From Bacteroidia bacterium (GTDB taxonomy: Bacteria; Bacteroidota; Bacteroidia; UKL13-3), in the NCBI GenBank assembly GCA_021740845.1, contig JAIOYZ010000002.1:124001-188000 (forward strand): 64,000 nucleotides of DNA, given 5' to 3'. Positions 1-64,000 of this stretch are shown here, piece by piece. Each line of letters begins with the position of its first letter. The first letter of the stretch is position 1. A model generated the notes under the pieces. That model did no database searches. It was not told where the DNA came from and saw only the letters and a program-made list of their open reading frames with translations. A program made the position numbers and the translations under genes.

Positions 1-498
1 TGAATATAGATATTGGTATTTATGAATTGGTTTTAATTGAGATTGCTCCGAAAAACGCATAATCCAGCGAGGTTGAATATCCTCATCCAAACCGTCAATA
101 TTAGTATATGCATGGTGGAAGATATTATGTTGAATTTTCCAATTAAATACATTGCTACCTATAAGATACATGCTATAACCCATCATCTTATTTACCCATT
201 TGTGTTTAGAATATGAATTATGCAAAGCGTCATGCATTACACTCATTCCAACCCCTGCCGTACCAAACCCTGCAATTAAGTACATCCAAAATGCAGAAGA
301 AAAGGATAGGTTGTAATAAAAAATTGCAGCAAGAGGTAAAACATATAGTGAATAAACTGAAATGGTTTTAAGAATCATAACAAAATTCCCTTTGGTAGAA
401 ATGTTATTATCTTTAAAATAAAGATTTACATTATGTCTTAATTCTTTTGCAAAATCTTTTTGAGCGCTTATGTCGCTATGAAATTTTATAAGCTTCAT
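1..498 (-). CDS. Fatty acid desaturase, partial (C-terminus beyond window edge)
   Basis: The first 166 residues are present; the gene runs off the left edge of the window. This is a membrane di-iron acyl desaturase, which inserts a double bond into fatty acyl chains. Two of the three expected histidine boxes are visible: HDALH at residues 89-93 and QHNIFHH at 123-129. Hydrophobic segments lie at about 41-62 and 67-86. The N-terminus resembles the linoleoyl-CoA desaturase-like group of Bacteroidota and has no cytochrome b5 domain. The ATG at 498 is the first in frame. It is divergent from accC, so two lipid genes share the AT-rich gap. The third histidine box cannot be checked here. Confidence 0.85.
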   Translation of the reverse strand, partial: MKLIKFHSDISAQKDFAKELRHNVNLYFKDNNISTKGNFVMILKTISVYSLYVLPLAAIFYYNLSFSSAFWMYLIAGFGTAGVGMSVMHDALHNSYSKHKWVNKMMGYSMYLIGSNVFNWKIQHNIFHHAYTNIDGLDEDIQPRWIMRFSEQSQLKPIHKYQYLYS

Positions 499-755
499 TC
501 AATAGATACTGGTTTTTAATGGGTTAGGATTTACCTAGACTAAATATCGTGTAAAGGTATAGCAATTTAGTAAAGAACAAGTTTTAATAACTGGAATAAA
601 TTAATTTAGTTTTTAAAATACAAGTGCTTAACTAATTGATTTTGCTAATGAAATATTTTTTTCTTAATAAAACAATTTAAAAATATCCAATAACATTTTA
701 AGGTCTTAAGTAGTGGCAGTTAGATAGGTTAAAACTGTATATTTTATGTTTTTAA

Positions 756-784
756 TTGCCATATTCATTTTTCTTTTAAATTTG
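756..784 (+). promoter_or_regulatory. Candidate accC promoter
   Basis: TTG at 756-758, 18 bases, then TAAATTTG at 777-784, matching the Bacteroidota -33/-7 pattern (TTTG, TAnnTTTG). Transcription would start near 791, leaving a leader of about a dozen bases that contains the motif copy at 785-798. This is a pattern match only. Confidence 0.4.
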
Positions 785-798
785 TCTGTTTGAACCAA
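785..798 (+). repeat. Dispersed motif, TCTGTTTGAACCAA variant
   Basis: Copy of the window-wide dispersed word, here with T instead of G at the fourth position of the full form TTC(G/T)GTTTGAACCAA. It sits between the accC promoter and start codon. The same T variant recurs exactly at 4741-4755 and 40944-40958. Confidence 0.6.
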
Positions 799-803
799 AA
801 AAA

Positions 804-2282
804 ATGAAGAAAATATTAATTGCCAATCGTGGCGAAATAGCCTTGAGAGTTATGAGAACTGCAAAGGAGATGGGTATAAAAACCGTTGCTGTTTTTAGTG
901 AAGCTGATAGAAAAGCATTGCATGTAAGATATGCTGATGAAGCAGTTTGTATTGGCCCTCCTCCTAGCAATCAAAGTTATTTATTAGGCGATAAAATTAT
1001 TGAAGTGGCCAAATCTGTTGGTGCGGATGCCATTCATCCCGGTTATGGTTTCTTAAGTGAAAACGCTCATTTTACTAGAAAAGTTAAAGAAGCTGGTTTA
1101 ATTTTTATAGGTCCTTCTGCCGAAAGCATGGAGATTATGGGTAGTAAAATAGGCGCAAAACAGGCAGTAAGCAAATTTAATGTGCCTTTGGTTCCAGGAA
1201 CACAAGAGGCACTAAGAGATGTAACAGAAGCAAAGAAAATTGCCAATGGAATTGGTTATCCTGTTTTAGTAAAGGCTTCTGCAGGTGGAGGTGGAAAAGG
1301 TATGCGTGTTGTTAATTCTGAGGACGAATTTGAGGAAGCAATTCGTATGGCTCAATCAGAGGCATTAGCTTCATTTGGTGACGACGCTGTTTTTATTGAA
1401 AAATTTGTTGGTTCGCCTAAACATATAGAAATACAAATTTTAGGAGATCAACATGGTAATGTAGTTTATTTGTTTGAACGCGAATGTAGTATTCAACGCA
1501 GGCATCAAAAACTAGTTGAAGAGGCGCCATCTAGTTGTTTAACACCTGAGGTTAGAAAGCAAATGGGTGAAGCTGCCGTAAATGTTGCAAAAGCTTCCAA
1601 TTATTATGGTGCCGGTACAGTTGAATTTTTAGTTGACAATGATCTGAATTTCTACTTTTTGGAAATGAACACCCGTCTACAAGTTGAGCATCCAGTTACA
1701 GAACAAATTGTTGGGCTGGATTTGGTAAAAGAACAAATTAGAGTGGCTCGTGGTGAAAAATTAGGATATTCTCAAGATGATTTGAAAATACATGGTCATG
1801 CAATTGAACTAAGGGTTTGCGCAGAGGATCCCATGAATAATTTCTTACCAGATATTGGTAAACTAAACACCTATAAAACTCCTCAAGGTTATGGAGTTAG
1901 GGTTGATGATAGTTTTGAAGAAGGAATGGAAATTCCTATTCAATATGATCCAATGATTGCTAAATTAATAACTTTTGGAGCCACTAGAGAAGAAGCTATT
2001 CAAAGAATGATTCGTGCAATTGCAGATTATAGAATAAGTGGTATTGAAACCACGCTAAGTTTTGGAACATTTGTAATGAACCATGAGGCATTTATTAAAG
2101 GTGATTTTGATACAAAGTTTATTGAGAAGTACTTTAATCCAGAAATGTTGCAGAAAAACAATCCTGAATTAAATGTGGCAGGTGCCTACAGTGCAGGAAA
2201 TTTGTTTTTTCAATACGAAGGAAAAGATACCAAAACTCAGGAAAACCCTACTAGCAATTGGGCTCTGAAAAGAAAAGGATAA
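804..2282 (+). CDS. accC: Biotin carboxylase (acetyl-CoA carboxylase subunit)
   Basis: Carboxylates the biotin on the carrier protein using ATP and bicarbonate, the first half of the acetyl-CoA carboxylase reaction that makes malonyl-CoA. The 492 residues show all three parts: N-terminal domain (MKKILIANRGEIALRV), ATP-grasp domain with the glycine-rich loop GGGGKGM at 161-167, and ECSIQRRHQKLVEEAPS at 228-244. The catalytic and biotin-binding region EMNTRLQVEHPVTE is at 287-300. It is some 40 residues longer than E. coli AccC, with a polar tail. In many Bacteroidota accB sits next to accC; here no biotin carrier gene is adjacent, so the partner is elsewhere. A carboxylase for another acyl-CoA is the main alternative. 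Confidence 0.92.
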   Translation: MKKILIANRGEIALRVMRTAKEMGIKTVAVFSEADRKALHVRYADEAVCIGPPPSNQSYLLGDKIIEVAKSVGADAIHPGYGFLSENAHFTRKVKEAGLIFIGPSAESMEIMGSKIGAKQAVSKFNVPLVPGTQEALRDVTEAKKIANGIGYPVLVKASAGGGGKGMRVVNSEDEFEEAIRMAQSEALASFGDDAVFIEKFVGSPKHIEIQILGDQHGNVVYLFERECSIQRRHQKLVEEAPSSCLTPEVRKQMGEAAVNVAKASNYYGAGTVEFLVDNDLNFYFLEMNTRLQVEHPVTEQIVGLDLVKEQIRVARGEKLGYSQDDLKIHGHAIELRVCAEDPMNNFLPDIGKLNTYKTPQGYGVRVDDSFEEGMEIPIQYDPMIAKLITFGATREEAIQRMIRAIADYRISGIETTLSFGTFVMNHEAFIKGDFDTKFIEKYFNPEMLQKNNPELNVAGAYSAGNLFFQYEGKDTKTQENPTSNWALKRKG

Positions 2283-2447
2283 GTTTTTTTTCAATAATTT
2301 TGGTTTTGCAAACCTATCACTTTTTACAAATTCATTTTTTTGATACATTCTAATAGTCCTTGTGCAAAATCAAAGGTAAACGCCTTTGTATTTAAGCAAG
2401 AATTAAAACATCTTTGAGTTAATAACTTACTTAAGATTTAGAGAATT

Positions 2448-3788
2448 ATGCCAAAGAAAATACACCTTTTCCTCATTGTCCTATTATTCCAATATAATGC
2501 AGTTTTCTCGCAGTCGAAAATAGTTTTAGATAAAAATTCTGGAGGTGGATATTGCAATAATTATTTTGATTTAGGCGACCAGGGTTTCGCTCTAATTTTC
2601 AATAAAAACAAGGATGATGAGAGCACTAACTCCAATGCAACACTTCAAAATAATATCTTTTATTATAGCAAAGACTTAAGTAAAAAGGCCAATTTCAAGA
2701 TATCGAGCACTGGAATTTTTACTATTAATGCCACCAAAAATCATCTCATTTTAGTAGACAGGTTAAGTACTAAATACTATGTGAGAGTATTAGATTTTAT
2801 GGGAAGAGAAGTTTCTTCTAGGAAATTTGATTTAAATACAATCGGTTTGAACCAAGATGTAATTAGTAAAATTCATTATACAGACCAAGGCAAAATGATT
2901 TTTGAAGTATATGATGGTCATGACGATTTACACATTTACACCATAAATCTAATAGATGCAAGAGGTGGAGAATTAATGGAAGTTGATATTCCTCTTCCTA
3001 GTGCCAACCCACTAGAAAGCATGACATTTTTAGGGCATTGGAAAATGGTAGCTCAAAACATGGGTTATTATATATTAGCAAGAAAAGGTGCAAATTCTGA
3101 GTTCGACCCAAATGCAATTGCCTACCACATTGCCTTTTATGATGAGGACTTTAATTTATTTAGAGAATTCCTTTTAGATAATTTCCTTATGCCAAACGTT
3201 CAAATGATAGGCAAAGAAGCTTCATTTATATTAAACCCTACCCTACAGTCTTTTGCTGTAAGTTGTTTGATAATGAGAAATGGGAAATCAGGATTTATGG
3301 TAGCAAACTATGGAATGAATTCAAACTCAAATGTGATGAGTTTATTTTGGCACAAAGAATTTGAAATTACTCAAAACGGAAAATACAGATTAGTAGAAAA
3401 CGATGGATTATCGGTGCCTATACCACCTGTCATTTCCAATAAAGGTCCAAAGATTATTGTAAACGTTGTTAAAAACAAAATGAATGTTTCAGAAGAAGCA
3501 ATTAACCAAATGGTAGTTTTTGATGCGCAAGGAAATGCTGTGTTTAATGAAATTCAAATGGGAAATTTCGAAGGGTTGAATTTGGATAATTATTGTGTAG
3601 ATAATGATAACTTATATAGTAGAATTAAGAAATTACAGATTGCTTCTGTATTAAAACCTTATTGTGAGCAGGTAAATACAGATGTTCTAGATATTGATGT
3701 AGATGCAGATGGTAATGAATTAGCCATTGTAAGAAACTATGATATTTCTAAGAACCAAGTAATTATTTATAGGTTCAACCACAAATAG
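2448..3788 (+). CDS. Secreted protein of unknown function
   Basis: 446 residues, not recognised. Residues 1-22 form a clear Sec signal peptide (MPKKIHLFLIVLLFQYNAVFSQ, cleavage after SQ), so the mature protein is exported. The rest is rich in short beta-strand-like segments ending in asparagine and aspartate, with a DIDVDADGNE stretch near the C-terminus that could bind calcium or form a propeller blade. There is no T9SS sorting domain and no lipobox, so it is probably periplasmic. CAAAGG and CCTTTG, forming a 6-bp inverted repeat at 2371-2388 about 60 bases upstream, could be regulatory. The role is unknown. Confidence 0.75.
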   Translation: MPKKIHLFLIVLLFQYNAVFSQSKIVLDKNSGGGYCNNYFDLGDQGFALIFNKNKDDESTNSNATLQNNIFYYSKDLSKKANFKISSTGIFTINATKNHLILVDRLSTKYYVRVLDFMGREVSSRKFDLNTIGLNQDVISKIHYTDQGKMIFEVYDGHDDLHIYTINLIDARGGELMEVDIPLPSANPLESMTFLGHWKMVAQNMGYYILARKGANSEFDPNAIAYHIAFYDEDFNLFREFLLDNFLMPNVQMIGKEASFILNPTLQSFAVSCLIMRNGKSGFMVANYGMNSNSNVMSLFWHKEFEITQNGKYRLVENDGLSVPIPPVISNKGPKIIVNVVKNKMNVSEEAINQMVVFDAQGNAVFNEIQMGNFEGLNLDNYCVDNDNLYSRIKKLQIASVLKPYCEQVNTDVLDIDVDADGNELAIVRNYDISKNQVIIYRFNHK

Positions 3789-3817
3789 CAATAGGTTTGT
3801 AATTAATTTCTAGTTCA

Positions 3818-3848
3818 TTTGGACTTCCGAAAAACAAAACTATTTTTG
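3818..3848 (+). promoter_or_regulatory. Promoter of the 58-residue membrane protein
   Basis: TTTG at 3818-3821, exactly 19 bases, then TATTTTTG at 3841-3848 followed by C. This is the full Bacteroidota housekeeping consensus. It predicts a start near 3855, about 10 bases before the ATG at 3865, and supports the small gene being real. Confidence 0.6.
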
Positions 3849-3864
3849 CGTTGTTCAAAAACCA

Positions 3865-4041
3865 ATGAGGAGCATAGAAAATATACAAGAAAAACCACTT
3901 GAATGTCCCGTTAGCCATAAAGGCAGGAGCAAATTCAAAACTTGGTTCAAACGTATGGGTGTTGCTGGATTTTTCTTCTTCCTAATTAAAGGATTACTTT
4001 GGATAATCATCCCCTATCTAATTTCCAAAGGGATTTTCTAA
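3865..4041 (+). CDS. Small membrane protein, 58 residues
   Basis: Starts at ATG 3865 and ends with TAA at 4041. The N-terminal half is hydrophilic (MRSIENIQEKPLECPVSHKG). It is followed by a basic segment (KFKTWFKRMG) and one hydrophobic helix, about residues 33-56 (GVAGFFFFLIKGLLWIIIPY). Its strong promoter and positive-inside layout argue for a real gene with the C-terminus across the membrane. I recall similar short proteins with a WFKR...GVAGF...FLIKGL pattern in other Bacteroidota, but the function is not known to me. A copy of the dispersed motif lies inside it (TTGGTTCAAACG, coding W-F-K-R). Confidence 0.7.
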   Translation: MRSIENIQEKPLECPVSHKGRSKFKTWFKRMGVAGFFFFLIKGLLWIIIPYLISKGIF

Positions 4042-4052
4042 ACAAATAAATA

Positions 4053-4721
4053 CTATTTCAATTTCAATAAAGCTTCTGCAATTGCCAGGTCTTCTGGTGT
4101 GGTAATTTTAATGTTCTTATAACTGCCTTCTATCATTTGAATCGTCACACCCATTTCTTCTAATACTCCTGCATCATCCGTAAAATTATCGTGTTTGGCT
4201 TCTGAGTAAGCTTGTTTAATTTGGGTTGTTATAAATGTTTGTGGTGTTTGAACCAAATAATAATTGGCCCTATTAACACTGTGATTGCCCAATAACTCTT
4301 GTTTTCTTAACGAATCCTTTGAAGGAACAACAGCAACACTATTACCTTTATCAGAAGCTATTCTGTAACCCTCAAGAATAATATCTAAAGAAATTAAAGG
4401 TCTTACGCCATCATGAATAGCAACCAATGAGTTATCATTAGATATAGAATTTAATCCGTTTTGAACCGAATGAAAACGAGTTAATCCTCCAGTGGCAATT
4501 TTATGCGGAATAGTGAAATTGTATTTAGAACAAAGTTCCTTCCAAAACTCAAGTTGGGATTGAGGTAAAACTAAAATAATTTGAATATCTTCAACAAGGC
4601 TAAACGCCTTAATAGTATGCATTAAAACGGGTAAACCATTTAATTCAATAAACTGTTTTGGCAGTTCTGAACCCATCCTTAGGCCTTTTCCGCCAGCAAC
4701 AATGAGTGCGTATTTTTGCAT
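4053..4721 (-). CDS. ispD: 2-C-methyl-D-erythritol 4-phosphate cytidylyltransferase
   Basis: Joins CTP and methylerythritol phosphate in the non-mevalonate isoprenoid pathway. At 222 residues it has family length. The nucleotide-binding start VAGGKGLRMGSELPKQF is at residues 8-24, followed by HDGVRPL near 103 and the C-terminal TDDAGVLEEMG and KITTPEDLAIAE signatures. It lies downstream of queA on the same strand with a 63-base gap that contains a perfect hairpin (4738-4773), so the two could be co-transcribed with the hairpin between them. The start MQKYALIVAGG is the only sensible one. Confidence 0.95.
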   Translation of the reverse strand: MQKYALIVAGGKGLRMGSELPKQFIELNGLPVLMHTIKAFSLVEDIQIILVLPQSQLEFWKELCSKYNFTIPHKIATGGLTRFHSVQNGLNSISNDNSLVAIHDGVRPLISLDIILEGYRIASDKGNSVAVVPSKDSLRKQELLGNHSVNRANYYLVQTPQTFITTQIKQAYSEAKHDNFTDDAGVLEEMGVTIQMIEGSYKNIKITTPEDLAIAEALLKLK

Positions 4722-4737
4722 ACCTATAAAATAATTA

Positions 4738-4773
4738 CACTTGGTTCAAACAGAAATTTGTTTGAACCAAGTG
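4738..4773. repeat. Perfect hairpin made of two inverted copies of the dispersed motif
   Basis: CACTTGGTTCAAACA at 4738-4752 and its exact reverse complement TGTTTGAACCAAGTG at 4759-4773, separated by GAAATT. It lies between queA and ispD. Neither side has a run of T long enough for a standard terminator. Paired inverted copies in gaps between genes are what DNA uptake sequences commonly show in other bacteria. Confidence 0.8.
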
Positions 4774-4784
4774 AAGAAATAATA

Positions 4785-5831
4785 TTAAATGATAATCATG
4801 GCATCGCCATATGCTAAGAAGCGATATTTCTTCTTAACAGCTTCGTTATATGCTTCTTGCATCAAATCAAAACCAGCAAAAGCAGCGCTAGCCATCAATA
4901 AAGTTGACTCTGGTGGGTGAAAATTAGAAATCAAAACATTGGCAATTCTAAAATCATGCGGTGGAAACAAGAATTTATCTGTCCAACCGGAAAGTGGATT
5001 TAACCTATCTGCAGAAGAAACCGAAGATTCTAAAGCACGCATAACAGAGTTACCTACTGCAACAATTTTTTTCTTTTCTGCTATAGCCGTATTAACAATC
5101 TCAGTAGTTTCAACTGGAATTTCATAATACTCAGAATCCATTTTGTGTTTGGTTAAATCTTCAACCTCAACAGTTCTAAAAGAACCCAAACCATTATGTA
5201 AAGTCAATTCTGGAAAACGAACACCTTTAATTTCTAGGCGCATCATCAATTCACGACTAAAATGCATTCCAGCAGTTGGTGGAATAACCGCTCCAACATT
5301 CTTAGCGAAAATAGTATTAAAACGTTCTTTATCAGATTTGTCAACGTCTCTTCCCATGTATTTAGGAATTGGCATTTCACCTAATTTGTCGATTAGTTTT
5401 CTTAATTCTTCATCAGAACCATCAAATAAGAAACGGATGGTTCTACCTCTACTGGTTGTATTGTCAACAACTTCAGCTACTAAATCATCGTTGCCAAAAT
5501 ACAATTTATTACCAACACGAATTTTTCTAGCAGGATCAACCAATACATCCCATAATTTCATTTCCTTGTTTAATTCGCGCAACAAGAAAACCTCAATTTT
5601 CGCACCTGTTTTTTCCTTGCTTCCATACAAACGAGCAGGAAAAACTTTTGTATTGTTCAAAACCATTACATCACGGTCGTTGAACATTCCTAAGATGTCT
5701 GAGAATTTTTTGTGCTCTATTTTACCCTTCTCACGATTAATTACCATTAATTTCGATTCATCCCTGGCATCTGTTGGGAATTTTGCAATTAAACTTTCAT
5801 TGAAGGCAAATTTGAACTGAGATAATTTCAT
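4785..5831 (-). CDS. queA: tRNA ribosyltransferase-isomerase
   Basis: Transfers and isomerises the ribosyl group of S-adenosylmethionine onto preQ1 in tRNA, giving epoxyqueuosine in the wobble position of GUN anticodons. The 348 residues match family length. Diagnostic segments are [14 protein letters not shown] near 58-71, [12 protein letters not shown] near 181-192, [13 protein letters not shown] near 209-221, and [19 protein letters not shown] near the C-terminus. It is upstream of ispD. tRNA-His(GUG), a substrate of this pathway, is encoded at 36903. Confidence 0.95.
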
Positions 5832-6061
5832 TTATTCTTTTAATTATTAAACGGTTAAGCCATTTTCTAAAATTAACCCCCCGCTATTTTGCAGTATTTA
5901 GGCTAATTAAGCTAAAAAAATGGACTGCGAAGGTAAGGTCGTTTCGTCCAAAACCGACCGAGCAAACGAATATTTGGCTTAAATAACTATTTTATAGCAA
6001 CTTACATTTTATTTTCTCTACTAGTCGTATCCAAATAAGATAATGAATTTGGATTTAACGT

Positions 6062-6097
6062 AAAAAAAGAAAACCCCTACCAAAGGCAGAGGTTTTC
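6062..6097 (-). terminator. Terminator of the metalloprotease gene
   Basis: A 13-base stem with two mismatches (6069-6081 with 6085-6097) and an AAA loop, followed on the minus strand by seven T (6068-6062). It begins about 18 bases past the stop codon at 6115. Confidence 0.75.
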
Positions 6098-6114
6098 TAA
6101 AAAAATATTCTTGT

Positions 6115-8646
6115 TTACTTCTCCAATCCTTGCCTAATTTTTTGGGTCAATAATAAACCATGTGCTTTTGATTCTTCTGAACCACCAAAGCTCATTTTTT
6201 CAATTGCTTTTAATTGTGCCAAAGCAGCAGCTTGACTAATACCATCGTAATTAGAGGATTTGTAAACCATTAACAATCGATCTACATAAAGACTTTGAAG
6301 GTTGAACCTAAAGGTTGGAACTTTACCATTGTCGCCCTTAAAGATTGCATTTGTTAAATCACCTAACATCATTACAACTGAATAGTCATTGCCATACATT
6401 CTAGAATCGCTTAATCTTTCTAAAACGGTGGCATTGGTTAGATGAGCCAATAGTACTTTTTGATAGTTTAAAACACGTTCATTTATTTTAGGATCTTCAT
6501 TGGTTCCAAAGAAATTAAATCCTCGTCTTTGCATTTGTAGGTAAGGAAATAAATCTGTTTGAACCCCATAAGAATTAGCAGAGAAAGCGTATTGCGACAG
6601 TAAACTCATAGCTCTTTTTTGCTCAGCTAATGGAACCGGAACATAAGCTTTACCTTCACCTGGTTGGCCAACAAAAGCACGGTTTACATAAACCCCGCCA
6701 ACATACTTTACTACTACATTGGTAGCTTGGAAATATTCGTTTTGAACAACAGCATAGGCTTGTCTTAATTCTTGGTAACTTTGATTAGGCTTGCTATATT
6801 TTTCTTTAAGCTTACCCAGCAACTGCAAACTTAACTGTATTCTTTCTGCACTGTAAGTAATGGCATCGCCAGTTAAATCATTAACGTTTACTCTTGGGTC
6901 AATACCACTACCAACTCCACGCATATCGTCTGCATCGTTACCAAATATCAATTGAGGATCGTTTGCTTTAGACAAAAGTGCAATCTGACGTTGGGTTTCT
7001 TTTTCACTATCGCTCAATGAAGGCGCATATCCAAATTCAATAGCCCACAAATCATAAGGACCTGGTCTGGTAGTAAAATAATCCCCTTGTTTGGCTTTGT
7101 CTAATGAAACATTAGCAGCAGGATAATCCATTACTGAAGCGGTTAAACCAATTTTACGAGTTACACTTTGATCATTAATTTGACTAGGCAATAACATCTG
7201 ACTTGCTTTCATGTTGTGGTTTAAACCCATGGTATGCCCCATTTCATGCAGCACTAAATAGTAAAGTGATTGTTTAATATATTCTCTCTTCTCAACTTCA
7301 CTAATACCTTGAACATCTAAAACCTGACTACCAAATAAGGTAGACTGGTGCAAATAATCGTGTGCATCGCAATAGTTTTTGAAGCTAAATTTTTGATCGG
7401 TTTCTTCATTTTGGTTCGAAGCAACAAAAAGCTTTTCTTGGCGAAGTCTATTAGTAACAAAGATGTATTCTAACATAATATCTGCACCCAAAATTTGTCC
7501 TGTTCTAGGATCAACAAAACTTGGTCCATACCCACCAAATGGAGGCTGAGGCGAGCTTGTCCAGCGCAATACATTGTAACGAATATCCCCTGCATCCCAA
7601 TCGGCGGTATCTGGTTGTTCTTTTACAATTACTGCATTTTTAAATCCAGCTTTTTCAAAAGCTAAATTCCATTTTTCACCCGCTTCTTTAATGGTTGCTC
7701 TAAATTCGTGAGGTGTTGTATTTTCAATCCACCAAACAATGGGTTCAACTGGCTCCGAAATAGCTGCATTAGTATCTTTCTTTACTAAATTCCAACGATG
7801 AATTAAATCTCTATAGGCAACAGCATTAGTGGATGTCATGTCTTCTACTTGCTCAGAAAAATAACCTATTCTTGGATCATCCAATCTTGGTTGGAAATCG
7901 TTTTTAGGAGCTTCAATTAAGGTGTGTTGCACCACAACACTTACTGCGCGCTCGTCTGTAACCTCTTTGCCACCACCAAAAACTGGATTAGGATTATCAT
8001 AAACATATTCAACAATTACATCGGTATTCTTTTCGTAGTTGCGCAAACTTATAAATTTGGTTTTATCTTTACTTAAACTACCCAATTGAAAGCCCATGGC
8101 TCCTGGGCGAGAAGAAGGTTTTATCTGCTGCATGTTTTCAGAAAGGAATAAAGCGCTAGCATCAATAAGTATCTCTCCCTTTTTAGCATCTTCAGCTACA
8201 ATTTTCTGGCTGCTTAAAATAGCATCACTGATATTGGCTTTTGAGGCCTTGCTAATAGGATTGCTTGGGTCAAAATAATATCCGGTATTCATTACCGTAA
8301 ATTCAATTTTATCAAAATAACGCTTGATAGTAAAAACTTTATTATCCCTAAAGCTACCTCTAAAATGACCAGCAGCCACCACTCCATCAACTGTATAAGA
8401 GAAATAAATATACTCTTTATTCAATTGGTCTTTATGAAGGAGCATCATTACATTTCCGCTTGTGCTGTCTTGATATAATGGAAACAAACCAGCCAATTTG
8501 GATGAATTTTTAGTTTTATCTGCAATGGTTGCAGTTTTACTTGTTGAAGCTGTTGCAGAAGTTGCAGGCTTTTTTTTGCTCTTGGAACTTGAGCAAGCAG
8601 ACAACAAAATTGCCAATGCTAAGAAATGGGTAAAGTACTTTTTCAT
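6115..8646 (-). CDS. Zinc-dependent metalloprotease lipoprotein (DUF5117/DUF5118 type)
   Basis: 843 residues. The N-terminus MKKYFTHFLALAILLSACSS is a lipoprotein signal with lipobox LSAC, followed by a Ser/Lys/Thr-rich linker. The zinc site HEMGHTMGLNH, near residue 466, is the extended HExxHxxGxxH motif of metzincin-type peptidases. Downstream ASVMDYPAA could supply the metzincin Met-turn. Flanking parts resemble the DUF5117 and DUF5118 regions that accompany this protease group in Bacteroidota. It probably acts at the outer membrane or in the periplasm; the substrate is unknown. It is a single gene with its own terminator. A copy of the dispersed motif (TTGGTTCAAATAA) is just upstream of the start, at about 8658-8670. 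Confidence 0.88.
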   Translation of the reverse strand: MKKYFTHFLALAILLSACSSSKSKKKPATSATASTSKTATIADKTKNSSKLAGLFPLYQDSTSGNVMMLLHKDQLNKEYIYFSYTVDGVVAAGHFRGSFRDNKVFTIKRYFDKIEFTVMNTGYYFDPSNPISKASKANISDAILSSQKIVAEDAKKGEILIDASALFLSENMQQIKPSSRPGAMGFQLGSLSKDKTKFISLRNYEKNTDVIVEYVYDNPNPVFGGGKEVTDERAVSVVVQHTLIEAPKNDFQPRLDDPRIGYFSEQVEDMTSTNAVAYRDLIHRWNLVKKDTNAAISEPVEPIVWWIENTTPHEFRATIKEAGEKWNLAFEKAGFKNAVIVKEQPDTADWDAGDIRYNVLRWTSSPQPPFGGYGPSFVDPRTGQILGADIMLEYIFVTNRLRQEKLFVASNQNEETDQKFSFKNYCDAHDYLHQSTLFGSQVLDVQGISEVEKREYIKQSLYYLVLHEMGHTMGLNHNMKASQMLLPSQINDQSVTRKIGLTASVMDYPAANVSLDKAKQGDYFTTRPGPYDLWAIEFGYAPSLSDSEKETQRQIALLSKANDPQLIFGNDADDMRGVGSGIDPRVNVNDLTGDAITYSAERIQLSLQLLGKLKEKYSKPNQSYQELRQAYAVVQNEYFQATNVVVKYVGGVYVNRAFVGQPGEGKAYVPVPLAEQKRAMSLLSQYAFSANSYGVQTDLFPYLQMQRRGFNFFGTNEDPKINERVLNYQKVLLAHLTNATVLERLSDSRMYGNDYSVVMMLGDLTNAIFKGDNGKVPTFRFNLQSLYVDRLLMVYKSSNYDGISQAAALAQLKAIEKMSFGGSEESKAHGLLLTQKIRQGLEK

Positions 8647-8753
8647 TCTAGAAATTTTGGTTCAAATAAATTAATAATTAGCGATTAAACAACAGACCGA
8701 TTGTTTTTTTGATGAGCGGGAAAATCAAGCTGTTATTTGAAATTTGAGTGAAA

Positions 8754-11700
8754 TTAATACCTTGGGTCAGGCCTAGTTGCCAACTTTGCCATTTTATTAA
8801 CCTCTAAGGTATAGAAACCAAACTCCTCCGTTACTTTTCCTTCAACTAGATAAACGCCTCTTCCAGCAAACGGAAATTTTGTTAAGCTTTGTGCAAAATG
8901 TGTGGTATCAAAGAAATTACTTTCTACATCGTAAAAGGTTCCAAAAGCCATATAATCGTTCTTTATCGTTTTTACAGATTTTGTAGTTACATAGTTGCCA
9001 ACCATGCGTATGGTTTGATCCAAATATTTGCTCATATCTTTGGCAAGCACATCTCCCCTATATTCTGTTTGTAGCAAATCGAAATCCGTCATGCTCACTG
9101 GAAATCCTAGGAGTTCTATTTCGTCGTAAGCATCTTCAATGGAGTTATGAACCAATGCAGGCAAGGTAAATTCTTTCTGTGGTTCAGTGAATAAAATAGA
9201 TTGCATAGTTTCTTGAACCAAGGTTTGTATAGCTTCTGGCTGACCCGACACGCTTGTTCTAGAACGACTAACAGTGTTAGGCTGCGCATTTTTTTTTGTA
9301 GATTTGCCAACATCTGGATTAGCCATATACGCCTGCCACATTAAATGCTTTTTACCTGCGCCGCAAAATTTAAGTGCACCTGCTTTAATTAATATTTTTA
9401 CTTGCAGAACGCTTATATCAACCCTGGCCATAAAATCAGCAAAGCTCAAAAACGGGCCATTGGCGTTGCGTTCAAACAGAATAGCTTCAACAGATTTGCG
9501 TTCAAGACTATCTATATGCGTAAACCCTAAATAAACATCTTCTCCTTTGATATTGGTAAATTGCTCTGATTGGTTTACGCAGGGTAAATGAACCTTTGCT
9601 CCTGTTTTCTTTAACTCATTTACATAAACCCAGGTTCTATAAAAGCCACCAAAATTATTTATAACCGCCACCATAAACTCCATAGGATAATAGGTTTTGA
9701 GAAACAAGCTCTGAAAACTTTCAACGGCAAAGGAGGCCGAATGCGCCTTGCTAAAAGAGTATCCCGCAAAACTTTCTATTTGTCGCCACACTTCTTTTGT
9801 GAGTTCATCTGCATATCCCTTCTCTTTGCAATGCGCAAAGAATTTATCTACTATCCTTTGAAACTCTGCTTTAGAACGATACTTCCCACTCATGGCTCTT
9901 CGCAGCACATCTGCATCGGCTAAATCTAAGCCCGCAAAATGGTGACAAACTTTCAGCACATCTTCTTGGAAAACCATTACGCCATAAGTTTCTTCCAGTT
10001 GTTCTTGCATTACGGGATGCAAATAATTGATGCTTTTAGGATCATGAAAACGTTGAATATATGCCTTCATCATTCCAGACTTTGCCACTCCCGGACGAAT
10101 GATAGAACTGGCTGCAACCAAGTGAATATAGGTGTCGCATTTTAGCTTTTTCAATAGCCCGCGCATACCGGGACTTTCAATATAAAAACAACCAATACTG
10201 TTGGCATTTTTCAACTGTAGTTTGATGTGTGGATCTGTTTTAAACTTTTGCACTTCATGTACATCCACTTTTATCTTTTTATTTTGCCAAACTAAGTCGG
10301 CAGCATCTTTAATATGCCCTATTCCCCGTTGCGACAAAATGTCGAATTTTTCAAAGCCGATATCTTCAGACATATACATATCCCACTGCACCGTTGGCAA
10401 GCCTACTGGCGGTAAATCAAGTGCTGAATATTGAAAAATGGGCTGCTCAGAAATAAGCACACCGCCCGCATGTATAGATCTATGATTGGGAAAGTCTTGT
10501 ATCTGTTGCGCAATCTGCATCATGTTGGCTATTATGGGAGATTTGCGATCTGCCTTATGCGGATAATCTACCAATATATCAATCTCGCGCTTAGGCAAAC
10601 CATAAACTTTCCCTAACTCTCTATAAATAGAACTACTTCTAAAGGTAGACATGGTGCCTAATAAAGCCGTGTGATCGCGACCATAGCGTTTAAAAATATA
10701 ATCGTGTACTTGAGGTCTTTCTTTCCAACTATAATCAATATCAAAATCTGGTGGAGAGGTTCTTTTCGGGTTCAAAAAACGCTCAAAATACAAGTTCAAT
10801 TCTATGGGATCCACATCGGTAATGCGCAAGCAATAGGCCACTACACTATTGGCTCCACTCCCACGCCCCACATGGTAAAATCCTCTCGACATAGAATACC
10901 GAATAATGTCCCACGTAATTAAGAAATAAGCAGAAAAGCCCAACTTATCAATAATGTCTAGTTCTTTTTGAACCCTTTGTTGAGCAACTATATTGTTGTT
11001 TCCATAGCGATACACCAAACCATCGTAGGCAAGTGTTTCTAGTAGTTGCTTGTCATCATAAACCGAAGAAGAATAAATCTTTTTGTTTTTATGCGTTTTA
11101 AAATCAAAGCTCACTCCACACCTATCCATGAAATTAATCGTATTGCTCAGAATATAATGGTGGTAGCGGCAGGCATGTATCAAGTCGGGTTCAGACATTA
11201 GGTATTCATCTACTGCAGCAATAGAATTTGGATCAAGCCGACTAATTAAAACATTGTTATCTATGGCTCTAAGATGCAAGTGTAGTTGGTAACTCGATGC
11301 ATTTTTAAAGGTTACGGGTTGTTGTAAGATGAGCTTGTTTTTTATTTTGCTTACATCTTTTCGCATCAACTTATTAAGCTCAGAAAGCCGAATACCAATG
11401 AGTTCATGGTCGGCCAAAATGCTTGGGTAATTGGCAAAAGGATAAATCACATAGGTATTTTGCATGTGTTTTAACCTATCGGCATAGGGTTTTCCATAGA
11501 GGTTGTAATCAGATAAAAGTCGGTTTATTTCTTCTATGCCAGAGGTATTTTTAGCAACAGCGGTAAACAGCAAATGGTTACCCTCTCTAAATTCAATTCC
11601 TGCAATGGGTTTAATTCCGTGCTGCTCACAGCATTTTACAAATTCAAAAATACCTGTTGAGCAATTGATATCGGTAATGCCCAAAGAAGTTAAACCCAAG

Positions 11701-11780
11701 TGTTTGGCCTGTAAAACCAAGTCTTCTACCGACATGGTGCCATAGCGTAGGCTGTAGTATGTATGTATATTCCAGAACAT
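8754..11780 (-). CDS. dnaE: DNA polymerase III alpha subunit, damage-cassette (DnaE2/ImuC-like) type
   Basis: C-family polymerase of 1008 residues, shorter than a replicative DnaE (about 1160-1200). Catalytic aspartates are kept: PDFDIDY at 344-350 (D347, D349) and the KFD motif (GFEKFDILSQRGIGH). The AGYSFSKAHSASFA helix motif and a C-terminal OB-like region are present. The N-terminal PHP domain is degenerate: the usual H-x-H is replaced by N-I-H (residues 4-6) and TDH by TDI, so it should lack metal-dependent proofreading. It follows dinB on the same strand after 68 bases. With the divergent S24 repressor this makes a mutagenic repair cassette; the main replicative DnaE is presumably elsewhere. 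Confidence 0.85.
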   Translation of the reverse strand: MFWNIHTYYSLRYGTMSVEDLVLQAKHLGLTSLGITDINCSTGIFEFVKCCEQHGIKPIAGIEFREGNHLLFTAVAKNTSGIEEINRLLSDYNLYGKPYADRLKHMQNTYVIYPFANYPSILADHELIGIRLSELNKLMRKDVSKIKNKLILQQPVTFKNASSYQLHLHLRAIDNNVLISRLDPNSIAAVDEYLMSEPDLIHACRYHHYILSNTINFMDRCGVSFDFKTHKNKKIYSSSVYDDKQLLETLAYDGLVYRYGNNNIVAQQRVQKELDIIDKLGFSAYFLITWDIIRYSMSRGFYHVGRGSGANSVVAYCLRITDVDPIELNLYFERFLNPKRTSPPDFDIDYSWKERPQVHDYIFKRYGRDHTALLGTMSTFRSSSIYRELGKVYGLPKREIDILVDYPHKADRKSPIIANMMQIAQQIQDFPNHRSIHAGGVLISEQPIFQYSALDLPPVGLPTVQWDMYMSEDIGFEKFDILSQRGIGHIKDAADLVWQNKKIKVDVHEVQKFKTDPHIKLQLKNANSIGCFYIESPGMRGLLKKLKCDTYIHLVAASSIIRPGVAKSGMMKAYIQRFHDPKSINYLHPVMQEQLEETYGVMVFQEDVLKVCHHFAGLDLADADVLRRAMSGKYRSKAEFQRIVDKFFAHCKEKGYADELTKEVWRQIESFAGYSFSKAHSASFAVESFQSLFLKTYYPMEFMVAVINNFGGFYRTWVYVNELKKTGAKVHLPCVNQSEQFTNIKGEDVYLGFTHIDSLERKSVEAILFERNANGPFLSFADFMARVDISVLQVKILIKAGALKFCGAGKKHLMWQAYMANPDVGKSTKKNAQPNTVSRSRTSVSGQPEAIQTLVQETMQSILFTEPQKEFTLPALVHNSIEDAYDEIELLGFPVSMTDFDLLQTEYRGDVLAKDMSKYLDQTIRMVGNYVTTKSVKTIKNDYMAFGTFYDVESNFFDTTHFAQSLTKFPFAGRGVYLVEGKVTEEFGFYTLEVNKMAKLATRPDPRY

Positions 11781-11848
11781 AATTTTAATCTTTATACCTT
11801 GTTTTAATTACTAGGCATGAGTTTTTTGAGTATTGTTTCAATTTCTTT

Positions 11849-13012
11849 TTAAGAACCGTGTTTGTCTTTTCGTGTTACGGTGCCACCTCTTGCCACCGCT
11901 TTTTTGCCATACCAATATTTAATTTGATCCAAGGCTTGGTAGAGTTTAATCATCTCTTCGCTGTCTTCAAAGAGATCTATTTGTTGTGCTCCATACACCA
12001 AATTACTCACCTTAACTCCAATCAATCGAATGAGCAAGCGGCGATCGTACACTTTGTTTAATAGCTCTTTTGCTTTGTTTAAGATAGTGTGATCATAAGA
12101 AGTATAAGGAACGCGTGCTTGCATGGTATGCGTTTGAAAATCTGAATACCTTATTTTTACAGTAACTGTGGCGCATAAGCGATTTTGTTTGCGCATATCA
12201 AAACACACATCTTGCACCATTTTAGAAAGTACGCCATGCAAGAACTTTATATCTGTAGTGTCTGTTTCAAAGGTTCGTTCTGAACCAATAGACTTTTGTT
12301 CGCGGTAAGATTCTACTGCTCTATTATCAATACCATTTGCCTTTTCCCAAATTGTTTTTCCGTTATCGCCCATTACTCTACTAATGAGTTCAATTGGCAT
12401 ATTGGCCAATGTTTCGATATACACAATGCCCATATCTCTTAGTGTATGGTATGATTTATCGCCTATACCCGGAATTTTTTTGATAGACAAAGGATACAAA
12501 AAAGGCTTAACTGAACCCTGCGAGACTTCTTTTTCGCCATTTGGTTTGGCTTCACCTGTGGCAATTTTAGAAACGGTTTTATTCACCGATAAACCAAAAG
12601 AAATGGGCAAACCTGTTTCGCTAATGATGCGTTCTCTGAGTTCGTGCATCCATTTATAGGTGCCAAAAAAGCGATCCATTCCAGTAACATCTAAGTAATG
12701 TTCGTCTACAGAAGCTTTCTCTACTAAAGGAGCAGCCTCTTCTATAATTTCAGTTACATCGTGCGATAGCCTGCTATACTTATCCATATCGCCTCTAATC
12801 CAGATGGCTTGCGGACAAAGTCTACGGGCTAATTTTCCGGGCATGGCAGAGTGTACACCAAATTTTCTAGCCTCATAGCTGCAACTAGCCACCACTCCTC
12901 TATCGGCAAATCCACCAATAATTACAGGTTTTCCGTTGAGTGAAGAGTTCTCTAAACGCTCTACCGAAACAAAGAAGGTATCGAGGTCCATATGGGCAAT
13001 TATTCGAGTCAT
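11849..13012 (-). CDS. dinB: DNA polymerase IV (Y family)
   Basis: Translesion polymerase of 387 residues. Catalytic acids are intact: MDLDTFF at 8-14 (D9) and SVDEHYLDVT at 101-110 (D103, E104), with the steric-gate Phe at 13. The thumb HhH region IKKIPGIGDKSYHTLRDMGI is near 177-196. A clamp-binding peptide QQIDLF is at 343-348 and a short basic tail follows. Because the active-site acids are present it is a working polymerase and not the inactive partner ImuB. It is first in an operon with dnaE and is preceded by a GTTA-N7-TAAC palindrome 29-43 bases upstream, the same site found before the S24 gene. Confidence 0.92.
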   Translation of the reverse strand: MTRIIAHMDLDTFFVSVERLENSSLNGKPVIIGGFADRGVVASCSYEARKFGVHSAMPGKLARRLCPQAIWIRGDMDKYSRLSHDVTEIIEEAAPLVEKASVDEHYLDVTGMDRFFGTYKWMHELRERIISETGLPISFGLSVNKTVSKIATGEAKPNGEKEVSQGSVKPFLYPLSIKKIPGIGDKSYHTLRDMGIVYIETLANMPIELISRVMGDNGKTIWEKANGIDNRAVESYREQKSIGSERTFETDTTDIKFLHGVLSKMVQDVCFDMRKQNRLCATVTVKIRYSDFQTHTMQARVPYTSYDHTILNKAKELLNKVYDRRLLIRLIGVKVSNLVYGAQQIDLFEDSEEMIKLYQALDQIKYWYGKKAVARGGTVTRKDKHGS

Positions 13013-13040
13013 TTTTAGTTAATATTTTTAACAATTATTG

Positions 13041-13055
13041 GTTAAATAAATTAAC
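13041..13055. promoter_or_regulatory. Candidate SOS-type operator, dinB side
   Basis: GTTA AATAAAT TAAC, a palindrome with 4-bp arms (GTTAA/TTAAC if the fifth pair is counted). It shares arm sequence and the 7-base spacing with the site at 13260. It ends 29 bases before the dinB start. Confidence 0.45.
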
Positions 13056-13217
13056 TATTATAATTCTAAAAGCAAGAAAAAAAACGCAGGTATCAGTATT
13101 TGAGAGTGTTAAAAAAAGGAGCCGAAAAGAGAATAGAATACCTAAATATTTTTTTGCCCTTGGTATACAGGTTTGGTAAAGGGTTCAGCTTTTTGGAGGT
13201 GATTTATTGAAAATTTA

Positions 13218-13249
13218 TTTGCATTTCCAAAAAATTGATAATACTTTTG
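13218..13249 (+). promoter_or_regulatory. Promoter of the S24 repressor gene
   Basis: TTTG at 13218-13221, 20 bases, TACTTTTG at 13242-13249. The predicted start is near 13256, so the palindrome at 13260-13274 falls at about +4 to +18, a position where a bound repressor would block transcription. The leader is about 120 bases. Confidence 0.55.
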
Positions 13250-13259
13250 ACATGTATTT

Positions 13260-13274
13260 GTTAATTTAAGTAAC
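13260..13274. promoter_or_regulatory. Candidate SOS-type operator, repressor side
   Basis: GTTA ATTTAAG TAAC; with the flanking TT and AA it becomes TTGTTA-N7-TAACAA at 13258-13276. It is the same arm and spacer pattern as the site near dinB and lies just downstream of the predicted transcription start. Confidence 0.5.
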
Positions 13275-13374
13275 AATAGTACTCGCCCTTCCAAAGACAA
13301 TTAAACACCTAATTAGTCGGAACAGGTTTACTATCAATACGTTTTTAAAAGACAATACCTAAACAAACCTAATT

Positions 13375-14088
13375 ATGTATCTATCTAGTAACATTAAATT
13401 TCTCCGAAAAAGGAAAAACTTTAGTCAGGAAGAAATGGCGCTCGCTTTAGAGTCTAAGCGTTCTGTTTTGAATAGCTACGAGAACAATATTGCCTCGCCT
13501 CCCATAGACATGGCTATACGTATCTCCGATTATTTTAGGATTAGCTTAGATACTTTATTAAGAATAGACCTTACCCGCTTGCCCGAATCTAAAGTGGGCG
13601 AATTGGAGCGCGGCTTAGAGGATTATATCAAAGGCAAGTATTTGCGAATTATTGCCACCACCACCAATTCGGATAATATAGACAATATTGAACTTGTTTC
13701 GGAAAAAGCACATGCTGGATATGCGGCAGGTTATTCGGATATGCAGTTTATCTCTGAGTTGCCTCAATTTAGCTTACCCTTTTTGGATAGACGAAAAAAA
13801 TACAGAAGCTTTCAAATTAGTGGAGATTCTATGCTACCCATTCAGGATAAAACCTATGTTACCTGCGAGTATGTGGAAGATTGGAGTTCTCTCAAAGACG
13901 GGCTTTGTTATGTTATTCTAACAAAAGAAGATGGTATTGTATTTAAACGAGTTTATAATGAAATAGCCAAAACGCAGAGGCTAGTACTTATTTCTAATAA
14001 CCCTATTTATAAGCCTTACGAAGTAAATATTGAAGATGTTCTGGAGATCTGGAAATACGTGATGGATCACAGCAAAACATTGGATTGA
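13375..14088 (+). CDS. XRE-family repressor with S24 (LexA/UmuD-like) self-cleavage domain
   Basis: 237 residues in two domains. An N-terminal Cro/C1-type helix-turn-helix spans about 5-60 (IKFLRKRKNFSQEEMALALE). A C-terminal S24 peptidase domain carries the Ser-Lys dyad in SGDSM (S152) and VFKRV (K191). Between them, AHAGYAAGYSD at 112-122 offers Ala-Gly bonds like the LexA cleavage site. RecA-stimulated autocleavage is therefore expected to relieve repression after DNA damage. It is divergent from dinB-dnaE with shared palindromes in the gap. A phage-type repressor is the alternative, but no phage genes are near. Confidence 0.88.
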   Translation: MYLSSNIKFLRKRKNFSQEEMALALESKRSVLNSYENNIASPPIDMAIRISDYFRISLDTLLRIDLTRLPESKVGELERGLEDYIKGKYLRIIATTTNSDNIDNIELVSEKAHAGYAAGYSDMQFISELPQFSLPFLDRRKKYRSFQISGDSMLPIQDKTYVTCEYVEDWSSLKDGLCYVILTKEDGIVFKRVYNEIAKTQRLVLISNNPIYKPYEVNIEDVLEIWKYVMDHSKTLD

Positions 14089-14112
14089 TAGAATCAGTCT
14101 GATTGATTACAC

Positions 14113-14146
14113 AAAATGGGCAGCTTTAGGGCTGCCTTTTTTGTTT
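14113..14146 (+). terminator. Terminator after the S24 repressor gene
   Basis: GGCAGC (14119-14124) pairs with GCTGCC (14131-14136) around TTTAGG, followed by six T. It begins about 25 bases after the stop codon. Confidence 0.8.
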
Positions 14147-14156
14147 TAACTAAGCT

Positions 14157-15329
14157 CTAGTTTTTAACTATTTTCTTCAAATAAACGCTATTACCAAATG
14201 TCAATTCAATAAAGTATATCCCAGGCTCTAATTCGGTTAAGTTCAATTGAACATCCTTCATGTCCAAATTTTCTTTACTTAAATTGGAGATAATCTTTCC
14301 TTGAATAGTTAGTATCCTAAGTGAATTAACATCTCTGTCGCAATTAATACTAACTATTGATGATACTGGGTTAGGAAATATATTTATAGCACTATTTGAG
14401 GCGACCATTTCTAAACCTGCAGGTATCACTCGCGTAGTTAATTTCTTCCAATCGTAAAAGGCATATACGGGATAATGATCGGATGTATTGTTACTAAAAC
14501 CTGTGCAATAGCTGGGTGCATTATCAAACACATGAGCCGTTCCTTTTAGATAAATGGAATCAAGGGTTTTGCTGTTTAATATGTGATCAATCATGTTTAC
14601 GCTAAATGCGTAGGAGGATTTACCAATGTCTGTTAATTCCTTACTCGGAAAAGTATAATTGGCATCTAAAAGATTCTTGAATGGCGTAACAGCAGCATTG
14701 TAGGTTGATTGATCCAAATCATCGTTCCAATCGCCTAAAACTATAAATTTCTTACCTTTTAAATTTGCTTCAATATACGTTTTTAGTGCTGCACTCGCTC
14801 CCACTCTTCTGTTATAAGAATCAAGATCTGCATAGGCTTTCATATGCATTACCAAGAAATAGATTGTATCTGTTTTTGTTCCTCCAATAGTTTGTAAGCA
14901 AACTTGCAGTGGTGGTCGTGATGCAAAATTGTAGTTTTCGCTACTGTTTAATGGGATGTCTTTGGTTTCGGTTCCAATGACATTGAACATTGATTTTTTC
15001 CAATACAAACACATCTTTTGCGTTTGCGAAAAAGTAGAAATATAAGTATCATATTTACTAGCCAACGCGGTACTTAAGGTATTATACGTATTATAATTGC
15101 TCATTTCCTCCAAAGCAAAAACGTCTATATCTGTTTTATTCAATAGGGCTAATACATTGGTATACTGTGTTCCTTCATCTGTTGGTCCATTACTTACATC
15201 ACCAAACCATTCAATATTCCAACAGGCTACATCTAATAAGGTATCGTTGCCTAATTTCGGAAAATTTTGTGCTTCTACACAGGCTAGGTTCAAACCGAAC
15301 CCTACTAAAAATAAGAATTTACGAAACAT
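14157..15329 (-). CDS. Secreted endonuclease/exonuclease/phosphatase-fold protein with T9SS sorting domain
   Basis: Start taken at ATG 15329, which begins the signal peptide MFRKFLFLVGFGLNLACVEA; the longer frame adds 15 residues of no secretory character. The start overlaps the upstream stop by 11 bases. The 390-residue protein has an EEP-fold domain: CWNIEWFG, FALEEMSN (metal Glu), VLGDWNDDL and the terminal SDHYPVYAF. A T9SS type A sorting domain follows, from IFPNPVSSIVSI to FIELTFGNSVYLKKIVKN. It is probably a cell-surface or released DNase or phosphodiesterase. A near-exact dispersed motif copy (15286-15300) encodes part of the signal peptide (F-G-L-N). Confidence 0.88.
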   Translation of the reverse strand: MFRKFLFLVGFGLNLACVEAQNFPKLGNDTLLDVACWNIEWFGDVSNGPTDEGTQYTNVLALLNKTDIDVFALEEMSNYNTYNTLSTALASKYDTYISTFSQTQKMCLYWKKSMFNVIGTETKDIPLNSSENYNFASRPPLQVCLQTIGGTKTDTIYFLVMHMKAYADLDSYNRRVGASAALKTYIEANLKGKKFIVLGDWNDDLDQSTYNAAVTPFKNLLDANYTFPSKELTDIGKSSYAFSVNMIDHILNSKTLDSIYLKGTAHVFDNAPSYCTGFSNNTSDHYPVYAFYDWKKLTTRVIPAGLEMVASNSAINIFPNPVSSIVSINCDRDVNSLRILTIQGKIISNLSKENLDMKDVQLNLTELEPGIYFIELTFGNSVYLKKIVKN

Positions 15330-16281
15330 GTTTTTTGTTTTGATAAAGCAGCCAAAGGTAAGCACTAAAACCAAATAGCAAAGTTAAGATTGTTTGAAAT
15401 CCATGGATTACCAAAGCCAATGCATTTCCTGTTACTAAATTTACCCCCATTAGCAATAAAGCCTGACTAACCACATAATGGTAAGCGCCCGCGGAGCCAG
15501 CCTGAATGGGCAATGAGCGAGCAACTACCCCCAAAACCATGATTAAAAAAGCATCGTATAAACTTAACTGAGAAGACTCTTTAAACATAAAAAACCAGAG
15601 GTAGGTCATTAAGAAAAAGCCCACCCAAATGGCCAAGGTATGCAAAATAAAACCCTTTGCGTTGGGCATTTTAAGCATTAAAAATATGTTTTGAACCAAT
15701 TTATTAAGCCAAATACTTACCTGATCTTTTCTATTTTTTAGCAGCTGATATCCAACTAAGACTGCGGACAATACTAGGAACAAAAGTAAACCCTTTTTAG
15801 GCGTGAACAATTCCATATCCTTTGTAAAGTAGTTTAGCAATTCTCCTTCTTTTATAAATTCTGCTCCAAAAGCCCAAAGGATGATTATCAATAAACACAG
15901 CATGTCGGCCAACCGCTCAAATACAATTGTAGATAAGCTATCATTTACAGGATAATTCAAGGATTTTTTCAGTACAATTGCTCTAGAAATTTCGCCCAAT
16001 CTAGGAATTGCAAAGTTTACCAAATAGCCTGTTGCTAAAGAGGCTAGCAAGTAATTTGCTGGAGCCTTTATTTTTATCGTTTCAAATAAGAGTTGCCAAC
16101 GTTTAACGCGTGAAATATAAACGCCTATTGAAACAATTAAAACAGGAATCATCACCCAAAATTCACCTTTGTTTATTACTAAGAGTATATCAGAAAAATC
16201 TGTTTTTCTAAAACTTAGGTAAAGTAGAAAAACACCTAAAGATGCAAATAATAGCGTTTGAAGTACAATTGATTTTTTCAA
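15319..16281 (-). CDS. Lysylphosphatidylglycerol synthase/flippase-like membrane protein (UPF0104)
   Basis: 320 residues with about eight hydrophobic helices and the conserved PRLGEISRAIVLKK segment near residue 95-108, together with the QAGSAGAYHYV motif near 257. This is the transmembrane domain family related to the flippase half of MprF, without the aminoacyl-transferase domain. In Bacteroidota such stand-alone copies are of unknown substrate, probably lipid-linked. It starts 8 bases after the upstream 911-residue gene ends and overlaps the next gene by 11 bases, so the three are likely one operon. Confidence 0.85.
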   Translation of the reverse strand: MKKSIVLQTLLFASLGVFLLYLSFRKTDFSDILLVINKGEFWVMIPVLIVSIGVYISRVKRWQLLFETIKIKAPANYLLASLATGYLVNFAIPRLGEISRAIVLKKSLNYPVNDSLSTIVFERLADMLCLLIIILWAFGAEFIKEGELLNYFTKDMELFTPKKGLLLFLVLSAVLVGYQLLKNRKDQVSIWLNKLVQNIFLMLKMPNAKGFILHTLAIWVGFFLMTYLWFFMFKESSQLSLYDAFLIMVLGVVARSLPIQAGSAGAYHYVVSQALLLMGVNLVTGNALALVIHGFQTILTLLFGFSAYLWLLYQNKKHVS

Positions 16282-16289
16282 CGTCTTAA

Positions 16290-19025
16290 CTATTTTACTC
16301 TGTATAGGTTTAATTTATTTTCTGCATCGGTGAAAATTAGCCAAGTGTCTGCTTCTTTAAATAAATTTCCAATAGCAAACGAACCTTTTATATTTAATGG
16401 AAATGGCTTGTATGGCTTTCCATTGATATTTTCAATAATCAATTTATCTTCTAAGGTGTTTAGATAGGCCAATTGAAAGGAATTACCTATATAAGTCCAA
16501 GTTGCAAATTTATAAGTACTATCCTCGATAATCTTTTCAAGAATTAGTTTTCCTTGCTCGTTCATTAAGCCTATTTTGTGTGGGCCTTTCAAGAAGTAAA
16601 TTGGATTTGGGGCTCCATTGTTTACCATAGAGAAATTAGTATACCCACTTGCTTGGTAGCTTATTGATTTTGATGTTTGGTTACTATAGTATTTTGTACT
16701 TACTAAATCAAAGGAATCTAGTGTTGTTAGTAAAATTTCATTGGTATCAATTGTCTCTATTTTAGCATCTAGGCAATAAAAGTCGCTATCTAATTTTATT
16801 TCTAAATATTCCTTCGCACCGGTTTCCAAAAACTGCAATTTCCCCTTTTCATTTTCACCCCAAAATAGTTGCTTTCCTTTGAATGGAAAACTGTTTATTT
16901 CTGAATTCCAGTTTGGCCAAACATCTTTAGGGCTCCAACCTGGCAATAACCTACCCTGACTTGAGTAATTCATTAGTTTATAATACAAGCCAGTAACAAG
17001 TACTTGGTAATTCCTATCTAAGTTTGGATCTATTACTACCGCAGGAAATTTGGTGCTAGTAGGAATCCAAACTGGCCAACCAGGCAAAGAATTTCCATTG
17101 TCGTTTATTAAATAAATTGAGTGATTTGTATTGAACAACCATTGTCTTTTACCATTATTATACAAATCCAATTCGTAAATTTTCGATAGCATGGCTCCAT
17201 CCAATTTTTGTTTCCAAATTATTTTACCTTCTCTATCTATCATGTATAATTGGTTCAAGGCATCTTGAGCCAAAATTACATTTGCACCCAAGCCAAAATT
17301 ATAAACCACCTGTGGAGTAGTTGTTAGGATTGTATCCAACTGAATTGCCCAAACCTGTTCTGTTTTTTCTGGTTTACTTAGATTGAAATGAGTGTATATT
17401 TGGGTTGCAAATATCTTGTCGTTGCTTCCTGCAAACTGAATAGCCATAAAATTGGCACGCTTTACTGTACCCATATTTCTATTTAATAAACTGAACCAAG
17501 AATTGTTTAAATAGCCCAAAATTAATTTTGGCATATGTTCATTTAAAACCAATATTTCCAAATTGCTGTTTGGCGATAATTTATTTTCAAATTCCTCGTA
17601 TTTTTCGCTTGTTAGAATTAATTTTTTGCTTTCCCATCTATTCTGCAAAACGCTTAGGATTTTTTGGTTATTTGCAAAAAAGTAGTAACCATTTTTTTTG
17701 ATATAATAATTTGCCTCTGTACCTTCAAATAAATCCGTAAAATAAAATTTAAAGGCATCGCCTAAATAGGCTTTGTGTATACCTTCATCTAAAGTATCTT
17801 GAACGATTTGGATTGAATCACTAGAATTCTTTTTCCTCAAAGCATTTTCCATTTCCATGAGCATTTCATCTAAGCCTCCCTCCTTACTAGCCTCAACAGC
17901 TATTAAGAAGCAACTATCCTTCCAAAAACCGGGCTCGTCTATTGCCAATAATGCCGCATGATTTCCAAGATTTGAAGCCAACTTGGCTGAGAATTTATAG
18001 TTGAGTTCCTTTTCAATGCTATCCAAGTAACTTCTGTATGGTACAAACAATTTTTTATTGAGTAAATACTCATTGATGTTTTTAAAAAATGCATCATAGC
18101 CATTGTATCCAAATGTTAATGAAAAATGTATTCCTGTTGGCAATAATTTTCTTAAAGTATTTGGGATTGGGGCTTGAGCATTTAATAAATCAAGATATTG
18201 AAAATTGGATTCGTGAGTTTGGGCTGCACCTTTTAGCATTAATTCTTCGTCATCATAGGTTACATTATAAACAGCTCTCTCTCCAAAATCGCCAAGTATT
18301 CCAAAAGAATTTTGATAATCCTCTTTGCATGTGCCTTGCAAAAAAGCAGGGAGATTTTTATAGAAAACATGGAGATTTAATTCTTCCCCACTATTTTTAA
18401 CAAAGGATAACTTATCTTCAGGTACGCCGCTTGTATTGATTTTGTTGATATTTATAATTGCTAATTCAACCAAAGACCCATCTTGAGAAAACAATAAAAG
18501 TTTGTTTTTGAAAGCAATTGTAAACTGTGTTCCTTCCTTAAAATCGGTTAAATCATAAATTTCTTCATTTAAAAATTTACGAGATGACAGTTTAAATCTA
18601 TTAGGGAAATGCGTTTCAAAAAACTTTAATGCATTTTTACTGTCTACTTCTTTTTGGGTTTGAACGGCCATAAAAAAAGCCATCTCTTTTGTTGGAAAAC
18701 TATGAAATGAATATACTGCCTGCCCATGGCTAAACCACTCTTTTGTAGTTTCGTTTGTTTTTAATAAGCTATCAAATTGAACTAATTGGTTATAAAAATA
18801 TTTTATATCCTCATTTGCCAAAAGTCGATTCATAAACTCTGGATCGGAGAAATTCCTCAAATTCTGACTGCTATTATTTGATTCAATTGCAAATGCCGCA
18901 TTGTTAGGTATAATTTGAATAGGCTTTATACTAGTATCGTCAATTTGAGCAAAATACAAATAAATACCCAGCGCTAATCCAATGGATATTACAATACTTA
19001 AAATGCTCAATAACTGCTTATTCAT
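16290..19025 (-). CDS. Membrane-anchored envelope protein of unknown function, 911 residues
   Basis: One N-terminal transmembrane helix (about residues 5-26, LLSILSIVISIGLALGIYLY) followed by a large soluble part that should face the periplasm. Residues 40-560 resemble the DUF3352-type proteins of this phylum, though I am unsure. From about 570 to the end, blade-like repeats appear (LYMIDREGKIIWKQ, IYLINDNGNSLPGWPV, and LPGWSPKDVWPNW), suggesting a beta-propeller. It is first in an apparent operon with the flippase-like protein and the T9SS nuclease-like protein. No catalytic motif is recognised. Confidence 0.75.
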   Translation of the reverse strand: MNKQLLSILSIVISIGLALGIYLYFAQIDDTSIKPIQIIPNNAAFAIESNNSSQNLRNFSDPEFMNRLLANEDIKYFYNQLVQFDSLLKTNETTKEWFSHGQAVYSFHSFPTKEMAFFMAVQTQKEVDSKNALKFFETHFPNRFKLSSRKFLNEEIYDLTDFKEGTQFTIAFKNKLLLFSQDGSLVELAIININKINTSGVPEDKLSFVKNSGEELNLHVFYKNLPAFLQGTCKEDYQNSFGILGDFGERAVYNVTYDDEELMLKGAAQTHESNFQYLDLLNAQAPIPNTLRKLLPTGIHFSLTFGYNGYDAFFKNINEYLLNKKLFVPYRSYLDSIEKELNYKFSAKLASNLGNHAALLAIDEPGFWKDSCFLIAVEASKEGGLDEMLMEMENALRKKNSSDSIQIVQDTLDEGIHKAYLGDAFKFYFTDLFEGTEANYYIKKNGYYFFANNQKILSVLQNRWESKKLILTSEKYEEFENKLSPNSNLEILVLNEHMPKLILGYLNNSWFSLLNRNMGTVKRANFMAIQFAGSNDKIFATQIYTHFNLSKPEKTEQVWAIQLDTILTTTPQVVYNFGLGANVILAQDALNQLYMIDREGKIIWKQKLDGAMLSKIYELDLYNNGKRQWLFNTNHSIYLINDNGNSLPGWPVWIPTSTKFPAVVIDPNLDRNYQVLVTGLYYKLMNYSSQGRLLPGWSPKDVWPNWNSEINSFPFKGKQLFWGENEKGKLQFLETGAKEYLEIKLDSDFYCLDAKIETIDTNEILLTTLDSFDLVSTKYYSNQTSKSISYQASGYTNFSMVNNGAPNPIYFLKGPHKIGLMNEQGKLILEKIIEDSTYKFATWTYIGNSFQLAYLNTLEDKLIIENINGKPYKPFPLNIKGSFAIGNLFKEADTWLIFTDAENKLNLYRVK

Positions 19026-19099
19026 AATTAATCCCCAAAAATAATTTGTGAAACCCGATTCTTGACTATAACTTGTTCACAAGTTCACCTTCCATTCTT

Positions 19100-19603
19100 A
19101 TGAAACATACACATAAAGTTTATACTAAATTAGGATTTCTAATCTGCGCATTTGCTGTTATTTTAGGAGCCTTTGGAGCACATTTATTAAAGGAAAAGAT
19201 TGGAGAAAATGAGCTAAAAACCTTTGAAACTGGAGTTAAATATCAGTTTTATCACGCACTTGCAATCCTTGTTCTTTCAATAAATTATAGAAAATTTGAT
19301 TCGAAATATCTTCAAATAGCTTTGAGTCTGTTTTTTCTTGGAATTATTTTATTTTCAGGTAGTTTATACCTGCTTTCAACCATTAATTTATGGGGAAGTG
19401 AATCCTTCAAATTTATTGGTGCTATTACTCCAATTGGGGGTTTAAGTTTTATATCAGGATGGTTGATTTTATTTTTCAAAGGTTTTTCAAAGGATGAAGG
19501 CAATAAGGATTCTGTAATGGGCATTTTTGAAGAAGAAAATAAGGCAAAAAGAAAACATCGTCAAAAATCGTATAAAAATAGTAGCCCAGAAACTCAAGAG
19601 TAA
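19100..19603 (+). CDS. DUF423 membrane protein
   Basis: The start at ATG 19100 (MKHTHKVYTKLGF) is preferred over a frame opening at 19073, because the family begins just before the first helix. The 167 residues hold four hydrophobic helices. The first contains the family signature GAFGAHLLK, followed by FETGVKYQFYHALAIL. A charged tail of some 35 residues rich in Lys and Glu is unusual for the family, whose members are normally about 120-130 residues. The function of DUF423 is unknown. Confidence 0.85.
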   Translation: MKHTHKVYTKLGFLICAFAVILGAFGAHLLKEKIGENELKTFETGVKYQFYHALAILVLSINYRKFDSKYLQIALSLFFLGIILFSGSLYLLSTINLWGSESFKFIGAITPIGGLSFISGWLILFFKGFSKDEGNKDSVMGIFEEENKAKRKHRQKSYKNSSPETQE

Positions 19604-19629
19604 TTAGTAATTTTATTAAATTATTTTTT

Positions 19630-19644
19630 TTCGGTTTGAACCAA
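19630..19644 (+). repeat. Dispersed motif, exact copy TTCGGTTTGAACCAA
   Basis: Exact 15-bp copy in the gap between the DUF423 gene and sucC, about 26 bases after the DUF423 stop. See the finding on the dispersed word for the full list. Confidence 0.8.
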
Positions 19645-19808
19645 ATCATTATCACTGCAAAGGATTGATTTTTTGAAACTTAGTTATACTTTTACACATG
19701 CTAAATGAATAATTTTAGATATGTTAAGAAAAGTGTTCCTAAGAATTACTTATAAATACTTTCAATTGTGCTTTGAAAACGTATTTTCGCAACAAAATTT
19801 TATAAGAA

Positions 19809-21029
19809 ATGAATATTCATGAATACCAAGCCAAGCAGATTTTGAAATCCTTTGGCGTTGCCGTTCAGGAAGGCATTGTTGCCGAGACTGCCGAAGAAGC
19901 GCATATAGCTGCTTTGAAATTAAAAGATCAATTTGGAAGTGATTTTGTGGTGGTAAAAGCCCAAATTCATGCTGGAGGTAGAGGAAAAGGTAATATTGTT
20001 GGAAAAGAACAAAGAGGTGTTGCCGTTGCCAAAAATGCTGATAAAGCAAAAGAAATTGCTGGAAATATTCTTGGTGGAACTTTAGTTACCATTCAAACCG
20101 GCCCTAAAGGCAAATTGGTTAGCAAAGTATTAGTTGCTCAAGATGTTTATTACCCAGGAGATAATGAGCCTAAAGAATATTACATGAGTGTAATGTTGGA
20201 TAGAAGTCAAGGCAAGAACATTATTGTATATTCTACTGAAGGTGGTATGGACATTGAGCATGTTGCTGAGCATACTCCACATTTAATTCATAAAGAAACG
20301 GTTGACCCTAAAGTTGGTCTTCAAGGTTTCCAAGCTAGAAAAATTGCTTTCAACCTAGGTTGTGAAGGCGAGGCATTTAAACAAATGGTGAAGTTTGTAA
20401 GTGCTTTGTATAAAGCTTACGACAAATCAGATTCTGCTATGTTTGAAATCAATCCGGTTTTGAGAACATCTGATAATAAAATTATTGCGGTTGATGGTAA
20501 GGTAAATATTGATGATAATGCTTTGTACCGTCACCCAGATTATGAAGCTATGCGTGATACCTCTGAGGAAGATCCTACAGAAGTTGAAGCTGCTGCACAT
20601 AATCTTAATTTTGTTAAATTAGATGGTAATGTAGGCTGCATGGTAAATGGTGCCGGTTTAGCTATGGCAACAATGGATATTATTAAATTATCTGGTGGTG
20701 ATCCTGCTAACTTTTTAGATGTAGGTGGCTCTGCTAATGCAAAAACCGTTGAAGCTGGATTTAGAATTATCTTGAAAGACCCTAATGTTAAAGCTATATT
20801 GATTAATATTTTTGGAGGTATAGTTCGTTGCGATAGAGTTGCTCAAGGTGTTGTAGATGCTTACCAAAGCATTGGAAATATCCCTGTTCCTATTATTGTT
20901 CGTTTACAAGGTACAAATGCCGAGGCTGCTAAAAAATTAATCGATGAATCTGGATTAAAAGTATATTCGGCTATCGTATTGAAAGAAGCTGCTGATTTGG
21001 TTCAAAAAGCAGTAGCTGGTACTTTATAA
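19809..21029 (+). CDS. sucC: Succinyl-CoA ligase (ADP-forming), beta subunit
   Basis: Couples succinyl-CoA cleavage to nucleotide triphosphate formation in the TCA cycle, with SucD as partner. The 406 residues match the family: N-terminal MNIHEYQAKQILKSFGVAV, ATP-grasp elements VVKAQIHAGGRGKG near 48-61 and EINPVL near 212, and the C-terminal ligase domain with NFLDVGGSA and INIFGGIVRCD. sucD is not adjacent. It has its own terminator at 21048-21099. Confidence 0.96.
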   Translation: MNIHEYQAKQILKSFGVAVQEGIVAETAEEAHIAALKLKDQFGSDFVVVKAQIHAGGRGKGNIVGKEQRGVAVAKNADKAKEIAGNILGGTLVTIQTGPKGKLVSKVLVAQDVYYPGDNEPKEYYMSVMLDRSQGKNIIVYSTEGGMDIEHVAEHTPHLIHKETVDPKVGLQGFQARKIAFNLGCEGEAFKQMVKFVSALYKAYDKSDSAMFEINPVLRTSDNKIIAVDGKVNIDDNALYRHPDYEAMRDTSEEDPTEVEAAAHNLNFVKLDGNVGCMVNGAGLAMATMDIIKLSGGDPANFLDVGGSANAKTVEAGFRIILKDPNVKAILINIFGGIVRCDRVAQGVVDAYQSIGNIPVPIIVRLQGTNAEAAKKLIDESGLKVYSAIVLKEAADLVQKAVAGTL

Positions 21030-21047
21030 AAGCTAATTATTATTTTC

Positions 21048-21099
21048 AGGTTGCAAATTTTGGAGTATCTTTATTCTAAATTTTGCAACCTATTTTTTT
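21048..21099 (+). terminator. Terminator of sucC
   Basis: AGGTTGCAAA (21048-21057) pairs with TTTGCAACCT (21082-21091), followed by seven T (21093-21099). This hairpin shows that the next gene cannot start upstream of it and fixes its start at 21111. Confidence 0.75.
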
Positions 21100-21110
21100 A
21101 CATTCAAATT

Positions 21111-21725
21111 ATGCTCCTAGAACTTCATCCCAAAAATCCCAATCCACGCGACCTAAAAAAGGTGATGGATATATTGGATAAAGATGGCGTAATTATTTTG
21201 CCAACGGATACTATTTATGCCATGGCTTGCAGAATGGATTCTAAAAAAGGAATTGAGCGCATGAGCAGGATAATGGGCAAAAAAGCTGAGAAAGTAAATT
21301 ATTCATTGCTTTGCGCAGACTTGGCAAATATCTCTGATGTTACATCTGCAATTGATAAAAATGTTTTTCGTTTGCTTAAAAACAACCTGCCAGGTCCTTT
21401 CACATTTATTTTGAAGGCCAATAATCACGTAAGCAAACTTTTTGCTGGTAATAAAAAAACAATTGGTATTCGTGTTCCCGATAACGCCATTGCTCAGACA
21501 ATAATTAAAGAATTGGGAACACCACTTGTTGTTAGTACTATTCATCACGAGGATGAGATTATTGAATACATGACGGATCCAGAAGAAATACATGAAAAAT
21601 TTGAATACCAAGTAGACTTGGTTATTAATGGTGGGTATGGTGATAATATACCCTCCACTATTATTGATTGTAGTGGAGAAGAGCCAATAATTATTCGTGA
21701 AGGAAAAGGAGAATTAGTTGGATAG
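21111..21725 (+). CDS. YrdC-domain protein (L-threonylcarbamoyladenylate synthase-like, YciO group)
   Basis: The start at ATG 21111 (MLLELHPKNPNPRD) avoids coding through the sucC terminator. The 204-residue protein has the YrdC/Sua5 fold: GVIILPTDTIYAMAC near 27-41, LPGPFTFILK, and GIRVPDNAIAQ. In TsaC the SxN motif binds the intermediate; here the equivalent is VVSTIHHED with Ile in place of Asn, as in YciO-type paralogues. A role in tRNA threonylcarbamoyl-adenosine synthesis is therefore likely by family but not certain. The last residues overlap nothing; the next gene is convergent. Confidence 0.85.
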   Translation: MLLELHPKNPNPRDLKKVMDILDKDGVIILPTDTIYAMACRMDSKKGIERMSRIMGKKAEKVNYSLLCADLANISDVTSAIDKNVFRLLKNNLPGPFTFILKANNHVSKLFAGNKKTIGIRVPDNAIAQTIIKELGTPLVVSTIHHEDEIIEYMTDPEEIHEKFEYQVDLVINGGYGDNIPSTIIDCSGEEPIIIREGKGELVG

Positions 21726-21732
21726 GTAATTA

Positions 21733-22656
21733 TTATTTATTAGCATTTTTTGCTCCTATCAATATTCCAACCTTCAAACCTGTTTGAACACAAAAGGATA
21801 ATTTATTATTTTGTTCTGTGAAGGAAATAAATCCAAACCCACCTACATCTGAAATATCGTTATATCTATTGGGCACTTCGTTGCCGTTTAAATATTTTCT
21901 AACTTTCTTGTAGCCAATACCAGGACCTAAATAGAAATCCACACAAAAAATATCTGAAAACACCCATTGTTTTCCAAAATTCAAGAAAACTGCTGCACCA
22001 TTTACCTTTGCCTTTCTAGTGGATGAACTAGTTGGAATCCCCCCATAGGAATAATAATAATTTCGACTTGAAAAATTCTCATGATACATCAACATTATTT
22101 CGGGCTTAATGTAAGCTCCTTTCAAAATATGAGCATATCTCATTCCTTTCATATAATAATCAGGTTGATTAATGAATTTTATACCAGCCCTGATAAATCC
22201 ACCGTCGACTTCGTTATAATTAAACCATTCATTATTTGTAAATGAAGACACACCAATAAATCCTAACCCACCTTCTAAACTCATTCCTGGTTTAATTGAA
22301 TATTCATATGAAAATGAAAGTACATTCCTAATTGGGCTAAACATATCCATTTTAATTGCCATCTTCTTTTGCGATGTGTAGTTTTCTGGGTTACTAAATT
22401 CATCTTCTGCAAAACGAATTATGGTACCATTAGCAAAAACAATTTTCCTGATTCTGTCCTTTTTTTCTACCATAATTGGCATATCTGCATCAATTGGCCA
22501 TAATTTGTATTTAACCTCGTCTGCACCAATTTCTATTACTTTAATCTGCAGAGTATCTGGTTTTCCTCTTAAAAGCATTTTGTCTTGGGCAGAGGAAATT
22601 TTATTGAAACCAATAGCAAGTAGAAATAGAATTATAAGTTTATTAGAAATTTTCAT
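21733..22656 (-). CDS. Outer-membrane beta-barrel-like protein, paralogue A
   Basis: The start at ATG 22656 opens the signal peptide MKISNKLIILFLLAIGFNKISSAQ; the frame extends 15 codons further into poor sequence. The 307 residues consist of a short N-terminal module (PDTLQIKVIEIGADEVKYK and KKDRIRKIVFANGTIIRF) and a C-terminal region of alternating strands typical of an outer-membrane barrel. It is clearly a tandem duplicate of the gene at 22673. The function is unknown. Confidence 0.75.
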   Translation of the reverse strand: MKISNKLIILFLLAIGFNKISSAQDKMLLRGKPDTLQIKVIEIGADEVKYKLWPIDADMPIMVEKKDRIRKIVFANGTIIRFAEDEFSNPENYTSQKKMAIKMDMFSPIRNVLSFSYEYSIKPGMSLEGGLGFIGVSSFTNNEWFNYNEVDGGFIRAGIKFINQPDYYMKGMRYAHILKGAYIKPEIMLMYHENFSSRNYYYSYGGIPTSSSTRKAKVNGAAVFLNFGKQWVFSDIFCVDFYLGPGIGYKKVRKYLNGNEVPNRYNDISDVGGFGFISFTEQNNKLSFCVQTGLKVGILIGAKNANK

Positions 22657-22672
22657 ACTTATTGAGTTTTTG

Positions 22673-23617
22673 TTATTTATTATTTGAAGTATTTGAACCA
22701 ATTAAAACTCCTATTTTTAAACCAATTTGACCTGTAAATCCAATACCTGAATTATACCTAGTGCCAAAACCTACACCAGCGGCAGGTGCTGATGAACCAT
22801 AATAATCATAATTATAAAAACCTGAACCACTTCCAATATTTTGTCCAACATCTACTGAAGTGGTTTTGCCTCCTCCAAGTCCACCACCAATAAAGAAATC
22901 AACAGCAAAAATGTCTGAAAAAACCCATTGCTTTCCAAAGTTAAGCATAAAGGAAACAGCAGAATATCTAGTGATATCTTCATGATCAAAGGGAGAAAGA
23001 GTATTGTAATTGTAATATGTTTTAATTGTTTTTAAGTTGTATAAATTGGCTACTATTTCAGGCCTGATATAAGCTCCCTTAAGAATATGGGTATATCTCA
23101 TTCCCTTCATATAATAATCTGGTTGATTTATAAATTTATAACCAACTCTTAGGAAAGTACCACTTCTTTTATATGAATCATTGAACCCATTGTCTGATGG
23201 CTTTGCTCCCATTCCAATTAAGCCAATTCCAACTTCATAACTTCTTCCTGGTTCTATACTTTTCTCATAAGATAGAGATGTGCTTCCAACCAAAATAGAA
23301 AATAAATCCATTTTAATTATTGCTTTTTTTTGGTTTGCATAATTTTCTGCATTTACAAATTCATTTTCAGAAAAGCGAAGAACAGTTCCATTTGATAAAA
23401 TCACCTTTCTAATTCGGTCTTTATTTTCAACCATAATTGGCATTTCTTCATCTACTGGCCAAAGTTTGTATCTAATTTCATCTGTACCAATTTCAATTAT
23501 CTTTACCCAGAGGGTGTCTGGTTTAGCACGAAGTATCATAGCATCTTGTGCTTGAAGATTATTAATAAATAATAAAAGAAATAAACTTAGAATCAATTTT
23601 GAGAATACTTTTTTCAT
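22673..23617 (-). CDS. Outer-membrane beta-barrel-like protein, paralogue B
   Basis: 314 residues with a signal peptide (MKKVFSKLILSLFLLLFINN...QAQ). It aligns with the downstream gene along its length: PDTLWVKIIEIGTDEIRYK, NKDRIRKVILSNGTVLRF, YMKGMRYTHILKGAYIRPE and NFGKQWVFSDIFAVDFFIG all have near-identical counterparts. The central variable loops differ and are Gly/Ser/Tyr-rich here. The gap between the copies is 16 bases, so they are probably co-transcribed. Confidence 0.75.
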   Translation of the reverse strand: MKKVFSKLILSLFLLLFINNLQAQDAMILRAKPDTLWVKIIEIGTDEIRYKLWPVDEEMPIMVENKDRIRKVILSNGTVLRFSENEFVNAENYANQKKAIIKMDLFSILVGSTSLSYEKSIEPGRSYEVGIGLIGMGAKPSDNGFNDSYKRSGTFLRVGYKFINQPDYYMKGMRYTHILKGAYIRPEIVANLYNLKTIKTYYNYNTLSPFDHEDITRYSAVSFMLNFGKQWVFSDIFAVDFFIGGGLGGGKTTSVDVGQNIGSGSGFYNYDYYGSSAPAAGVGFGTRYNSGIGFTGQIGLKIGVLIGSNTSNNK

Positions 23618-23848
23618 GGCTTTCTGATTTTTAGAATAAACAAATATACATTAGGAACTATTTCAATTTACTTTTTTTATTGAAATTAATAATACAAAAC
23701 TAAGATTACATAAAGAATGTATCCAATTGATTTAGTCTTATTTGGAATTAATAATTTGCGTTTTATGCAAATAAACCTTTTTGTAATAGTATTTTTTGTG
23801 GAAAACCAATTTGGTCTTACACCTTAAAATAAATGAATTTTGCTAACT

Positions 23849-24877
23849 ATGGAGAATCCAATTTTAGTTGAAGTTTATAGGTCTGGTATTATTGAAAGCT
23901 TTCACAGAGGTGCTGTTTGTGTGGTAAATGAAAATGGTGAGATAGTTTTTGAGTTAGGTGATTCTAATCAAATATGTTTTCCACGCTCGGCAATGAAATT
24001 TGTTCAAGTTTTACCTTTAATTGAATTAGGTGGAATTAAAAAATTTGGATTCAACAGAGAAGAGATTGCTATTATGTGTGGTTCTCACAATGCTGAGCCA
24101 CTACATTTGGCTGCAGTAAGAAGTATTTTAACTAAAATTGGAGTTGATGAATCCACCTTGGGCTGCGGTGCCCAATATCCAACAGATAAAAAAACTGCAA
24201 ATGAGTTGGTTCAAACCAAAACCAAACCAAGTGCAATACATAATAACTGCAGTGGAAAACACGCAGGAATGTTAGCTTTATGTTTATTAATGGGTGAAAG
24301 CACCTCAGATTATTTAAACCCTAACCATCCAATTCAAAAGTTAATATTAAGGTATGTATCCGAAATGTATGAGTATCCAATTGAAAAAATGACTTGTGCT
24401 TTAGACGGTTGTACTGCCCCTATTTATTCAATTCCTGTTTACAATCAAGCTATTTGCTTTAAGAACTTGGTTGATCCAAAATCATTTTCAGCAAAAAGGC
24501 AGGAAGCTTGTGCAACTTTGATACAATCAATCAGTGAGTTTCCTTTTATGGTGGCGGGTTCTAAGAGATATTGCACAGATATGATGGAAATTTGTGCACC
24601 CCAAATTATTGGAAAAACTGGAGCTGAAGGTGTTTTTTGTTTAAGTTTTACAAAGCAGAAACTAGGGGTTTGCATTAAGATTGATGATGGCAAAATGCTG
24701 CCTCAATACAATGTTGCACAGGCTTTAATTGAAGCATCTGGCTTGTTTTCTAAAGAAGAATTGGAACCGATACATAGGTACGCGGAAGATGAATTGAAAA
24801 ATTTCAATAATTTAGTTACTGGCACAATCAATGTCAATTCAAAATTATTCGAAAATTTCAGGGAAATATTTCATTAA
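23849..24877 (+). CDS. L-asparaginase II family protein
   Basis: Hydrolyses asparagine to aspartate and ammonia. The 342 residues, starting at ATG 23849 (MENPILVEVYRSG), match the PF06089 asparaginase family (rhizobial type), which is unrelated to the E. coli enzymes. Signatures: FPRSAMKFVQVLPLIE near 45, MCGSHNAEP near 73, NNCSGKHAGMLA near 129, and LDGCTAPIYSIP near 180. A TTG nine bases upstream is a less likely start. It carries a dispersed-motif copy (24205-24221) encoding L-V-Q-T-K. Confidence 0.9.
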   Translation: MENPILVEVYRSGIIESFHRGAVCVVNENGEIVFELGDSNQICFPRSAMKFVQVLPLIELGGIKKFGFNREEIAIMCGSHNAEPLHLAAVRSILTKIGVDESTLGCGAQYPTDKKTANELVQTKTKPSAIHNNCSGKHAGMLALCLLMGESTSDYLNPNHPIQKLILRYVSEMYEYPIEKMTCALDGCTAPIYSIPVYNQAICFKNLVDPKSFSAKRQEACATLIQSISEFPFMVAGSKRYCTDMMEICAPQIIGKTGAEGVFCLSFTKQKLGVCIKIDDGKMLPQYNVAQALIEASGLFSKEELEPIHRYAEDELKNFNNLVTGTINVNSKLFENFREIFH

Positions 24878-24927
24878 AATTTTCTGCCAAATAATTGGGA
24901 AAACTTGTGGAAAAACAAGCGCTATAA

Positions 24928-26952
<2,025 letters not shown>

Positions 26953-27016
26953 TATTCCTGTGTTCCCCCACATACGATGGGGGTTGGGAATAACCATTAA
27001 TGGTTGTTTATATACT

Positions 27017-27048
27017 AAAATCCTGCAATGAAAGTTGCGGGATTTTTT
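27017..27048 (+). terminator. Terminator of gyrB
   Basis: AAAATCCTGCAA (27017-27028) pairs with TTGCGGGATTTT (27035-27046) through one G-T pair, with T extending to 27048. Upstream, CCCCCA/TGGGGG (26966-26984 region) and AACCATTAATGGTT add two more hairpins of unknown purpose. Confidence 0.75.
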
Positions 27049-27859
27049 ATTTAAAGGGTGAATTTTGTTCTTTTGAAATAACCTTATAAACTTGCCTATC
27101 TACATAATCTGGGAACAGTTTATTGACCCAATACATTAATTTTCCAGTAAAAGTAAGGACTTGGTATTTGCGTCTTTTCTTTACCATTAAAACAATTTGC
27201 TTGGCCACCTCTTCAGGCGCCATCAATTTTGATTCGTCTAATGGGCTTTCCTCTTGCGAAATTCCTGAGGCATTTAATGCTGTTTTTCGGATATTTGATT
27301 TGGTATATCCTGGGAAAATTGTTCCAATATGTAGCCCAGTTTTTAGATTTTCAACTCGCAAAGATTCCATAAAACCAAGTAGGGCAAATTTGGAGGATGT
27401 ATAACCTGTTCTGCCGGGAAGTCCAGTAAATCCAGCCCATGAGTTAACCGCGATAATACTACCTTTTGTTTTTAATAGAAATGGTAATGCAAATTTGGCA
27501 CAATAAACTGAGCCCCAGAAATTGGTTTGCATAAGTTGTTTCATAACCTCCAAATCCAAACTTTGAAAGGTTGCCCTCATGCTAATTCCAGCATTATTTA
27601 CCAATACATCTATGGTATGAAATTTTGAAATTGCTTGCTCAATTAAGTTCTTGCAATCGTCCTCTAGCCTAACATCACATTTTACAGATATACAATTTCC
27701 ACCCGAATGGTTTATTCGATTTGAAATTTCCTCTAAAAGCAAATTATTTCTTGAGGCTAAAACTAAATTTGCACCCTCTGCAGAAAAAGCATAAGCACAT
27801 GCCTCTCCTATTCCAGAAGAAGCACCCGTAATTATAACCGTTTTTCCTTTTAATGACAT
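27047..27859 (-). CDS. Short-chain dehydrogenase/reductase
   Basis: 270-residue NAD(P)-dependent oxidoreductase with a Rossmann fold. The cofactor motif TGASSGIGEA is at 11-20, NNAGIS near 87, and the active site has Ser in VNSWAGFTG and the YTSSK tyrosine-lysine pair near 153-157. The C-terminal region KLMYWVNKLFPDYVDR is typical of the DltE/YqjQ-like subgroup, whose substrates are unknown. The gene's 3' end runs into the gyrB terminator stem, so the terminator may serve both convergent genes. Confidence 0.9.
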   Translation of the reverse strand: MSLKGKTVIITGASSGIGEACAYAFSAEGANLVLASRNNLLLEEISNRINHSGGNCISVKCDVRLEDDCKNLIEQAISKFHTIDVLVNNAGISMRATFQSLDLEVMKQLMQTNFWGSVYCAKFALPFLLKTKGSIIAVNSWAGFTGLPGRTGYTSSKFALLGFMESLRVENLKTGLHIGTIFPGYTKSNIRKTALNASGISQEESPLDESKLMAPEEVAKQIVLMVKKRRKYQVLTFTGKLMYWVNKLFPDYVDRQVYKVISKEQNSPFK

Positions 27860-27917
27860 AATACACTAAATGAAGAAAAGGTTGAAGAAATCCTCCTGAT
27901 CAGTTTATTTACAAAGT

Positions 27918-28457
27918 TTATTTCTTCCAAATGATTGGAGTTCCTTCTGCCTGTGTTTCTGGAAAATCAATTTCCATTCCGTCTAAAGTTTCCTCTATAG
28001 CATCTTCAAGGTAAACGGTTCCAACCATTGCTTCATTTTCCCATGAATCGTCTATTGCCCCTTTGTAAACCAATTCTCTTGTTCTATTAAAAAGGAATAC
28101 CTCAGGATTTACTTTGGCTCCAAAAGTTTTAGCCACTTCTTGGTCTTCGTCCTTTAAGTAAAGAAAATGCATTTCTTCTAACCCCAATTTTGCGGCAGTA
28201 TGTTTCATTTTCTCGAAACTATCTTCAGGAGATTGGGATGCATCGTTTGAATTTATTCCAACGATACCCATGCTATCTTCTTCATATTTTTCAAACAATT
28301 TGATTAACCTCTGGCTATATGCCTTTGAAATAGCTGAGCTATTGCAAGTGAAAATTATAGCCAACGCATATTTATCGGCATAATCAAAGTTGGTATAAAA
28401 GTTACCGTCAAAACCTTTTAACTTAAAATCTGGGAGTTTGTCACCAATATTGAGCAT
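27918..28457 (-). CDS. Thioredoxin-like (AhpC/TSA-type) protein with a lost resolving cysteine
   Basis: The start at ATG 28457 (MLNIGDKLPDFKLKG) fits the family better than the codon 24 bases upstream. The 179 residues have the peroxiredoxin-like fold: GDKLPDFKLKGFDG, then FTCNSSAISKAY near 35-46, and LKDEDQEVAKTFGAKVNPEVFLF. In close relatives the active-site stretch is TCNHCPYAKAYEDR; here the second cysteine is Ser, leaving one cysteine. It may act in a monothiol reaction or as a binding protein. It is separate from, and divergent to, the next gene. Confidence 0.8.
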   Translation of the reverse strand: MLNIGDKLPDFKLKGFDGNFYTNFDYADKYALAIIFTCNSSAISKAYSQRLIKLFEKYEEDSMGIVGINSNDASQSPEDSFEKMKHTAAKLGLEEMHFLYLKDEDQEVAKTFGAKVNPEVFLFNRTRELVYKGAIDDSWENEAMVGTVYLEDAIEETLDGMEIDFPETQAEGTPIIWKK

Positions 28458-28553
28458 AATAGTGTGATATTTGTTGTGCAAATTAACTAAACAAGCTTAG
28501 AGTTCAAAACACTAATTTGTGTATTTCCATACTAAAATAGAAATTCGCTGCAA

Positions 28554-29684
28554 ATGCAAGTCAAAGAAGTAATTAGTTTTTTGGATCAAACCAATTTCAT
28601 TGATTTTCCAAGAAAAATATATAAAAACGACCCCGAATGGATTTCCCATTTGGATAATGATATAGAAGACATTTTTAATTCTGCAAAAAATCAAAATTTT
28701 CTTTTAGGTGCTGCAAAAAGGTTTTTTGTAATTAACGATGATGAGATCCTTGGAAGAATTGCGGTATTTTACAAATTGGAGGAGGGTTTTAATAAGGGAG
28801 GAATTGGTTTTTTTGAATGTATTAACGAGCAAAAGGTTGCCAATTTATTATTTGATACTTCAAAAAATTGGCTGATTACTCAAGGGTGTTTGGGTATGGA
28901 TGGCCCAATTAATTTTGGTGAAAAAGACAAGTATTGGGGATTGCTTGTGAAAGGTTTTAAAAACCCTTCCTACCAAGAAAATTATAATTCGCCCTACTAT
29001 CAAAGTTTATTTGAGAATTACGGCTTTGAAAGAATATTTGAACAAACCACTTCTGAAATTACCTTAAAAGACTTTAATTACGAAAGGGTTAACAAACTTT
29101 CTGCAAGAGTTTTTAAGAATCCAAGTTATCGGTTTGAACATTATAAAGATAAAGAGTTAAAAAAATTCGCCTCAGATTTTATCCATATTTATAATAAAGC
29201 ATGGGCATCTAGGCCTGATTTTTCGCCAATTACTTTAAACCGAATTGAAAGTACATTAGTTGCCATTAAACCCATTTTAATTGAGGAGGCAATTTGGTTT
29301 GTTTATGCCAATGATGAACCTGCAGGTTTTTATGTAAATGTGTTAGATGTAAATCAAATTTTTAAGCATGTTAAAGGTAAAATGGATTTTTGGGGGAAGT
29401 TAAAGTTCTTATTTTATAGGGAATTTGGTAAAATCAATCGAATTAGAGGAATAGTATTTGGAATAATTCCTGAATATCAAAACCTAGGTTTGGAAACAGG
29501 AATGATAATTAATTTATATAATTCCTTGCGAGAAAAACACCCAAATATCACCCAATCAGAATTGTCATGGATTGGTGATTTTAACCCCAAAATGCATAGC
29601 CTTTTTAACGCTTTAGGAGCAAAAACAACAAAAATTCATTATACTTACCACTATAATTTCTCTAACAAAAGACACTCGCATTAA
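28554..29684 (+). CDS. GNAT-like acetyltransferase family protein
   Basis: 376 residues. The C-terminal part has the acetyl-CoA site pattern GIIPEYQNLGLETGMI near 303-318 and ends in a typical GNAT strand (HYTYHYNF). The N-terminal half (MQVKEVISFLDQTNFIDFPRKIYKNDPEWI) also looks GNAT-like, so it may be a double-domain member. Such 370-390 residue proteins are widespread in Bacteroidota with no assigned substrate. It is followed after 11 bases by the T9SS/porin operon and may share its transcript. Confidence 0.75.
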   Translation: MQVKEVISFLDQTNFIDFPRKIYKNDPEWISHLDNDIEDIFNSAKNQNFLLGAAKRFFVINDDEILGRIAVFYKLEEGFNKGGIGFFECINEQKVANLLFDTSKNWLITQGCLGMDGPINFGEKDKYWGLLVKGFKNPSYQENYNSPYYQSLFENYGFERIFEQTTSEITLKDFNYERVNKLSARVFKNPSYRFEHYKDKELKKFASDFIHIYNKAWASRPDFSPITLNRIESTLVAIKPILIEEAIWFVYANDEPAGFYVNVLDVNQIFKHVKGKMDFWGKLKFLFYREFGKINRIRGIVFGIIPEYQNLGLETGMIINLYNSLREKHPNITQSELSWIGDFNPKMHSLFNALGAKTTKIHYTYHYNFSNKRHSH

Positions 29685-29695
29685 TCAATTAAATT

Positions 29696-31084
29696 TTGAA
29701 AAAAATCATCCTTTTTATTTTCCTAATTAATTTGGTTCAAACCAAAATTTTAGCCCAAGATTCTTTTAGAATTAGAAAATTAGATTCTTATAATAACCCT
29801 AACTTACCTAAGGTAGATGCCACGGATATTTGGAATGATTTAACTGGATATGTTGATCCAATTACCCAAAAAGAATACATTATTTGTGGTAGCACAGACA
29901 GTGTTTATTTCTTTGATATTTCTACTTATGATAAAATGAAATTGGTAGATGTAAAATTTGGAGCTTCTTTTTTTGCCAGAAATAGAGATTTTGAAACCTA
30001 TAGTCACTATGCTTATTGCGTAGCAGATCAAGCCAGTGGAATTGGTGCGTTGCAAATTTTTGATTTGCAATATTTACCAGATTCTGTCCATTTAGTTTAT
30101 CAAAGTAATGAGTTTGGGACCTTTACCCACACCATATTTATTGATTCGATAAGTGCGCGTTTATACATGTGCTCTAACTCAAAACCTAGTGGCTTTTCTG
30201 CAATGGATGTTTTGTCTTTAGAAAATCCAGAGGCCCCTACTTACTTAATGAAATTGCAGGTTCCAACCAAATCAAATGGATTTCCTTTGTTTAATAAAGT
30301 ACATGAAATGTATGCACGAGGTGACACTGCTTATTTGAGTTGTGAAGAGGCGGGTTTATTTATTTTCGATATGCGAACCACAGGTTCGAACCCTTTATTG
30401 GGAACAATAAATTCTTATCCAGATCAAGGTTATAACCATAGCTCTTGGTTGGATAAAACGGGAAGGTATCTGATGTTTACAGATGAAAACATGGGTATGG
30501 ACATAAAGATTTTCGATATTCAAAATATAAATAGCCCTCAATTTGTTAGTCAGTTTAATAGTAATGTTAGTACTACGCCTCACAATGCATTTTGGTATGG
30601 AGATTTTGCTTATGTTTCTGCATACCATGATGGATTAAGAATTTATGATATCAAAGACCCAAGTAACCCACAACAAGTTGGATGGTATGATACCCATCCA
30701 GTAGTACCAGAAACTTATGGCGGTTATAAAGGTTGTTGGGGAGTTTATCCCTATTTGCCTAGCAGAAGAATTATTGCAAGTGATTTAACCTCTGGAATTT
30801 TTCTTTTAGAAATTGATTCCGCCTTGGTTGGAAACAAAGAAATAACGAAAGAGAATTCTAATATTTCTATTTTTCCAAACCCTGGAAATGACGAAATGCT
30901 AATTTCCTTCGACAACCATAATTCTAAGCTTATTAAGGTTTATGATTCTTTGGGGCGAAAAGTAATTGAAATTGAATCCGCTTCCAGTTTAGAGAAAATT
31001 GAAACAAGCAATTGGCCCACGGGAATCTATTTTGTAGAAATAAATTTGGGTCAAACCAAATGGACAAAAAAGTGGGTAAAATGA
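29696..31084 (+). CDS. Choice-of-anchor B (LVIVD-repeat) secreted protein with T9SS sorting domain, copy 1
   Basis: Begins at a TTG: an in-frame TAA lies six bases upstream and no ATG follows within the signal peptide, which starts at this codon (residues 1-21, MKKIILFIFLINLVQTKILAQ). The 462-residue protein has repeated propeller-type blades (YVDPITQKEYIICGSTDSVYFF, FDLQYLPDSV, and LRIYDIKDPSNPQQVGWYDTH), then a T9SS type A domain (IFPNPGNDEMLISF to IYFVEINLGQTKWTKKWVK). It is exported to the cell surface; the ligand is unknown. It overlaps the paralogue downstream by ATGA. Confidence 0.85.
   Translation: MKKIILFIFLINLVQTKILAQDSFRIRKLDSYNNPNLPKVDATDIWNDLTGYVDPITQKEYIICGSTDSVYFFDISTYDKMKLVDVKFGASFFARNRDFETYSHYAYCVADQASGIGALQIFDLQYLPDSVHLVYQSNEFGTFTHTIFIDSISARLYMCSNSKPSGFSAMDVLSLENPEAPTYLMKLQVPTKSNGFPLFNKVHEMYARGDTAYLSCEEAGLFIFDMRTTGSNPLLGTINSYPDQGYNHSSWLDKTGRYLMFTDENMGMDIKIFDIQNINSPQFVSQFNSNVSTTPHNAFWYGDFAYVSAYHDGLRIYDIKDPSNPQQVGWYDTHPVVPETYGGYKGCWGVYPYLPSRRIIASDLTSGIFLLEIDSALVGNKEITKENSNISIFPNPGNDEMLISFDNHNSKLIKVYDSLGRKVIEIESASSLEKIETSNWPTGIYFVEINLGQTKWTKKWVK
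29732..29746 (-). repeat. Dispersed motif, TTGGTTCAAACCAAA, inside a signal-peptide coding region
   Basis: Encodes L-V-Q-T-K in the signal peptide of the LVIVD protein. The paralogue 1.4 kb downstream has the motif at the corresponding place in the opposite orientation (31136-31150). Confidence 0.7.
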
Positions 31085-32499
31085 AAACATTTTTAAAAAG
31101 TATTTGCAGGGCTTCTCTCCTATTTATTTTATTAATTCGGTTTGAACCAATATTAGCTCAACCAATTTCTTTAAATATTGAATTACTTGGCCATTGGCAA
31201 AATGAAAACTTACCCAGATTAAATGGATACCAAATTTGGAACGACTTAACTGGGTATTATGATTCGCTAACTGGAAAAGAATACATAATTGCCGGGAGTA
31301 CCGATAGCATTTACTTTTTTGACGTATCCAATCCCAAGGAAATTGTTTTGTGCGATGTAGAAGATGGAAGATCTAAAAACATGGTGAATAGGGATTATGA
31401 ATGTTATAGTCATTATGCCTATTGCGTAAGTGATAATAAGAATTTAGGTAGTTTACAGGTTTTCGATTTACAATATTTACCAGACTCTGTTCACAAGGTT
31501 TATGATAGTGATTCCTTATCCTATAATACCCACAGTATTTTTATTGAAGCTAAAAGCAAGCGAATGTATATGTGCATTAATCGTTTGAAAGTTGGTGGTG
31601 TTTCTGCAATGGATATTATGAGTTTGGAGAATCCGGAATATCCAACTTTGATAGGAAGATTAAATATACCTTCTTTTGGAAATGGCACACCAGCCTTTAC
31701 CAATGTGCATGAAACATACGTAAGAAACGATACAGCATATTGTTCAGTTGAGTATAAAGGGATTTTTATTTTCGATTTAATTAATCTTGATAGTCAAAAG
31801 CTAATTTCCATTATTGCTGATTATCCCGAAAATGGTTATAACCACAATGGAACCCTAGATAAATCTGGAAAGCACTTAATGTTTACAGATGAAATTCCAG
31901 GAGGTTTAAGTGTGAAAATTTATGATATTCACGATATCAAAAACCCCAAATTAATGGGGGTATTTAGATCCAATCAGGGAGCAACGGCACATAATCCCTA
32001 TTGGGTTGGTAGTTTTGCTTATGTATCTTATTACCATGATGGATTTTATGTTTTTAATCTAACGGATCCAAGTCATCCATTTATGGTTGGATATTACCAC
32101 ACATCGCCATGGCCGCCAAAAAGTTATGATGGATATATGGGCTGTTGGGGAGTTTACCCTTGGTTGCCTTCGGGAAATATTGCTGCAAGTGATATGGGTG
32201 AAGGAATTTTTCTATTTAAATTAGATTCCAGTATTACTAGTTTGGTTCAAACCGAAAAGCCTATTGGACCTAGAATAACCCCTAACCCTTTTAACGAAAA
32301 ACTAAGCTTTTCAAGCGAAAATGGAAAAATATTTCCAATGGAACTGAGTATTTATGACTCAAAAGGAGAAATGGTTTTGCATAAGAAAGCCATGGAAGCT
32401 ACCTTTGAGACCGAAACATCTAATTTGAAACCAGGAATGTATTTTGTTTTGATCCAAACAGGAGATATGCAATGGGTACAAAAAATGATTAAACAATAA
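31081..32499 (+). CDS. Choice-of-anchor B (LVIVD-repeat) secreted protein with T9SS sorting domain, copy 2
   Basis: Starts at ATG 31081, which overlaps the upstream stop as ATGA; a longer frame from 31012 would code through the previous gene. Residues 1-26 form the signal peptide (MKTFLKSICRASLLFILLIRF...LAQ). The 472-residue protein is a tandem paralogue of copy 1: IWNDLTGYYDSLTGKEYIIAGSTDS, FDLQYLPDSVHKVYDS, and GCWGVYPWLPSGNIAASDMG. It ends in a T9SS domain (ITPNPFNEKLSFSSEN to MYFVLIQTGDMQWVQKMIK). Two exact dispersed-motif copies lie within it, in the signal peptide and in the linker before the sorting domain. Confidence 0.87.
   Translation: MKTFLKSICRASLLFILLIRFEPILAQPISLNIELLGHWQNENLPRLNGYQIWNDLTGYYDSLTGKEYIIAGSTDSIYFFDVSNPKEIVLCDVEDGRSKNMVNRDYECYSHYAYCVSDNKNLGSLQVFDLQYLPDSVHKVYDSDSLSYNTHSIFIEAKSKRMYMCINRLKVGGVSAMDIMSLENPEYPTLIGRLNIPSFGNGTPAFTNVHETYVRNDTAYCSVEYKGIFIFDLINLDSQKLISIIADYPENGYNHNGTLDKSGKHLMFTDEIPGGLSVKIYDIHDIKNPKLMGVFRSNQGATAHNPYWVGSFAYVSYYHDGFYVFNLTDPSHPFMVGYYHTSPWPPKSYDGYMGCWGVYPWLPSGNIAASDMGEGIFLFKLDSSITSLVQTEKPIGPRITPNPFNEKLSFSSENGKIFPMELSIYDSKGEMVLHKKAMEATFETETSNLKPGMYFVLIQTGDMQWVQKMIKQ
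31136..31150 (+). repeat. Dispersed motif, exact copy TTCGGTTTGAACCAA
   Basis: Inside the signal-peptide coding region, read as R-F-E-P. It is at the same place as the opposite-orientation copy in the upstream paralogue. Confidence 0.8.
32242..32256 (-). repeat. Dispersed motif, exact copy TTGGTTCAAACCGAA
   Basis: Inside the coding region of the second LVIVD protein, in the linker between the propeller and the T9SS sorting domain, read as L-V-Q-T-E. Confidence 0.8.
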
Positions 32500-32508
32500 G
32501 ATTCACTA

Positions 32509-34392
32509 GTGAGCAAAAAAATCTTCTACTCTTTTATTTTTTTAGCCTTTTTGGGGCAAACTAAGCTATTTGCTCAAACGGATAGTATTCAAAAGAAAAA
32601 GTATCCTACAGAATTTATCACTGAATTTGCATTAGATAGAAACCTATCCCCTGTTTTTGAGGATACCTTATTGAGAAGAGATGAGATTTACCACACTTAT
32701 TACAAAAAAAATGGTGTTTTTCAAGACCTAGGAAATATTGGAACACCAGGAAGAAGTTTGGTGTTCGACTGGAATCGTAAAACTGATTTTGTTCTTGGTT
32801 TTAATCCTTATCAAGCTTACTTTAAAACACCTGAAACATCAAGGTATTATAAAACAAAAAAGCCTTATGCCGATTTTACATACACGCAAGGTCAGCGCGA
32901 TTTATTGCTTTTTGCTGCCAAGTTTGCTGTAAACTTTACACCACGTTTAAATATAGGTGTAGATTATGATAGAGTTACTTCTTCCGGATTTTATTCGAGA
33001 CAATATACTAGTGGGTATTTCACAAATGTATTTGGAAGTTACCAAAGCAAAAATGAAAAATATGGTGTAATTGGAAATGCAATATGGAATAAAGGTGTTT
33101 TGGATGAAAGTGGAGGAATAACAAGTGATTCATTATTTGAAACTTTACGTGGTGTTAATAAAGCCGCTCCAGTAAGATTGTATGATAGTCAAAGTAGGTT
33201 TAGAAACAAGACTTTATACGCTAAGCAATATTTTTATTTGGGAAAGGTTAGAGAGATAATAGTTGACGAGGATACCTCTTTTGCATTAACAAGAGGAGGC
33301 TTTTTATCTCACACCATTAGATACGATAACAACAATTTCTTTTTTGACAATCCTACTGGTGAAACGGATTCACTTTTATTTCCTTTTGGAAATGGTGATA
33401 CCACTGGTATTTTTTATGATTCTGTAGCGAATAAAACCATTATGAATAGGGTTGCATATGCTTATTGGACTAAGAGTACTGCTACCCGCCAGAGTTATAT
33501 TGAATTTGCTGTGGCCCACAAATTTATTTCAGTACAGCAAATGAGTTTGGAGAACAAATATCAAAATATTTGGGGAGAAGCTACTATGGAAAGAATACCA
33601 AAAACTGAAAGGAATTTGGGATTGAAATTAAATGGTTCTTACTGCATGACAGGCTACAATCAAAATGATTTTAAGCTATCTGCAGATGTTAAATGGTTGA
33701 ATAAGAAATTTGATTTTATTGGTGGATTCACCAATAAATTATCTGAACCAGAATATTTGCAAGTTAATTACTTGTCTGGCCCATTATCTTGGTCGAACCG
33801 ATTTTCTAAAGTTAGTGTAAGTAATTGGAGAGCAGGAATTGGCACTAAGATTTTTAGACATAATGTTACCGCAAATTTCAATCAATACATTATTGCTAAT
33901 TGGGTTTATTATGGAAAACAAATTACTCCAGAACAGAGCAATAAAATTTTGGTCATTAATACACTTGATATTAATAAGACTTTTCAACTAGGATGGTTCT
34001 TTTTTGAGAACAAATTGATACTGCAAAAGTCGAATCTTAGTATTGTTACATTACCAGAATTGACAGCCAATTTGAGGTATTATTTAAATGGCAGTTTATT
34101 TAGGAAAGCTTTGAAATTTCAAATGGGTGCTGAATTGTTTTATAATACATCATATTATGGCAATAGCTATCACCCATCTGCAAGAGCATTTTATTTGCAA
34201 GACCAAACCTTAATTGGTAATTACCCGATGATTGATTTGTTTTTAACAGGGCAAATTATGACAGCAGTAATTTATGTTAAGTTTGAGCACATAAATATGG
34301 ATTGGAAGAGTACAGGATTCTATTATACTCCAAATTACCCATTACCAGTAAGGGCTTTTAGATTGGGATTAAGATTGAGGTTATATAACTAA
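32509..34392 (+). CDS. Putative porin (Bacteroidota outer-membrane barrel)
   Basis: Begins at GTG 32509; in-frame TAA is only four codons upstream, so no ATG start is possible before the signal peptide MSKKIFYSFIFLAFLGQTKLFAQ. The 627 residues resemble the 'putative porin' family of Bacteroidota: a short periplasmic segment (ITEFALDRNLSPVFEDTLL), then many alternating strands rich in Tyr/Asn, ending with aromatic RAFRLGLRLRLYN for barrel assembly. It is last in the operon, 9 bases after the second LVIVD protein, which suggests a surface system of two exported propeller proteins and a barrel. It overlaps the convergent tspO gene by 4 bases. Confidence 0.8.
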   Translation: MSKKIFYSFIFLAFLGQTKLFAQTDSIQKKKYPTEFITEFALDRNLSPVFEDTLLRRDEIYHTYYKKNGVFQDLGNIGTPGRSLVFDWNRKTDFVLGFNPYQAYFKTPETSRYYKTKKPYADFTYTQGQRDLLLFAAKFAVNFTPRLNIGVDYDRVTSSGFYSRQYTSGYFTNVFGSYQSKNEKYGVIGNAIWNKGVLDESGGITSDSLFETLRGVNKAAPVRLYDSQSRFRNKTLYAKQYFYLGKVREIIVDEDTSFALTRGGFLSHTIRYDNNNFFFDNPTGETDSLLFPFGNGDTTGIFYDSVANKTIMNRVAYAYWTKSTATRQSYIEFAVAHKFISVQQMSLENKYQNIWGEATMERIPKTERNLGLKLNGSYCMTGYNQNDFKLSADVKWLNKKFDFIGGFTNKLSEPEYLQVNYLSGPLSWSNRFSKVSVSNWRAGIGTKIFRHNVTANFNQYIIANWVYYGKQITPEQSNKILVINTLDINKTFQLGWFFFENKLILQKSNLSIVTLPELTANLRYYLNGSLFRKALKFQMGAELFYNTSYYGNSYHPSARAFYLQDQTLIGNYPMIDLFLTGQIMTAVIYVKFEHINMDWKSTGFYYTPNYPLPVRAFRLGLRLRLYN

Positions 34393-34853
34393 TTGAGCCA
34401 GAAAAAAGCAGCATTTAGAATTGTTGCAAAACTTACCCAAGCTAAATAAGGATAGTTCATGTAGGCAGCAATTGGCTTGATTCTTTTAAAATGAATAATC
34501 ATCAACAAAATGAAAAGCCACATAAAAATTATTTCAATTAAAGCCCATCCAATTAAATGAAATTTGAAAAAGAGAATGCTCCAAAAAAAGTTCAATCCTA
34601 ATTGAACCAAGAAAATTAAAATAGCATTTTTCTGATTTTCTACTCTTGGGCTATTCCAAATTAAAAAGATAGATATTCCCATTAAGATATAAAGGGAAGT
34701 CCAAACTGGAGCGAATATCCAATTGGGCGGATTGAAGAATGGTTTTTGTATGGTAATATACCACGAATTAATGCCATCTGCCGTAATCCAACCAGAAATA
34801 CCCCCTACCAAAAGTGGGAGCAATAAGGAGAAAATAAACTTCAAAAATTTCAT
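34389..34853 (-). CDS. TspO/MBR (tryptophan-rich sensory protein) family
   Basis: The start at ATG 34853 (MKFLKFIFSLLLPLLVGG) is preferred over an extension of 16 polar residues. The 154 residues form five helices with the TspO signatures KPFFNPPNWIFAPVWTSLYILMG near 34-56 and WSILFFKFHLIGWALIEI. The family binds tetrapyrroles and is linked to porphyrin handling or stress. The final YPYLAWVSFATILNAAFFWLN matches the family C-terminus. Confidence 0.93.
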   Translation of the reverse strand: MKFLKFIFSLLLPLLVGGISGWITADGINSWYITIQKPFFNPPNWIFAPVWTSLYILMGISIFLIWNSPRVENQKNAILIFLVQLGLNFFWSILFFKFHLIGWALIEIIFMWLFILLMIIHFKRIKPIAAYMNYPYLAWVSFATILNAAFFWLN

Positions 34854-34876
34854 GGCTTTTGGTTGATTCAAAATTA

Positions 34877-35806
34877 TTAATAAATCATCATTTTCATACA
34901 AAATACACTTCCTCCAGATTTCATGTATTCACTTGTATTTACTTCAATTACTTCAAAGCCATTTTCAATCAAAACTTTTTTGGCGACTTTACTTCCCTTT
35001 TGTAAAATGGCTATTTTTTGGTTCAAACCGTAATTTATTATTACATGAGCATTTAAACTAAAAGTGCTTATTGCTTCTTTAGCTGGTATTTCAATCACCT
35101 CTTCAAATGTTTGTCGCAATAAGTTTAAGCCCTCCTCTGTGAATGCTTCTTTGCAAAGCATTACCTTGGTTTCGGAGATTGGTACAAAGCAGGTATCGAG
35201 ATGGTAAAAATTATCATTTATGAGTTCTAAGGCAATTATGGGCACGCCTAAATTCTCAGATAATTCTTCGTAGGCTTTCGGACTTGTTCTTTGGCCAAAG
35301 CCACCATATAGTAACATTTTATTTGGATGAGGAATTGTATCGCCCATTCCTTCGAATATTGGTGTTCTGGCAAAGTGGCGAGCTTGGTAATTTAATTGGG
35401 TAAAATATGCTTCAAAAAATGGGACTTCTTTTTGTCTGGAAGGATGTCTCATTCTGCTCATCCATACTTCTTTTTTATTCTGTTTGATCCAAGGGAAAGT
35501 TTGATTTGCGCAAAAAACCATGTCCTCACACCCCTCTTCACCAGGAATAACCAATAATTCTGAAAGGATTTTTCTTTCAACTAGTGATTCATAAACAGAT
35601 TTAAGTTCTTGCCATTGTGTTCGAGCCAATTCACTGTCTAGAGCATTTGCATTGCCTTCCATGTGAATATTTTTCACATCAACAATAGAAAAATACTCAG
35701 GGCTGCACATTAGTAATCGCAGAGGTTCCTCTCTCCTATTTAGATCACTTATTTTAAATGGTAGAATTCCTTTATAATAAACTTTGAAACTTTCTGCACT
35801 TGTCAT
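34877..35806 (-). CDS. Amidinotransferase/dimethylarginine dimethylaminohydrolase-like protein
   Basis: 309 residues of the guanidine-modifying alpha/beta-propeller superfamily. Catalytic features are present in order: FEGMGDTI near 148-155 (acidic), FYHLDTCFV near 207 (His and Asp), and the nucleophile Cys in SGGSVFCMKM at the C-terminus. It closely resembles the CtlX/DDAH-like group, which can hydrolyse citrulline- or arginine-type guanidines. The substrate is not set by the sequence. A dispersed-motif copy (35018-35030) encodes G-L-N-Q. Confidence 0.82.
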   Translation of the reverse strand: MTSAESFKVYYKGILPFKISDLNRREEPLRLLMCSPEYFSIVDVKNIHMEGNANALDSELARTQWQELKSVYESLVERKILSELLVIPGEEGCEDMVFCANQTFPWIKQNKKEVWMSRMRHPSRQKEVPFFEAYFTQLNYQARHFARTPIFEGMGDTIPHPNKMLLYGGFGQRTSPKAYEELSENLGVPIIALELINDNFYHLDTCFVPISETKVMLCKEAFTEEGLNLLRQTFEEVIEIPAKEAISTFSLNAHVIINYGLNQKIAILQKGSKVAKKVLIENGFEVIEVNTSEYMKSGGSVFCMKMMIY

Positions 35807-35894
35807 ATGTTCGAATGATTAAAGCTCAAATTTAGTCTTTATTTAAGGGCTAATTTAAAAATTAGTAAAATAATAAACTTGAATATCAATTTAC

Positions 35895-36070
35895 AAAAAA
35901 GCCCTATTTTTACTACTTATTTGCATATCATTAGGAGTATTGGGTCAAACTAAATTGGTGAAACAAAATATGGAACGCACTATTTGAATATAAATGTATC
36001 CGAATTCAAAAAAGGAATGTATATTTATCAGTCGATTATTGAATGGTCTCTTATTAATAGCAAGACATAG
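35895..36070 (+). pseudogene. Remnant of a secreted T9SS protein
   Basis: One frame from 35895 reads as a signal peptide (KKALFLLLICISLGVLGQTK) that stops at TGA 35985-35987. A second frame, shifted by one base, reads LNINVSEFKKGMYIYQSIIE then stops at 36068-36070, which has the look of a T9SS sorting domain end (L..G.Y). The two ends of one gene seem to have been joined by a large internal deletion plus a frameshift. No ATG opens the first part. Confidence 0.5.
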
Positions 36071-36097
36071 GTAATAAAATATAAAAGTTGATTTATT

Positions 36098-36847
36098 ATG
36101 AAAAAAACTAACAGAAAAGAATTCATTAAAGCCTCTGCCCTATTGGGTTTTGGAGCAATGACATTAGGTGTAAATGCATCTAAACTTGAGATAGATAATT
36201 TGGGAACTTCTAATAAAATATTTCCTATTGACCCAAAGGATGGGAAATTTGAATTACCACCTTTAGGATATGATTTTAATGCGCTTGAGCCTCATATTGA
36301 CGCTCAAACTATGGAAATACATTATACCAAACATCATCAAGCATATATCAATAAATTAAATGATGCAATTTCTAAAGAACCGGGTTTAAAAGGAAGAAGT
36401 TTGGAAGATTTATTAACTAACAATTCAAGCTTACCCGAAAGTGTGAGATCTGCGGTGCGCAACCATGGTGGTGGACATTGGAACCATAGTTTCTTTTGGA
36501 AATCTATGAAAACAGGAACCAGTATGGGTAAGGATTTTGAAAAGGCAGTTTTAGGATCTTTTGAGAGCGTAGCAGCATTTAAAGCAAGTTTTGAAAAATT
36601 GGCAACAGGCGTTTTTGGTTCAGGTTGGGCATGGGTAATTATGCAAAACGGTTTGTTAAAAATAGTAACTACACCTAATCAGGATAATCCAATTTTAGAT
36701 GCAGGAAAGAACGCTCCAAAAGTATTATTAGGAATTGATGTTTGGGAACATGCCTACTACCTAAAGCACAAAAATAAGCGTGGAGATTACGTTAGCAGCT
36801 TCTGGAATGTAGTTAATTGGGATGAAATTGAAGGACTTCTGAAGTAA
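36098..36847 (+). CDS. Superoxide dismutase (Fe/Mn), probably exported
   Basis: Converts superoxide to oxygen and hydrogen peroxide. The 249 residues have all four metal ligands: H75 (MEIHYTKHH), H130 (GGHWNHSFFW), D214 and H218 (DVWEHAYYLKH). About 45 residues precede the usual SOD start. They resemble a Tat-type leader, NRKEFIKASALLGFGAM, with Lys replacing the second Arg, then a linker ending before FELPPLGYDFNALEP. So it is probably periplasmic or surface-exposed. Iron or manganese preference is not decided. Confidence 0.92.
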   Translation: MKKTNRKEFIKASALLGFGAMTLGVNASKLEIDNLGTSNKIFPIDPKDGKFELPPLGYDFNALEPHIDAQTMEIHYTKHHQAYINKLNDAISKEPGLKGRSLEDLLTNNSSLPESVRSAVRNHGGGHWNHSFFWKSMKTGTSMGKDFEKAVLGSFESVAAFKASFEKLATGVFGSGWAWVIMQNGLLKIVTTPNQDNPILDAGKNAPKVLLGIDVWEHAYYLKHKNKRGDYVSSFWNVVNWDEIEGLLK

Positions 36848-36859
36848 TTGAAAAATATT

Positions 36860-36890
36860 TTTGCAATTTATTAGGCAATCATTACTTTCG
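36860..36890 (+). promoter_or_regulatory. tRNA-His promoter
   Basis: TTTG at 36860-36863, exactly 19 bases, TACTTTCG at 36883-36890 followed by C. The predicted start is near 36897, six bases before the tRNA. None of the derived copies downstream has an equivalent promoter. Confidence 0.55.
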
Positions 36891-36902
36891 CACTCCCAAA
36901 AT

Positions 36903-36977
36903 GGTGGTTTTAGCTCAGTTGGTTAGAGCGCCTGATTGTGGTTCAGGAGGTCGCCGGTTCGAGCCCGGTATTCCACC
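36903..36977 (+). tRNA. tRNA-His (GUG)
   Basis: Anticodon arm CCTGA-TTGTGGT-TCAGG gives anticodon GTG. The D arm GCTC/GAGC, variable loop AGGTC and T arm GCCGG-TTCGAGC-CCGGT are intact. The extra 5' G (36903) and discriminator C (36977) are the histidine identity pair. CCA is not encoded. Two U-U mismatches appear in the acceptor stem (GTGGTTT against ATTCCAC, positions 5:68 and 6:67), which is unusual for a functional tRNA. It is still the best candidate for the working gene, with its own promoter and terminator. Confidence 0.85.
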
Positions 36978-36978
36978 C

Positions 36979-37011
36979 AAAAGCCTTTACGAAAGTAAAG
37001 GCTTTTTTTTT
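36979..37011 (+). terminator. tRNA-His terminator
   Basis: AAAAGCCTTTAC - GAAA - GTAAAGGCTTTT with T to 37011: a long perfect stem with a GAAA tetraloop. The same terminator recurs after each derived copy (37126-37155 and 37271-37303). Confidence 0.9.
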
Positions 37012-37036
37012 GCTTAATTTTCAAGAAAACTTTTTA

Positions 37037-37123
37037 AAGAATAGCTCAATTGGTTAGAGCGTCCCGATGTGAAATCGGGAAGGTCGCTGGTTCTCCCGAT
37101 TATTATCGGGACGGTATTCCACC
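37037..37123 (+). repeat. Decayed tRNA-His copy 1 with two palindromic hairpins
   Basis: D-arm and flanks match tRNA-His (AGCTCAATTGGTTAGAGCG, AGGTCGCTGG, GGTATTCCACC). The acceptor 5' half is lost (AAGAAT instead of GTGG...). The anticodon arm is replaced by TCCCGAT-GTGAA-ATCGGGA (37062-37080) and the T loop is interrupted by TCCCGAT-TATT-ATCGGGA (37094-37111). It cannot be a normal tRNA. Units recur with a period near 147 bases. Confidence 0.85.
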
Positions 37124-37125
37124 CG

Positions 37126-37155
37126 AAAGCCTTTACGAAAGTGAAGGCTTTTTTT
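37126..37155 (+). terminator. Duplicated terminator after copy 1
   Basis: AAAGCCTTTAC-GAAA-GTGAAGGCTTT plus T run; one base change (GTAAAGG to GTGAAGG) relative to the tRNA-His terminator turns an A-T into a G-T pair. Confidence 0.85.
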
Positions 37156-37182
37156 ATGCTTAATTTCCAAGAAAACTTTTTT

Positions 37183-37270
37183 AAGAATAGCTCAATTGGT
37201 TAGAGCGTCCCGATGTGAAATCGGGAAGGTCGCTGGTTCTCCCGATTATTATCGGGACGGTATTCCACCC
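37183..37270 (+). repeat. Decayed tRNA-His copy 2 with two palindromic hairpins
   Basis: Almost identical to copy 1 through the whole unit, with hairpins at 37208-37226 (anticodon position) and 37240-37257 (T-loop position). This near-identity means the two copies arose by recent tandem duplication or are kept alike by gene conversion. Confidence 0.85.
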
Positions 37271-37303
37271 AAAAGCCTTTACGAAAGTGAAGGCTTTTTT
37301 TTT
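37271..37303 (+). terminator. Duplicated terminator after copy 2
   Basis: AAAAGCCTTTAC-GAAA-GTGAAGGCTTTT with nine T. It carries the same GTGAAGG change as the copy-1 terminator. Confidence 0.85.
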
Positions 37304-37330
37304 ATGCTTAATTTTCAAGAAAACTCTTTC

Positions 37331-37390
37331 AAGAATAGCTCAGTTGTTTAGTGCGTCCCGATGTAAAATCGGGACGTTGGCTGGTGGTAT
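37331..37390 (+). repeat. Truncated tRNA-His copy 3
   Basis: Keeps the D region (AGCTCAGTTGTTTAGTGCG) and the anticodon-position hairpin TCCCGAT-GTAAA-ATCGGGA (37356-37374), then decays (CGTTGGCTGGTGG). There is no T-arm hairpin, no acceptor 3' end and no terminator. It is the oldest-looking copy and marks the end of the array. Confidence 0.75.
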
Positions 37391-37414
37391 ATGAACATAA
37401 AAAAGGTTTCGACT

Positions 37415-37448
37415 TTTGCCTAATTGAAAATTAATTTTACTAATTTTG
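37415..37448 (+). promoter_or_regulatory. Candidate promoter of the Uma2 gene
   Basis: TTTG at 37415-37418, 22 bases, TAATTTTG at 37441-37448. The predicted start, near 37455, would fall after the first ATG (37453) and would favour the ATG at 37474 as the translation start. The spacer is longer than usual. Confidence 0.35.
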
Positions 37449-37452
37449 ATTT

Positions 37453-38043
37453 ATGGAAGTTAAGGAACCAGATATGACTTATGATAGATACAGCTATGCT
37501 GATTATCTTGGTTGGAATATTCCAGAAATTGTTGAAATTATTAAGGGTCGCGTATTTAAGATGAATGCGGCTCCAAAGAGGATTCATCAAAAAATAAGTG
37601 GCAGGTTATTTCTAAAGTTTGGCAATTTTTTAGAGGGCAAGAAATGCGAGGTTTATGATGCACCCTTTGATGTGAGGCTTTCTAATAATTATGATGAAAA
37701 CCACACTATTTTCACCGTTGTTCAGCCAGACCTATGCGTTATTTGTGATCCAAGTAAACTTGACGAGGCCGGTTGTTTAGGTGCGCCTGACCTGATTGTT
37801 GAAATTTTATCTCCGGGGAATTCCAAGAAGGAGTTGCAAAATAAATATGAGGTTTATGAAGAAAGTGGTGTACTTGAATATTGGGTAATTTCGCCAGAGG
37901 CAGAAACATTGCTTGTTTATTCTCTAATAAATGGGAAATATCAAGCCTCAAAACTTTATACTAGTGGTGATCAAATTTCAACTCCTATCCTTCCAGGATT
38001 ATCAATTAATTTGGAGGAATTATTTCTAGGAATAAATGAATGA
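37453..38043 (+). CDS. Uma2-family (PD-(D/E)XK-fold) nuclease-like protein
   Basis: 196 residues from ATG 37453. A start at 37474 (MTYDRYSYADYLGW) fits the usual family N-terminus and the promoter better. The restriction-endonuclease-like core is complete: VVQPDLCVICDPSKLDEAG, then GAPDLIVEILSPGNSKKEL with Asp, Glu and the downstream Lys, and YEESGVLEYWVISPE. Uma2 (formerly DUF820) proteins are expanded in cyanobacteria and some Bacteroidota; their biological target is unknown, with links to mobile elements proposed. It lies 60 bases after the tRNA-derived array, a suggestive but unproven neighbourhood. Confidence 0.85.
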   Translation: MEVKEPDMTYDRYSYADYLGWNIPEIVEIIKGRVFKMNAAPKRIHQKISGRLFLKFGNFLEGKKCEVYDAPFDVRLSNNYDENHTIFTVVQPDLCVICDPSKLDEAGCLGAPDLIVEILSPGNSKKELQNKYEVYEESGVLEYWVISPEAETLLVYSLINGKYQASKLYTSGDQISTPILPGLSINLEELFLGINE

Positions 38044-38063
38044 TATTGGCCTAGTTGGACATT

Positions 38064-38099
38064 AAAAAAGGCTAACTCAAAATGAATTAGCCTTTTTTT
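38064..38099. terminator. Bidirectional terminator between the Uma2 and ftsB-like genes
   Basis: AAAAAAGGCTAA (38064-38075) pairs with TTAGCC plus seven T (38087-38099). A-rich on one side and T-rich on the other, it can end transcripts from both convergent genes. Confidence 0.8.
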
Positions 38100-38115
38100 A
38101 TTGGATCAAACCTTT

Positions 38116-38417
38116 TTACTCTTCAATCATAACAAACACATCTTCATTGTCTGCTTTCATGAGGTATTTTTCTCTTGCAAACTTTTCCAGCTTTTTGGGG
38201 TTGCCAAACAATTCTTCCTTTTCCTTTTTCACCTTGGCAATCTCAGTTATGTAATACTGGTGCATTTGTTTGGCTTCTTTCAAATTCCTGCTGTATTCAA
38301 TTTGATCGAAGATGCTATTTCGCTCGTTTAGCAATAACAATAACACAAAAGCTAGTCCTGCCAAAAAGTATTTATTCTTGACAATATTTAAATATTTTGG
38401 AGCTAGCTTGAGTTTCA

Positions 38418-38418
<1 letters not shown>
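38116..38418 (-). CDS. Septum formation initiator family protein (FtsB/DivIC-like)
   Basis: 100 residues: a short cytoplasmic start, one helix at about 18-32 (YFLAGLAFVLLLLL), then a coiled coil (IFDQIEYSRNLKEAKQMHQYYITEI) and the terminal KLEKFAREKYLMKADNEDVFVM, which is diagnostic of the family. It works in the divisome, linking FtsL and FtsQ. Its ATG shares one base with the enolase stop codon (TAATG), so the two are translationally linked. Confidence 0.9.
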
Positions 38419-39716
<1,298 letters not shown>

Positions 39717-39745
39717 TTATTATTTTTTTTACTGAATTTCTTGAA

Positions 39746-40849
39746 TTAATTGCTCATCATAGCCACAAAATCATCAAACAAATACCTACTATCTTCTGGT
39801 CCTGGTGCCGCTTCTGGGTGGTATTGAACAGAAAATGCTTTTTTGCCTTTTACTCTTATTCCTTCAACTGTATTATCATTTAGGTTAATATGAGTTAATT
39901 CCACATTAGGATTGCTTAATGTTTCTTCCATATCCACTCCAAAACCATGATTTTGAGAAGTGATTTCACATTTACCTGTAATTATATTTTTTACTGGGTG
40001 ATTTAAACCTCTATGTCCATTATGCATTTTAAAAGTATGCAAACCTTGCGATTCAGCTAACATTTGATGACCCAAGCAAATTCCAAATAAAGGAATTCCT
40101 GCATCAACAATTTTCTTAACGGTATCAACTGCATAAGGCATTACAGCAGGATCTCCAGGGCCATTACTTATCATAAACCCATCTGGTTTAAATTGCATCA
40201 TATCTTCAAAAGTTGATTTGCAATTGAACACCCCTAGGTATGCTCCTCTTTCTTCAAGACATCTTAGAATATTCATTTTAACACCAAGGTCTAAAACAGC
40301 AACTCTTTTGGGTGCGTTTTCATCTCCAAGGTAATAAGTTTCTTTAGTAGAAACTGTTGAAGACAATTCTAAACCTTCCATGGATGGAACAGCCGCCAAT
40401 TCAATTTTTAGCTCTTCAATTGTTTTATTTTCGGAAGAAATAATTGCATTCATGGCGCCCTTGTTCCTTACATGTCTAACCAATTCGCGGGTATCAATAT
40501 CTGCAATGCCTACAATATTATTTAAGGCAAAATATTCTTGAACCGATTGGTCGGCTTGCTTGCGTGAGTATGGGACATTAAAGTTTTTGCATACCAATCC
40601 AGCAATTTTAATGGTGGAGGATTCTTCTTCTATTTGGTTAATTCCGTAATTACCAATATGTACGTTGGTTTGAACCAAAATTTGACCCGTATAACTAGGA
40701 TCGGTAAAGATTTCTTGGTAGCCGGTCATTCCGGTATTAAAACATATTTCTCCAGTAGTTGAGCCTATTTTTCCAATGGAAGTGCCCATGAAAACCGTAC
40801 CATCTGCAAGAAGTAGCGTGGCCGGAAACTTATTGACTGTTCTATTCAA
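39746..40849 (-). CDS. carA: Carbamoyl-phosphate synthase small (glutaminase) subunit
   Basis: Releases ammonia from glutamine for CarB, feeding pyrimidine and arginine synthesis. The 367 residues show the small-subunit N-terminal domain (LLADGTVFMGTSIG) and a class I glutaminase domain with FGICLGHQMLAESQG (nucleophile Cys) and SVQYHPEAAPGPED (His, Glu). The pyrimidine genes pyrR and pyrB are 4 kb away on the other strand; carB is not in the window. It has a textbook promoter at 40867-40898. A dispersed-motif copy (40665-40680) encodes L-V-Q-T-N. Confidence 0.95.
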   Translation of the reverse strand: MNRTVNKFPATLLLADGTVFMGTSIGKIGSTTGEICFNTGMTGYQEIFTDPSYTGQILVQTNVHIGNYGINQIEEESSTIKIAGLVCKNFNVPYSRKQADQSVQEYFALNNIVGIADIDTRELVRHVRNKGAMNAIISSENKTIEELKIELAAVPSMEGLELSSTVSTKETYYLGDENAPKRVAVLDLGVKMNILRCLEERGAYLGVFNCKSTFEDMMQFKPDGFMISNGPGDPAVMPYAVDTVKKIVDAGIPLFGICLGHQMLAESQGLHTFKMHNGHRGLNHPVKNIITGKCEITSQNHGFGVDMEETLSNPNVELTHINLNDNTVEGIRVKGKKAFSVQYHPEAAPGPEDSRYLFDDFVAMMSN

Positions 40850-40866
40850 AGTAGTTTAGATTTGGG

Positions 40867-40898
40867 CAAAGGTAATAATTCCTTGTACACCTCCCAAA
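40867..40898 (-). promoter_or_regulatory. carA promoter
   Basis: On the minus strand: TTTG (40898-40895), 20 bases, TACCTTTG (40874-40867) then C. The predicted start is near 40860, about 11 bases before the ATG at 40849. Confidence 0.6.
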
Positions 40899-40972
40899 CC
40901 AAGTATTCACATTTTTAAAAAAGCTGTGGATTTCATCCATTTCTTGGTTCAAACAGAACGAAAAAGAAAAAA

Positions 40973-42241
40973 CTAATCTTCTAATTCTAATGAATCTGAG
41001 GCACCAGGAAGTTCCAAAGCTTTAATATCCATAACAGCATTTCCTGCAATTCCTTTGATAGACCCATACATATCAATGGTATTGTTTACCACCTTTTCTA
41101 TTTGCTTTTCACGCGTTTTCCAAATACGTTGCATAGACCGTTTTTCTGCGTCTAAATCTGATTGCATTTGAGTGAAACCTTCTACAATGGCCTCGATTTG
41201 CATTCTGAAGGTATTGCTGGTTAGAAAATTATAAAGCATGCTCATTTTATCTCCACGATTTTCTTGAGTAGAAAGCGCTGTGTCTAGCTGAATAATAGAT
41301 TCACGAAGAACCTTGCAAAGGCCTTTAAATTCTTCGTAGCTACAAACCCAAATACCATCTTTTAAACCTACACGATCCATATCTGAAGGAAAAACATCTG
41401 TAACCAAAACGCCTATGGAAGCACCTTTTTCTCTGATATCTGCTTTAAATTTTTCAATCCAGGAAGCTTGAAATTCTTTGGTTCTTTTACTTTCATAATA
41501 GATTGTACCGCAGTTTTGGCGTTCCCGAGTATTTACTATTTGAACACAATCGCCTCCCCTTGCGCCCTTTTTAATTTCTGCAATTGTATCCAAAGGAAAT
41601 TGTTGCATCAACCAATTTTCTATTGCCAATTCTTGAACCTCACCTTGTAATTGCATTGAACCTTGGTCCTGTTTGCGTTTCATTTCCTCGGTAAGTCGTT
41701 TTTGGTCTTCCAACTGTTTTTGCAACTCCCTAACCACCATTTCATTTTTGTCTTGCTCCAACTTCTTAATCTTTTCTCTCTCCTCTCCTAGCTTTGTAGT
41801 AAGCGCCTTTTCAGCTTCCATGGTTACTTGTTCGCGCATCATATCCTTTTCGCGTTTCAACTGTTCTATTTCGGCTTTGGTTCGGTTCAACTCTTTTAAT
41901 TGTTCTTGTTTAGAGTTCAATTCATTTTGCATGAGTTTGATTTGATCTTGTTGTTCCGATTCTAATTGAAGACGCAATTTCTTTTCAAGACTTTCCTTTA
42001 ATTCTTTTTCTTTTTGGTTCAAACGGTCTTGAAAAAGTTCATTTTCCTTTTTCTTTTTCTCTTCAAATTCAAGTTGTTTTTGTTTTAGCAAATCAAACTC
42101 TTTATCGTATTTTTTCTTTTCATCTGCGAGTCTTGAGTTGAATTCTTTTTTGATTTCCTCTTCCATTTGGTGAAACACCAACTCATTTACATCTATTCCG
42201 AAACCACAGTTTGGACAATTAATTTTATTCTCTTTTTCCAT
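40973..42241 (-). CDS. DUF2130 coiled-coil protein
   Basis: 422 residues. The N-terminus has one CPNCG knuckle (residues 9-13) but no visible second pair. A long highly charged coiled coil covers about 25-200 (EEEIKKEF, KQLEFEEKKKKE, QEQLKELNRTKAEIEQLKRE). The C-terminal DUF2130 domain follows from about 205 (ENWLMQQFPLDTIAEIKKGARGGD), including YESKRTKEFQASWIEKFKADI and VTDVFPSDMDRVG. Some DUF2130 members are predicted to have a restriction-nuclease-like fold. The function is unproven. Confidence 0.85.
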   Translation of the reverse strand: MEKENKINCPNCGFGIDVNELVFHQMEEEIKKEFNSRLADEKKKYDKEFDLLKQKQLEFEEKKKKENELFQDRLNQKEKELKESLEKKLRLQLESEQQDQIKLMQNELNSKQEQLKELNRTKAEIEQLKREKDMMREQVTMEAEKALTTKLGEEREKIKKLEQDKNEMVVRELQKQLEDQKRLTEEMKRKQDQGSMQLQGEVQELAIENWLMQQFPLDTIAEIKKGARGGDCVQIVNTRERQNCGTIYYESKRTKEFQASWIEKFKADIREKGASIGVLVTDVFPSDMDRVGLKDGIWVCSYEEFKGLCKVLRESIIQLDTALSTQENRGDKMSMLYNFLTSNTFRMQIEAIVEGFTQMQSDLDAEKRSMQRIWKTREKQIEKVVNNTIDMYGSIKGIAGNAVMDIKALELPGASDSLELED

Positions 42242-42418
42242 ACCTTACAATATTATGCAATTAGCCATAAAACTTAATACCTTGTGGGAATTCTATTTAT
42301 TATTTTGTGGAATTAACATGTGATGAGCAAACTAAAACATTGTAAATCCAAGATATAGATAGAAGGATTTTATTATTACATAAATAATCGATTTATTTGA
42401 GGATTATAAACTAAAAAC

Positions 42419-42739
42419 ATGATCATAACAACCACCCCCCATATTGAGGGCAAAACCATTTCGGAATACAAAGGAATTGTTTCAGGAGAAGTAATTTTAG
42501 GAGCTAATTTATTCAAAGATTTCTTTGCAGGGATTAGAGATATTATTGGTGGAAGAGCGAGCTCTTATGAAAAAGTTTTGCGCGAAGCAAAAGAAAAGGC
42601 TATAGATGAAATGATGACAGAAGCCAGAATTCTGGGTGCAGATGCAATTGTTGGAGTAGATTTAGACTATGAAACTCTTGGACAAAGAGGAAGTATGTTG
42701 ATGGTTTCTGTTTCTGGAACCGCAGTTAAATTTTATTAG
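42419..42739 (+). CDS. YbjQ/UPF0145 family protein (heavy-metal-binding domain)
   Basis: 106 residues with the family pattern: [21 protein letters not shown] at the start, [27 protein letters not shown] in the centre, and the ending [15 protein letters not shown]...[11 protein letters not shown]. Members assemble into pentamer-like rings; a role in metal handling is only suggested. The stop codon is one base from the pepT start, so the two genes are co-transcribed. Confidence 0.92.
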
Positions 42740-42740
42740 A

Positions 42741-43982
42741 ATGTTAGAAAATTACCAATCAAGTGTAGCGGAGCGTTTTATGCGCTATGTTCAAATTGAC
42801 ACTACCGCTGATCCCAATTCAGAAACTCAACCAAGCTCGATGAAGCAAAAGGATTTAAGCAGAGTTTTAGTTCAAGAATTAATTGAATTGGGAATTATGG
42901 ATGCAGAATTGGATGAACACGGTTATGTGTATGCTACAATTCCTTCCAATTCGGAAAAGCAATTGCCTGTTATTTGCTTTTGTGCCCATGTAGATACCGC
43001 ACCAGATTGCAGTGGAACTGATGTAAAACCAATTCTACACACTAATTATACTGGTGCAGATATAGTTTTACCAGACGATAAGGACGTTGTTATTTCAACA
43101 AAGAATCATCCTTATTTATTGAATAGAATTGGTGATGATATTATTACTGCATCAGGCAAAACCCTATTGGGAGCAGATGATAAGGCTGGAGTTGCTATTA
43201 TAATGGAATTAGCCAAATACCTTCTTGAAAATCCAAGTATTGAGCATGGAAAAGTGAGAATATTGTTTACTCCAGATGAAGAAATTGGAAGGGGTGTAAA
43301 CAAAGTTGATATGCAAAGATTGGGTGCAGATTTTGGATATACTTTAGATGGTGGAGATCGTGGACATCTCGAAGGTGAATCATTTTCTGCTGATGGTTGT
43401 ACTATAATTTTTAAAGGAATTAGCGCACATCCAGGTTATGCAAAAGATAAAATGGTAAATGCTCAAAAGGTGGCAGCTTACTTTATGACTCTCCTACCTT
43501 CTGATACTTGGTGTCCTGAAAAAACTGAAGGTTATGAAGGTTTTGTTCATCCTGTTCACATGGAAGGAGGATTGGAAGAGGCAAAAGTGCAATTTATTGT
43601 TAGAGATTTTGTGACTGCAAAATTAGCTGATTACGAAAATCGTTTAGAATCCTTAGCTAAGGACGCAATTGCTAAATTCCCTGGTGCTAGTTATGAGATT
43701 TCTGTTCAGGAACAATACCGCAATATGCGCGAAATTTTAGACCAGCAACCACATGTAATGGCATTTGCTAAAAAGGCCTATGAGTTAAGTGGATTGGAGC
43801 CAGAAATAAAAAATATTAGAGGAGGAACCGATGGATCAAGGTTGTCTTTTATGGGCTTACCTTGTCCAAATATTTTTACAGGTGAGATGGGAATCCATAG
43901 CAAACAAGAATATGTGAGTGTTCAAGATATGGAAAAGGCTGTTGAAGTTTGTGTAAATATTCTTAAGGTGAGTTTGGCGTAA
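42741..43982 (+). CDS. pepT: Peptidase T (tripeptide aminopeptidase)
   Basis: Cytoplasmic zinc aminopeptidase releasing the N-terminal residue of tripeptides. The 413 residues have M20-family metal ligands: ICFCAHVDTAPD near 74-85, LLGADDKAGVAI near 137-148, FTPDEEIGRGVNKVD near 173-187, and the terminal HSKQEYVSVQDMEKAVEV. The dimerisation domain between ligands is of normal length. It follows the YbjQ gene directly. Confidence 0.95.
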   Translation: MLENYQSSVAERFMRYVQIDTTADPNSETQPSSMKQKDLSRVLVQELIELGIMDAELDEHGYVYATIPSNSEKQLPVICFCAHVDTAPDCSGTDVKPILHTNYTGADIVLPDDKDVVISTKNHPYLLNRIGDDIITASGKTLLGADDKAGVAIIMELAKYLLENPSIEHGKVRILFTPDEEIGRGVNKVDMQRLGADFGYTLDGGDRGHLEGESFSADGCTIIFKGISAHPGYAKDKMVNAQKVAAYFMTLLPSDTWCPEKTEGYEGFVHPVHMEGGLEEAKVQFIVRDFVTAKLADYENRLESLAKDAIAKFPGASYEISVQEQYRNMREILDQQPHVMAFAKKAYELSGLEPEIKNIRGGTDGSRLSFMGLPCPNIFTGEMGIHSKQEYVSVQDMEKAVEVCVNILKVSLA

Positions 43983-44019
43983 TATTTTTTTTGCTAAACG
44001 CTTTTAATAAACAAGAATC

Positions 44020-44430
44020 ATGAATCATTGGTTAGTTAAATCAGAACCATTTAAATATAGCTGGGATCAGTTTGTGGCAGATGGAAAAACCATGTGGGAC
44101 GGTGTAAGAAATTACCAGGCAAGAAACAACTTGCGCGACATGAAGAAAGGGGATTTGGTTCTTTGGTACCATAGCAACGAAGGCTTGGAAGTTGTTGGAA
44201 TTGCTAAGGTGGTTAAAGAATCTTATCAAGATCCAACCAGCGATAATGCCAATTGGGTGGTAGTAGATTTAAAACCATTTAAAAAGCTAAAAAAATCTGT
44301 AACACTTGAGCAAGTTAAGGCCGATCCAAGATTGCAAAATATTGGATTAGTAAGGCAAGGTCGACTATCGGTTCAAGCATTAAAGCCAGAAGAGTTTGAC
44401 GCAATTTTAGATTTATCCTCTGCCAAATAG
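44020..44430 (+). CDS. EVE domain protein
   Basis: 136 residues covering one complete EVE (PUA-like) domain: MNHWLVKSEPFKYSWDQF, TMWDGVRNYQARNNLRDMKKGDLVLWYHS, and WVVVDLKPFKKLKK. EVE domains read modified bases in DNA or RNA, and the human homologue is thymocyte nuclear protein 1. Whether the ligand here is modified DNA or RNA is not known. It is downstream of pepT by 37 bases and probably in the same unit. Confidence 0.92.
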   Translation: MNHWLVKSEPFKYSWDQFVADGKTMWDGVRNYQARNNLRDMKKGDLVLWYHSNEGLEVVGIAKVVKESYQDPTSDNANWVVVDLKPFKKLKKSVTLEQVKADPRLQNIGLVRQGRLSVQALKPEEFDAILDLSSAK

Positions 44431-44555
44431 TTTTAACCAATTGCTTTGTTAAAAAGGTTCGGTTTTGAACCAAGAAACAGAGTTGATTTTAAAAATTCAT
44501 TCTTTTTATTCATCTTTGACCAAATCAATCTCTTTAAAAATAGGCGTGTTTGTAT

Positions 44556-45098
44556 ATGGACTCTAGAATTATACTTGAGAAAAAACAATTAGACATAACC
44601 CTCGACAGGCTCTGTTTTGAGTTGATTGAACGCTTGGGTGATTTTGATGATACTGCTCTTATTGGTATGCAACCACGCGGTATTTTTTTAAGCAGAAGGA
44701 TTAAAGAAAAACTAAATAATATTCTTGGAAAGCAACCTTTTCTTTACGGAGAACTTGATATTGCTTTTTACCGTGATGATTTTAGACGCGGCAAAGACAT
44801 TATTATTCCGAGTGAATTAAAAATTGATTTTACAGTACAAGACAAAAAAATTGTACTGATTGATGATGTTTTATATACAGGCAGGTCTATACGCTCTGCA
44901 TTAGAAGCATTAACAGATTTTGGAAGACCAGCTAAGGTTGAATTATTAGTTTTGGTGGATAGAAAATACAGTAGAGATTTACCCATTCAACCAGATTATG
45001 TTGGAATATCTGTGGATACTCGAGCCAATGATCAGGTGAAGGTAGAATGGAAAGAAAAGCATAAAAAAGACGCGGTTCATATTGTAACAACGGCATAG
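44556..45098 (+). CDS. pyrR: Pyrimidine operon regulator / uracil phosphoribosyltransferase
   Basis: The start at ATG 44556 (MDSRIILEKKQLD) is preferred to a TTG six bases upstream. The 180 residues show the PRTase fold with the PRPP loop VLIDDVLYTGRSIRSALEAL near 105-124 and FYRDDFRRGKD (the flexible loop). In Firmicutes PyrR binds pyr mRNA; here it sits 55 bases before pyrB in the same direction, which points to a role in pyrimidine control or uracil salvage. No attenuator hairpin is obvious in the gap. A variant of the dispersed motif lies just upstream (44458-44476). Confidence 0.92.
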   Translation: MDSRIILEKKQLDITLDRLCFELIERLGDFDDTALIGMQPRGIFLSRRIKEKLNNILGKQPFLYGELDIAFYRDDFRRGKDIIIPSELKIDFTVQDKKIVLIDDVLYTGRSIRSALEALTDFGRPAKVELLVLVDRKYSRDLPIQPDYVGISVDTRANDQVKVEWKEKHKKDAVHIVTTA

Positions 45099-45153
45099 GT
45101 TCAAACAGAATGAAACATTTATATTACCCCAAGAAAAGCGCAAGTAAAAGCAA

Positions 45154-46077
45154 ATGAAAACATTTTCGCAAAGGCACTTACTAGGAATTAAAGATATCTC
45201 TCTTGAAGATATTAATTTGGTTTTTGAAACCGCAGATAATTTTAAATCTATCATCAACCGACCGATAAAAAAAGTTCCTAGCCTTAGAGATATTACCATT
45301 GCCAATGTGTTTTTTGAAAACTCAACAAGAACAAGAATTTCCTTTGAATTAGCTCAGAAACGATTAAGTGCAGATATTGTAAACTTCTCTGCTTCCTCAT
45401 CTTCTGTTTCTAAAGGAGAAACCTTAATAGACACGGTTAACAATATCTTAGCAATGAAAGTTGATATGGTGGTAATGCGCCATCCAGCTCCAGGTGCTTG
45501 TCAGTTTTTGGCCAAACATGTTGATGCAAAGATTATTAATGCAGGTGACGGAACCCACGAACATCCTACACAAGCATTGTTAGATGCCTATTCAATTCGC
45601 GAAAAATTGGGCAAAGTAAAAGGCAAGAAAGTTGTAATTGTTGGAGATATAACCCACTCGCGTGTGGCATTATCTAATATAATTTGCTTGCAAAAGTTAG
45701 GTGCTGAAGTTATGGTTTGTGGACCAACCACCTTGATTCCAAAGCATATTCAATCTTTAGGAGTTAAAGTAGAACATGATTTAATGAAAGCTTTGGCTTG
45801 GTGTGATGTGGCTAATATGTTGCGTATACAATTGGAGCGTCAAGATACTAAATATTTCCCTTCATTGAGAGAATACAGTATGCTATACGGCTTAGATAAA
45901 GAGCGTTTGGAGTCTTTGGAAAAGGAAATTGTAATTATGCATCCAGGGCCAATAAACAGAGGAGTGGAAATAACAAGTGATGTAGCAGATAGCAAACACG
46001 CTATTATTTTAGATCAGGTAGAAAATGGAGTTGCTACTAGAATGGCAATTATGTTTTTATTAGCAGGCCAACGATAA
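45154..46077 (+). CDS. pyrB: Aspartate carbamoyltransferase catalytic subunit
   Basis: Condenses carbamoyl phosphate and aspartate, the committed step of pyrimidine synthesis. The 307 residues have the carbamoyl-phosphate loop FFENSTRTRISFE near 51-63, ASSSSVSKGETL, HPTQALLDAYSI near 132-143, VGDITHSRVA and the C-terminal MHPGPINRGVEI. No regulatory pyrI gene is next to it. It follows pyrR and ends at a strong terminator. Confidence 0.97.
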   Translation: MKTFSQRHLLGIKDISLEDINLVFETADNFKSIINRPIKKVPSLRDITIANVFFENSTRTRISFELAQKRLSADIVNFSASSSSVSKGETLIDTVNNILAMKVDMVVMRHPAPGACQFLAKHVDAKIINAGDGTHEHPTQALLDAYSIREKLGKVKGKKVVIVGDITHSRVALSNIICLQKLGAEVMVCGPTTLIPKHIQSLGVKVEHDLMKALAWCDVANMLRIQLERQDTKYFPSLREYSMLYGLDKERLESLEKEIVIMHPGPINRGVEITSDVADSKHAIILDQVENGVATRMAIMFLLAGQR

Positions 46078-46096
46078 AACGATACCATAAGAAAAC

Positions 46097-46135
46097 AAAA
46101 AAGCTTGAATTCCAATTGGATTTCAAGCTTTTTTT
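46097..46135. terminator. Bidirectional terminator between pyrB and the dsrE-like gene
   Basis: AAAAAAGCTTGAA (46097-46109) pairs perfectly with TTCAAGCTTTTTTT (46122-46135). The inner loop also holds CCAATTGG. It serves convergent transcripts. Confidence 0.85.
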
Positions 46136-46152
46136 GATTTTAAGAATATTTA

Positions 46153-46638
46153 TTAAACAAATAACATATGGGTTCCTTCACCAGAACCATATTTATAGAA
46201 ATCTCCAACAGTAATCACATCGCTTAAGCCCTCGTACATGTCTTCTTTTTTGTAATGGAACATATCCATTGCCAATCTGCATGCCCATAATTTAACACCA
46301 GAAGCAACAAGGATATCTAAAAATTCATGGATATCTGGCATGTCAATTTTTTCCATTTCCTTTTTCATCATTGAAGTAGCCAAAGCTTCCATTCCAGGTA
46401 AACCACCCAACATAGTTGGCATGTGCATAGCTGGATTACCTACCGTTGCTACATGCAGGTGTTCTAATTTTTTACTATGGATGGCTTCCAAACCAAAAAA
46501 GGTAAAAAATATTTCAGCCTCAATTCCTTCCATTCTTGCTCCATTTGCTAAAACAAAAGCAGCATAAACATTTTCTAAAGTGGCTTTAGATAAGATGATC
46601 ATCATCTTTTTAATCTCGCCGTGATATTCAGTACTCAT
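46153..46638 (-). CDS. DsrE/DsrF/DrsH-like sulfur-carrier protein
   Basis: 161 residues of the DsrE2-type family: KKMMIILSKATLENVYAAFVLANGARMEG, IFFTFFGLEAI, PGMEALATSMMKKEMEKIDMPDI and the single cysteine in KLWACRLAMDMF near residue 119, which would carry persulfide sulfur. It is encoded with a TusE-like protein and a sulfide:quinone oxidoreductase on one strand, so it probably passes sulfane sulfur made by SQR. It is the last gene of the module. Confidence 0.88.
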   Translation of the reverse strand: MSTEYHGEIKKMMIILSKATLENVYAAFVLANGARMEGIEAEIFFTFFGLEAIHSKKLEHLHVATVGNPAMHMPTMLGGLPGMEALATSMMKKEMEKIDMPDIHEFLDILVASGVKLWACRLAMDMFHYKKEDMYEGLSDVITVGDFYKYGSGEGTHMLFV

Positions 46639-46672
46639 GATTTTTTATTTTTATTTTATTTTTTGAAAATGA

Positions 46673-46695
46673 GTTAGGTTCAAACCGAACCTAAC
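46673..46695. repeat. Hairpin with dispersed-motif core
   Basis: GTTAGGTT (46673-46680), CAAACCG, AACCTAAC (46688-46695). The motif GGTTCAAACCGAA is extended by compensating flanks into an 8-bp stem. It lies in the gap between the TusE-like and DsrE-like genes, with no long T run. Confidence 0.7.
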
Positions 46696-46709
46696 CCAAA
46701 AACCTAGAA

Positions 46710-47018
46710 TTATAAACAACTAGCGGGTTTAGGAATACCTGCAATTTTTGTAGAAATTTTAAGTGGACCATTTGGAAACAAAGCATAAAATTCTTTGATA
46801 TCTACCACATTACTTTTTCCAATTTTTCTGATACTTAATGCAACTTGATTTTTATGCTCACCTTGCAAATAGCTTATAACTTCCCAATGTCTTGGTGTTA
46901 ATTCCACATTATTCTCTTTTGCTATTTCTTCTGCAACGGCTTTATCCCATTGACTAAAATCTGTTAAGTAACCTTCTTCGTTAACGGCAATAGTTTTGCC
47001 TGCAATCATCTTTTCCAT
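46710..47018 (-). CDS. TusE/DsrC/DsvC-family sulfur relay protein
   Basis: 102 residues. The conserved core FSQWDKAVAEEIAKENNVELTPRHWEVI and the C-terminal arm GIPKPASCL place it in the family. The penultimate Cys (CysA of DsrC) is present. The position of the second Cys (GPxxxACKIAG in true DsrC) reads GPLKISTKIAG, so CysB is missing. It should therefore act as a single-cysteine sulfur carrier like TusE, not as the trisulfide-forming DsrC of sulfate reducers. It lies between sqr and the dsrE-like gene. Confidence 0.9.
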   Translation of the reverse strand: MEKMIAGKTIAVNEEGYLTDFSQWDKAVAEEIAKENNVELTPRHWEVISYLQGEHKNQVALSIRKIGKSNVVDIKEFYALFPNGPLKISTKIAGIPKPASCL

Positions 47019-47045
47019 AATCTTATTTATTAATTGTTTTTAGGT

Positions 47046-48278
47046 TTAAAATTCTTTTCCAGCTTCTTGCATTGTTGCAGAAACAAACGGTATATGAGTT
47101 CCTTTTAATAACATGTTCCAATAAATCCATCTAAAGGCAAGTTTACCCATATGGTTCATTCTACTTTCTTTTAAAAGTCTAAGTGGGCCAACTCCTGGGA
47201 ATGGGAATGTTCCTTCAACTGGTTCGTGGCTATAGTTAAAATCTATCAATAAAGCTTTGCCATGACCGGTTTCAATAAAGCAATTAGCATGACCATCAAA
47301 TTCTTCTTTCAAAGGCTCATCGTGGATATAGCGTTTGATATTTTCTGTAAGAATCTCAGCTTCAAAATGTGCTACAGAACCAGCTTTACTAGCAGGTATA
47401 TTTGAAGCATCGCCAATTACAAAAATGTTTTTATTGGCAAGACTTTGAAGAGAACCTTTATTGGTAGGAATAAAGTTTAAATCATCACCTAAGCCAGAAC
47501 GTTCAATTACTTCATCTCCTTTATTGGTAGGTACGGTTACTAATAAATCATAAGAAATTTCTCTTCCACCGTAATCAATTATTTTCTTATTTTCTTGATC
47601 TACGCTTTCAATAGCGAAATCACTTTCAATTTTTATATGTTTGTCTTGTAATAAATGATCTAAAGCTTCTGTTGCTTTAGGTTTGGTAAAGGCACCACTT
47701 AAAGGAGTTACAAAAGTAATTTCTACTTTATCTCTCATGTTTTTATTTTGGAAATAAGAATCTGCTAAGAATGCAAATTCTAAAGGAGCAACAGGACATT
47801 TAATTGGCATTTCTGTAATATGAACCACCAATTTACCACCTTCCCAAGTGCGTAATTTGTTTCTTAAATTTAATGCACCTTCAAAAGTGTAAAAATCAAA
47901 AACTGTTTTGTGCCATTCCTCACCCAACATTCCAGGAGTTTCTTCTGGAGCTATTTTTGCACCTGTAGCTATTATTAAAATGTCGTAGTTCATAACCCTT
48001 CCATCGGCCATTAACACATGGTTATTGTCGGGTTGAACCCTATCAATTTTACCTTTTACTAAGCGAACTCCTTTAGGAATAAATTCATCAATTGTTTTTA
48101 CAATATCTTCAGGTTCGTAAATATCAAATGGTAGAAACAAATAACCTGGTTGGTAATAATGTTCCTCTCTTTCGTCGATGATGTCTATTTCCCAATCAGC
48201 ACGTTTTAGCTCGTGGTTTAAATGATTGGCCATCATTGTTCCTGCTGTACCTGCTCCTAAAATTACAATACGTTTCAT
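47046..48278 (-). CDS. Sulfide:quinone oxidoreductase-like flavoprotein
   Basis: FAD enzyme that oxidises sulfide and reduces membrane quinone. The 410 residues begin with the FAD motif VILGAGTAGTMMANHL, have the second dinucleotide region near 149, and FVIGDASNIPASKAG near 286-300. Redox cysteines are at C161 (PIKCPVAPLEF) and C333 (HANCFIETGHG), the pair expected for the type related to mitochondrial SQOR. The C-terminal FRWIYWNMLLKG helix could bind the membrane. It is first in the unit with the TusE- and DsrE-like genes and divergent from a Crp/Fnr regulator. Confidence 0.88.
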   Translation of the reverse strand: MKRIVILGAGTAGTMMANHLNHELKRADWEIDIIDEREEHYYQPGYLFLPFDIYEPEDIVKTIDEFIPKGVRLVKGKIDRVQPDNNHVLMADGRVMNYDILIIATGAKIAPEETPGMLGEEWHKTVFDFYTFEGALNLRNKLRTWEGGKLVVHITEMPIKCPVAPLEFAFLADSYFQNKNMRDKVEITFVTPLSGAFTKPKATEALDHLLQDKHIKIESDFAIESVDQENKKIIDYGGREISYDLLVTVPTNKGDEVIERSGLGDDLNFIPTNKGSLQSLANKNIFVIGDASNIPASKAGSVAHFEAEILTENIKRYIHDEPLKEEFDGHANCFIETGHGKALLIDFNYSHEPVEGTFPFPGVGPLRLLKESRMNHMGKLAFRWIYWNMLLKGTHIPFVSATMQEAGKEF

Positions 48279-48311
48279 AATATTTCTTATTAGTTGTCTT
48301 TAATTCCACAA

Positions 48312-48356
48312 CAAAAGTATATGCACCTTGGTCGTCAAAAAATGAGCATTGTCAAA
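48312..48356 (-). promoter_or_regulatory. Candidate sqr promoter with GTCAAA direct repeats
   Basis: TACTTTTG on the minus strand (48319-48312) fits the -7 box, with transcription near 48305 and the ATG at 48278. No TTTG lies at the exact spacing (one is 16 bases away). Two GTCAAA words at 48334-48339 and 48351-48356, 17 bases apart, lie over the -30/-45 region and could be regulator half-sites. Confidence 0.35.
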
Positions 48357-48385
48357 TGAACAAGTGATTAAAGGCACACGATTCT

Positions 48386-48399
48386 GTGACTATTGTTAC
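48386..48399. promoter_or_regulatory. Imperfect Crp/Fnr-like palindrome
   Basis: GTGAC-TATT-GTTAC, an inverted repeat of the form GTRAC-N4-GTYAC, in the gap between sqr and the regulator gene, 37 bases before the regulator start. It is a possible autoregulatory site. The match to known Crp/Fnr boxes is only partial. Confidence 0.25.
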
Positions 48400-48436
48400 T
48401 TTTATTTTTATATTTGGTTCAAGATTGAAACCCTAT

Positions 48437-49039
48437 ATGTTCACAGATCCAAAACTAAAAGAATCCTTTTCAAAGTACTCGAGCATTATGAAATTGCCAG
48501 AAGGCGCAGTTTTAATGAACCCTGGAGAGCCTATTCGCTTTATACCACTTGTAAAATCTGGATGCATTAGAGTATTAAGGCAAAATGATGAGGGAAAGGA
48601 AGTTTTTCTTTATCACATTATGCCCGGTGAAACATGCGCCATGTCGTTAACTTGTTGCAATGTGCAAAGTTTAAGTGAAGTAAAAGCAGTTGCTGAAGAA
48701 GAAACCGAAGTGTTTACCGTGCCAGTTACCAAATTAGAAGAATGGCAAAACTTCAAAGAGTGGAGAGATTATATTTCAAATACCTATAAAGTTAGATTTG
48801 AAAGAATGATGCAAACCATAGATGATCTTGCATTTGAGAATATGGATGAAAGACTATGGAGGTATTTATTGGCTCGATCAAAGGCAAAAGGAAGCACTAC
48901 ACTACAGATAAATCATGAGGAAATGGCAAATGAGTTAAATATTCAAAGGGAATCAGCCACTCGTTTACTTAAAAAACTTAAGGATTTGGGTTATCTAGAG
49001 ACCGGCCGAGGGCAGGTAACTTTGTTAAAAAATGAATAG
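48437..49039 (+). CDS. Crp/Fnr-family transcription regulator
   Basis: Start taken at ATG 48437 (MFTDPKLKESFSKYSSIM); the frame extends 17 hydrophobic residues upstream without support. The 200-residue protein has an N-terminal cyclic-nucleotide-binding-type barrel (GAVLMNPGEPIRFIPLV, EGKEVFLYHIMPGE) and a C-terminal winged helix (INHEEMANELNIQRESATRLLKKL). The stretch CAMSLTCC near 77-84 offers three cysteines close to the effector region and might sense redox state or reactive sulfur. Its position opposite sqr suggests it controls the sulfur genes. Confidence 0.88.
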   Translation: MFTDPKLKESFSKYSSIMKLPEGAVLMNPGEPIRFIPLVKSGCIRVLRQNDEGKEVFLYHIMPGETCAMSLTCCNVQSLSEVKAVAEEETEVFTVPVTKLEEWQNFKEWRDYISNTYKVRFERMMQTIDDLAFENMDERLWRYLLARSKAKGSTTLQINHEEMANELNIQRESATRLLKKLKDLGYLETGRGQVTLLKNE

Positions 49040-49048
49040 TGTAATTCT

Positions 49049-49426
49049 ATGGCATTTAGTTTAGAATTAGCAGAAAAAATTAGGCAAAGGCTCAAAGAAA
49101 TATCACCCATTGAAGAAAAAGAAATGATGGGAGGAATTGCTTTTATGTATCGTGGGAAAATGTGCGTTGGAATCATAAAAGATGAAATGATGTGCAGAAT
49201 TGATCCATCCAAATATGATTGGGCATTGGAGCAAAATGCCTGTAGGGAGATGGATTTTACTGGTAGACCTATGAAAGGTTGGGTAATGATTGAAGAAGCT
49301 GGGATTAACCAACCCAATGAATTTAACCAGTGGATTCAACTAGCTTTGGATTACAACCAGGAAGCAAAAAAATCTATTAAAAAGAAAAAGAAAGATTCTG
49401 TTAGAACAAAGAAAACAAGTGAGTAG
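49049..49426 (+). CDS. TfoX N-terminal-domain protein
   Basis: 125 residues with the TfoX/Sxy N-domain: AEKIRQRLKEISPIEEKEMMGGIAFMYRGKMCVGI, then MCRIDPSKYDWAL and TGRPMKGWVMI. The TfoX C-domain is absent, as in many small Bacteroidota copies. A lysine-rich tail (KKSIKKKKKDSVRTKK) suggests nucleic-acid contact. TfoX regulates competence in gamma-proteobacteria, but the N-domain alone does not show that here. It starts 9 bases after the regulator gene. Confidence 0.85.
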   Translation: MAFSLELAEKIRQRLKEISPIEEKEMMGGIAFMYRGKMCVGIIKDEMMCRIDPSKYDWALEQNACREMDFTGRPMKGWVMIEEAGINQPNEFNQWIQLALDYNQEAKKSIKKKKKDSVRTKKTSE

Positions 49427-49440
49427 TGTTTTCAAAATTC

Positions 49441-49827
49441 TTAATTTAAATCATTTTTATGTTTGTAAAATGATCTAATTAAAAAGAAAGAGCTTACAAG
49501 AAATGGAAGTGTTAGCAAAGCTATTTTGTATTTAAAACCAAGAATACCAACTAATAAAATAAAAAAATATAAAACTGCTAAACCCGCAATACCACTGTAC
49601 ACAAGTATTTTACTAGGTTCGGTTTGAACCAAAGAAATTACCAAAAGTATTTGACCAATTAATGGTAAAATAATAAAAGGATGAACAATTGAAATTGGGT
49701 CAATAAAAATTTTAGAGAAAATTTCAGCTTCCATTTGAAAGAGAAACATTTGGTGATTTCCACCCCATTCTAAATAGCCCAATAATGAAAAAATAATTGT
49801 GCTAAATAGTAGCATTTTCCTTTTCAT
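49441..49827 (-). CDS. Small integral membrane protein, function unknown
   Basis: 128 residues with four hydrophobic stretches (about 3-18, 49-67, 76-95, 98-116), positive residues at the ends and no recognised family. It directly follows the DUF1348 gene on the same strand with one base between, so it is probably its operon partner. An exact dispersed-motif copy inside the gene encodes L-V-Q-T-E-P in the loop between helices 2 and 3. Confidence 0.65.
   Translation of the reverse strand: MKRKMLLFSTIIFSLLGYLEWGGNHQMFLFQMEAEIFSKIFIDPISIVHPFIILPLIGQILLVISLVQTEPSKILVYSGIAGLAVLYFFILLVGILGFKYKIALLTLPFLVSSFFLIRSFYKHKNDLN
49618..49632 (+). repeat. Dispersed motif, exact copy TTCGGTTTGAACCAA
   Basis: Within the small membrane protein gene, on the strand opposite to coding (the coding strand reads TTGGTTCAAACCGAA, L-V-Q-T-E). 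Confidence 0.8.
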
Positions 49828-49828
49828 A

Positions 49829-50248
49829 TCATTTCAGTTTTCTATCAGTTTCCTTAATCTCCAAATCATTTATACTGGCAAAGCGCTTAGCCATATAACC
49901 ATTTTCGTCAAACTCCCAATTCTCGTTTCCATAAGCTCTAAACCATTGTCCGCTGGAGTTTTTAAATTCGTACTCAAATCTAACCGCAATTCTATTTTCG
50001 GTATGTGCCCAATATTCCTTCTTAAGTTTATAATCTATTTCTTTGTTCCATTTATCCATCAAAAAAGCAACAATCTCTTCTCTCCCATTTATAAATAAAT
50101 TTCTATTTCTCCACTCACTGTTTACTGTATAAGCTTTAGACACTCTAATAGCATCTTTGCTATTCCAAGCATCTTCTGCCATTTGAATTTTCTGCTTTGC
50201 TGTTTCTTCAGTAAAAGGTGGCAATGGATGTCTTTGTTCTATTGTCAT
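49829..50248 (-). CDS. DUF1348 / nuclear transport factor 2-like protein
   Basis: 139 residues, a single NTF2-like cone fold: [27 protein letters not shown], then [22 protein letters not shown] and [23 protein letters not shown]. This matches DUF1348, small proteins of unknown activity that may bind a hydrophobic ligand in the cone. It precedes the small membrane protein gene. Confidence 0.88.
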
Positions 50249-50304
50249 AGTATTAGTTTGAGTAGTCTGAGAATTATTTGAGTAAAAAAGGAAATTAAAT
50301 ATTA

Positions 50305-50943
50305 CTAAAATTTACAATCTGGGCAATTGGCAATAGCCAAATTAATAAGTTTAAATAAATCCTTTTGGGCGGATACCTGCTTGTCTTCAAAATACCATTT
50401 GTGTAGTTGTTCGGCAAATAATTCTTTGGTGGCAAACTCGTCTTTCCACTTTTTGGCTAGGCCTTGAACAGCAAGTGGTCTTGGACCCCAAGTACCCGTA
50501 ATTGAATAGTACTTATCCATTTGAATAACTTTTGGAATTGCTCTTCCTCCAAAACTTAAATGTGCATCAATTAAGGGCAAATTTTGGTCTCTAAAAACAA
50601 TTTTCAAATCAATTTTACCATTTGATTCTTGAGCAATTGAATGTATAATTGGCAATAATTGAGCAGCATCGCCACACCAGAATTCGCTAATAACAAGCCA
50701 TTTTATTGGATGATGCAAGAGAGGTAAAACTTCCTTCCATTTTTCATCCAACTTAATTTGTTTCAAAATTCTAGAAATACGTTGCAGATTTAGTTTGGTG
50801 TAATCAAAATAAGGATCCTCCAAATTTGGTGCATTCAAATAGCTTTTCATTTGTTCAAAATAGGTCTCAAAATCTATCCCATTTTCAAAATATGATTGGT
50901 AATCTTCCTTATTAAGAGTTATTGTATTGGTGGTATTTTCCAT
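50305..50943 (-). CDS. Thioredoxin-family protein
   Basis: 212 residues. The thioredoxin-like core is around 67-150: [33 protein letters not shown] and [12 protein letters not shown] (the cis-proline region). The usual CxxC is CGDA, so only one active-site cysteine remains there. A CPDC pair stands at the very C-terminus (NCPDCKF) and may serve as a second redox site. There is no signal peptide, so it is cytoplasmic. The partner is unknown. Confidence 0.82.
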
Positions 50944-51000
50944 TTTTATAATGTATTTCCAAATCTAAGTAATGATTGGCAAATTAGAAACTGATTGTAT

Positions 51001-51393
51001 TTAATTCAATAATCCAATAATAAAAGTTTTAATTTCATCATTGGTTTTGGCAACACTTATTCTTCCAATTTCCTTTTTAGTTTTTGGGTCAAATAATATA
51101 ATTATCCCAGTTGTTTTATTACCTTTTAATTGTTCTTCCAAACCAATAGCGACCAATTTCAACTTACTTTCTTCCTTTGTTTTCTTGTTACTTAAATCGT
51201 TTTCAATAACGGTTATTTGGTCTGAACCAAATGTAGCCAATACCTCTTTAGAAACTCGTGGGCCATTAGCCTTACAAGTTGGACACCAATCTGCTTGGTT
51301 AACAACCGCAACTACTTGTGCATTTAAATTACTAAAGCTACTTAATACTAAAAAGGATAAAAATAATCCGAATTTGATTTTCGATAATTTCAT
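51001..51393 (-). CDS. Secreted thioredoxin-domain protein
   Basis: 130 residues with signal peptide (MKLSKIKFGLFLSFLVLSSF...NAQ) and a thioredoxin fold with the active site WCPTCKANGP at about 37-46. The domain is a little shorter than usual after TGIIILFDPKTKKEIGRI. It acts in the periplasm, most likely in thiol-disulfide exchange. It is upstream of the cytoplasmic thioredoxin-like gene but separated by about 57 bases. Confidence 0.85.
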   Translation of the reverse strand: MKLSKIKFGLFLSFLVLSSFSNLNAQVVAVVNQADWCPTCKANGPRVSKEVLATFGSDQITVIENDLSNKKTKEESKLKLVAIGLEEQLKGNKTTGIIILFDPKTKKEIGRISVAKTNDEIKTFIIGLLN

Positions 51394-51570
51394 GGTATTT
51401 GAATAATTAATTGTAAGGCAAATTTGCTACAATTCAATTAAAGGATAAATGGATGTATAGCGCATTTCCATGGACAATTTTTCTGAGCTGAAAATCCAGT
51501 TTCATAATGGCAAGGTCTATTTGGTGATTAAAGATAAATTTCTATTTTTACACTAAGTAAATAAACAAGT

Positions 51571-52203
51571 ATGAAGAGAAATGTACTACTAATTTTATTG
51601 GGTTTCTTATCTATTTTATCCTGCAAAAAAGAGGAAAAAACTCCCCCTCCTGCTCCACCGCAAGAAACTACAGAAGAAATAATAGAAATAAAAACCAGCT
51701 ATGGCGATATGTATATTTGGCTTTACAAAGAAACACCTTTGCATAGAAAGAACTTTTTAGCTTTGGCAGATACCAATTATTTTGATGGCACAACTTTTCA
51801 TCGCATTATTAAGAATTTTGTAATCCAAGGTGGCGATCCCAATACAAAAGATTCTATTCCAGGAAACGATGGCGACGGTGGGCCAGATTATACCATACCT
51901 GCCGAATTTGTAGATTCATTAAAACATGATTATGGTGCATTAGGGGCTGCTAGAACAGATAATCCAGAAAAGGCTTCAAGTGGCAGTCAATTTTATATTG
52001 TAACCAATAAAAATGGCCAACATAGCTTAGATAAAAATTATACGGTTTTTGGTAAATTATTAGCTGGTCATGATATTGCTTATGCCATTTCAACCAAAGC
52101 AAAAGATGCCAATGATAGACCTATAACAGATATTGTAATGGATGTAAATGTAGTTCGCAAAACCTTAACTCAATTAAAATCTGAATTCAATTTTGTGCCT
52201 TAA
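51571..52203 (+). CDS. Peptidylprolyl isomerase (cyclophilin), lipoprotein
   Basis: 210 residues. The N-terminus MKRNVLLILLGFLSILSCKK has a lipobox (LSC) followed by a proline-rich linker. The cyclophilin domain runs from about 37: IKTSYGDMYIWLYKETPLHRKNFLALA, FDGTTFHRIIKNFVIQGGDP (catalytic Arg), SSGSQFYIVTN and YTVFGKLLAGHDI. It helps fold exported proteins in the periplasm, anchored to a membrane. Confidence 0.93.
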   Translation: MKRNVLLILLGFLSILSCKKEEKTPPPAPPQETTEEIIEIKTSYGDMYIWLYKETPLHRKNFLALADTNYFDGTTFHRIIKNFVIQGGDPNTKDSIPGNDGDGGPDYTIPAEFVDSLKHDYGALGAARTDNPEKASSGSQFYIVTNKNGQHSLDKNYTVFGKLLAGHDIAYAISTKAKDANDRPITDIVMDVNVVRKTLTQLKSEFNFVP

Positions 52204-52210
52204 ATTAGTG

Positions 52211-52225
52211 TTGGTTCAAACCGAA
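52211..52225 (-). repeat. Dispersed motif, exact copy TTGGTTCAAACCGAA
   Basis: In the 36-base gap between the cyclophilin stop and the MmcQ/YjbR start, filling nearly half of it. Confidence 0.8.
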
Positions 52226-52239
52226 TATTAATAAAAATT

Positions 52240-52584
52240 ATGAGTATAGATGAATTTAGAAAGCTGGCACTAAGCTTTGAAGAGTCTGAAGAAATGCCTC
52301 ATTTTGAAAAGCCCTCTTTTAGAATAAGAAAGAAAATTTTTGCCACACTTCATGCTGATTCTAATAAGTCTGTTCTCAAATTAGATTTAATAAATCAACA
52401 AGTATTTATGGGTATAAATTCAAAAGGCATTTATCCAGTTAAGGGTGCTTGGGGAAAGCAAGGATGGACATTTTTTGAATTGGATAAATTGCCAGAAGAA
52501 TTGGTTTATGATGCACTTAGTATTGCATATTGCATTGTGGCACCAAAAAAATTAACAGAAAAATACCACACAAATAATTTTTAA
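52240..52584 (+). CDS. MmcQ/YjbR-family protein
   Basis: 114 residues covering the complete MmcQ/YjbR fold: MSIDEFRKLALSFEESEEMPHFEKPSFRI, KIFATLHADSNKSVLKL, and AWGKQGWTFFELDKL with ALSIAYCIVAPKKL. The fold resembles a DNA-binding CyaY-like domain, but the role is unproven. The 3' end overlaps the convergent helicase gene by 4 bases. Confidence 0.9.
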   Translation: MSIDEFRKLALSFEESEEMPHFEKPSFRIRKKIFATLHADSNKSVLKLDLINQQVFMGINSKGIYPVKGAWGKQGWTFFELDKLPEELVYDALSIAYCIVAPKKLTEKYHTNNF

Positions 52585-54473
52585 CTCTCCTCTACCTCAC
52601 CAATAATAGTTTTTAAAATTTGCTCTGTTTGGTAAAAATGCAACAAACGATTATCGGCAAGAATATCTGATTCTTTTAACTTTCGTTTTAATACAATTCC
52701 TTCTAATTTCCTGCACCTACTCAAGGCAGTATAAACTTGACCGTTTACAAATGCTCCTGTTCCTAAATCTATTACTACTTGATCAAAGCTTAAACCTTGG
52801 CTTTTATGAATGGTTATTGCCCAAGCCATTTTTATAGCATATTGAGTAAATGTACCAACCACTTCGGATACAATTTTTCTAGTTTCTCTATTGTAACGGT
52901 ATTTTCTATTCTCCCAAGTTACGGGTTCAAGTTTATGAATCTCCCCATTTTGCAAACGAATTTCCAAAAGGTTTTGTGAAATAAAATCAACCTTCGCAAT
53001 GGTTCCATTTACCCAACGTTGTGCTCCATCGTTTTTAATGAAAATTACTTGAGCAAATTTTTTCAATTCCAAAACTTGTGAAGTTGGGTATTTATCCTCT
53101 TTAAAGTCGCCCGTAATCTTGGCCTCAAATTTAAACGAGGTAAAAGGCAAGCCCTGCAAACGCTTTTGATTCTCGGCATTAGCAATAAAATTTGTTGCGC
53201 TAAGTGTAATCATAAAAGCCTCTTCATTTGGAATAAAATTAGGATGAAAGCGCTCATTTAGTAATTCCAAAGACCTTAAGCTTGGTTTGCATGTTCTAAC
53301 TTCATCCAATAAATGAACAAAGGGTAAATCATCCTTTTGACGATAGCTTTTTTCAAATTCAAAATACTTAGGCGCAATTTCTTTATAAGCAGGAGAATCA
53401 AAAAAATACTCGCTTTTGTATTCTTCTGTAAAAAGCATTTGCTCCACTTCATCATTTTTATTTACAACCGGCGGCAATTGAAAAACATCACCCACAAATA
53501 AGATTTGCTTTCCACCAAATCGCTTGTAAGGATTGCCACCATTGATTCTTAAAGAATAATCAATTGCTTCTAAAACATCCGAGCGCAACATTGAAACCTC
53601 ATCAATTATTATGGTATCTATGCCTTTAATTATTTTGTATTTCTCTGTGGCTTCTTTAAACCTAAATATCTCATCATCCTCGGGAAGCATAGGTTTTAAA
53701 GGAAATAAGAAAAAAGAATGAATGGTTTGCCCACCTACATTTATAGATGCAATTCCAGTAAATGCCAACTTTAAGACTTTCTTTTTGGTAGTTTTTGTGA
53801 AATACTGAATGAATGTTGATTTACCAGTTCCGGCTTTACCACTTATAAAGAAACTTTCATTGCCACCTTCAATTTCTTTGAACAGATTTAGTACAACTTC
53901 ATTTTTCTCATAGCCCTCTGGAAAACTTGCAAATCTGCTGTATAATTCAGGTAATTCTAAGTCTTCAAACAAAGGCAATTGGTTTACGGATAAGGATTCT
54001 CCAGATTCAATTCTCAAGAGAAAATACACATTACTTCCAATGTCTTTAAAAGGTCTATTTACATCAAATGTTTCGCCATAATGAGCAAGTGTTTTAAAAA
54101 TATAATAACAGTTTTTAAAAAGCTTGGCGTAATCAGTTGGTCGTATTTCTAAATGCTTAATTATTTTTTCTTCTTTCGGTTTGAACCCAATAATATGAAG
54201 GAATTCGAGCAGTTGTTTTATGGAATCTTCTTGGCTAGATTCTTCGTAATTGCTGAAGAAATCCAGGAAACCTTTGGGAAAATTTTCTGGATAGGTATCG
54301 TCTAATTTTCCGTAAAATAATTGGAAAGCAATGCGTGATAAAAAGGCACCAGAATCTTGTTCAACCAAAGCGCAATTCAGGAAACCTTCCATCCATTTTT
54401 TTTCTATTTTTTTGGTTTCCCAAGTCATGCCGCAATTTAACTTTTTTAAAGCTCTATGCGCAAATGCCTCCAT
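52581..54473 (-). CDS. PIF1/RecD-like superfamily 1 helicase with a unique N-terminal domain
   Basis: 630 residues. Helicase motifs: Walker A GKAGTGKST at 212-219, IDEVSMLRSD (motif II), GDVFQLPPV (motif III), KSYRQKD (motif IV) and the C-terminal TIHKSQGLSFDQVVID with YTALSRCRKLEG (V-VI). This is the PIF1-like arrangement that acts 5'-3' on DNA. Residues 1-200 have no motif that I recognise and are rich in charged helices, so they may bind a substrate or partner. No RecB or RecC genes are near. The start MEAFAHRALKK is the first ATG. A dispersed-motif variant (54175-54190) lies in the N-terminal coding part. Confidence 0.85.
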   Translation of the reverse strand: MEAFAHRALKKLNCGMTWETKKIEKKWMEGFLNCALVEQDSGAFLSRIAFQLFYGKLDDTYPENFPKGFLDFFSNYEESSQEDSIKQLLEFLHIIGFKPKEEKIIKHLEIRPTDYAKLFKNCYYIFKTLAHYGETFDVNRPFKDIGSNVYFLLRIESGESLSVNQLPLFEDLELPELYSRFASFPEGYEKNEVVLNLFKEIEGGNESFFISGKAGTGKSTFIQYFTKTTKKKVLKLAFTGIASINVGGQTIHSFFLFPLKPMLPEDDEIFRFKEATEKYKIIKGIDTIIIDEVSMLRSDVLEAIDYSLRINGGNPYKRFGGKQILFVGDVFQLPPVVNKNDEVEQMLFTEEYKSEYFFDSPAYKEIAPKYFEFEKSYRQKDDLPFVHLLDEVRTCKPSLRSLELLNERFHPNFIPNEEAFMITLSATNFIANAENQKRLQGLPFTSFKFEAKITGDFKEDKYPTSQVLELKKFAQVIFIKNDGAQRWVNGTIAKVDFISQNLLEIRLQNGEIHKLEPVTWENRKYRYNRETRKIVSEVVGTFTQYAIKMAWAITIHKSQGLSFDQVVIDLGTGAFVNGQVYTALSRCRKLEGIVLKRKLKESDILADNRLLHFYQTEQILKTIIGEVEES

Positions 54474-54540
54474 TTAATAAATTCAACAAAAGGTAAGAAT
54501 TGTTTATTTATTTATAAATTGCCTTCCTAACTCAAAACTC

Positions 54541-54894
54541 ATGAACGACTCAAACAGAAGAAATTTTCTTAAATCCCTTGGTTTAACTGCTGCAACAGCT
54601 TTAGCAAGTAATTCGGTTATGGGCTCAATGGTAGAAAAGGATGATATCCTAAAATTGAATCCTGAACAACAAAAATTTATGTTGGAATATGGCCAATGGA
54701 TGGACGAAAACATTGTTTTGCTTCGTAAACAAAAGGAAGAACCTGATAATATAGACTTGAAACATCAAATGATGAAATTAAGTGAACGTGCTGAAGGCAT
54801 GCAGGATCAATTGGTTTCTTATATGAAAGACCGTGATTTTGGTTTGATATACAATGCCTCAATTCAAAAAATGCGCGATGAAATTATAGGTTAG
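54541..54894 (+). CDS. Small Tat-exported helical protein, unknown function
   Basis: 117 residues. The N-terminus NRRNFLKSLGLTAATALAS is a twin-arginine signal with cleavage probably near ASNSVMG. The mature part (about 85 residues) is helical and charged (NPEQQKFMLEYGQWMDENIVLLRKQK), with no cysteine or metal site. Tat export normally carries folded proteins, so it may be a subunit of a cofactor-bearing complex or ride with one. The stop codon is 1 base from a dispersed-motif copy. Confidence 0.7.
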   Translation: MNDSNRRNFLKSLGLTAATALASNSVMGSMVEKDDILKLNPEQQKFMLEYGQWMDENIVLLRKQKEEPDNIDLKHQMMKLSERAEGMQDQLVSYMKDRDFGLIYNASIQKMRDEIIG

Positions 54895-54909
54895 TTGGTT
54901 CAAACCGAA
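54895..54909 (-). repeat. Dispersed motif, exact copy TTGGTTCAAACCGAA
   Basis: Directly after the stop of the Tat protein and running into the last codons of the convergent hydrolase gene (54900 is its 3' end), so it spans the convergent junction. Confidence 0.8.
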
Positions 54910-55670
54910 TTTAATAATAACCCCAACACACCATTGTAGAAATCATTTGGTGCTTCTGCATGAACCCAATGACCAGCGTTAGCTATCTCAATTAATTGAT
55001 AATTTGGGAACAAGTCTTTAAAATCTATTTCATCCAAGTTGGAAATATACCTGCTATTGCCACCTTTAATAACCAATGTATTTCCTGTAAATGGAATTTC
55101 ACTTATAATAGGTTTTATTATTTCCTCGTAATCTTGGTGCAGTGTTTTTAGGTTAACTTTCCACCCATAGGTTCCATCTTGATTTCTTTCTAAATTTTTC
55201 ATCAAAAATTGGCGGGTGCCAAAATCTTGAACAAATGGCTCCATCATATTTTCTGCATCTTTTCTACCTGTAACCATTGGTAAATCCACTGCAAAAATTG
55301 CCTCAAAAACATCATCGTGTCCGCGCTTGTATTGCCTTGGAGCAATATCAACTACAATTAAATTTTTAACTAATTCTGGGTAGCTTAATGCAAATTGCAT
55401 GGCCACTTTCCCTCCCATTGAATGCCCAATTATGGAAACAGAATGAAGGTTATGATCATTTAAAAACTCCAATAAATCTGCCACCATTAATGGAATAGAA
55501 TGCTCTTCGCTATGAGGCGATTTTCCATGATTTCTTTGATCAATGGTAAATACTTTAAAGTTTTGAGCAAATTGATTTGCTAAAGTATGCCAATTATCTA
55601 ATGAACCCATAAACCCATGAAGAATGAGTAAAGGCGAACCATGTCCGTAAGATTTATAATTTAATTTCAT
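54900..55670 (-). CDS. Alpha/beta hydrolase (YbfF/ABHD11-like)
   Basis: 256 residues. The pattern LHGFMGSLDNWHTLANQFA near 18-36 and IDQRNHGKSPHSEEHS near 44-59 match esterases of the YbfF type. The nucleophile Ser is in GHSMGGKVA near 82-90, and the catalytic His is in ANAGHWVHAEAP near 234. It probably cleaves acyl-CoA or short esters in the cytoplasm. The last six residues are encoded by the dispersed-motif copy region. Confidence 0.93.
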   Translation of the reverse strand: MKLNYKSYGHGSPLLILHGFMGSLDNWHTLANQFAQNFKVFTIDQRNHGKSPHSEEHSIPLMVADLLEFLNDHNLHSVSIIGHSMGGKVAMQFALSYPELVKNLIVVDIAPRQYKRGHDDVFEAIFAVDLPMVTGRKDAENMMEPFVQDFGTRQFLMKNLERNQDGTYGWKVNLKTLHQDYEEIIKPIISEIPFTGNTLVIKGGNSRYISNLDEIDFKDLFPNYQLIEIANAGHWVHAEAPNDFYNGVLGLLLNSV

Positions 55671-55827
55671 TTCAAAAAATTCTAGTGCAAGTATAGGCCC
55701 AAAAATAAAATCCTAATAAAATCAATTAAATTAGAGATTAAACATGTAAATATTTACTTAATTTTTCACTAATCAGTTAATTATAAACTAATAAACACTT
55801 AATTTAGTTCCATTAAACAAAACGGAT

Positions 55828-58800
55828 ATGAAAAAAAACATTTACAAATTTTCCTTTTTGGCACTATTTAGCTTCTTATGGATTGCAAGTCACGCACAAT
55901 CCTATAGCTATTTTTACGTTCCAACAGCAGCAAACGGCACCTCAGGGTCTGGAAGAGGTCCCATTACCACTTCCAATGCCCATAGAAGTTGCGCCATCTA
56001 TTCTGCAGCAGAATTTGCTGGTCTTTTAAATTCTGGTGACACTATTTTTAGGTTAGGTTTTAGTATTAACAATACCAATACGGTTACCTCACCTGTAGTT
56101 GGGAATATTAAAATTTACCTAGTAAATACTAGTGATGCCACTTATTTAAAAAGTACAACTTGGACAACTATTTTAACTTCACCCACAGCAATGGACACGA
56201 ATTACAATGGTACCATGACCATTCCTGCCTCAACAGGTCCATTTTTTGTTTCATTAACTAAGCCTTTTGTTTATACAGGTGGTGGAGTTTATTTAGCCTA
56301 CGAATGGACACTTCCCACTGCAGCTAGTGCCTCAATGATTTACAATTGTAACACTGCCATCACAAGTGGGCAAAGAAATGTTCAAGGTGCTTCCCTAGCT
56401 ACTTTAACAACATTAACAGGTACCAGCAGCTTTAGGGCTCAATTGTATCTTGGGGTTAAAACGCCATCTAATGATGCTCAAATTTTGGAAACCTATTCCC
56501 TAGGTAAATTACCAATTCCATTTGCCGCACCACATATTGTAAAAGCTAGAGTTAAAAATGGCGGGTCAGATACATTAATAGATAGGTGGTTTTATTTAAA
56601 TGTTGGTCCAGTAAACCTAATTTCCGATTCAATAATGGTAGATACCTTGTTGCCTTCACAAGAAAAGACCATTGAATTTCCAAGTTATTCTTCAGCAATT
56701 GTAGGGTTTGATACAGTTAAAGTTTCTTGTGCACCAGATAATAATAATGCCAATAATTTAAAAAAATATGGTCAAGCTGTTAACCTTAACACATACAATT
56801 ATGCGGATCCTTTAAAACCTGCCAATGGAGGTGTTGGATTTACAAGTGCTACTGGTGATTTTGTGGCAAAATTCCCTTATACTGGTTCTAATAGTATTAA
56901 CCAAATTGGGGTTAATTTTAGCGTTGGTGGCACCAGCCTAAAAGTTGGTATTTGGGATACTGCTACAACTGGAGCACCTGGCACTTTGCTTTGGTCTTCA
57001 AATACATTTACCACCTTAGCTGGTTTAAATACAATACCTGTAAATCCACCTGTACCTGTATCTGGAACCTTTTTCGTTGGGGTAATTCAAACCGGAACAG
57101 TTAATGCGTCCTTTTCATTCCAAAGTGAAACACCTATAAGAGGGCAAACTTTCTATTATACCTCTCCAACTGGTTCAACTACTTGGTCGGATTTCCTTAC
57201 CACAAATTCTAATTTTAGATTTATGGTTGAACCAAGATTGCAAATGGCAAATGATATTGGAACTACAGAAATTCTTTCACCTTGCAATTCATTTCCTTTA
57301 GGACAAGGCAGTATAGTTCCAACAGCAAATATTTATAATTATGGATCTAACACTCAATTTGCATTCACAGTTAAAGCACAAATAACAAATGCATCTAATA
57401 CTGTGGTTTATAACGATAGTAGTTCTGTTAGCTTTATTCTTCCTAACGACAATGTGATTTCAAGTTTTACTAATGCTTTCACACCAACAACTGCTGGCAC
57501 CTATACAGTTAAAGTATGGACAGAATTAATGGGTGATGGAGATCCTAATAATGATACAGCCACCAAAACAATTGTTGTAGAGGGATTAATTGCAGGTGCT
57601 GATGCTGGTTACCGTTTACAATTAGATGGTATTGATGATTATATTAGTATTCCTTATTCTGCTACCACCACTCCTATTGATGATTTTACAATTGAAACAT
57701 GGGTGAGACCAAGTAATGTAATTTCTGTTGGAACGCTTTATTCCAAAGATTCATTGGCATCCGATACTTCTTTAAGAATAACTATGGTTGGTTTAACACC
57801 ACAGGTGGTTATGCAAACAACTTCTAGTTATGTCAACTTATTAAGTACCGTAAATGCCAAACTAAACTCATGGTCGCATATTGCACTTACTTATGATGGC
57901 AGTCATTTAATACTTTATGTAAACGGAACCATTGGAATTGATACCTTTATTTCTGGTTCGGTCATAACCAAAATGGGCCCAACCTATTTAGGAAGATTGG
58001 CCGGCACAACGAGTTCTTTAAATGCAGGAATAGAGAATTTTATTTTTAGAAATGAAGTGTTAAGTGCAAGTGAAATAAGATTAGGATTGCATAGGAAACA
58101 TCCTGCATTAACCAACCCACATATTACTTGCTATTTAAGATTTGATGAAGGGGCAGGTTCTGTAAACCTTGCAGACGTTTCTGGAAATTGCAATGTTGGT
58201 TCAATGAATAATTTCGATCCAGCTGTTGCATGGTTTATAAGTTCTTTACCTCAAGACACGGGATATGGCACCTCAGTGAATGTTATTAGTTCTGGCCCCC
58301 AAACTTTTGCTGGCAAGAATTTAACTCTTGATTTTGCCAATTTCTCTGGCTCTACCGATGTAGTTGCACATTATATAAAAGGTTATCCTTTAGGATTTTT
58401 GCCTGATACCGTAATTGCAACGTCTCCTAAAACTAGTCATAACAATTATTGGATTTTGTATGAATATGGTTCTGCTAGTTATGATAGTTGTTTGGCAACA
58501 TTCCAACTTCAAGTAGGAAACATTGGTGCAGGTGCCATAAATTCTAACTTTTATTTATCAATGCGCGATAATGGTGCTTCAGGATTGTGGACCTTAGGAA
58601 GAAATCCTGCAGATACAGTAAATATTTCTGGTCAGGCTTTGCGTTTTTGGTTACCAACAAGCAATACATTTGTAACTCAATATGGAATTACTAGCTCTGG
58701 AAGTAATAACCCATTACCAGTAACTTATGCTTATTTTAAAGGTGCAAAATCAGAATCTGGAGTTACTTTAAATTGGGCAACGGTTACAGAAAGTAATAGC

Positions 58801-59286
58801 TCTCATTTTATTTTAGAAAGAAGTTTAAATGGTAAAGATTTTAATAGCATTTCTAAAGTAAAAGCTGCAGGAAATAGTTCAAAATTCTTACTATATAATT
58901 ACTTAGATAAGGAGGCATTAAGCCTAAATTCTAAGGTTATTTATTACCGCCTAAACCAAGTGGATATGGATGGAAAGCAGGAATATTCACCTGTAATTCA
59001 AATTTCTTTGGATGAACTTAACGACATTACTATTTTAAGTGTTCAACCAAATCCTTTCCAAAATAATTTAACCCTAACCTTTAATTCAAATAAGGAAATG
59101 GGAATGAAAGTGGAACTTTTAAATATCAACGGACAGATTATGGTATCCAAAGAAATTAGAACAGAAGCTGGCCAACAAAACTTTAATTTAGATGAAACCG
59201 GCATTTTACCTTCAGGATTGTATTTCGTGAGAATAGAATACAACGGGCAATCCGAAATAATCAAGGTTATAAAATCTGGTAATTAA
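55828..59286 (+). CDS. Large T9SS-secreted protein with LamG-type domain
   Basis: 1152 residues with a signal peptide (MKKNIYKFSFLALFSFLWIASHAQ). The first 590 residues are repeated beta-sandwich-like segments, such as APHIVKARVKNGGSDTLID and NPPVPVSGTFFVG. A concanavalin/LamG-type domain begins near 595 (RLQLDGIDDYISIPYS, IDDFTIETWVRPSN, and SWSHIALTYDG). The tail contains TLNWATVTESNSSHFILERS (a fibronectin-like stretch) and the T9SS type A domain (VQPNPFQNNLTLTF to LYFVRIEYNGQSEIIKV). It is probably a surface adhesin or carbohydrate-binding protein. Thr/Ser-rich composition is marked. Confidence 0.88.
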   Translation: MKKNIYKFSFLALFSFLWIASHAQSYSYFYVPTAANGTSGSGRGPITTSNAHRSCAIYSAAEFAGLLNSGDTIFRLGFSINNTNTVTSPVVGNIKIYLVNTSDATYLKSTTWTTILTSPTAMDTNYNGTMTIPASTGPFFVSLTKPFVYTGGGVYLAYEWTLPTAASASMIYNCNTAITSGQRNVQGASLATLTTLTGTSSFRAQLYLGVKTPSNDAQILETYSLGKLPIPFAAPHIVKARVKNGGSDTLIDRWFYLNVGPVNLISDSIMVDTLLPSQEKTIEFPSYSSAIVGFDTVKVSCAPDNNNANNLKKYGQAVNLNTYNYADPLKPANGGVGFTSATGDFVAKFPYTGSNSINQIGVNFSVGGTSLKVGIWDTATTGAPGTLLWSSNTFTTLAGLNTIPVNPPVPVSGTFFVGVIQTGTVNASFSFQSETPIRGQTFYYTSPTGSTTWSDFLTTNSNFRFMVEPRLQMANDIGTTEILSPCNSFPLGQGSIVPTANIYNYGSNTQFAFTVKAQITNASNTVVYNDSSSVSFILPNDNVISSFTNAFTPTTAGTYTVKVWTELMGDGDPNNDTATKTIVVEGLIAGADAGYRLQLDGIDDYISIPYSATTTPIDDFTIETWVRPSNVISVGTLYSKDSLASDTSLRITMVGLTPQVVMQTTSSYVNLLSTVNAKLNSWSHIALTYDGSHLILYVNGTIGIDTFISGSVITKMGPTYLGRLAGTTSSLNAGIENFIFRNEVLSASEIRLGLHRKHPALTNPHITCYLRFDEGAGSVNLADVSGNCNVGSMNNFDPAVAWFISSLPQDTGYGTSVNVISSGPQTFAGKNLTLDFANFSGSTDVVAHYIKGYPLGFLPDTVIATSPKTSHNNYWILYEYGSASYDSCLATFQLQVGNIGAGAINSNFYLSMRDNGASGLWTLGRNPADTVNISGQALRFWLPTSNTFVTQYGITSSGSNNPLPVTYAYFKGAKSESGVTLNWATVTESNSSHFILERSLNGKDFNSISKVKAAGNSSKFLLYNYLDKEALSLNSKVIYYRLNQVDMDGKQEYSPVIQISLDELNDITILSVQPNPFQNNLTLTFNSNKEMGMKVELLNINGQIMVSKEIRTEAGQQNFNLDETGILPSGLYFVRIEYNGQSEIIKVIKSGN

Positions 59287-59308
59287 GAAAACTTAAGCAA
59301 AACAAAAG

Positions 59309-59339
59309 AAAGGCTAGCCTCGTGCTGGCCTTTTTTTTT
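59309..59339 (+). terminator. Terminator of the large T9SS gene
   Basis: AAAGGCTAGC (59309-59318) pairs with GCTGGCCTTT (59324-59333) through one G-T pair, with T to 59339. A dispersed-motif copy follows at once. Confidence 0.85.
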
Positions 59340-59341
59340 GT

Positions 59342-59356
59342 TTCGGTTTGAACCAA
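59342..59356 (+). repeat. Dispersed motif, exact copy TTCGGTTTGAACCAA
   Basis: Two bases after the terminator T run of the 1152-residue gene, in the gap before sufB. Confidence 0.8.
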
Positions 59357-59540
59357 ACAATGCTTTTAATAATTATAGTTTTTAAAATAAGAAATTGAGA
59401 TTTAGGAGCATTTCTATATTCATTAGAATTATTTTTTATTGTTTAAAACAAAGCGAATAAATCATTGTCTATTATTTAGATTTAGTACAAATAAGTTTAA
59501 AATTATCCTTATTTTTGACCCCTAATTCATATTAAAAAGC

Positions 59541-60989
59541 ATGTCGGAACCTGAAGTAGACATTATTGATCAGGTAGTTAACCAAGAATACCAATACGGC
59601 TTTACCACCGATATTGAAATGGAGACTGCCCCAAAAGGACTCAATGAAGACATAGTTCGCTATATCTCCGCAAAGAAAAATGAGCCCGAATGGTTATTAG
59701 AATGGCGACTAAAAGCCTATAAAAATTGGTTGAAAATGGAAGAGCCTAATTGGCAAAATTTCAATTACCCAAAAATCAATTATCAGGACATTATTTTTTA
59801 CGCTGCTCCAAAGCAAAAAATTAAATTAGACAGTTTAGATCAAGTTGATCCAGAGTTATTGAAAACTTTCGAAAAACTAGGAATCAGTCTTTTAGAGCAA
59901 AAACGTTTAACAGGTGTTGCTGTGGATGCTGTTTTTGATTCAGTTTCTATTGCAACTACTTTTAAGGAACAGTTAAAAGAAAAAGGTGTCATATTTTGTG
60001 CAATCTCAGAAGCTGTTCACGATTATCCTGAATTGATTAAGAAGTATTTGGGTTCTGTTGTTCCTGCCACAGATAATTATTTTGCAGCCCTAAATAGTGC
60101 TGTTTTTTCTGATGGTTCTTTTGTTTATATTCCAAAAGGGGTTCGTTGCCCTATGGAACTTTCAACCTATTTTAGGATAAACGCCGAGAACACTGGTCAG
60201 TTTGAAAGAACACTTATTGTTGCCGACGATGATAGCAATGTAAGTTACCTTGAAGGTTGTACCGCTCCTATGCGCGATGAAAATCAATTGCACGCCGCAG
60301 TGGTTGAACTGGTTGCCATGGAAAACGCAGAAATAAAATACTCAACTGTCCAAAATTGGTATCCTGGTGATAAAGATGGTAAAGGTGGAATTTTCAATTT
60401 TGTAACCAAAAGAGGAAGTTGCGAAGGTGCTAATTCTAAAATTAGTTGGACACAAGTGGAAACAGGTTCTGCCATTACTTGGAAATACCCAAGTTGCATA
60501 TTAAAAGGTGATAATAGTACTGGTGAATTTTTCTCTGTTGCAGTTACAAACAATGCTCAGGTGGCGGATACTGGCACCAAAATGATTCATATTGGAAAGA
60601 ATACCAAAAGTAGAATTGTTTCAAAAGGTATTTCTGCTGGTAAATCGCATAACAGCTATAGAGGCTTGGTAAAAGTGAATAAGAAAGCCGAGAATGCTAG
60701 AAACTATACTCAATGCGACAGTATGTTGATTGGCGATAAATCGGGAGCGCATACTTTTCCGTATATTGAAGTAAATAACAATACAGCTACCTTAGAACAC
60801 GAGGCTAGTACGAGCAAAATTGGCGAAGACCAAATCTTTTATTGCAACCAAAGAGGAATCGGTTTAGAAGAAGCAATAGCGCTAATTGTAAATGGTTTTT
60901 GTAAAGAAGTTTTGAACCAATTACCAATGGAATTTGCAGTAGAGGCTCAGAAGCTTCTATCTGTTTCCCTAGAAGGTTCTGTAGGATAA
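59541..60989 (+). CDS. sufB: Fe-S cluster assembly protein SufB
   Basis: Scaffold subunit of SUF iron-sulfur assembly, 482 residues. Diagnostic parts: [42 protein letters not shown] (read in two pieces near 151-190), [26 protein letters not shown] near 206, and the C-terminal [23 protein letters not shown]. SufB carries the sulfur-accepting cysteine and the ligand pair with SufD. It is first in sufB-sufC-sufD-sufS. The 254-base gap upstream is AT-rich; TATTTTTG at 59510-59517 could be its -7 box. Confidence 0.97.
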
Positions 60990-61054
60990 CGAAAAATTAT
61001 AAGATATAAACAAGTTGAAATTTAAAGCGAAAGCTTGAAACTAGAAATAGAAAA

Positions 61055-61816
61055 ATGTTAACAATAAAGAATTTAAAAGCCTCCATAGAAGGAAAATCCA
61101 TATTAAACGGAATCAATTTAGAAATTAAACCAGGTGAAGTACATGCCATAATGGGGCCAAATGGTGCAGGAAAAAGCACCCTTTCATCTGTGTTGGCAGG
61201 TAGAGCAGATTATGAGGTTACAGATGGCTCTGCCGATTTTATGGGTAAAGACCTTTTGGATTTATCTCCTGAAGATAGAGCAAGAGAAGGTTTGTTTTTA
61301 GCCTTCCAATATCCTGTAGAAATACCAGGTGTAAGCAGCACCAATTTTTTAAAAACTGCCATCAACGAAAAGCGCAAATACCATGGTTTAGAGCCAATGG
61401 AAGCAACTGATTTCCTTAAATTCATGAAGTCCAAAATGGAAGAAATGGAAATGGATAAATCGCTTACCTCCCGCTCTTTGAACGAAGGTTTTAGCGGTGG
61501 TGAAAAGAAAAGAAATGAGGTTTTCCAAATGGCAATGCTTGAACCAAAATTATGTATCATGGATGAAACCGATTCTGGTTTGGATATTGATGCCTTGCGT
61601 TTGGTTTCTAATGGTGTAAATAAATTGCGTAATCCAGAAAGAAGTTTCTTAGTTATTACTCACTACCAAAGATTATTAGATTATATCGTTCCAGATTTTG
61701 TGCATGTTTTGTACAAAGGTAGAATTGTAAAAAGTGGTGATGCTTCCTTAGCCAAAGAATTAGAGGTTAAAGGCTACGATTGGATCAAACAGGAAGTTGA
61801 AGCTGCTGCCATTTAA
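61055..61816 (+). CDS. sufC: Fe-S cluster assembly ATPase SufC
   Basis: ABC-type ATPase of the SufBCD complex, 253 residues: Walker [10 protein letters not shown] near 34-42, the signature [17 protein letters not shown] near 146-162, Walker [16 protein letters not shown] near 168 and the H-loop [11 protein letters not shown]. The [10 protein letters not shown] sequence (Glu-Thr-Asp in place of the usual EP) is the hallmark that separates SufC from transporters. The 65-base gap after sufB holds no visible signal. Confidence 0.97.
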
Positions 61817-61848
61817 TTTTTGAACCAAACGATTTAAGAAATTAATTA

Positions 61849-63138
61849 ATGAGTCTTTTAGAACAAATAAAAAACGATTTCTCTGATTATGCGAAACAAG
61901 CAGAACAGGATTCCTTTTTTGATACACGTGCTCAAGCCTTTGCTGAATTTGAGAAAATTGGTTTACCCACTCAAAAGCACGAAGAGTGGAAATACACCAA
62001 CTTAAGAAAGCTATCTGAAGGTGGTTTTGCAACAACTTGTGTAAGTAAAATTGATGCAAAAACCTTTTTAGAAGTTGGCATCTTGAATAAAATTGAAAGC
62101 CATAAAATTGTTTTTGTAAATGGCTGCTTATATCCAGAATTGAATGTAATTTTGGAAGAGGAAGAAGGTGTTATCATTTCAAATTTAGCTCAAGCTAGAA
62201 AAAATCATTCTGCCCTTTTCAGTGCGCACTTTGGTAAATATGCAAAATTTGAGGGCGAAGGTTTAAACGCCATGAACACCGCTTTAATGAGCGATGGCGC
62301 ATTTGTTTTTGTTCCTAAAGGAAAACAATTAAAGCATCCAATATTAATTACAAATATTGTAGACGCTACAGAAACCAATGTTCTTCAGCAGCCTAGAAAC
62401 CTTGTTATTATTGAAGAAAGTGCTTCTGCGACCATTATTGAAAATTATATTTCAATGGGAATTAACTCTTCATTTACCAATGTGGTTAATGAAATATTTG
62501 TTGATGAAAATGCCCAACTAGAACATTATAAAGTTCAACGCACAGGTGGAGAATCTTATCACAACAACTACACACAGATTTTCCAAAATGGAAATACCAA
62601 TATCAATCAGGTAACGCTTACTCTTAACGGACAATGGGTGCGCAATAACCTCCATTTTTATATGAATGGTGAAAATTGTAATAGTCTTTTGTATGGTTTA
62701 TACATCCCAGATGGTAATCAATTTGTAGATAACCATAGCCGGGTAGATCATGCAAAACCCAATTGTTTTAGTGATGAGAAATACAAAGGGATTTTAAAAG
62801 ACCAATCTACAGCCGTTTTTAATGGTAAGATTATGGTTCATATAGATGCACAAAAAACCAATGCCTACCAACGCAATCAAAATATTTTGTTGAGCAATGA
62901 TGCAACGGTAAATACAAAACCTCAATTAGAGATTTTTGCAGACGATGTAAAATGTACTCATGGTGCTACTATTGGTCAATTAGATGAAGAGCCTATGTTT
63001 TACTTGAGAAGCAGAGGCATTTCTGAAAACGAAGCTAGAAAATTATTGTTAAATGCTTTTGCCGATGATATAGCAGAGAAAATAAAAATCCCTGAATTGG
63101 TGCAGATTCTGGAAGCAGAAATTGAAAGAAAATTATAA
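61849..63138 (+). CDS. sufD: Fe-S cluster assembly protein SufD
   Basis: 429 residues, partner of SufB and SufC. Diagnostic segments: LPTQKHEEWKYTNLRKL near 39-55, NTALMSDGAFVFVPKGK near 142, and the C-terminal FADDVKCTHGATIGQLDEEPMFYLRSRGISENEARKLLLNAF (given in parts), which is the SufD hallmark. It follows sufC by 32 bases, the gap holding a dispersed-motif variant (61816-61831). Confidence 0.96.
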   Translation: MSLLEQIKNDFSDYAKQAEQDSFFDTRAQAFAEFEKIGLPTQKHEEWKYTNLRKLSEGGFATTCVSKIDAKTFLEVGILNKIESHKIVFVNGCLYPELNVILEEEEGVIISNLAQARKNHSALFSAHFGKYAKFEGEGLNAMNTALMSDGAFVFVPKGKQLKHPILITNIVDATETNVLQQPRNLVIIEESASATIIENYISMGINSSFTNVVNEIFVDENAQLEHYKVQRTGGESYHNNYTQIFQNGNTNINQVTLTLNGQWVRNNLHFYMNGENCNSLLYGLYIPDGNQFVDNHSRVDHAKPNCFSDEKYKGILKDQSTAVFNGKIMVHIDAQKTNAYQRNQNILLSNDATVNTKPQLEIFADDVKCTHGATIGQLDEEPMFYLRSRGISENEARKLLLNAFADDIAEKIKIPELVQILEAEIERKL

Positions 63139-63176
63139 GCACAACCTTGGATTTACCTCCTACGAACAATAAAAAA

Positions 63177-64000
63177 ATGACAACAGCACAAAAAGATTTT
63201 TCAGTTATTAGAGAGGAGTTCCCCATTTTAAACCAAAAGGTAAATGGTCATCCACTTATCTATTTTGATAATGCTGCAACTACACAAAAGCCTGCAATTG
63301 TAATTAAGAATCTTGGCGCTTATTATCTTATTAATAATTCCAATATACATAGAGGTGCCCACACCTTAGCAGATAGAGCTACTGGCATGTTTGAGGCAAC
63401 TCGAAAAGCGGTACAAGCCTTTATTAATGCACCCGAAGCTGAGGAGTGTATTTTTACTAAAGGGGTTACAGAGGGGATAAATTTAGTGGCCCAAACTTGG
63501 GGTAGAAAATTTCTCCAAGAAGGTGATGAGGTAATTATTACTTATATGGAACATCATAGCAATATTGTTCCATGGCAAATGATATGTGAAGAAAAAGGAG
63601 CTATCTTAAAGGTTGTTCCTATTTTTGAAAATGGAGAATTGGATTTAGAAGCCTATAAAAATCTTTTGTCGGCTCGAACCAAACTGGTTTCTTGCGTTTG
63701 GGCAAGTAATGCCTTAGGAACCATCAACCCAATTAAGGAAATAATAGATTTAGCGCATCAAAATGAAGCAGTAGTTTTAATTGATGGTGCACAAGCGGGT
63801 TCACATATTCCTATTGATGTTCAAGCAATGGATATGGACTTCTTAGTTTTAAGTGGACATAAATTATATGGTCCTACTGGATTGGGAGTTTTGTACGGAA
63901 AAAGAGCTTTATTAGAAGCAATGCCACCATATCAAGGTGGAGGAGAAATGATTCGTGAAGTGAGTTTTTCTGGAACTACCTATAACGATATTCCATTTAA
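63177..64000 (+). CDS. sufS: Cysteine desulfurase SufS, partial (3' end beyond window)
   Basis: Starts at ATG 63177 and runs off the right edge; the first 274 residues are present of about 405 expected. It takes sulfur from cysteine for the SUF system, with pyridoxal phosphate on Lys229 (SGHKLYGPTGLGVLYG). Also visible are YFDNAATTQKP at 29-39, the NIHRGAHTLA loop near 56-65, and TYMEHHSNIVPW near 122. The active-site Cys lies beyond the window. Confidence 0.95.
   Translation, partial: MTTAQKDFSVIREEFPILNQKVNGHPLIYFDNAATTQKPAIVIKNLGAYYLINNSNIHRGAHTLADRATGMFEATRKAVQAFINAPEAEECIFTKGVTEGINLVAQTWGRKFLQEGDEVIITYMEHHSNIVPWQMICEEKGAILKVVPIFENGELDLEAYKNLLSARTKLVSCVWASNALGTINPIKEIIDLAHQNEAVVLIDGAQAGSHIPIDVQAMDMDFLVLSGHKLYGPTGLGVLYGKRALLEAMPPYQGGGEMIREVSFSGTTYNDIPF

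Follow-up and report, generated by a model that had tools for sequence, protein, structure and literature searches.

The window analysed here is a 64,000-nucleotide stretch of a contig from a Bacteroidia bacterium. At positions 36,903–37,390 it carries an intact tRNA-His gene followed by two units that are 97% identical and a truncated third. The sequence-only reading had described this arrangement with a period of about 147 bases, and the sequence itself, ARAGORN and a repeat search confirm it; the repeat search places the units 146 and 148 bases apart. The intact gene (anticodon GTG; 36904..36978, plus strand) is called by ARAGORN, scores 58.6 bits with Rfam and is essentially identical in 18 sister species. 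No second tRNA-His was found in the window genome. Read from the sequence, its acceptor stem contains two T-T mismatches, and the same stem is kept in the 18 sister species; the gene is sound despite these mismatches. Its terminator, a 12-bp inverted repeat with a T run (36979..37010, plus strand; sequence and inverted-repeat search), precedes the array, so that all units sit 3' of it.

Tandem unit 1 (37013..37158, plus strand; repeat search) consists of a 30-base spacer, a decayed tRNA-His copy and a terminator. The copy (37042..37124, plus strand; repeat search and mapping) begins at about tRNA position 8, its 5' acceptor strand lost. Pattern search and mapping locate two palindromes in it, features to which no strand applies here or below: TCCCGATGTGAAATCGGGA at 37062..37080, in place of positions 27–43, and TCCCGATTATTATCGGGA at 37094..37111, in place of the T-loop bases GAGCC. 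The copied terminator lies at 37126..37157 (plus strand; inverted repeats and sequence). Tandem unit 2 (37159..37306, plus strand) repeats this plan, with a decayed copy at 37188..37270 (plus strand; repeat search), palindromes at the anticodon-arm site (37208..37226) and in the T loop (37240..37257; both by pattern search) and a copied terminator at 37271..37304 (plus strand; inverted repeat). The truncated third unit, from about 37307 to 37390 (plus strand; sequence and repeat search), comprises the spacer, the D arm and the anticodon-arm palindrome (TCCCGATGTAAAATCGGGA, 37356..37374; pattern search) before passing into unrelated sequence. Directly behind the array, at 37453–38040, lies a gene for a Uma2-type putative restriction endonuclease (Pfam). 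A similar-looking ORF fragment stands behind tRNA-His in another genome (G018), where the array is missing.

Both full units retain the D arm, the variable loop, the 3' acceptor strand and the terminator, as the sequence-only reading had stated, and both have lost the 5' acceptor strand. That reading also saw TCCCGAT-N5-ATCGGGA in the anticodon arm; mapping sharpens this to an exact swap of the whole arm, positions 27–43, in which 17 nt are exchanged for 19 nt. The palindrome that it took to be gained by the T loop (TCCCGAT-TATT-ATCGGGA, 18 nt) is present, but it is not a pure gain, since the five bases GAGCC are missing at that site. Gene conversion between the arms, offered there as one origin of the shared sequence, is not needed because the two loops differ: the anticodon-arm palindrome keeps GTG, and the T-loop palindrome has TATT. 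The palindromic arm pattern occurs five times in the window against 0.00 expected (none in 100 shuffles). ARAGORN calls no tRNA in the units and Rfam gives no match even at E ≤ 5, decayed copy 1 included. Folding of the unit as RNA predicts a single long hairpin (−32.9 kcal/mol) in which palindrome 1 pairs with palindrome 2, so the alternative folds proposed earlier are borne out as a prediction. The predicted fold is better than that of shuffled sequences (z about −2.9), and the two palindromes alone would suffice to make it stable.

The array is absent from all 18 sister species, each of which has an intact tRNA-His gene, and it is therefore species-specific among those compared. Absence from relatives was one of the observations that the sequence-only reading had named as speaking against it and for a chance local duplication. 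Similar palindromes, whose absence it had also listed, were found elsewhere in the same genome, and chance local duplication is not supported, since arrays of this architecture recur in many species beside genes of different tRNA types (His, Ala, Phe, Val, Lys, Gly, Met, Asn, Asp, Arg, Ser, Leu, Thr and Tyr). Within the window genome, partial copies adjoin 11 of about 32 tRNA genes, and most of these copies bear a palindrome in an arm. Palindromes of the TCCCGA type lie beside His, Ala, Phe and Arg-TCT, TCTCGTCA types beside Asp and Ser, CCCGCCCGA types beside Arg-CCG and Arg-CCT (mostly in the D loop) and a TCCGCC type beside Met; the Val copy is a short remnant with no palindrome. At another locus (L170, 1184–1780), a series of T-arm copies with TCCGCCTGAGGCGGA and a TCTGGCCTCTGGCTCC repeat come after tRNA-Met.

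Longer arrays were found in a genome assembled as one contig (G062), which was picked for its high palindrome count and in which all tRNA genes were then examined. Six of its 35 tRNA genes have adjoining partial copies, five of these six bearing palindromes, and of its 31 palindrome clusters 6 are no more than 500 bp away from a tRNA gene (P = 4.5 × 10⁻⁷). Four arrays (L300–L303) consist of 7 to 13 near-identical units with periods of 63 to 99 bases: 11 units of 80 bases beside Asn, with the palindrome in the D loop; 13 units of 63 bases beside Leu-TAA, in the T loop; 7 units of 65 bases beside Thr-GGT, in the T loop; and 7 units of 99 bases beside the second Leu gene, Leu-TAG, in the D loop. 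The Asn gene is also followed by two downstream units with a GIY-YIG-like ORF, as read from the sequence, which end in a T-loop palindrome.

A combined pattern of the D arm and TCCCGA/TCGGGA was matched in 7 of 64 genomes of the family and in 53 of 392 Bacteroidota genomes of at least 90% completeness; the reversed control gave a handful of matches. Isolates among the matches listed in a scan of named genomes include Flavobacterium soyae, F. hydrocarbonoxydans, Flavipsychrobacter stenotrophus and Neolewinella maritima, and a few of the matches listed fall outside Bacteroidota, for example in an Uhrbacteria genome. Similar tRNA-linked palindromes were observed in an Uhrbacteria and a Chloroflexi genome (L097 and L123), perhaps through horizontal transfer. 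The copies are cut off at varied points, and their acceptor and T arms differ from one another. Some arrays are of an upstream type, placed between leader and tRNA, where by their position they would be co-transcribed; one such array, in F. soyae, comprises three units. None of the papers searched describes arrays of the present kind, in which satellites derived from tRNA stand in tandem and a single palindrome has overwritten their arms throughout a phylum.

To define where the palindromes sit, 143 tRNA-adjacent hairpins were mapped onto the cognate intact tRNA, and the replaced intervals proved to have fixed borders. For the interval 27–43, both borders are seen in 39 cases and the left one alone in 16; 28–34 was found in 7 cases (Asn and Ser) and a T-loop interval, 56–60 or 55–59, in 8, other hairpins lying in the D loop or at 37–45. 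For most of the sample the search pattern leaves the left border free over 15 bases and the right border unconstrained, which means that the sharpness seen at 27 and 43 is not a product of the search. The TCCCGA/TCGGGA stem stays the same in many genera and types of tRNA, and the loop varies from 4 to 9 bases. In the 27–43 class, the anticodon of the tRNA concerned is found in the palindrome loop in 10 of 46 distinct cases against 2.1 after label shuffling (P < 5 × 10⁻⁵), a statistic that includes one decayed copy miscalled as tRNA-Ser and treats cases as independent, which those from related genomes are not. These retained bases indicate that the stem in this class was overwritten and the loop inherited, and insertion of a ready-made palindrome fails to explain the anticodon-arm cases. 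For palindromes of the D and T loops, which mostly have the AGCT core of the interspersed copies, no significant retention of native bases was seen (P = 0.21), so retention is claimed for the anticodon class alone. A tentative proposal, which we consider rather unlikely as a whole, is that TCCCGA/TCGGGA was not simply inserted and that a process acting through a hairpin-recognising protein, or through selection for a hairpin, rewrites the stems of redundant tRNA arms and spares the loop. The arrays would then form a class of hairpin arrays that derives from tRNA, spans the phylum and is coupled to GIY-YIG nucleases specific for tRNA isotypes; they would serve either as sites of resistance within a chromosomal homing system or as RNA decoys.

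The palindrome is also an interspersed repeat, present in 56 of 62 genomes of the family in up to 213 copies (the highest count, in G033), against 0–2 for the reversed control; shuffles and reversed control patterns rule out a chance origin of the pattern. Its origin is separate from the amplification of the tRNA. At one locus (L225, 1150–1460), next to a GIY-YIG gene, it takes the place of GACT in tandem copies of a hairpin repeat that is not a tRNA. A dispersed repeat seen in two copies (L015, about 1260–1390, and L016, about 1150–1300) contains a longer palindrome around TCCCGAT..ATCGGGA with no tRNA.

The mobile palindrome suggested by the sequence-only reading thus stands insofar as the element is interspersed and occurs in other tRNA copies of the genome; its comparison with Rickettsia palindromic elements or REP units mobilised by RAYT is not supported. 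Rickettsia palindromic elements are likewise palindromic DNA inside genes, but they are longer and noted for in-frame insertion in coding genes, which was not seen among the tRNA-linked copies and the sample of others inspected. REP sequences resemble the present element in being short palindromes that are scattered through a genome in many copies, frequently in tandem (PMC3733652, PMC8266576, PMC6006769), and have a GTAG or CGTC tetranucleotide at one end (PMC3733652). Neither tag was found in the flanks of the window palindromes (GCG/AGG and GGTTC/CGGT), the genome with 213 copies gave no Y1_Tnp match, and here bases are replaced inside tRNA arms. Partial rank correlation of the palindrome was 0.20 with Y1 and 0.33 with GIY-YIG, and RAYT mobilisation was ruled out by the missing tag and the independence from the Y1 transposase. 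Ordinary tRNA pseudogenes are also decayed, truncated copies, but here one palindrome replaces arms at fixed positions and the units are amplified in tandem.

An ORF with GIY-YIG features separates the intact tRNA from the decayed copy in 18 of 29 downstream cases. All ten ORFs sampled from these cases matched Pfam PF01541 (E from 3 × 10⁻¹² to 1 × 10⁻¹⁸), and the tRNA-linked proteins, of which F. soyae has an example at tRNA-Ala, are 80–105 aa long. Several of the ORFs end inside the decayed tRNA (units L017, L164, L100 and L023); an example at tRNA-Val of G001 ends ...KKIAQLVQGIPT. Four of the seven small GIY-YIG genes of the window genome lie within 500 bp of a tRNA gene, a zone covering 0.7% of the genome (P = 9 × 10⁻⁸), and so do four of its nine palindrome loci (P = 3 × 10⁻⁷). 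Small GIY-YIG genes or remnants were observed in this genome beside tRNA-Asp, Arg-CCT, Ser-GCT and Met (L164, L168, L176 and L167). A tree of 20 tRNA-linked nucleases clusters by tRNA isotype (8 changes vs 11.9 after shuffling, 0/200), with Val pairs from different host families grouping together at modest supports; host relatedness may explain part of this clustering. Just 3 of the 29 top-scoring GIY-YIG genes of the family lie near a tRNA, and away from tRNAs the link between nuclease and palindrome is weak (palindromes at 4 of 29 loci vs 0.57 expected, P = 0.003). The window array contains no GIY-YIG ORF; a 30-base spacer stands in its place, with no nuclease remnant that can be claimed, and the upstream-type arrays contain no such ORF either. 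Around the GIY-YIG genes of L220, L221 and L226 another palindrome, CCCCGAG[CT]ACTCGGGG, was seen, and in L220 it replaces T-loop bases of an apparent tRNA-Asp copy.

The closest precedent on record comes from phage T6, whose GIY-YIG homing endonuclease SegB cleaves tRNA genes internally, preferring the motif RAWTSGAAC, and together with recombination gives rise to tandem repeats of tRNA-Tyr and C-terminally truncated segB (PMC13096335). By our reading, the motif is the complement of the T loop, GTTCSAWTY. SegB amplification in T-even phages (PMC13096335, PMC2988022) shares with the nuclease-bearing Bacteroidota arrays a tRNA-linked GIY-YIG nuclease, tandem repeats of tRNA and nuclease, a junction between the nuclease 3' end and the tRNA 5' end, a C-terminally truncated nuclease and a cleavage motif coinciding with the T loop. 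The present arrays differ in occurring on bacterial chromosomes across a phylum, in their predicted nucleases of 80–105 aa and in being held in genomes, the extra tRNA copies being dead and palindrome-bearing and the window unit being without a nuclease gene; the bacterial nucleases may also differ from SegB in target.

Because the nuclease-bearing arrays share the order and junction of the SegB repeats, we favour, with a probability of roughly 0.5, the reading that the array represents a satellite built from a duplicated tRNA gene, arising through local amplification linked to tRNA-targeting GIY-YIG homing nucleases, after which the redundant copies were disabled by the interspersed palindrome. 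By analogy with SegB, a small tRNA-linked nuclease would cut the tRNA gene or its surroundings, and recombination would leave tandem copies whose junction joins post-terminator sequence to the 5' part of the tRNA. One copy would stay intact, and the TCCCGA/TCGGGA palindrome would disable redundant copies in one or two arms, a step of which the sequence preserves the result and not the event. The last step is directly visible in the array: the disabled unit was itself copied in tandem. For tRNA-His, the nuclease ORF would have been lost, or a paralogue beside another tRNA gene would have acted in trans. The palindromes leave the copies dead as tRNA and may also abolish nuclease sites: the T-loop palindrome falls inside sequence matching the SegB motif. 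The T loop is intact in many copies whose palindrome occupies the anticodon arm, so a SegB-type site is not generally lost. Also against the favoured reading are the missing GIY-YIG ORF in the window array and in upstream-type arrays, the location of most top-scoring GIY-YIG genes of the family away from tRNAs, and the cognate loop bases kept by anticodon-arm palindromes.

A largely passive origin is a less probable alternative, though one to be taken seriously. Ordinary slippage or recombination would duplicate tRNA genes, a loop-preferring REP-like palindrome would enter the redundant copies, insertions into working ones being lethal, and the GIY-YIG genes would be passengers favouring the same sites. 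The interspersed and sometimes very abundant palindrome, its replacement of part of a non-tRNA hairpin repeat and the existence of GIY-YIG-free arrays, the window included, all agree with this; what it fits poorly is that nearly all adjoining tRNA copies bear palindromes (most of the 11 in the window genome, five of six in G062) and that the GIY-YIG ORFs hold a constant place in many independent units. Less probable still, the decayed copies might be selected tRNA-like RNAs or protein-recognised hairpin sites, for example decoys against tRNA-cutting enzymes or integrases. Selection on the stem would be expected to give a constant stem and a variable loop with anticodon bases, the upstream arrays would be co-transcribed, and the window unit folds better than shuffles. 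Against such a role speak the position of the window units downstream of the tRNA terminator, the varied truncation points and differing acceptor and T arms of the copies, the restriction of the His array to one of the species compared, and the fact that the two palindromes alone account for the stable fold.

Partial tRNA copies at tRNA loci are a common trace of phages or islands that integrate in tRNA genes, and integration scars were considered as an origin on that basis. We regard this origin as very unlikely: the copies include the D arm and the terminator in exact tandem, the palindromes in the arms are left unexplained, and the candidate was rejected when Pfam detected no integrase among seven neighbouring proteins. 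An assembly artefact, conceivable in a genome of 66 contigs, is extremely improbable given units that differ by substitutions and spacing and the presence of comparable arrays in isolates and in a genome assembled as one contig.

Transfer RNA genes are well established as targets of mobile DNA. Should the link to the nuclease be real, the nuclease-driven amplification of tRNA genes described in phage T6 would extend to bacterial chromosomes, and the arrays would preserve a natural trace of the places at which these enzymes act on tRNA genes. The replacement of stem for stem, sparing the anticodon loop, raises the question of how a short palindrome gets written into an existing hairpin. The same process would also explain why some GIY-YIG ORFs extend into tRNA sequence and why annotation yields odd tRNA calls.
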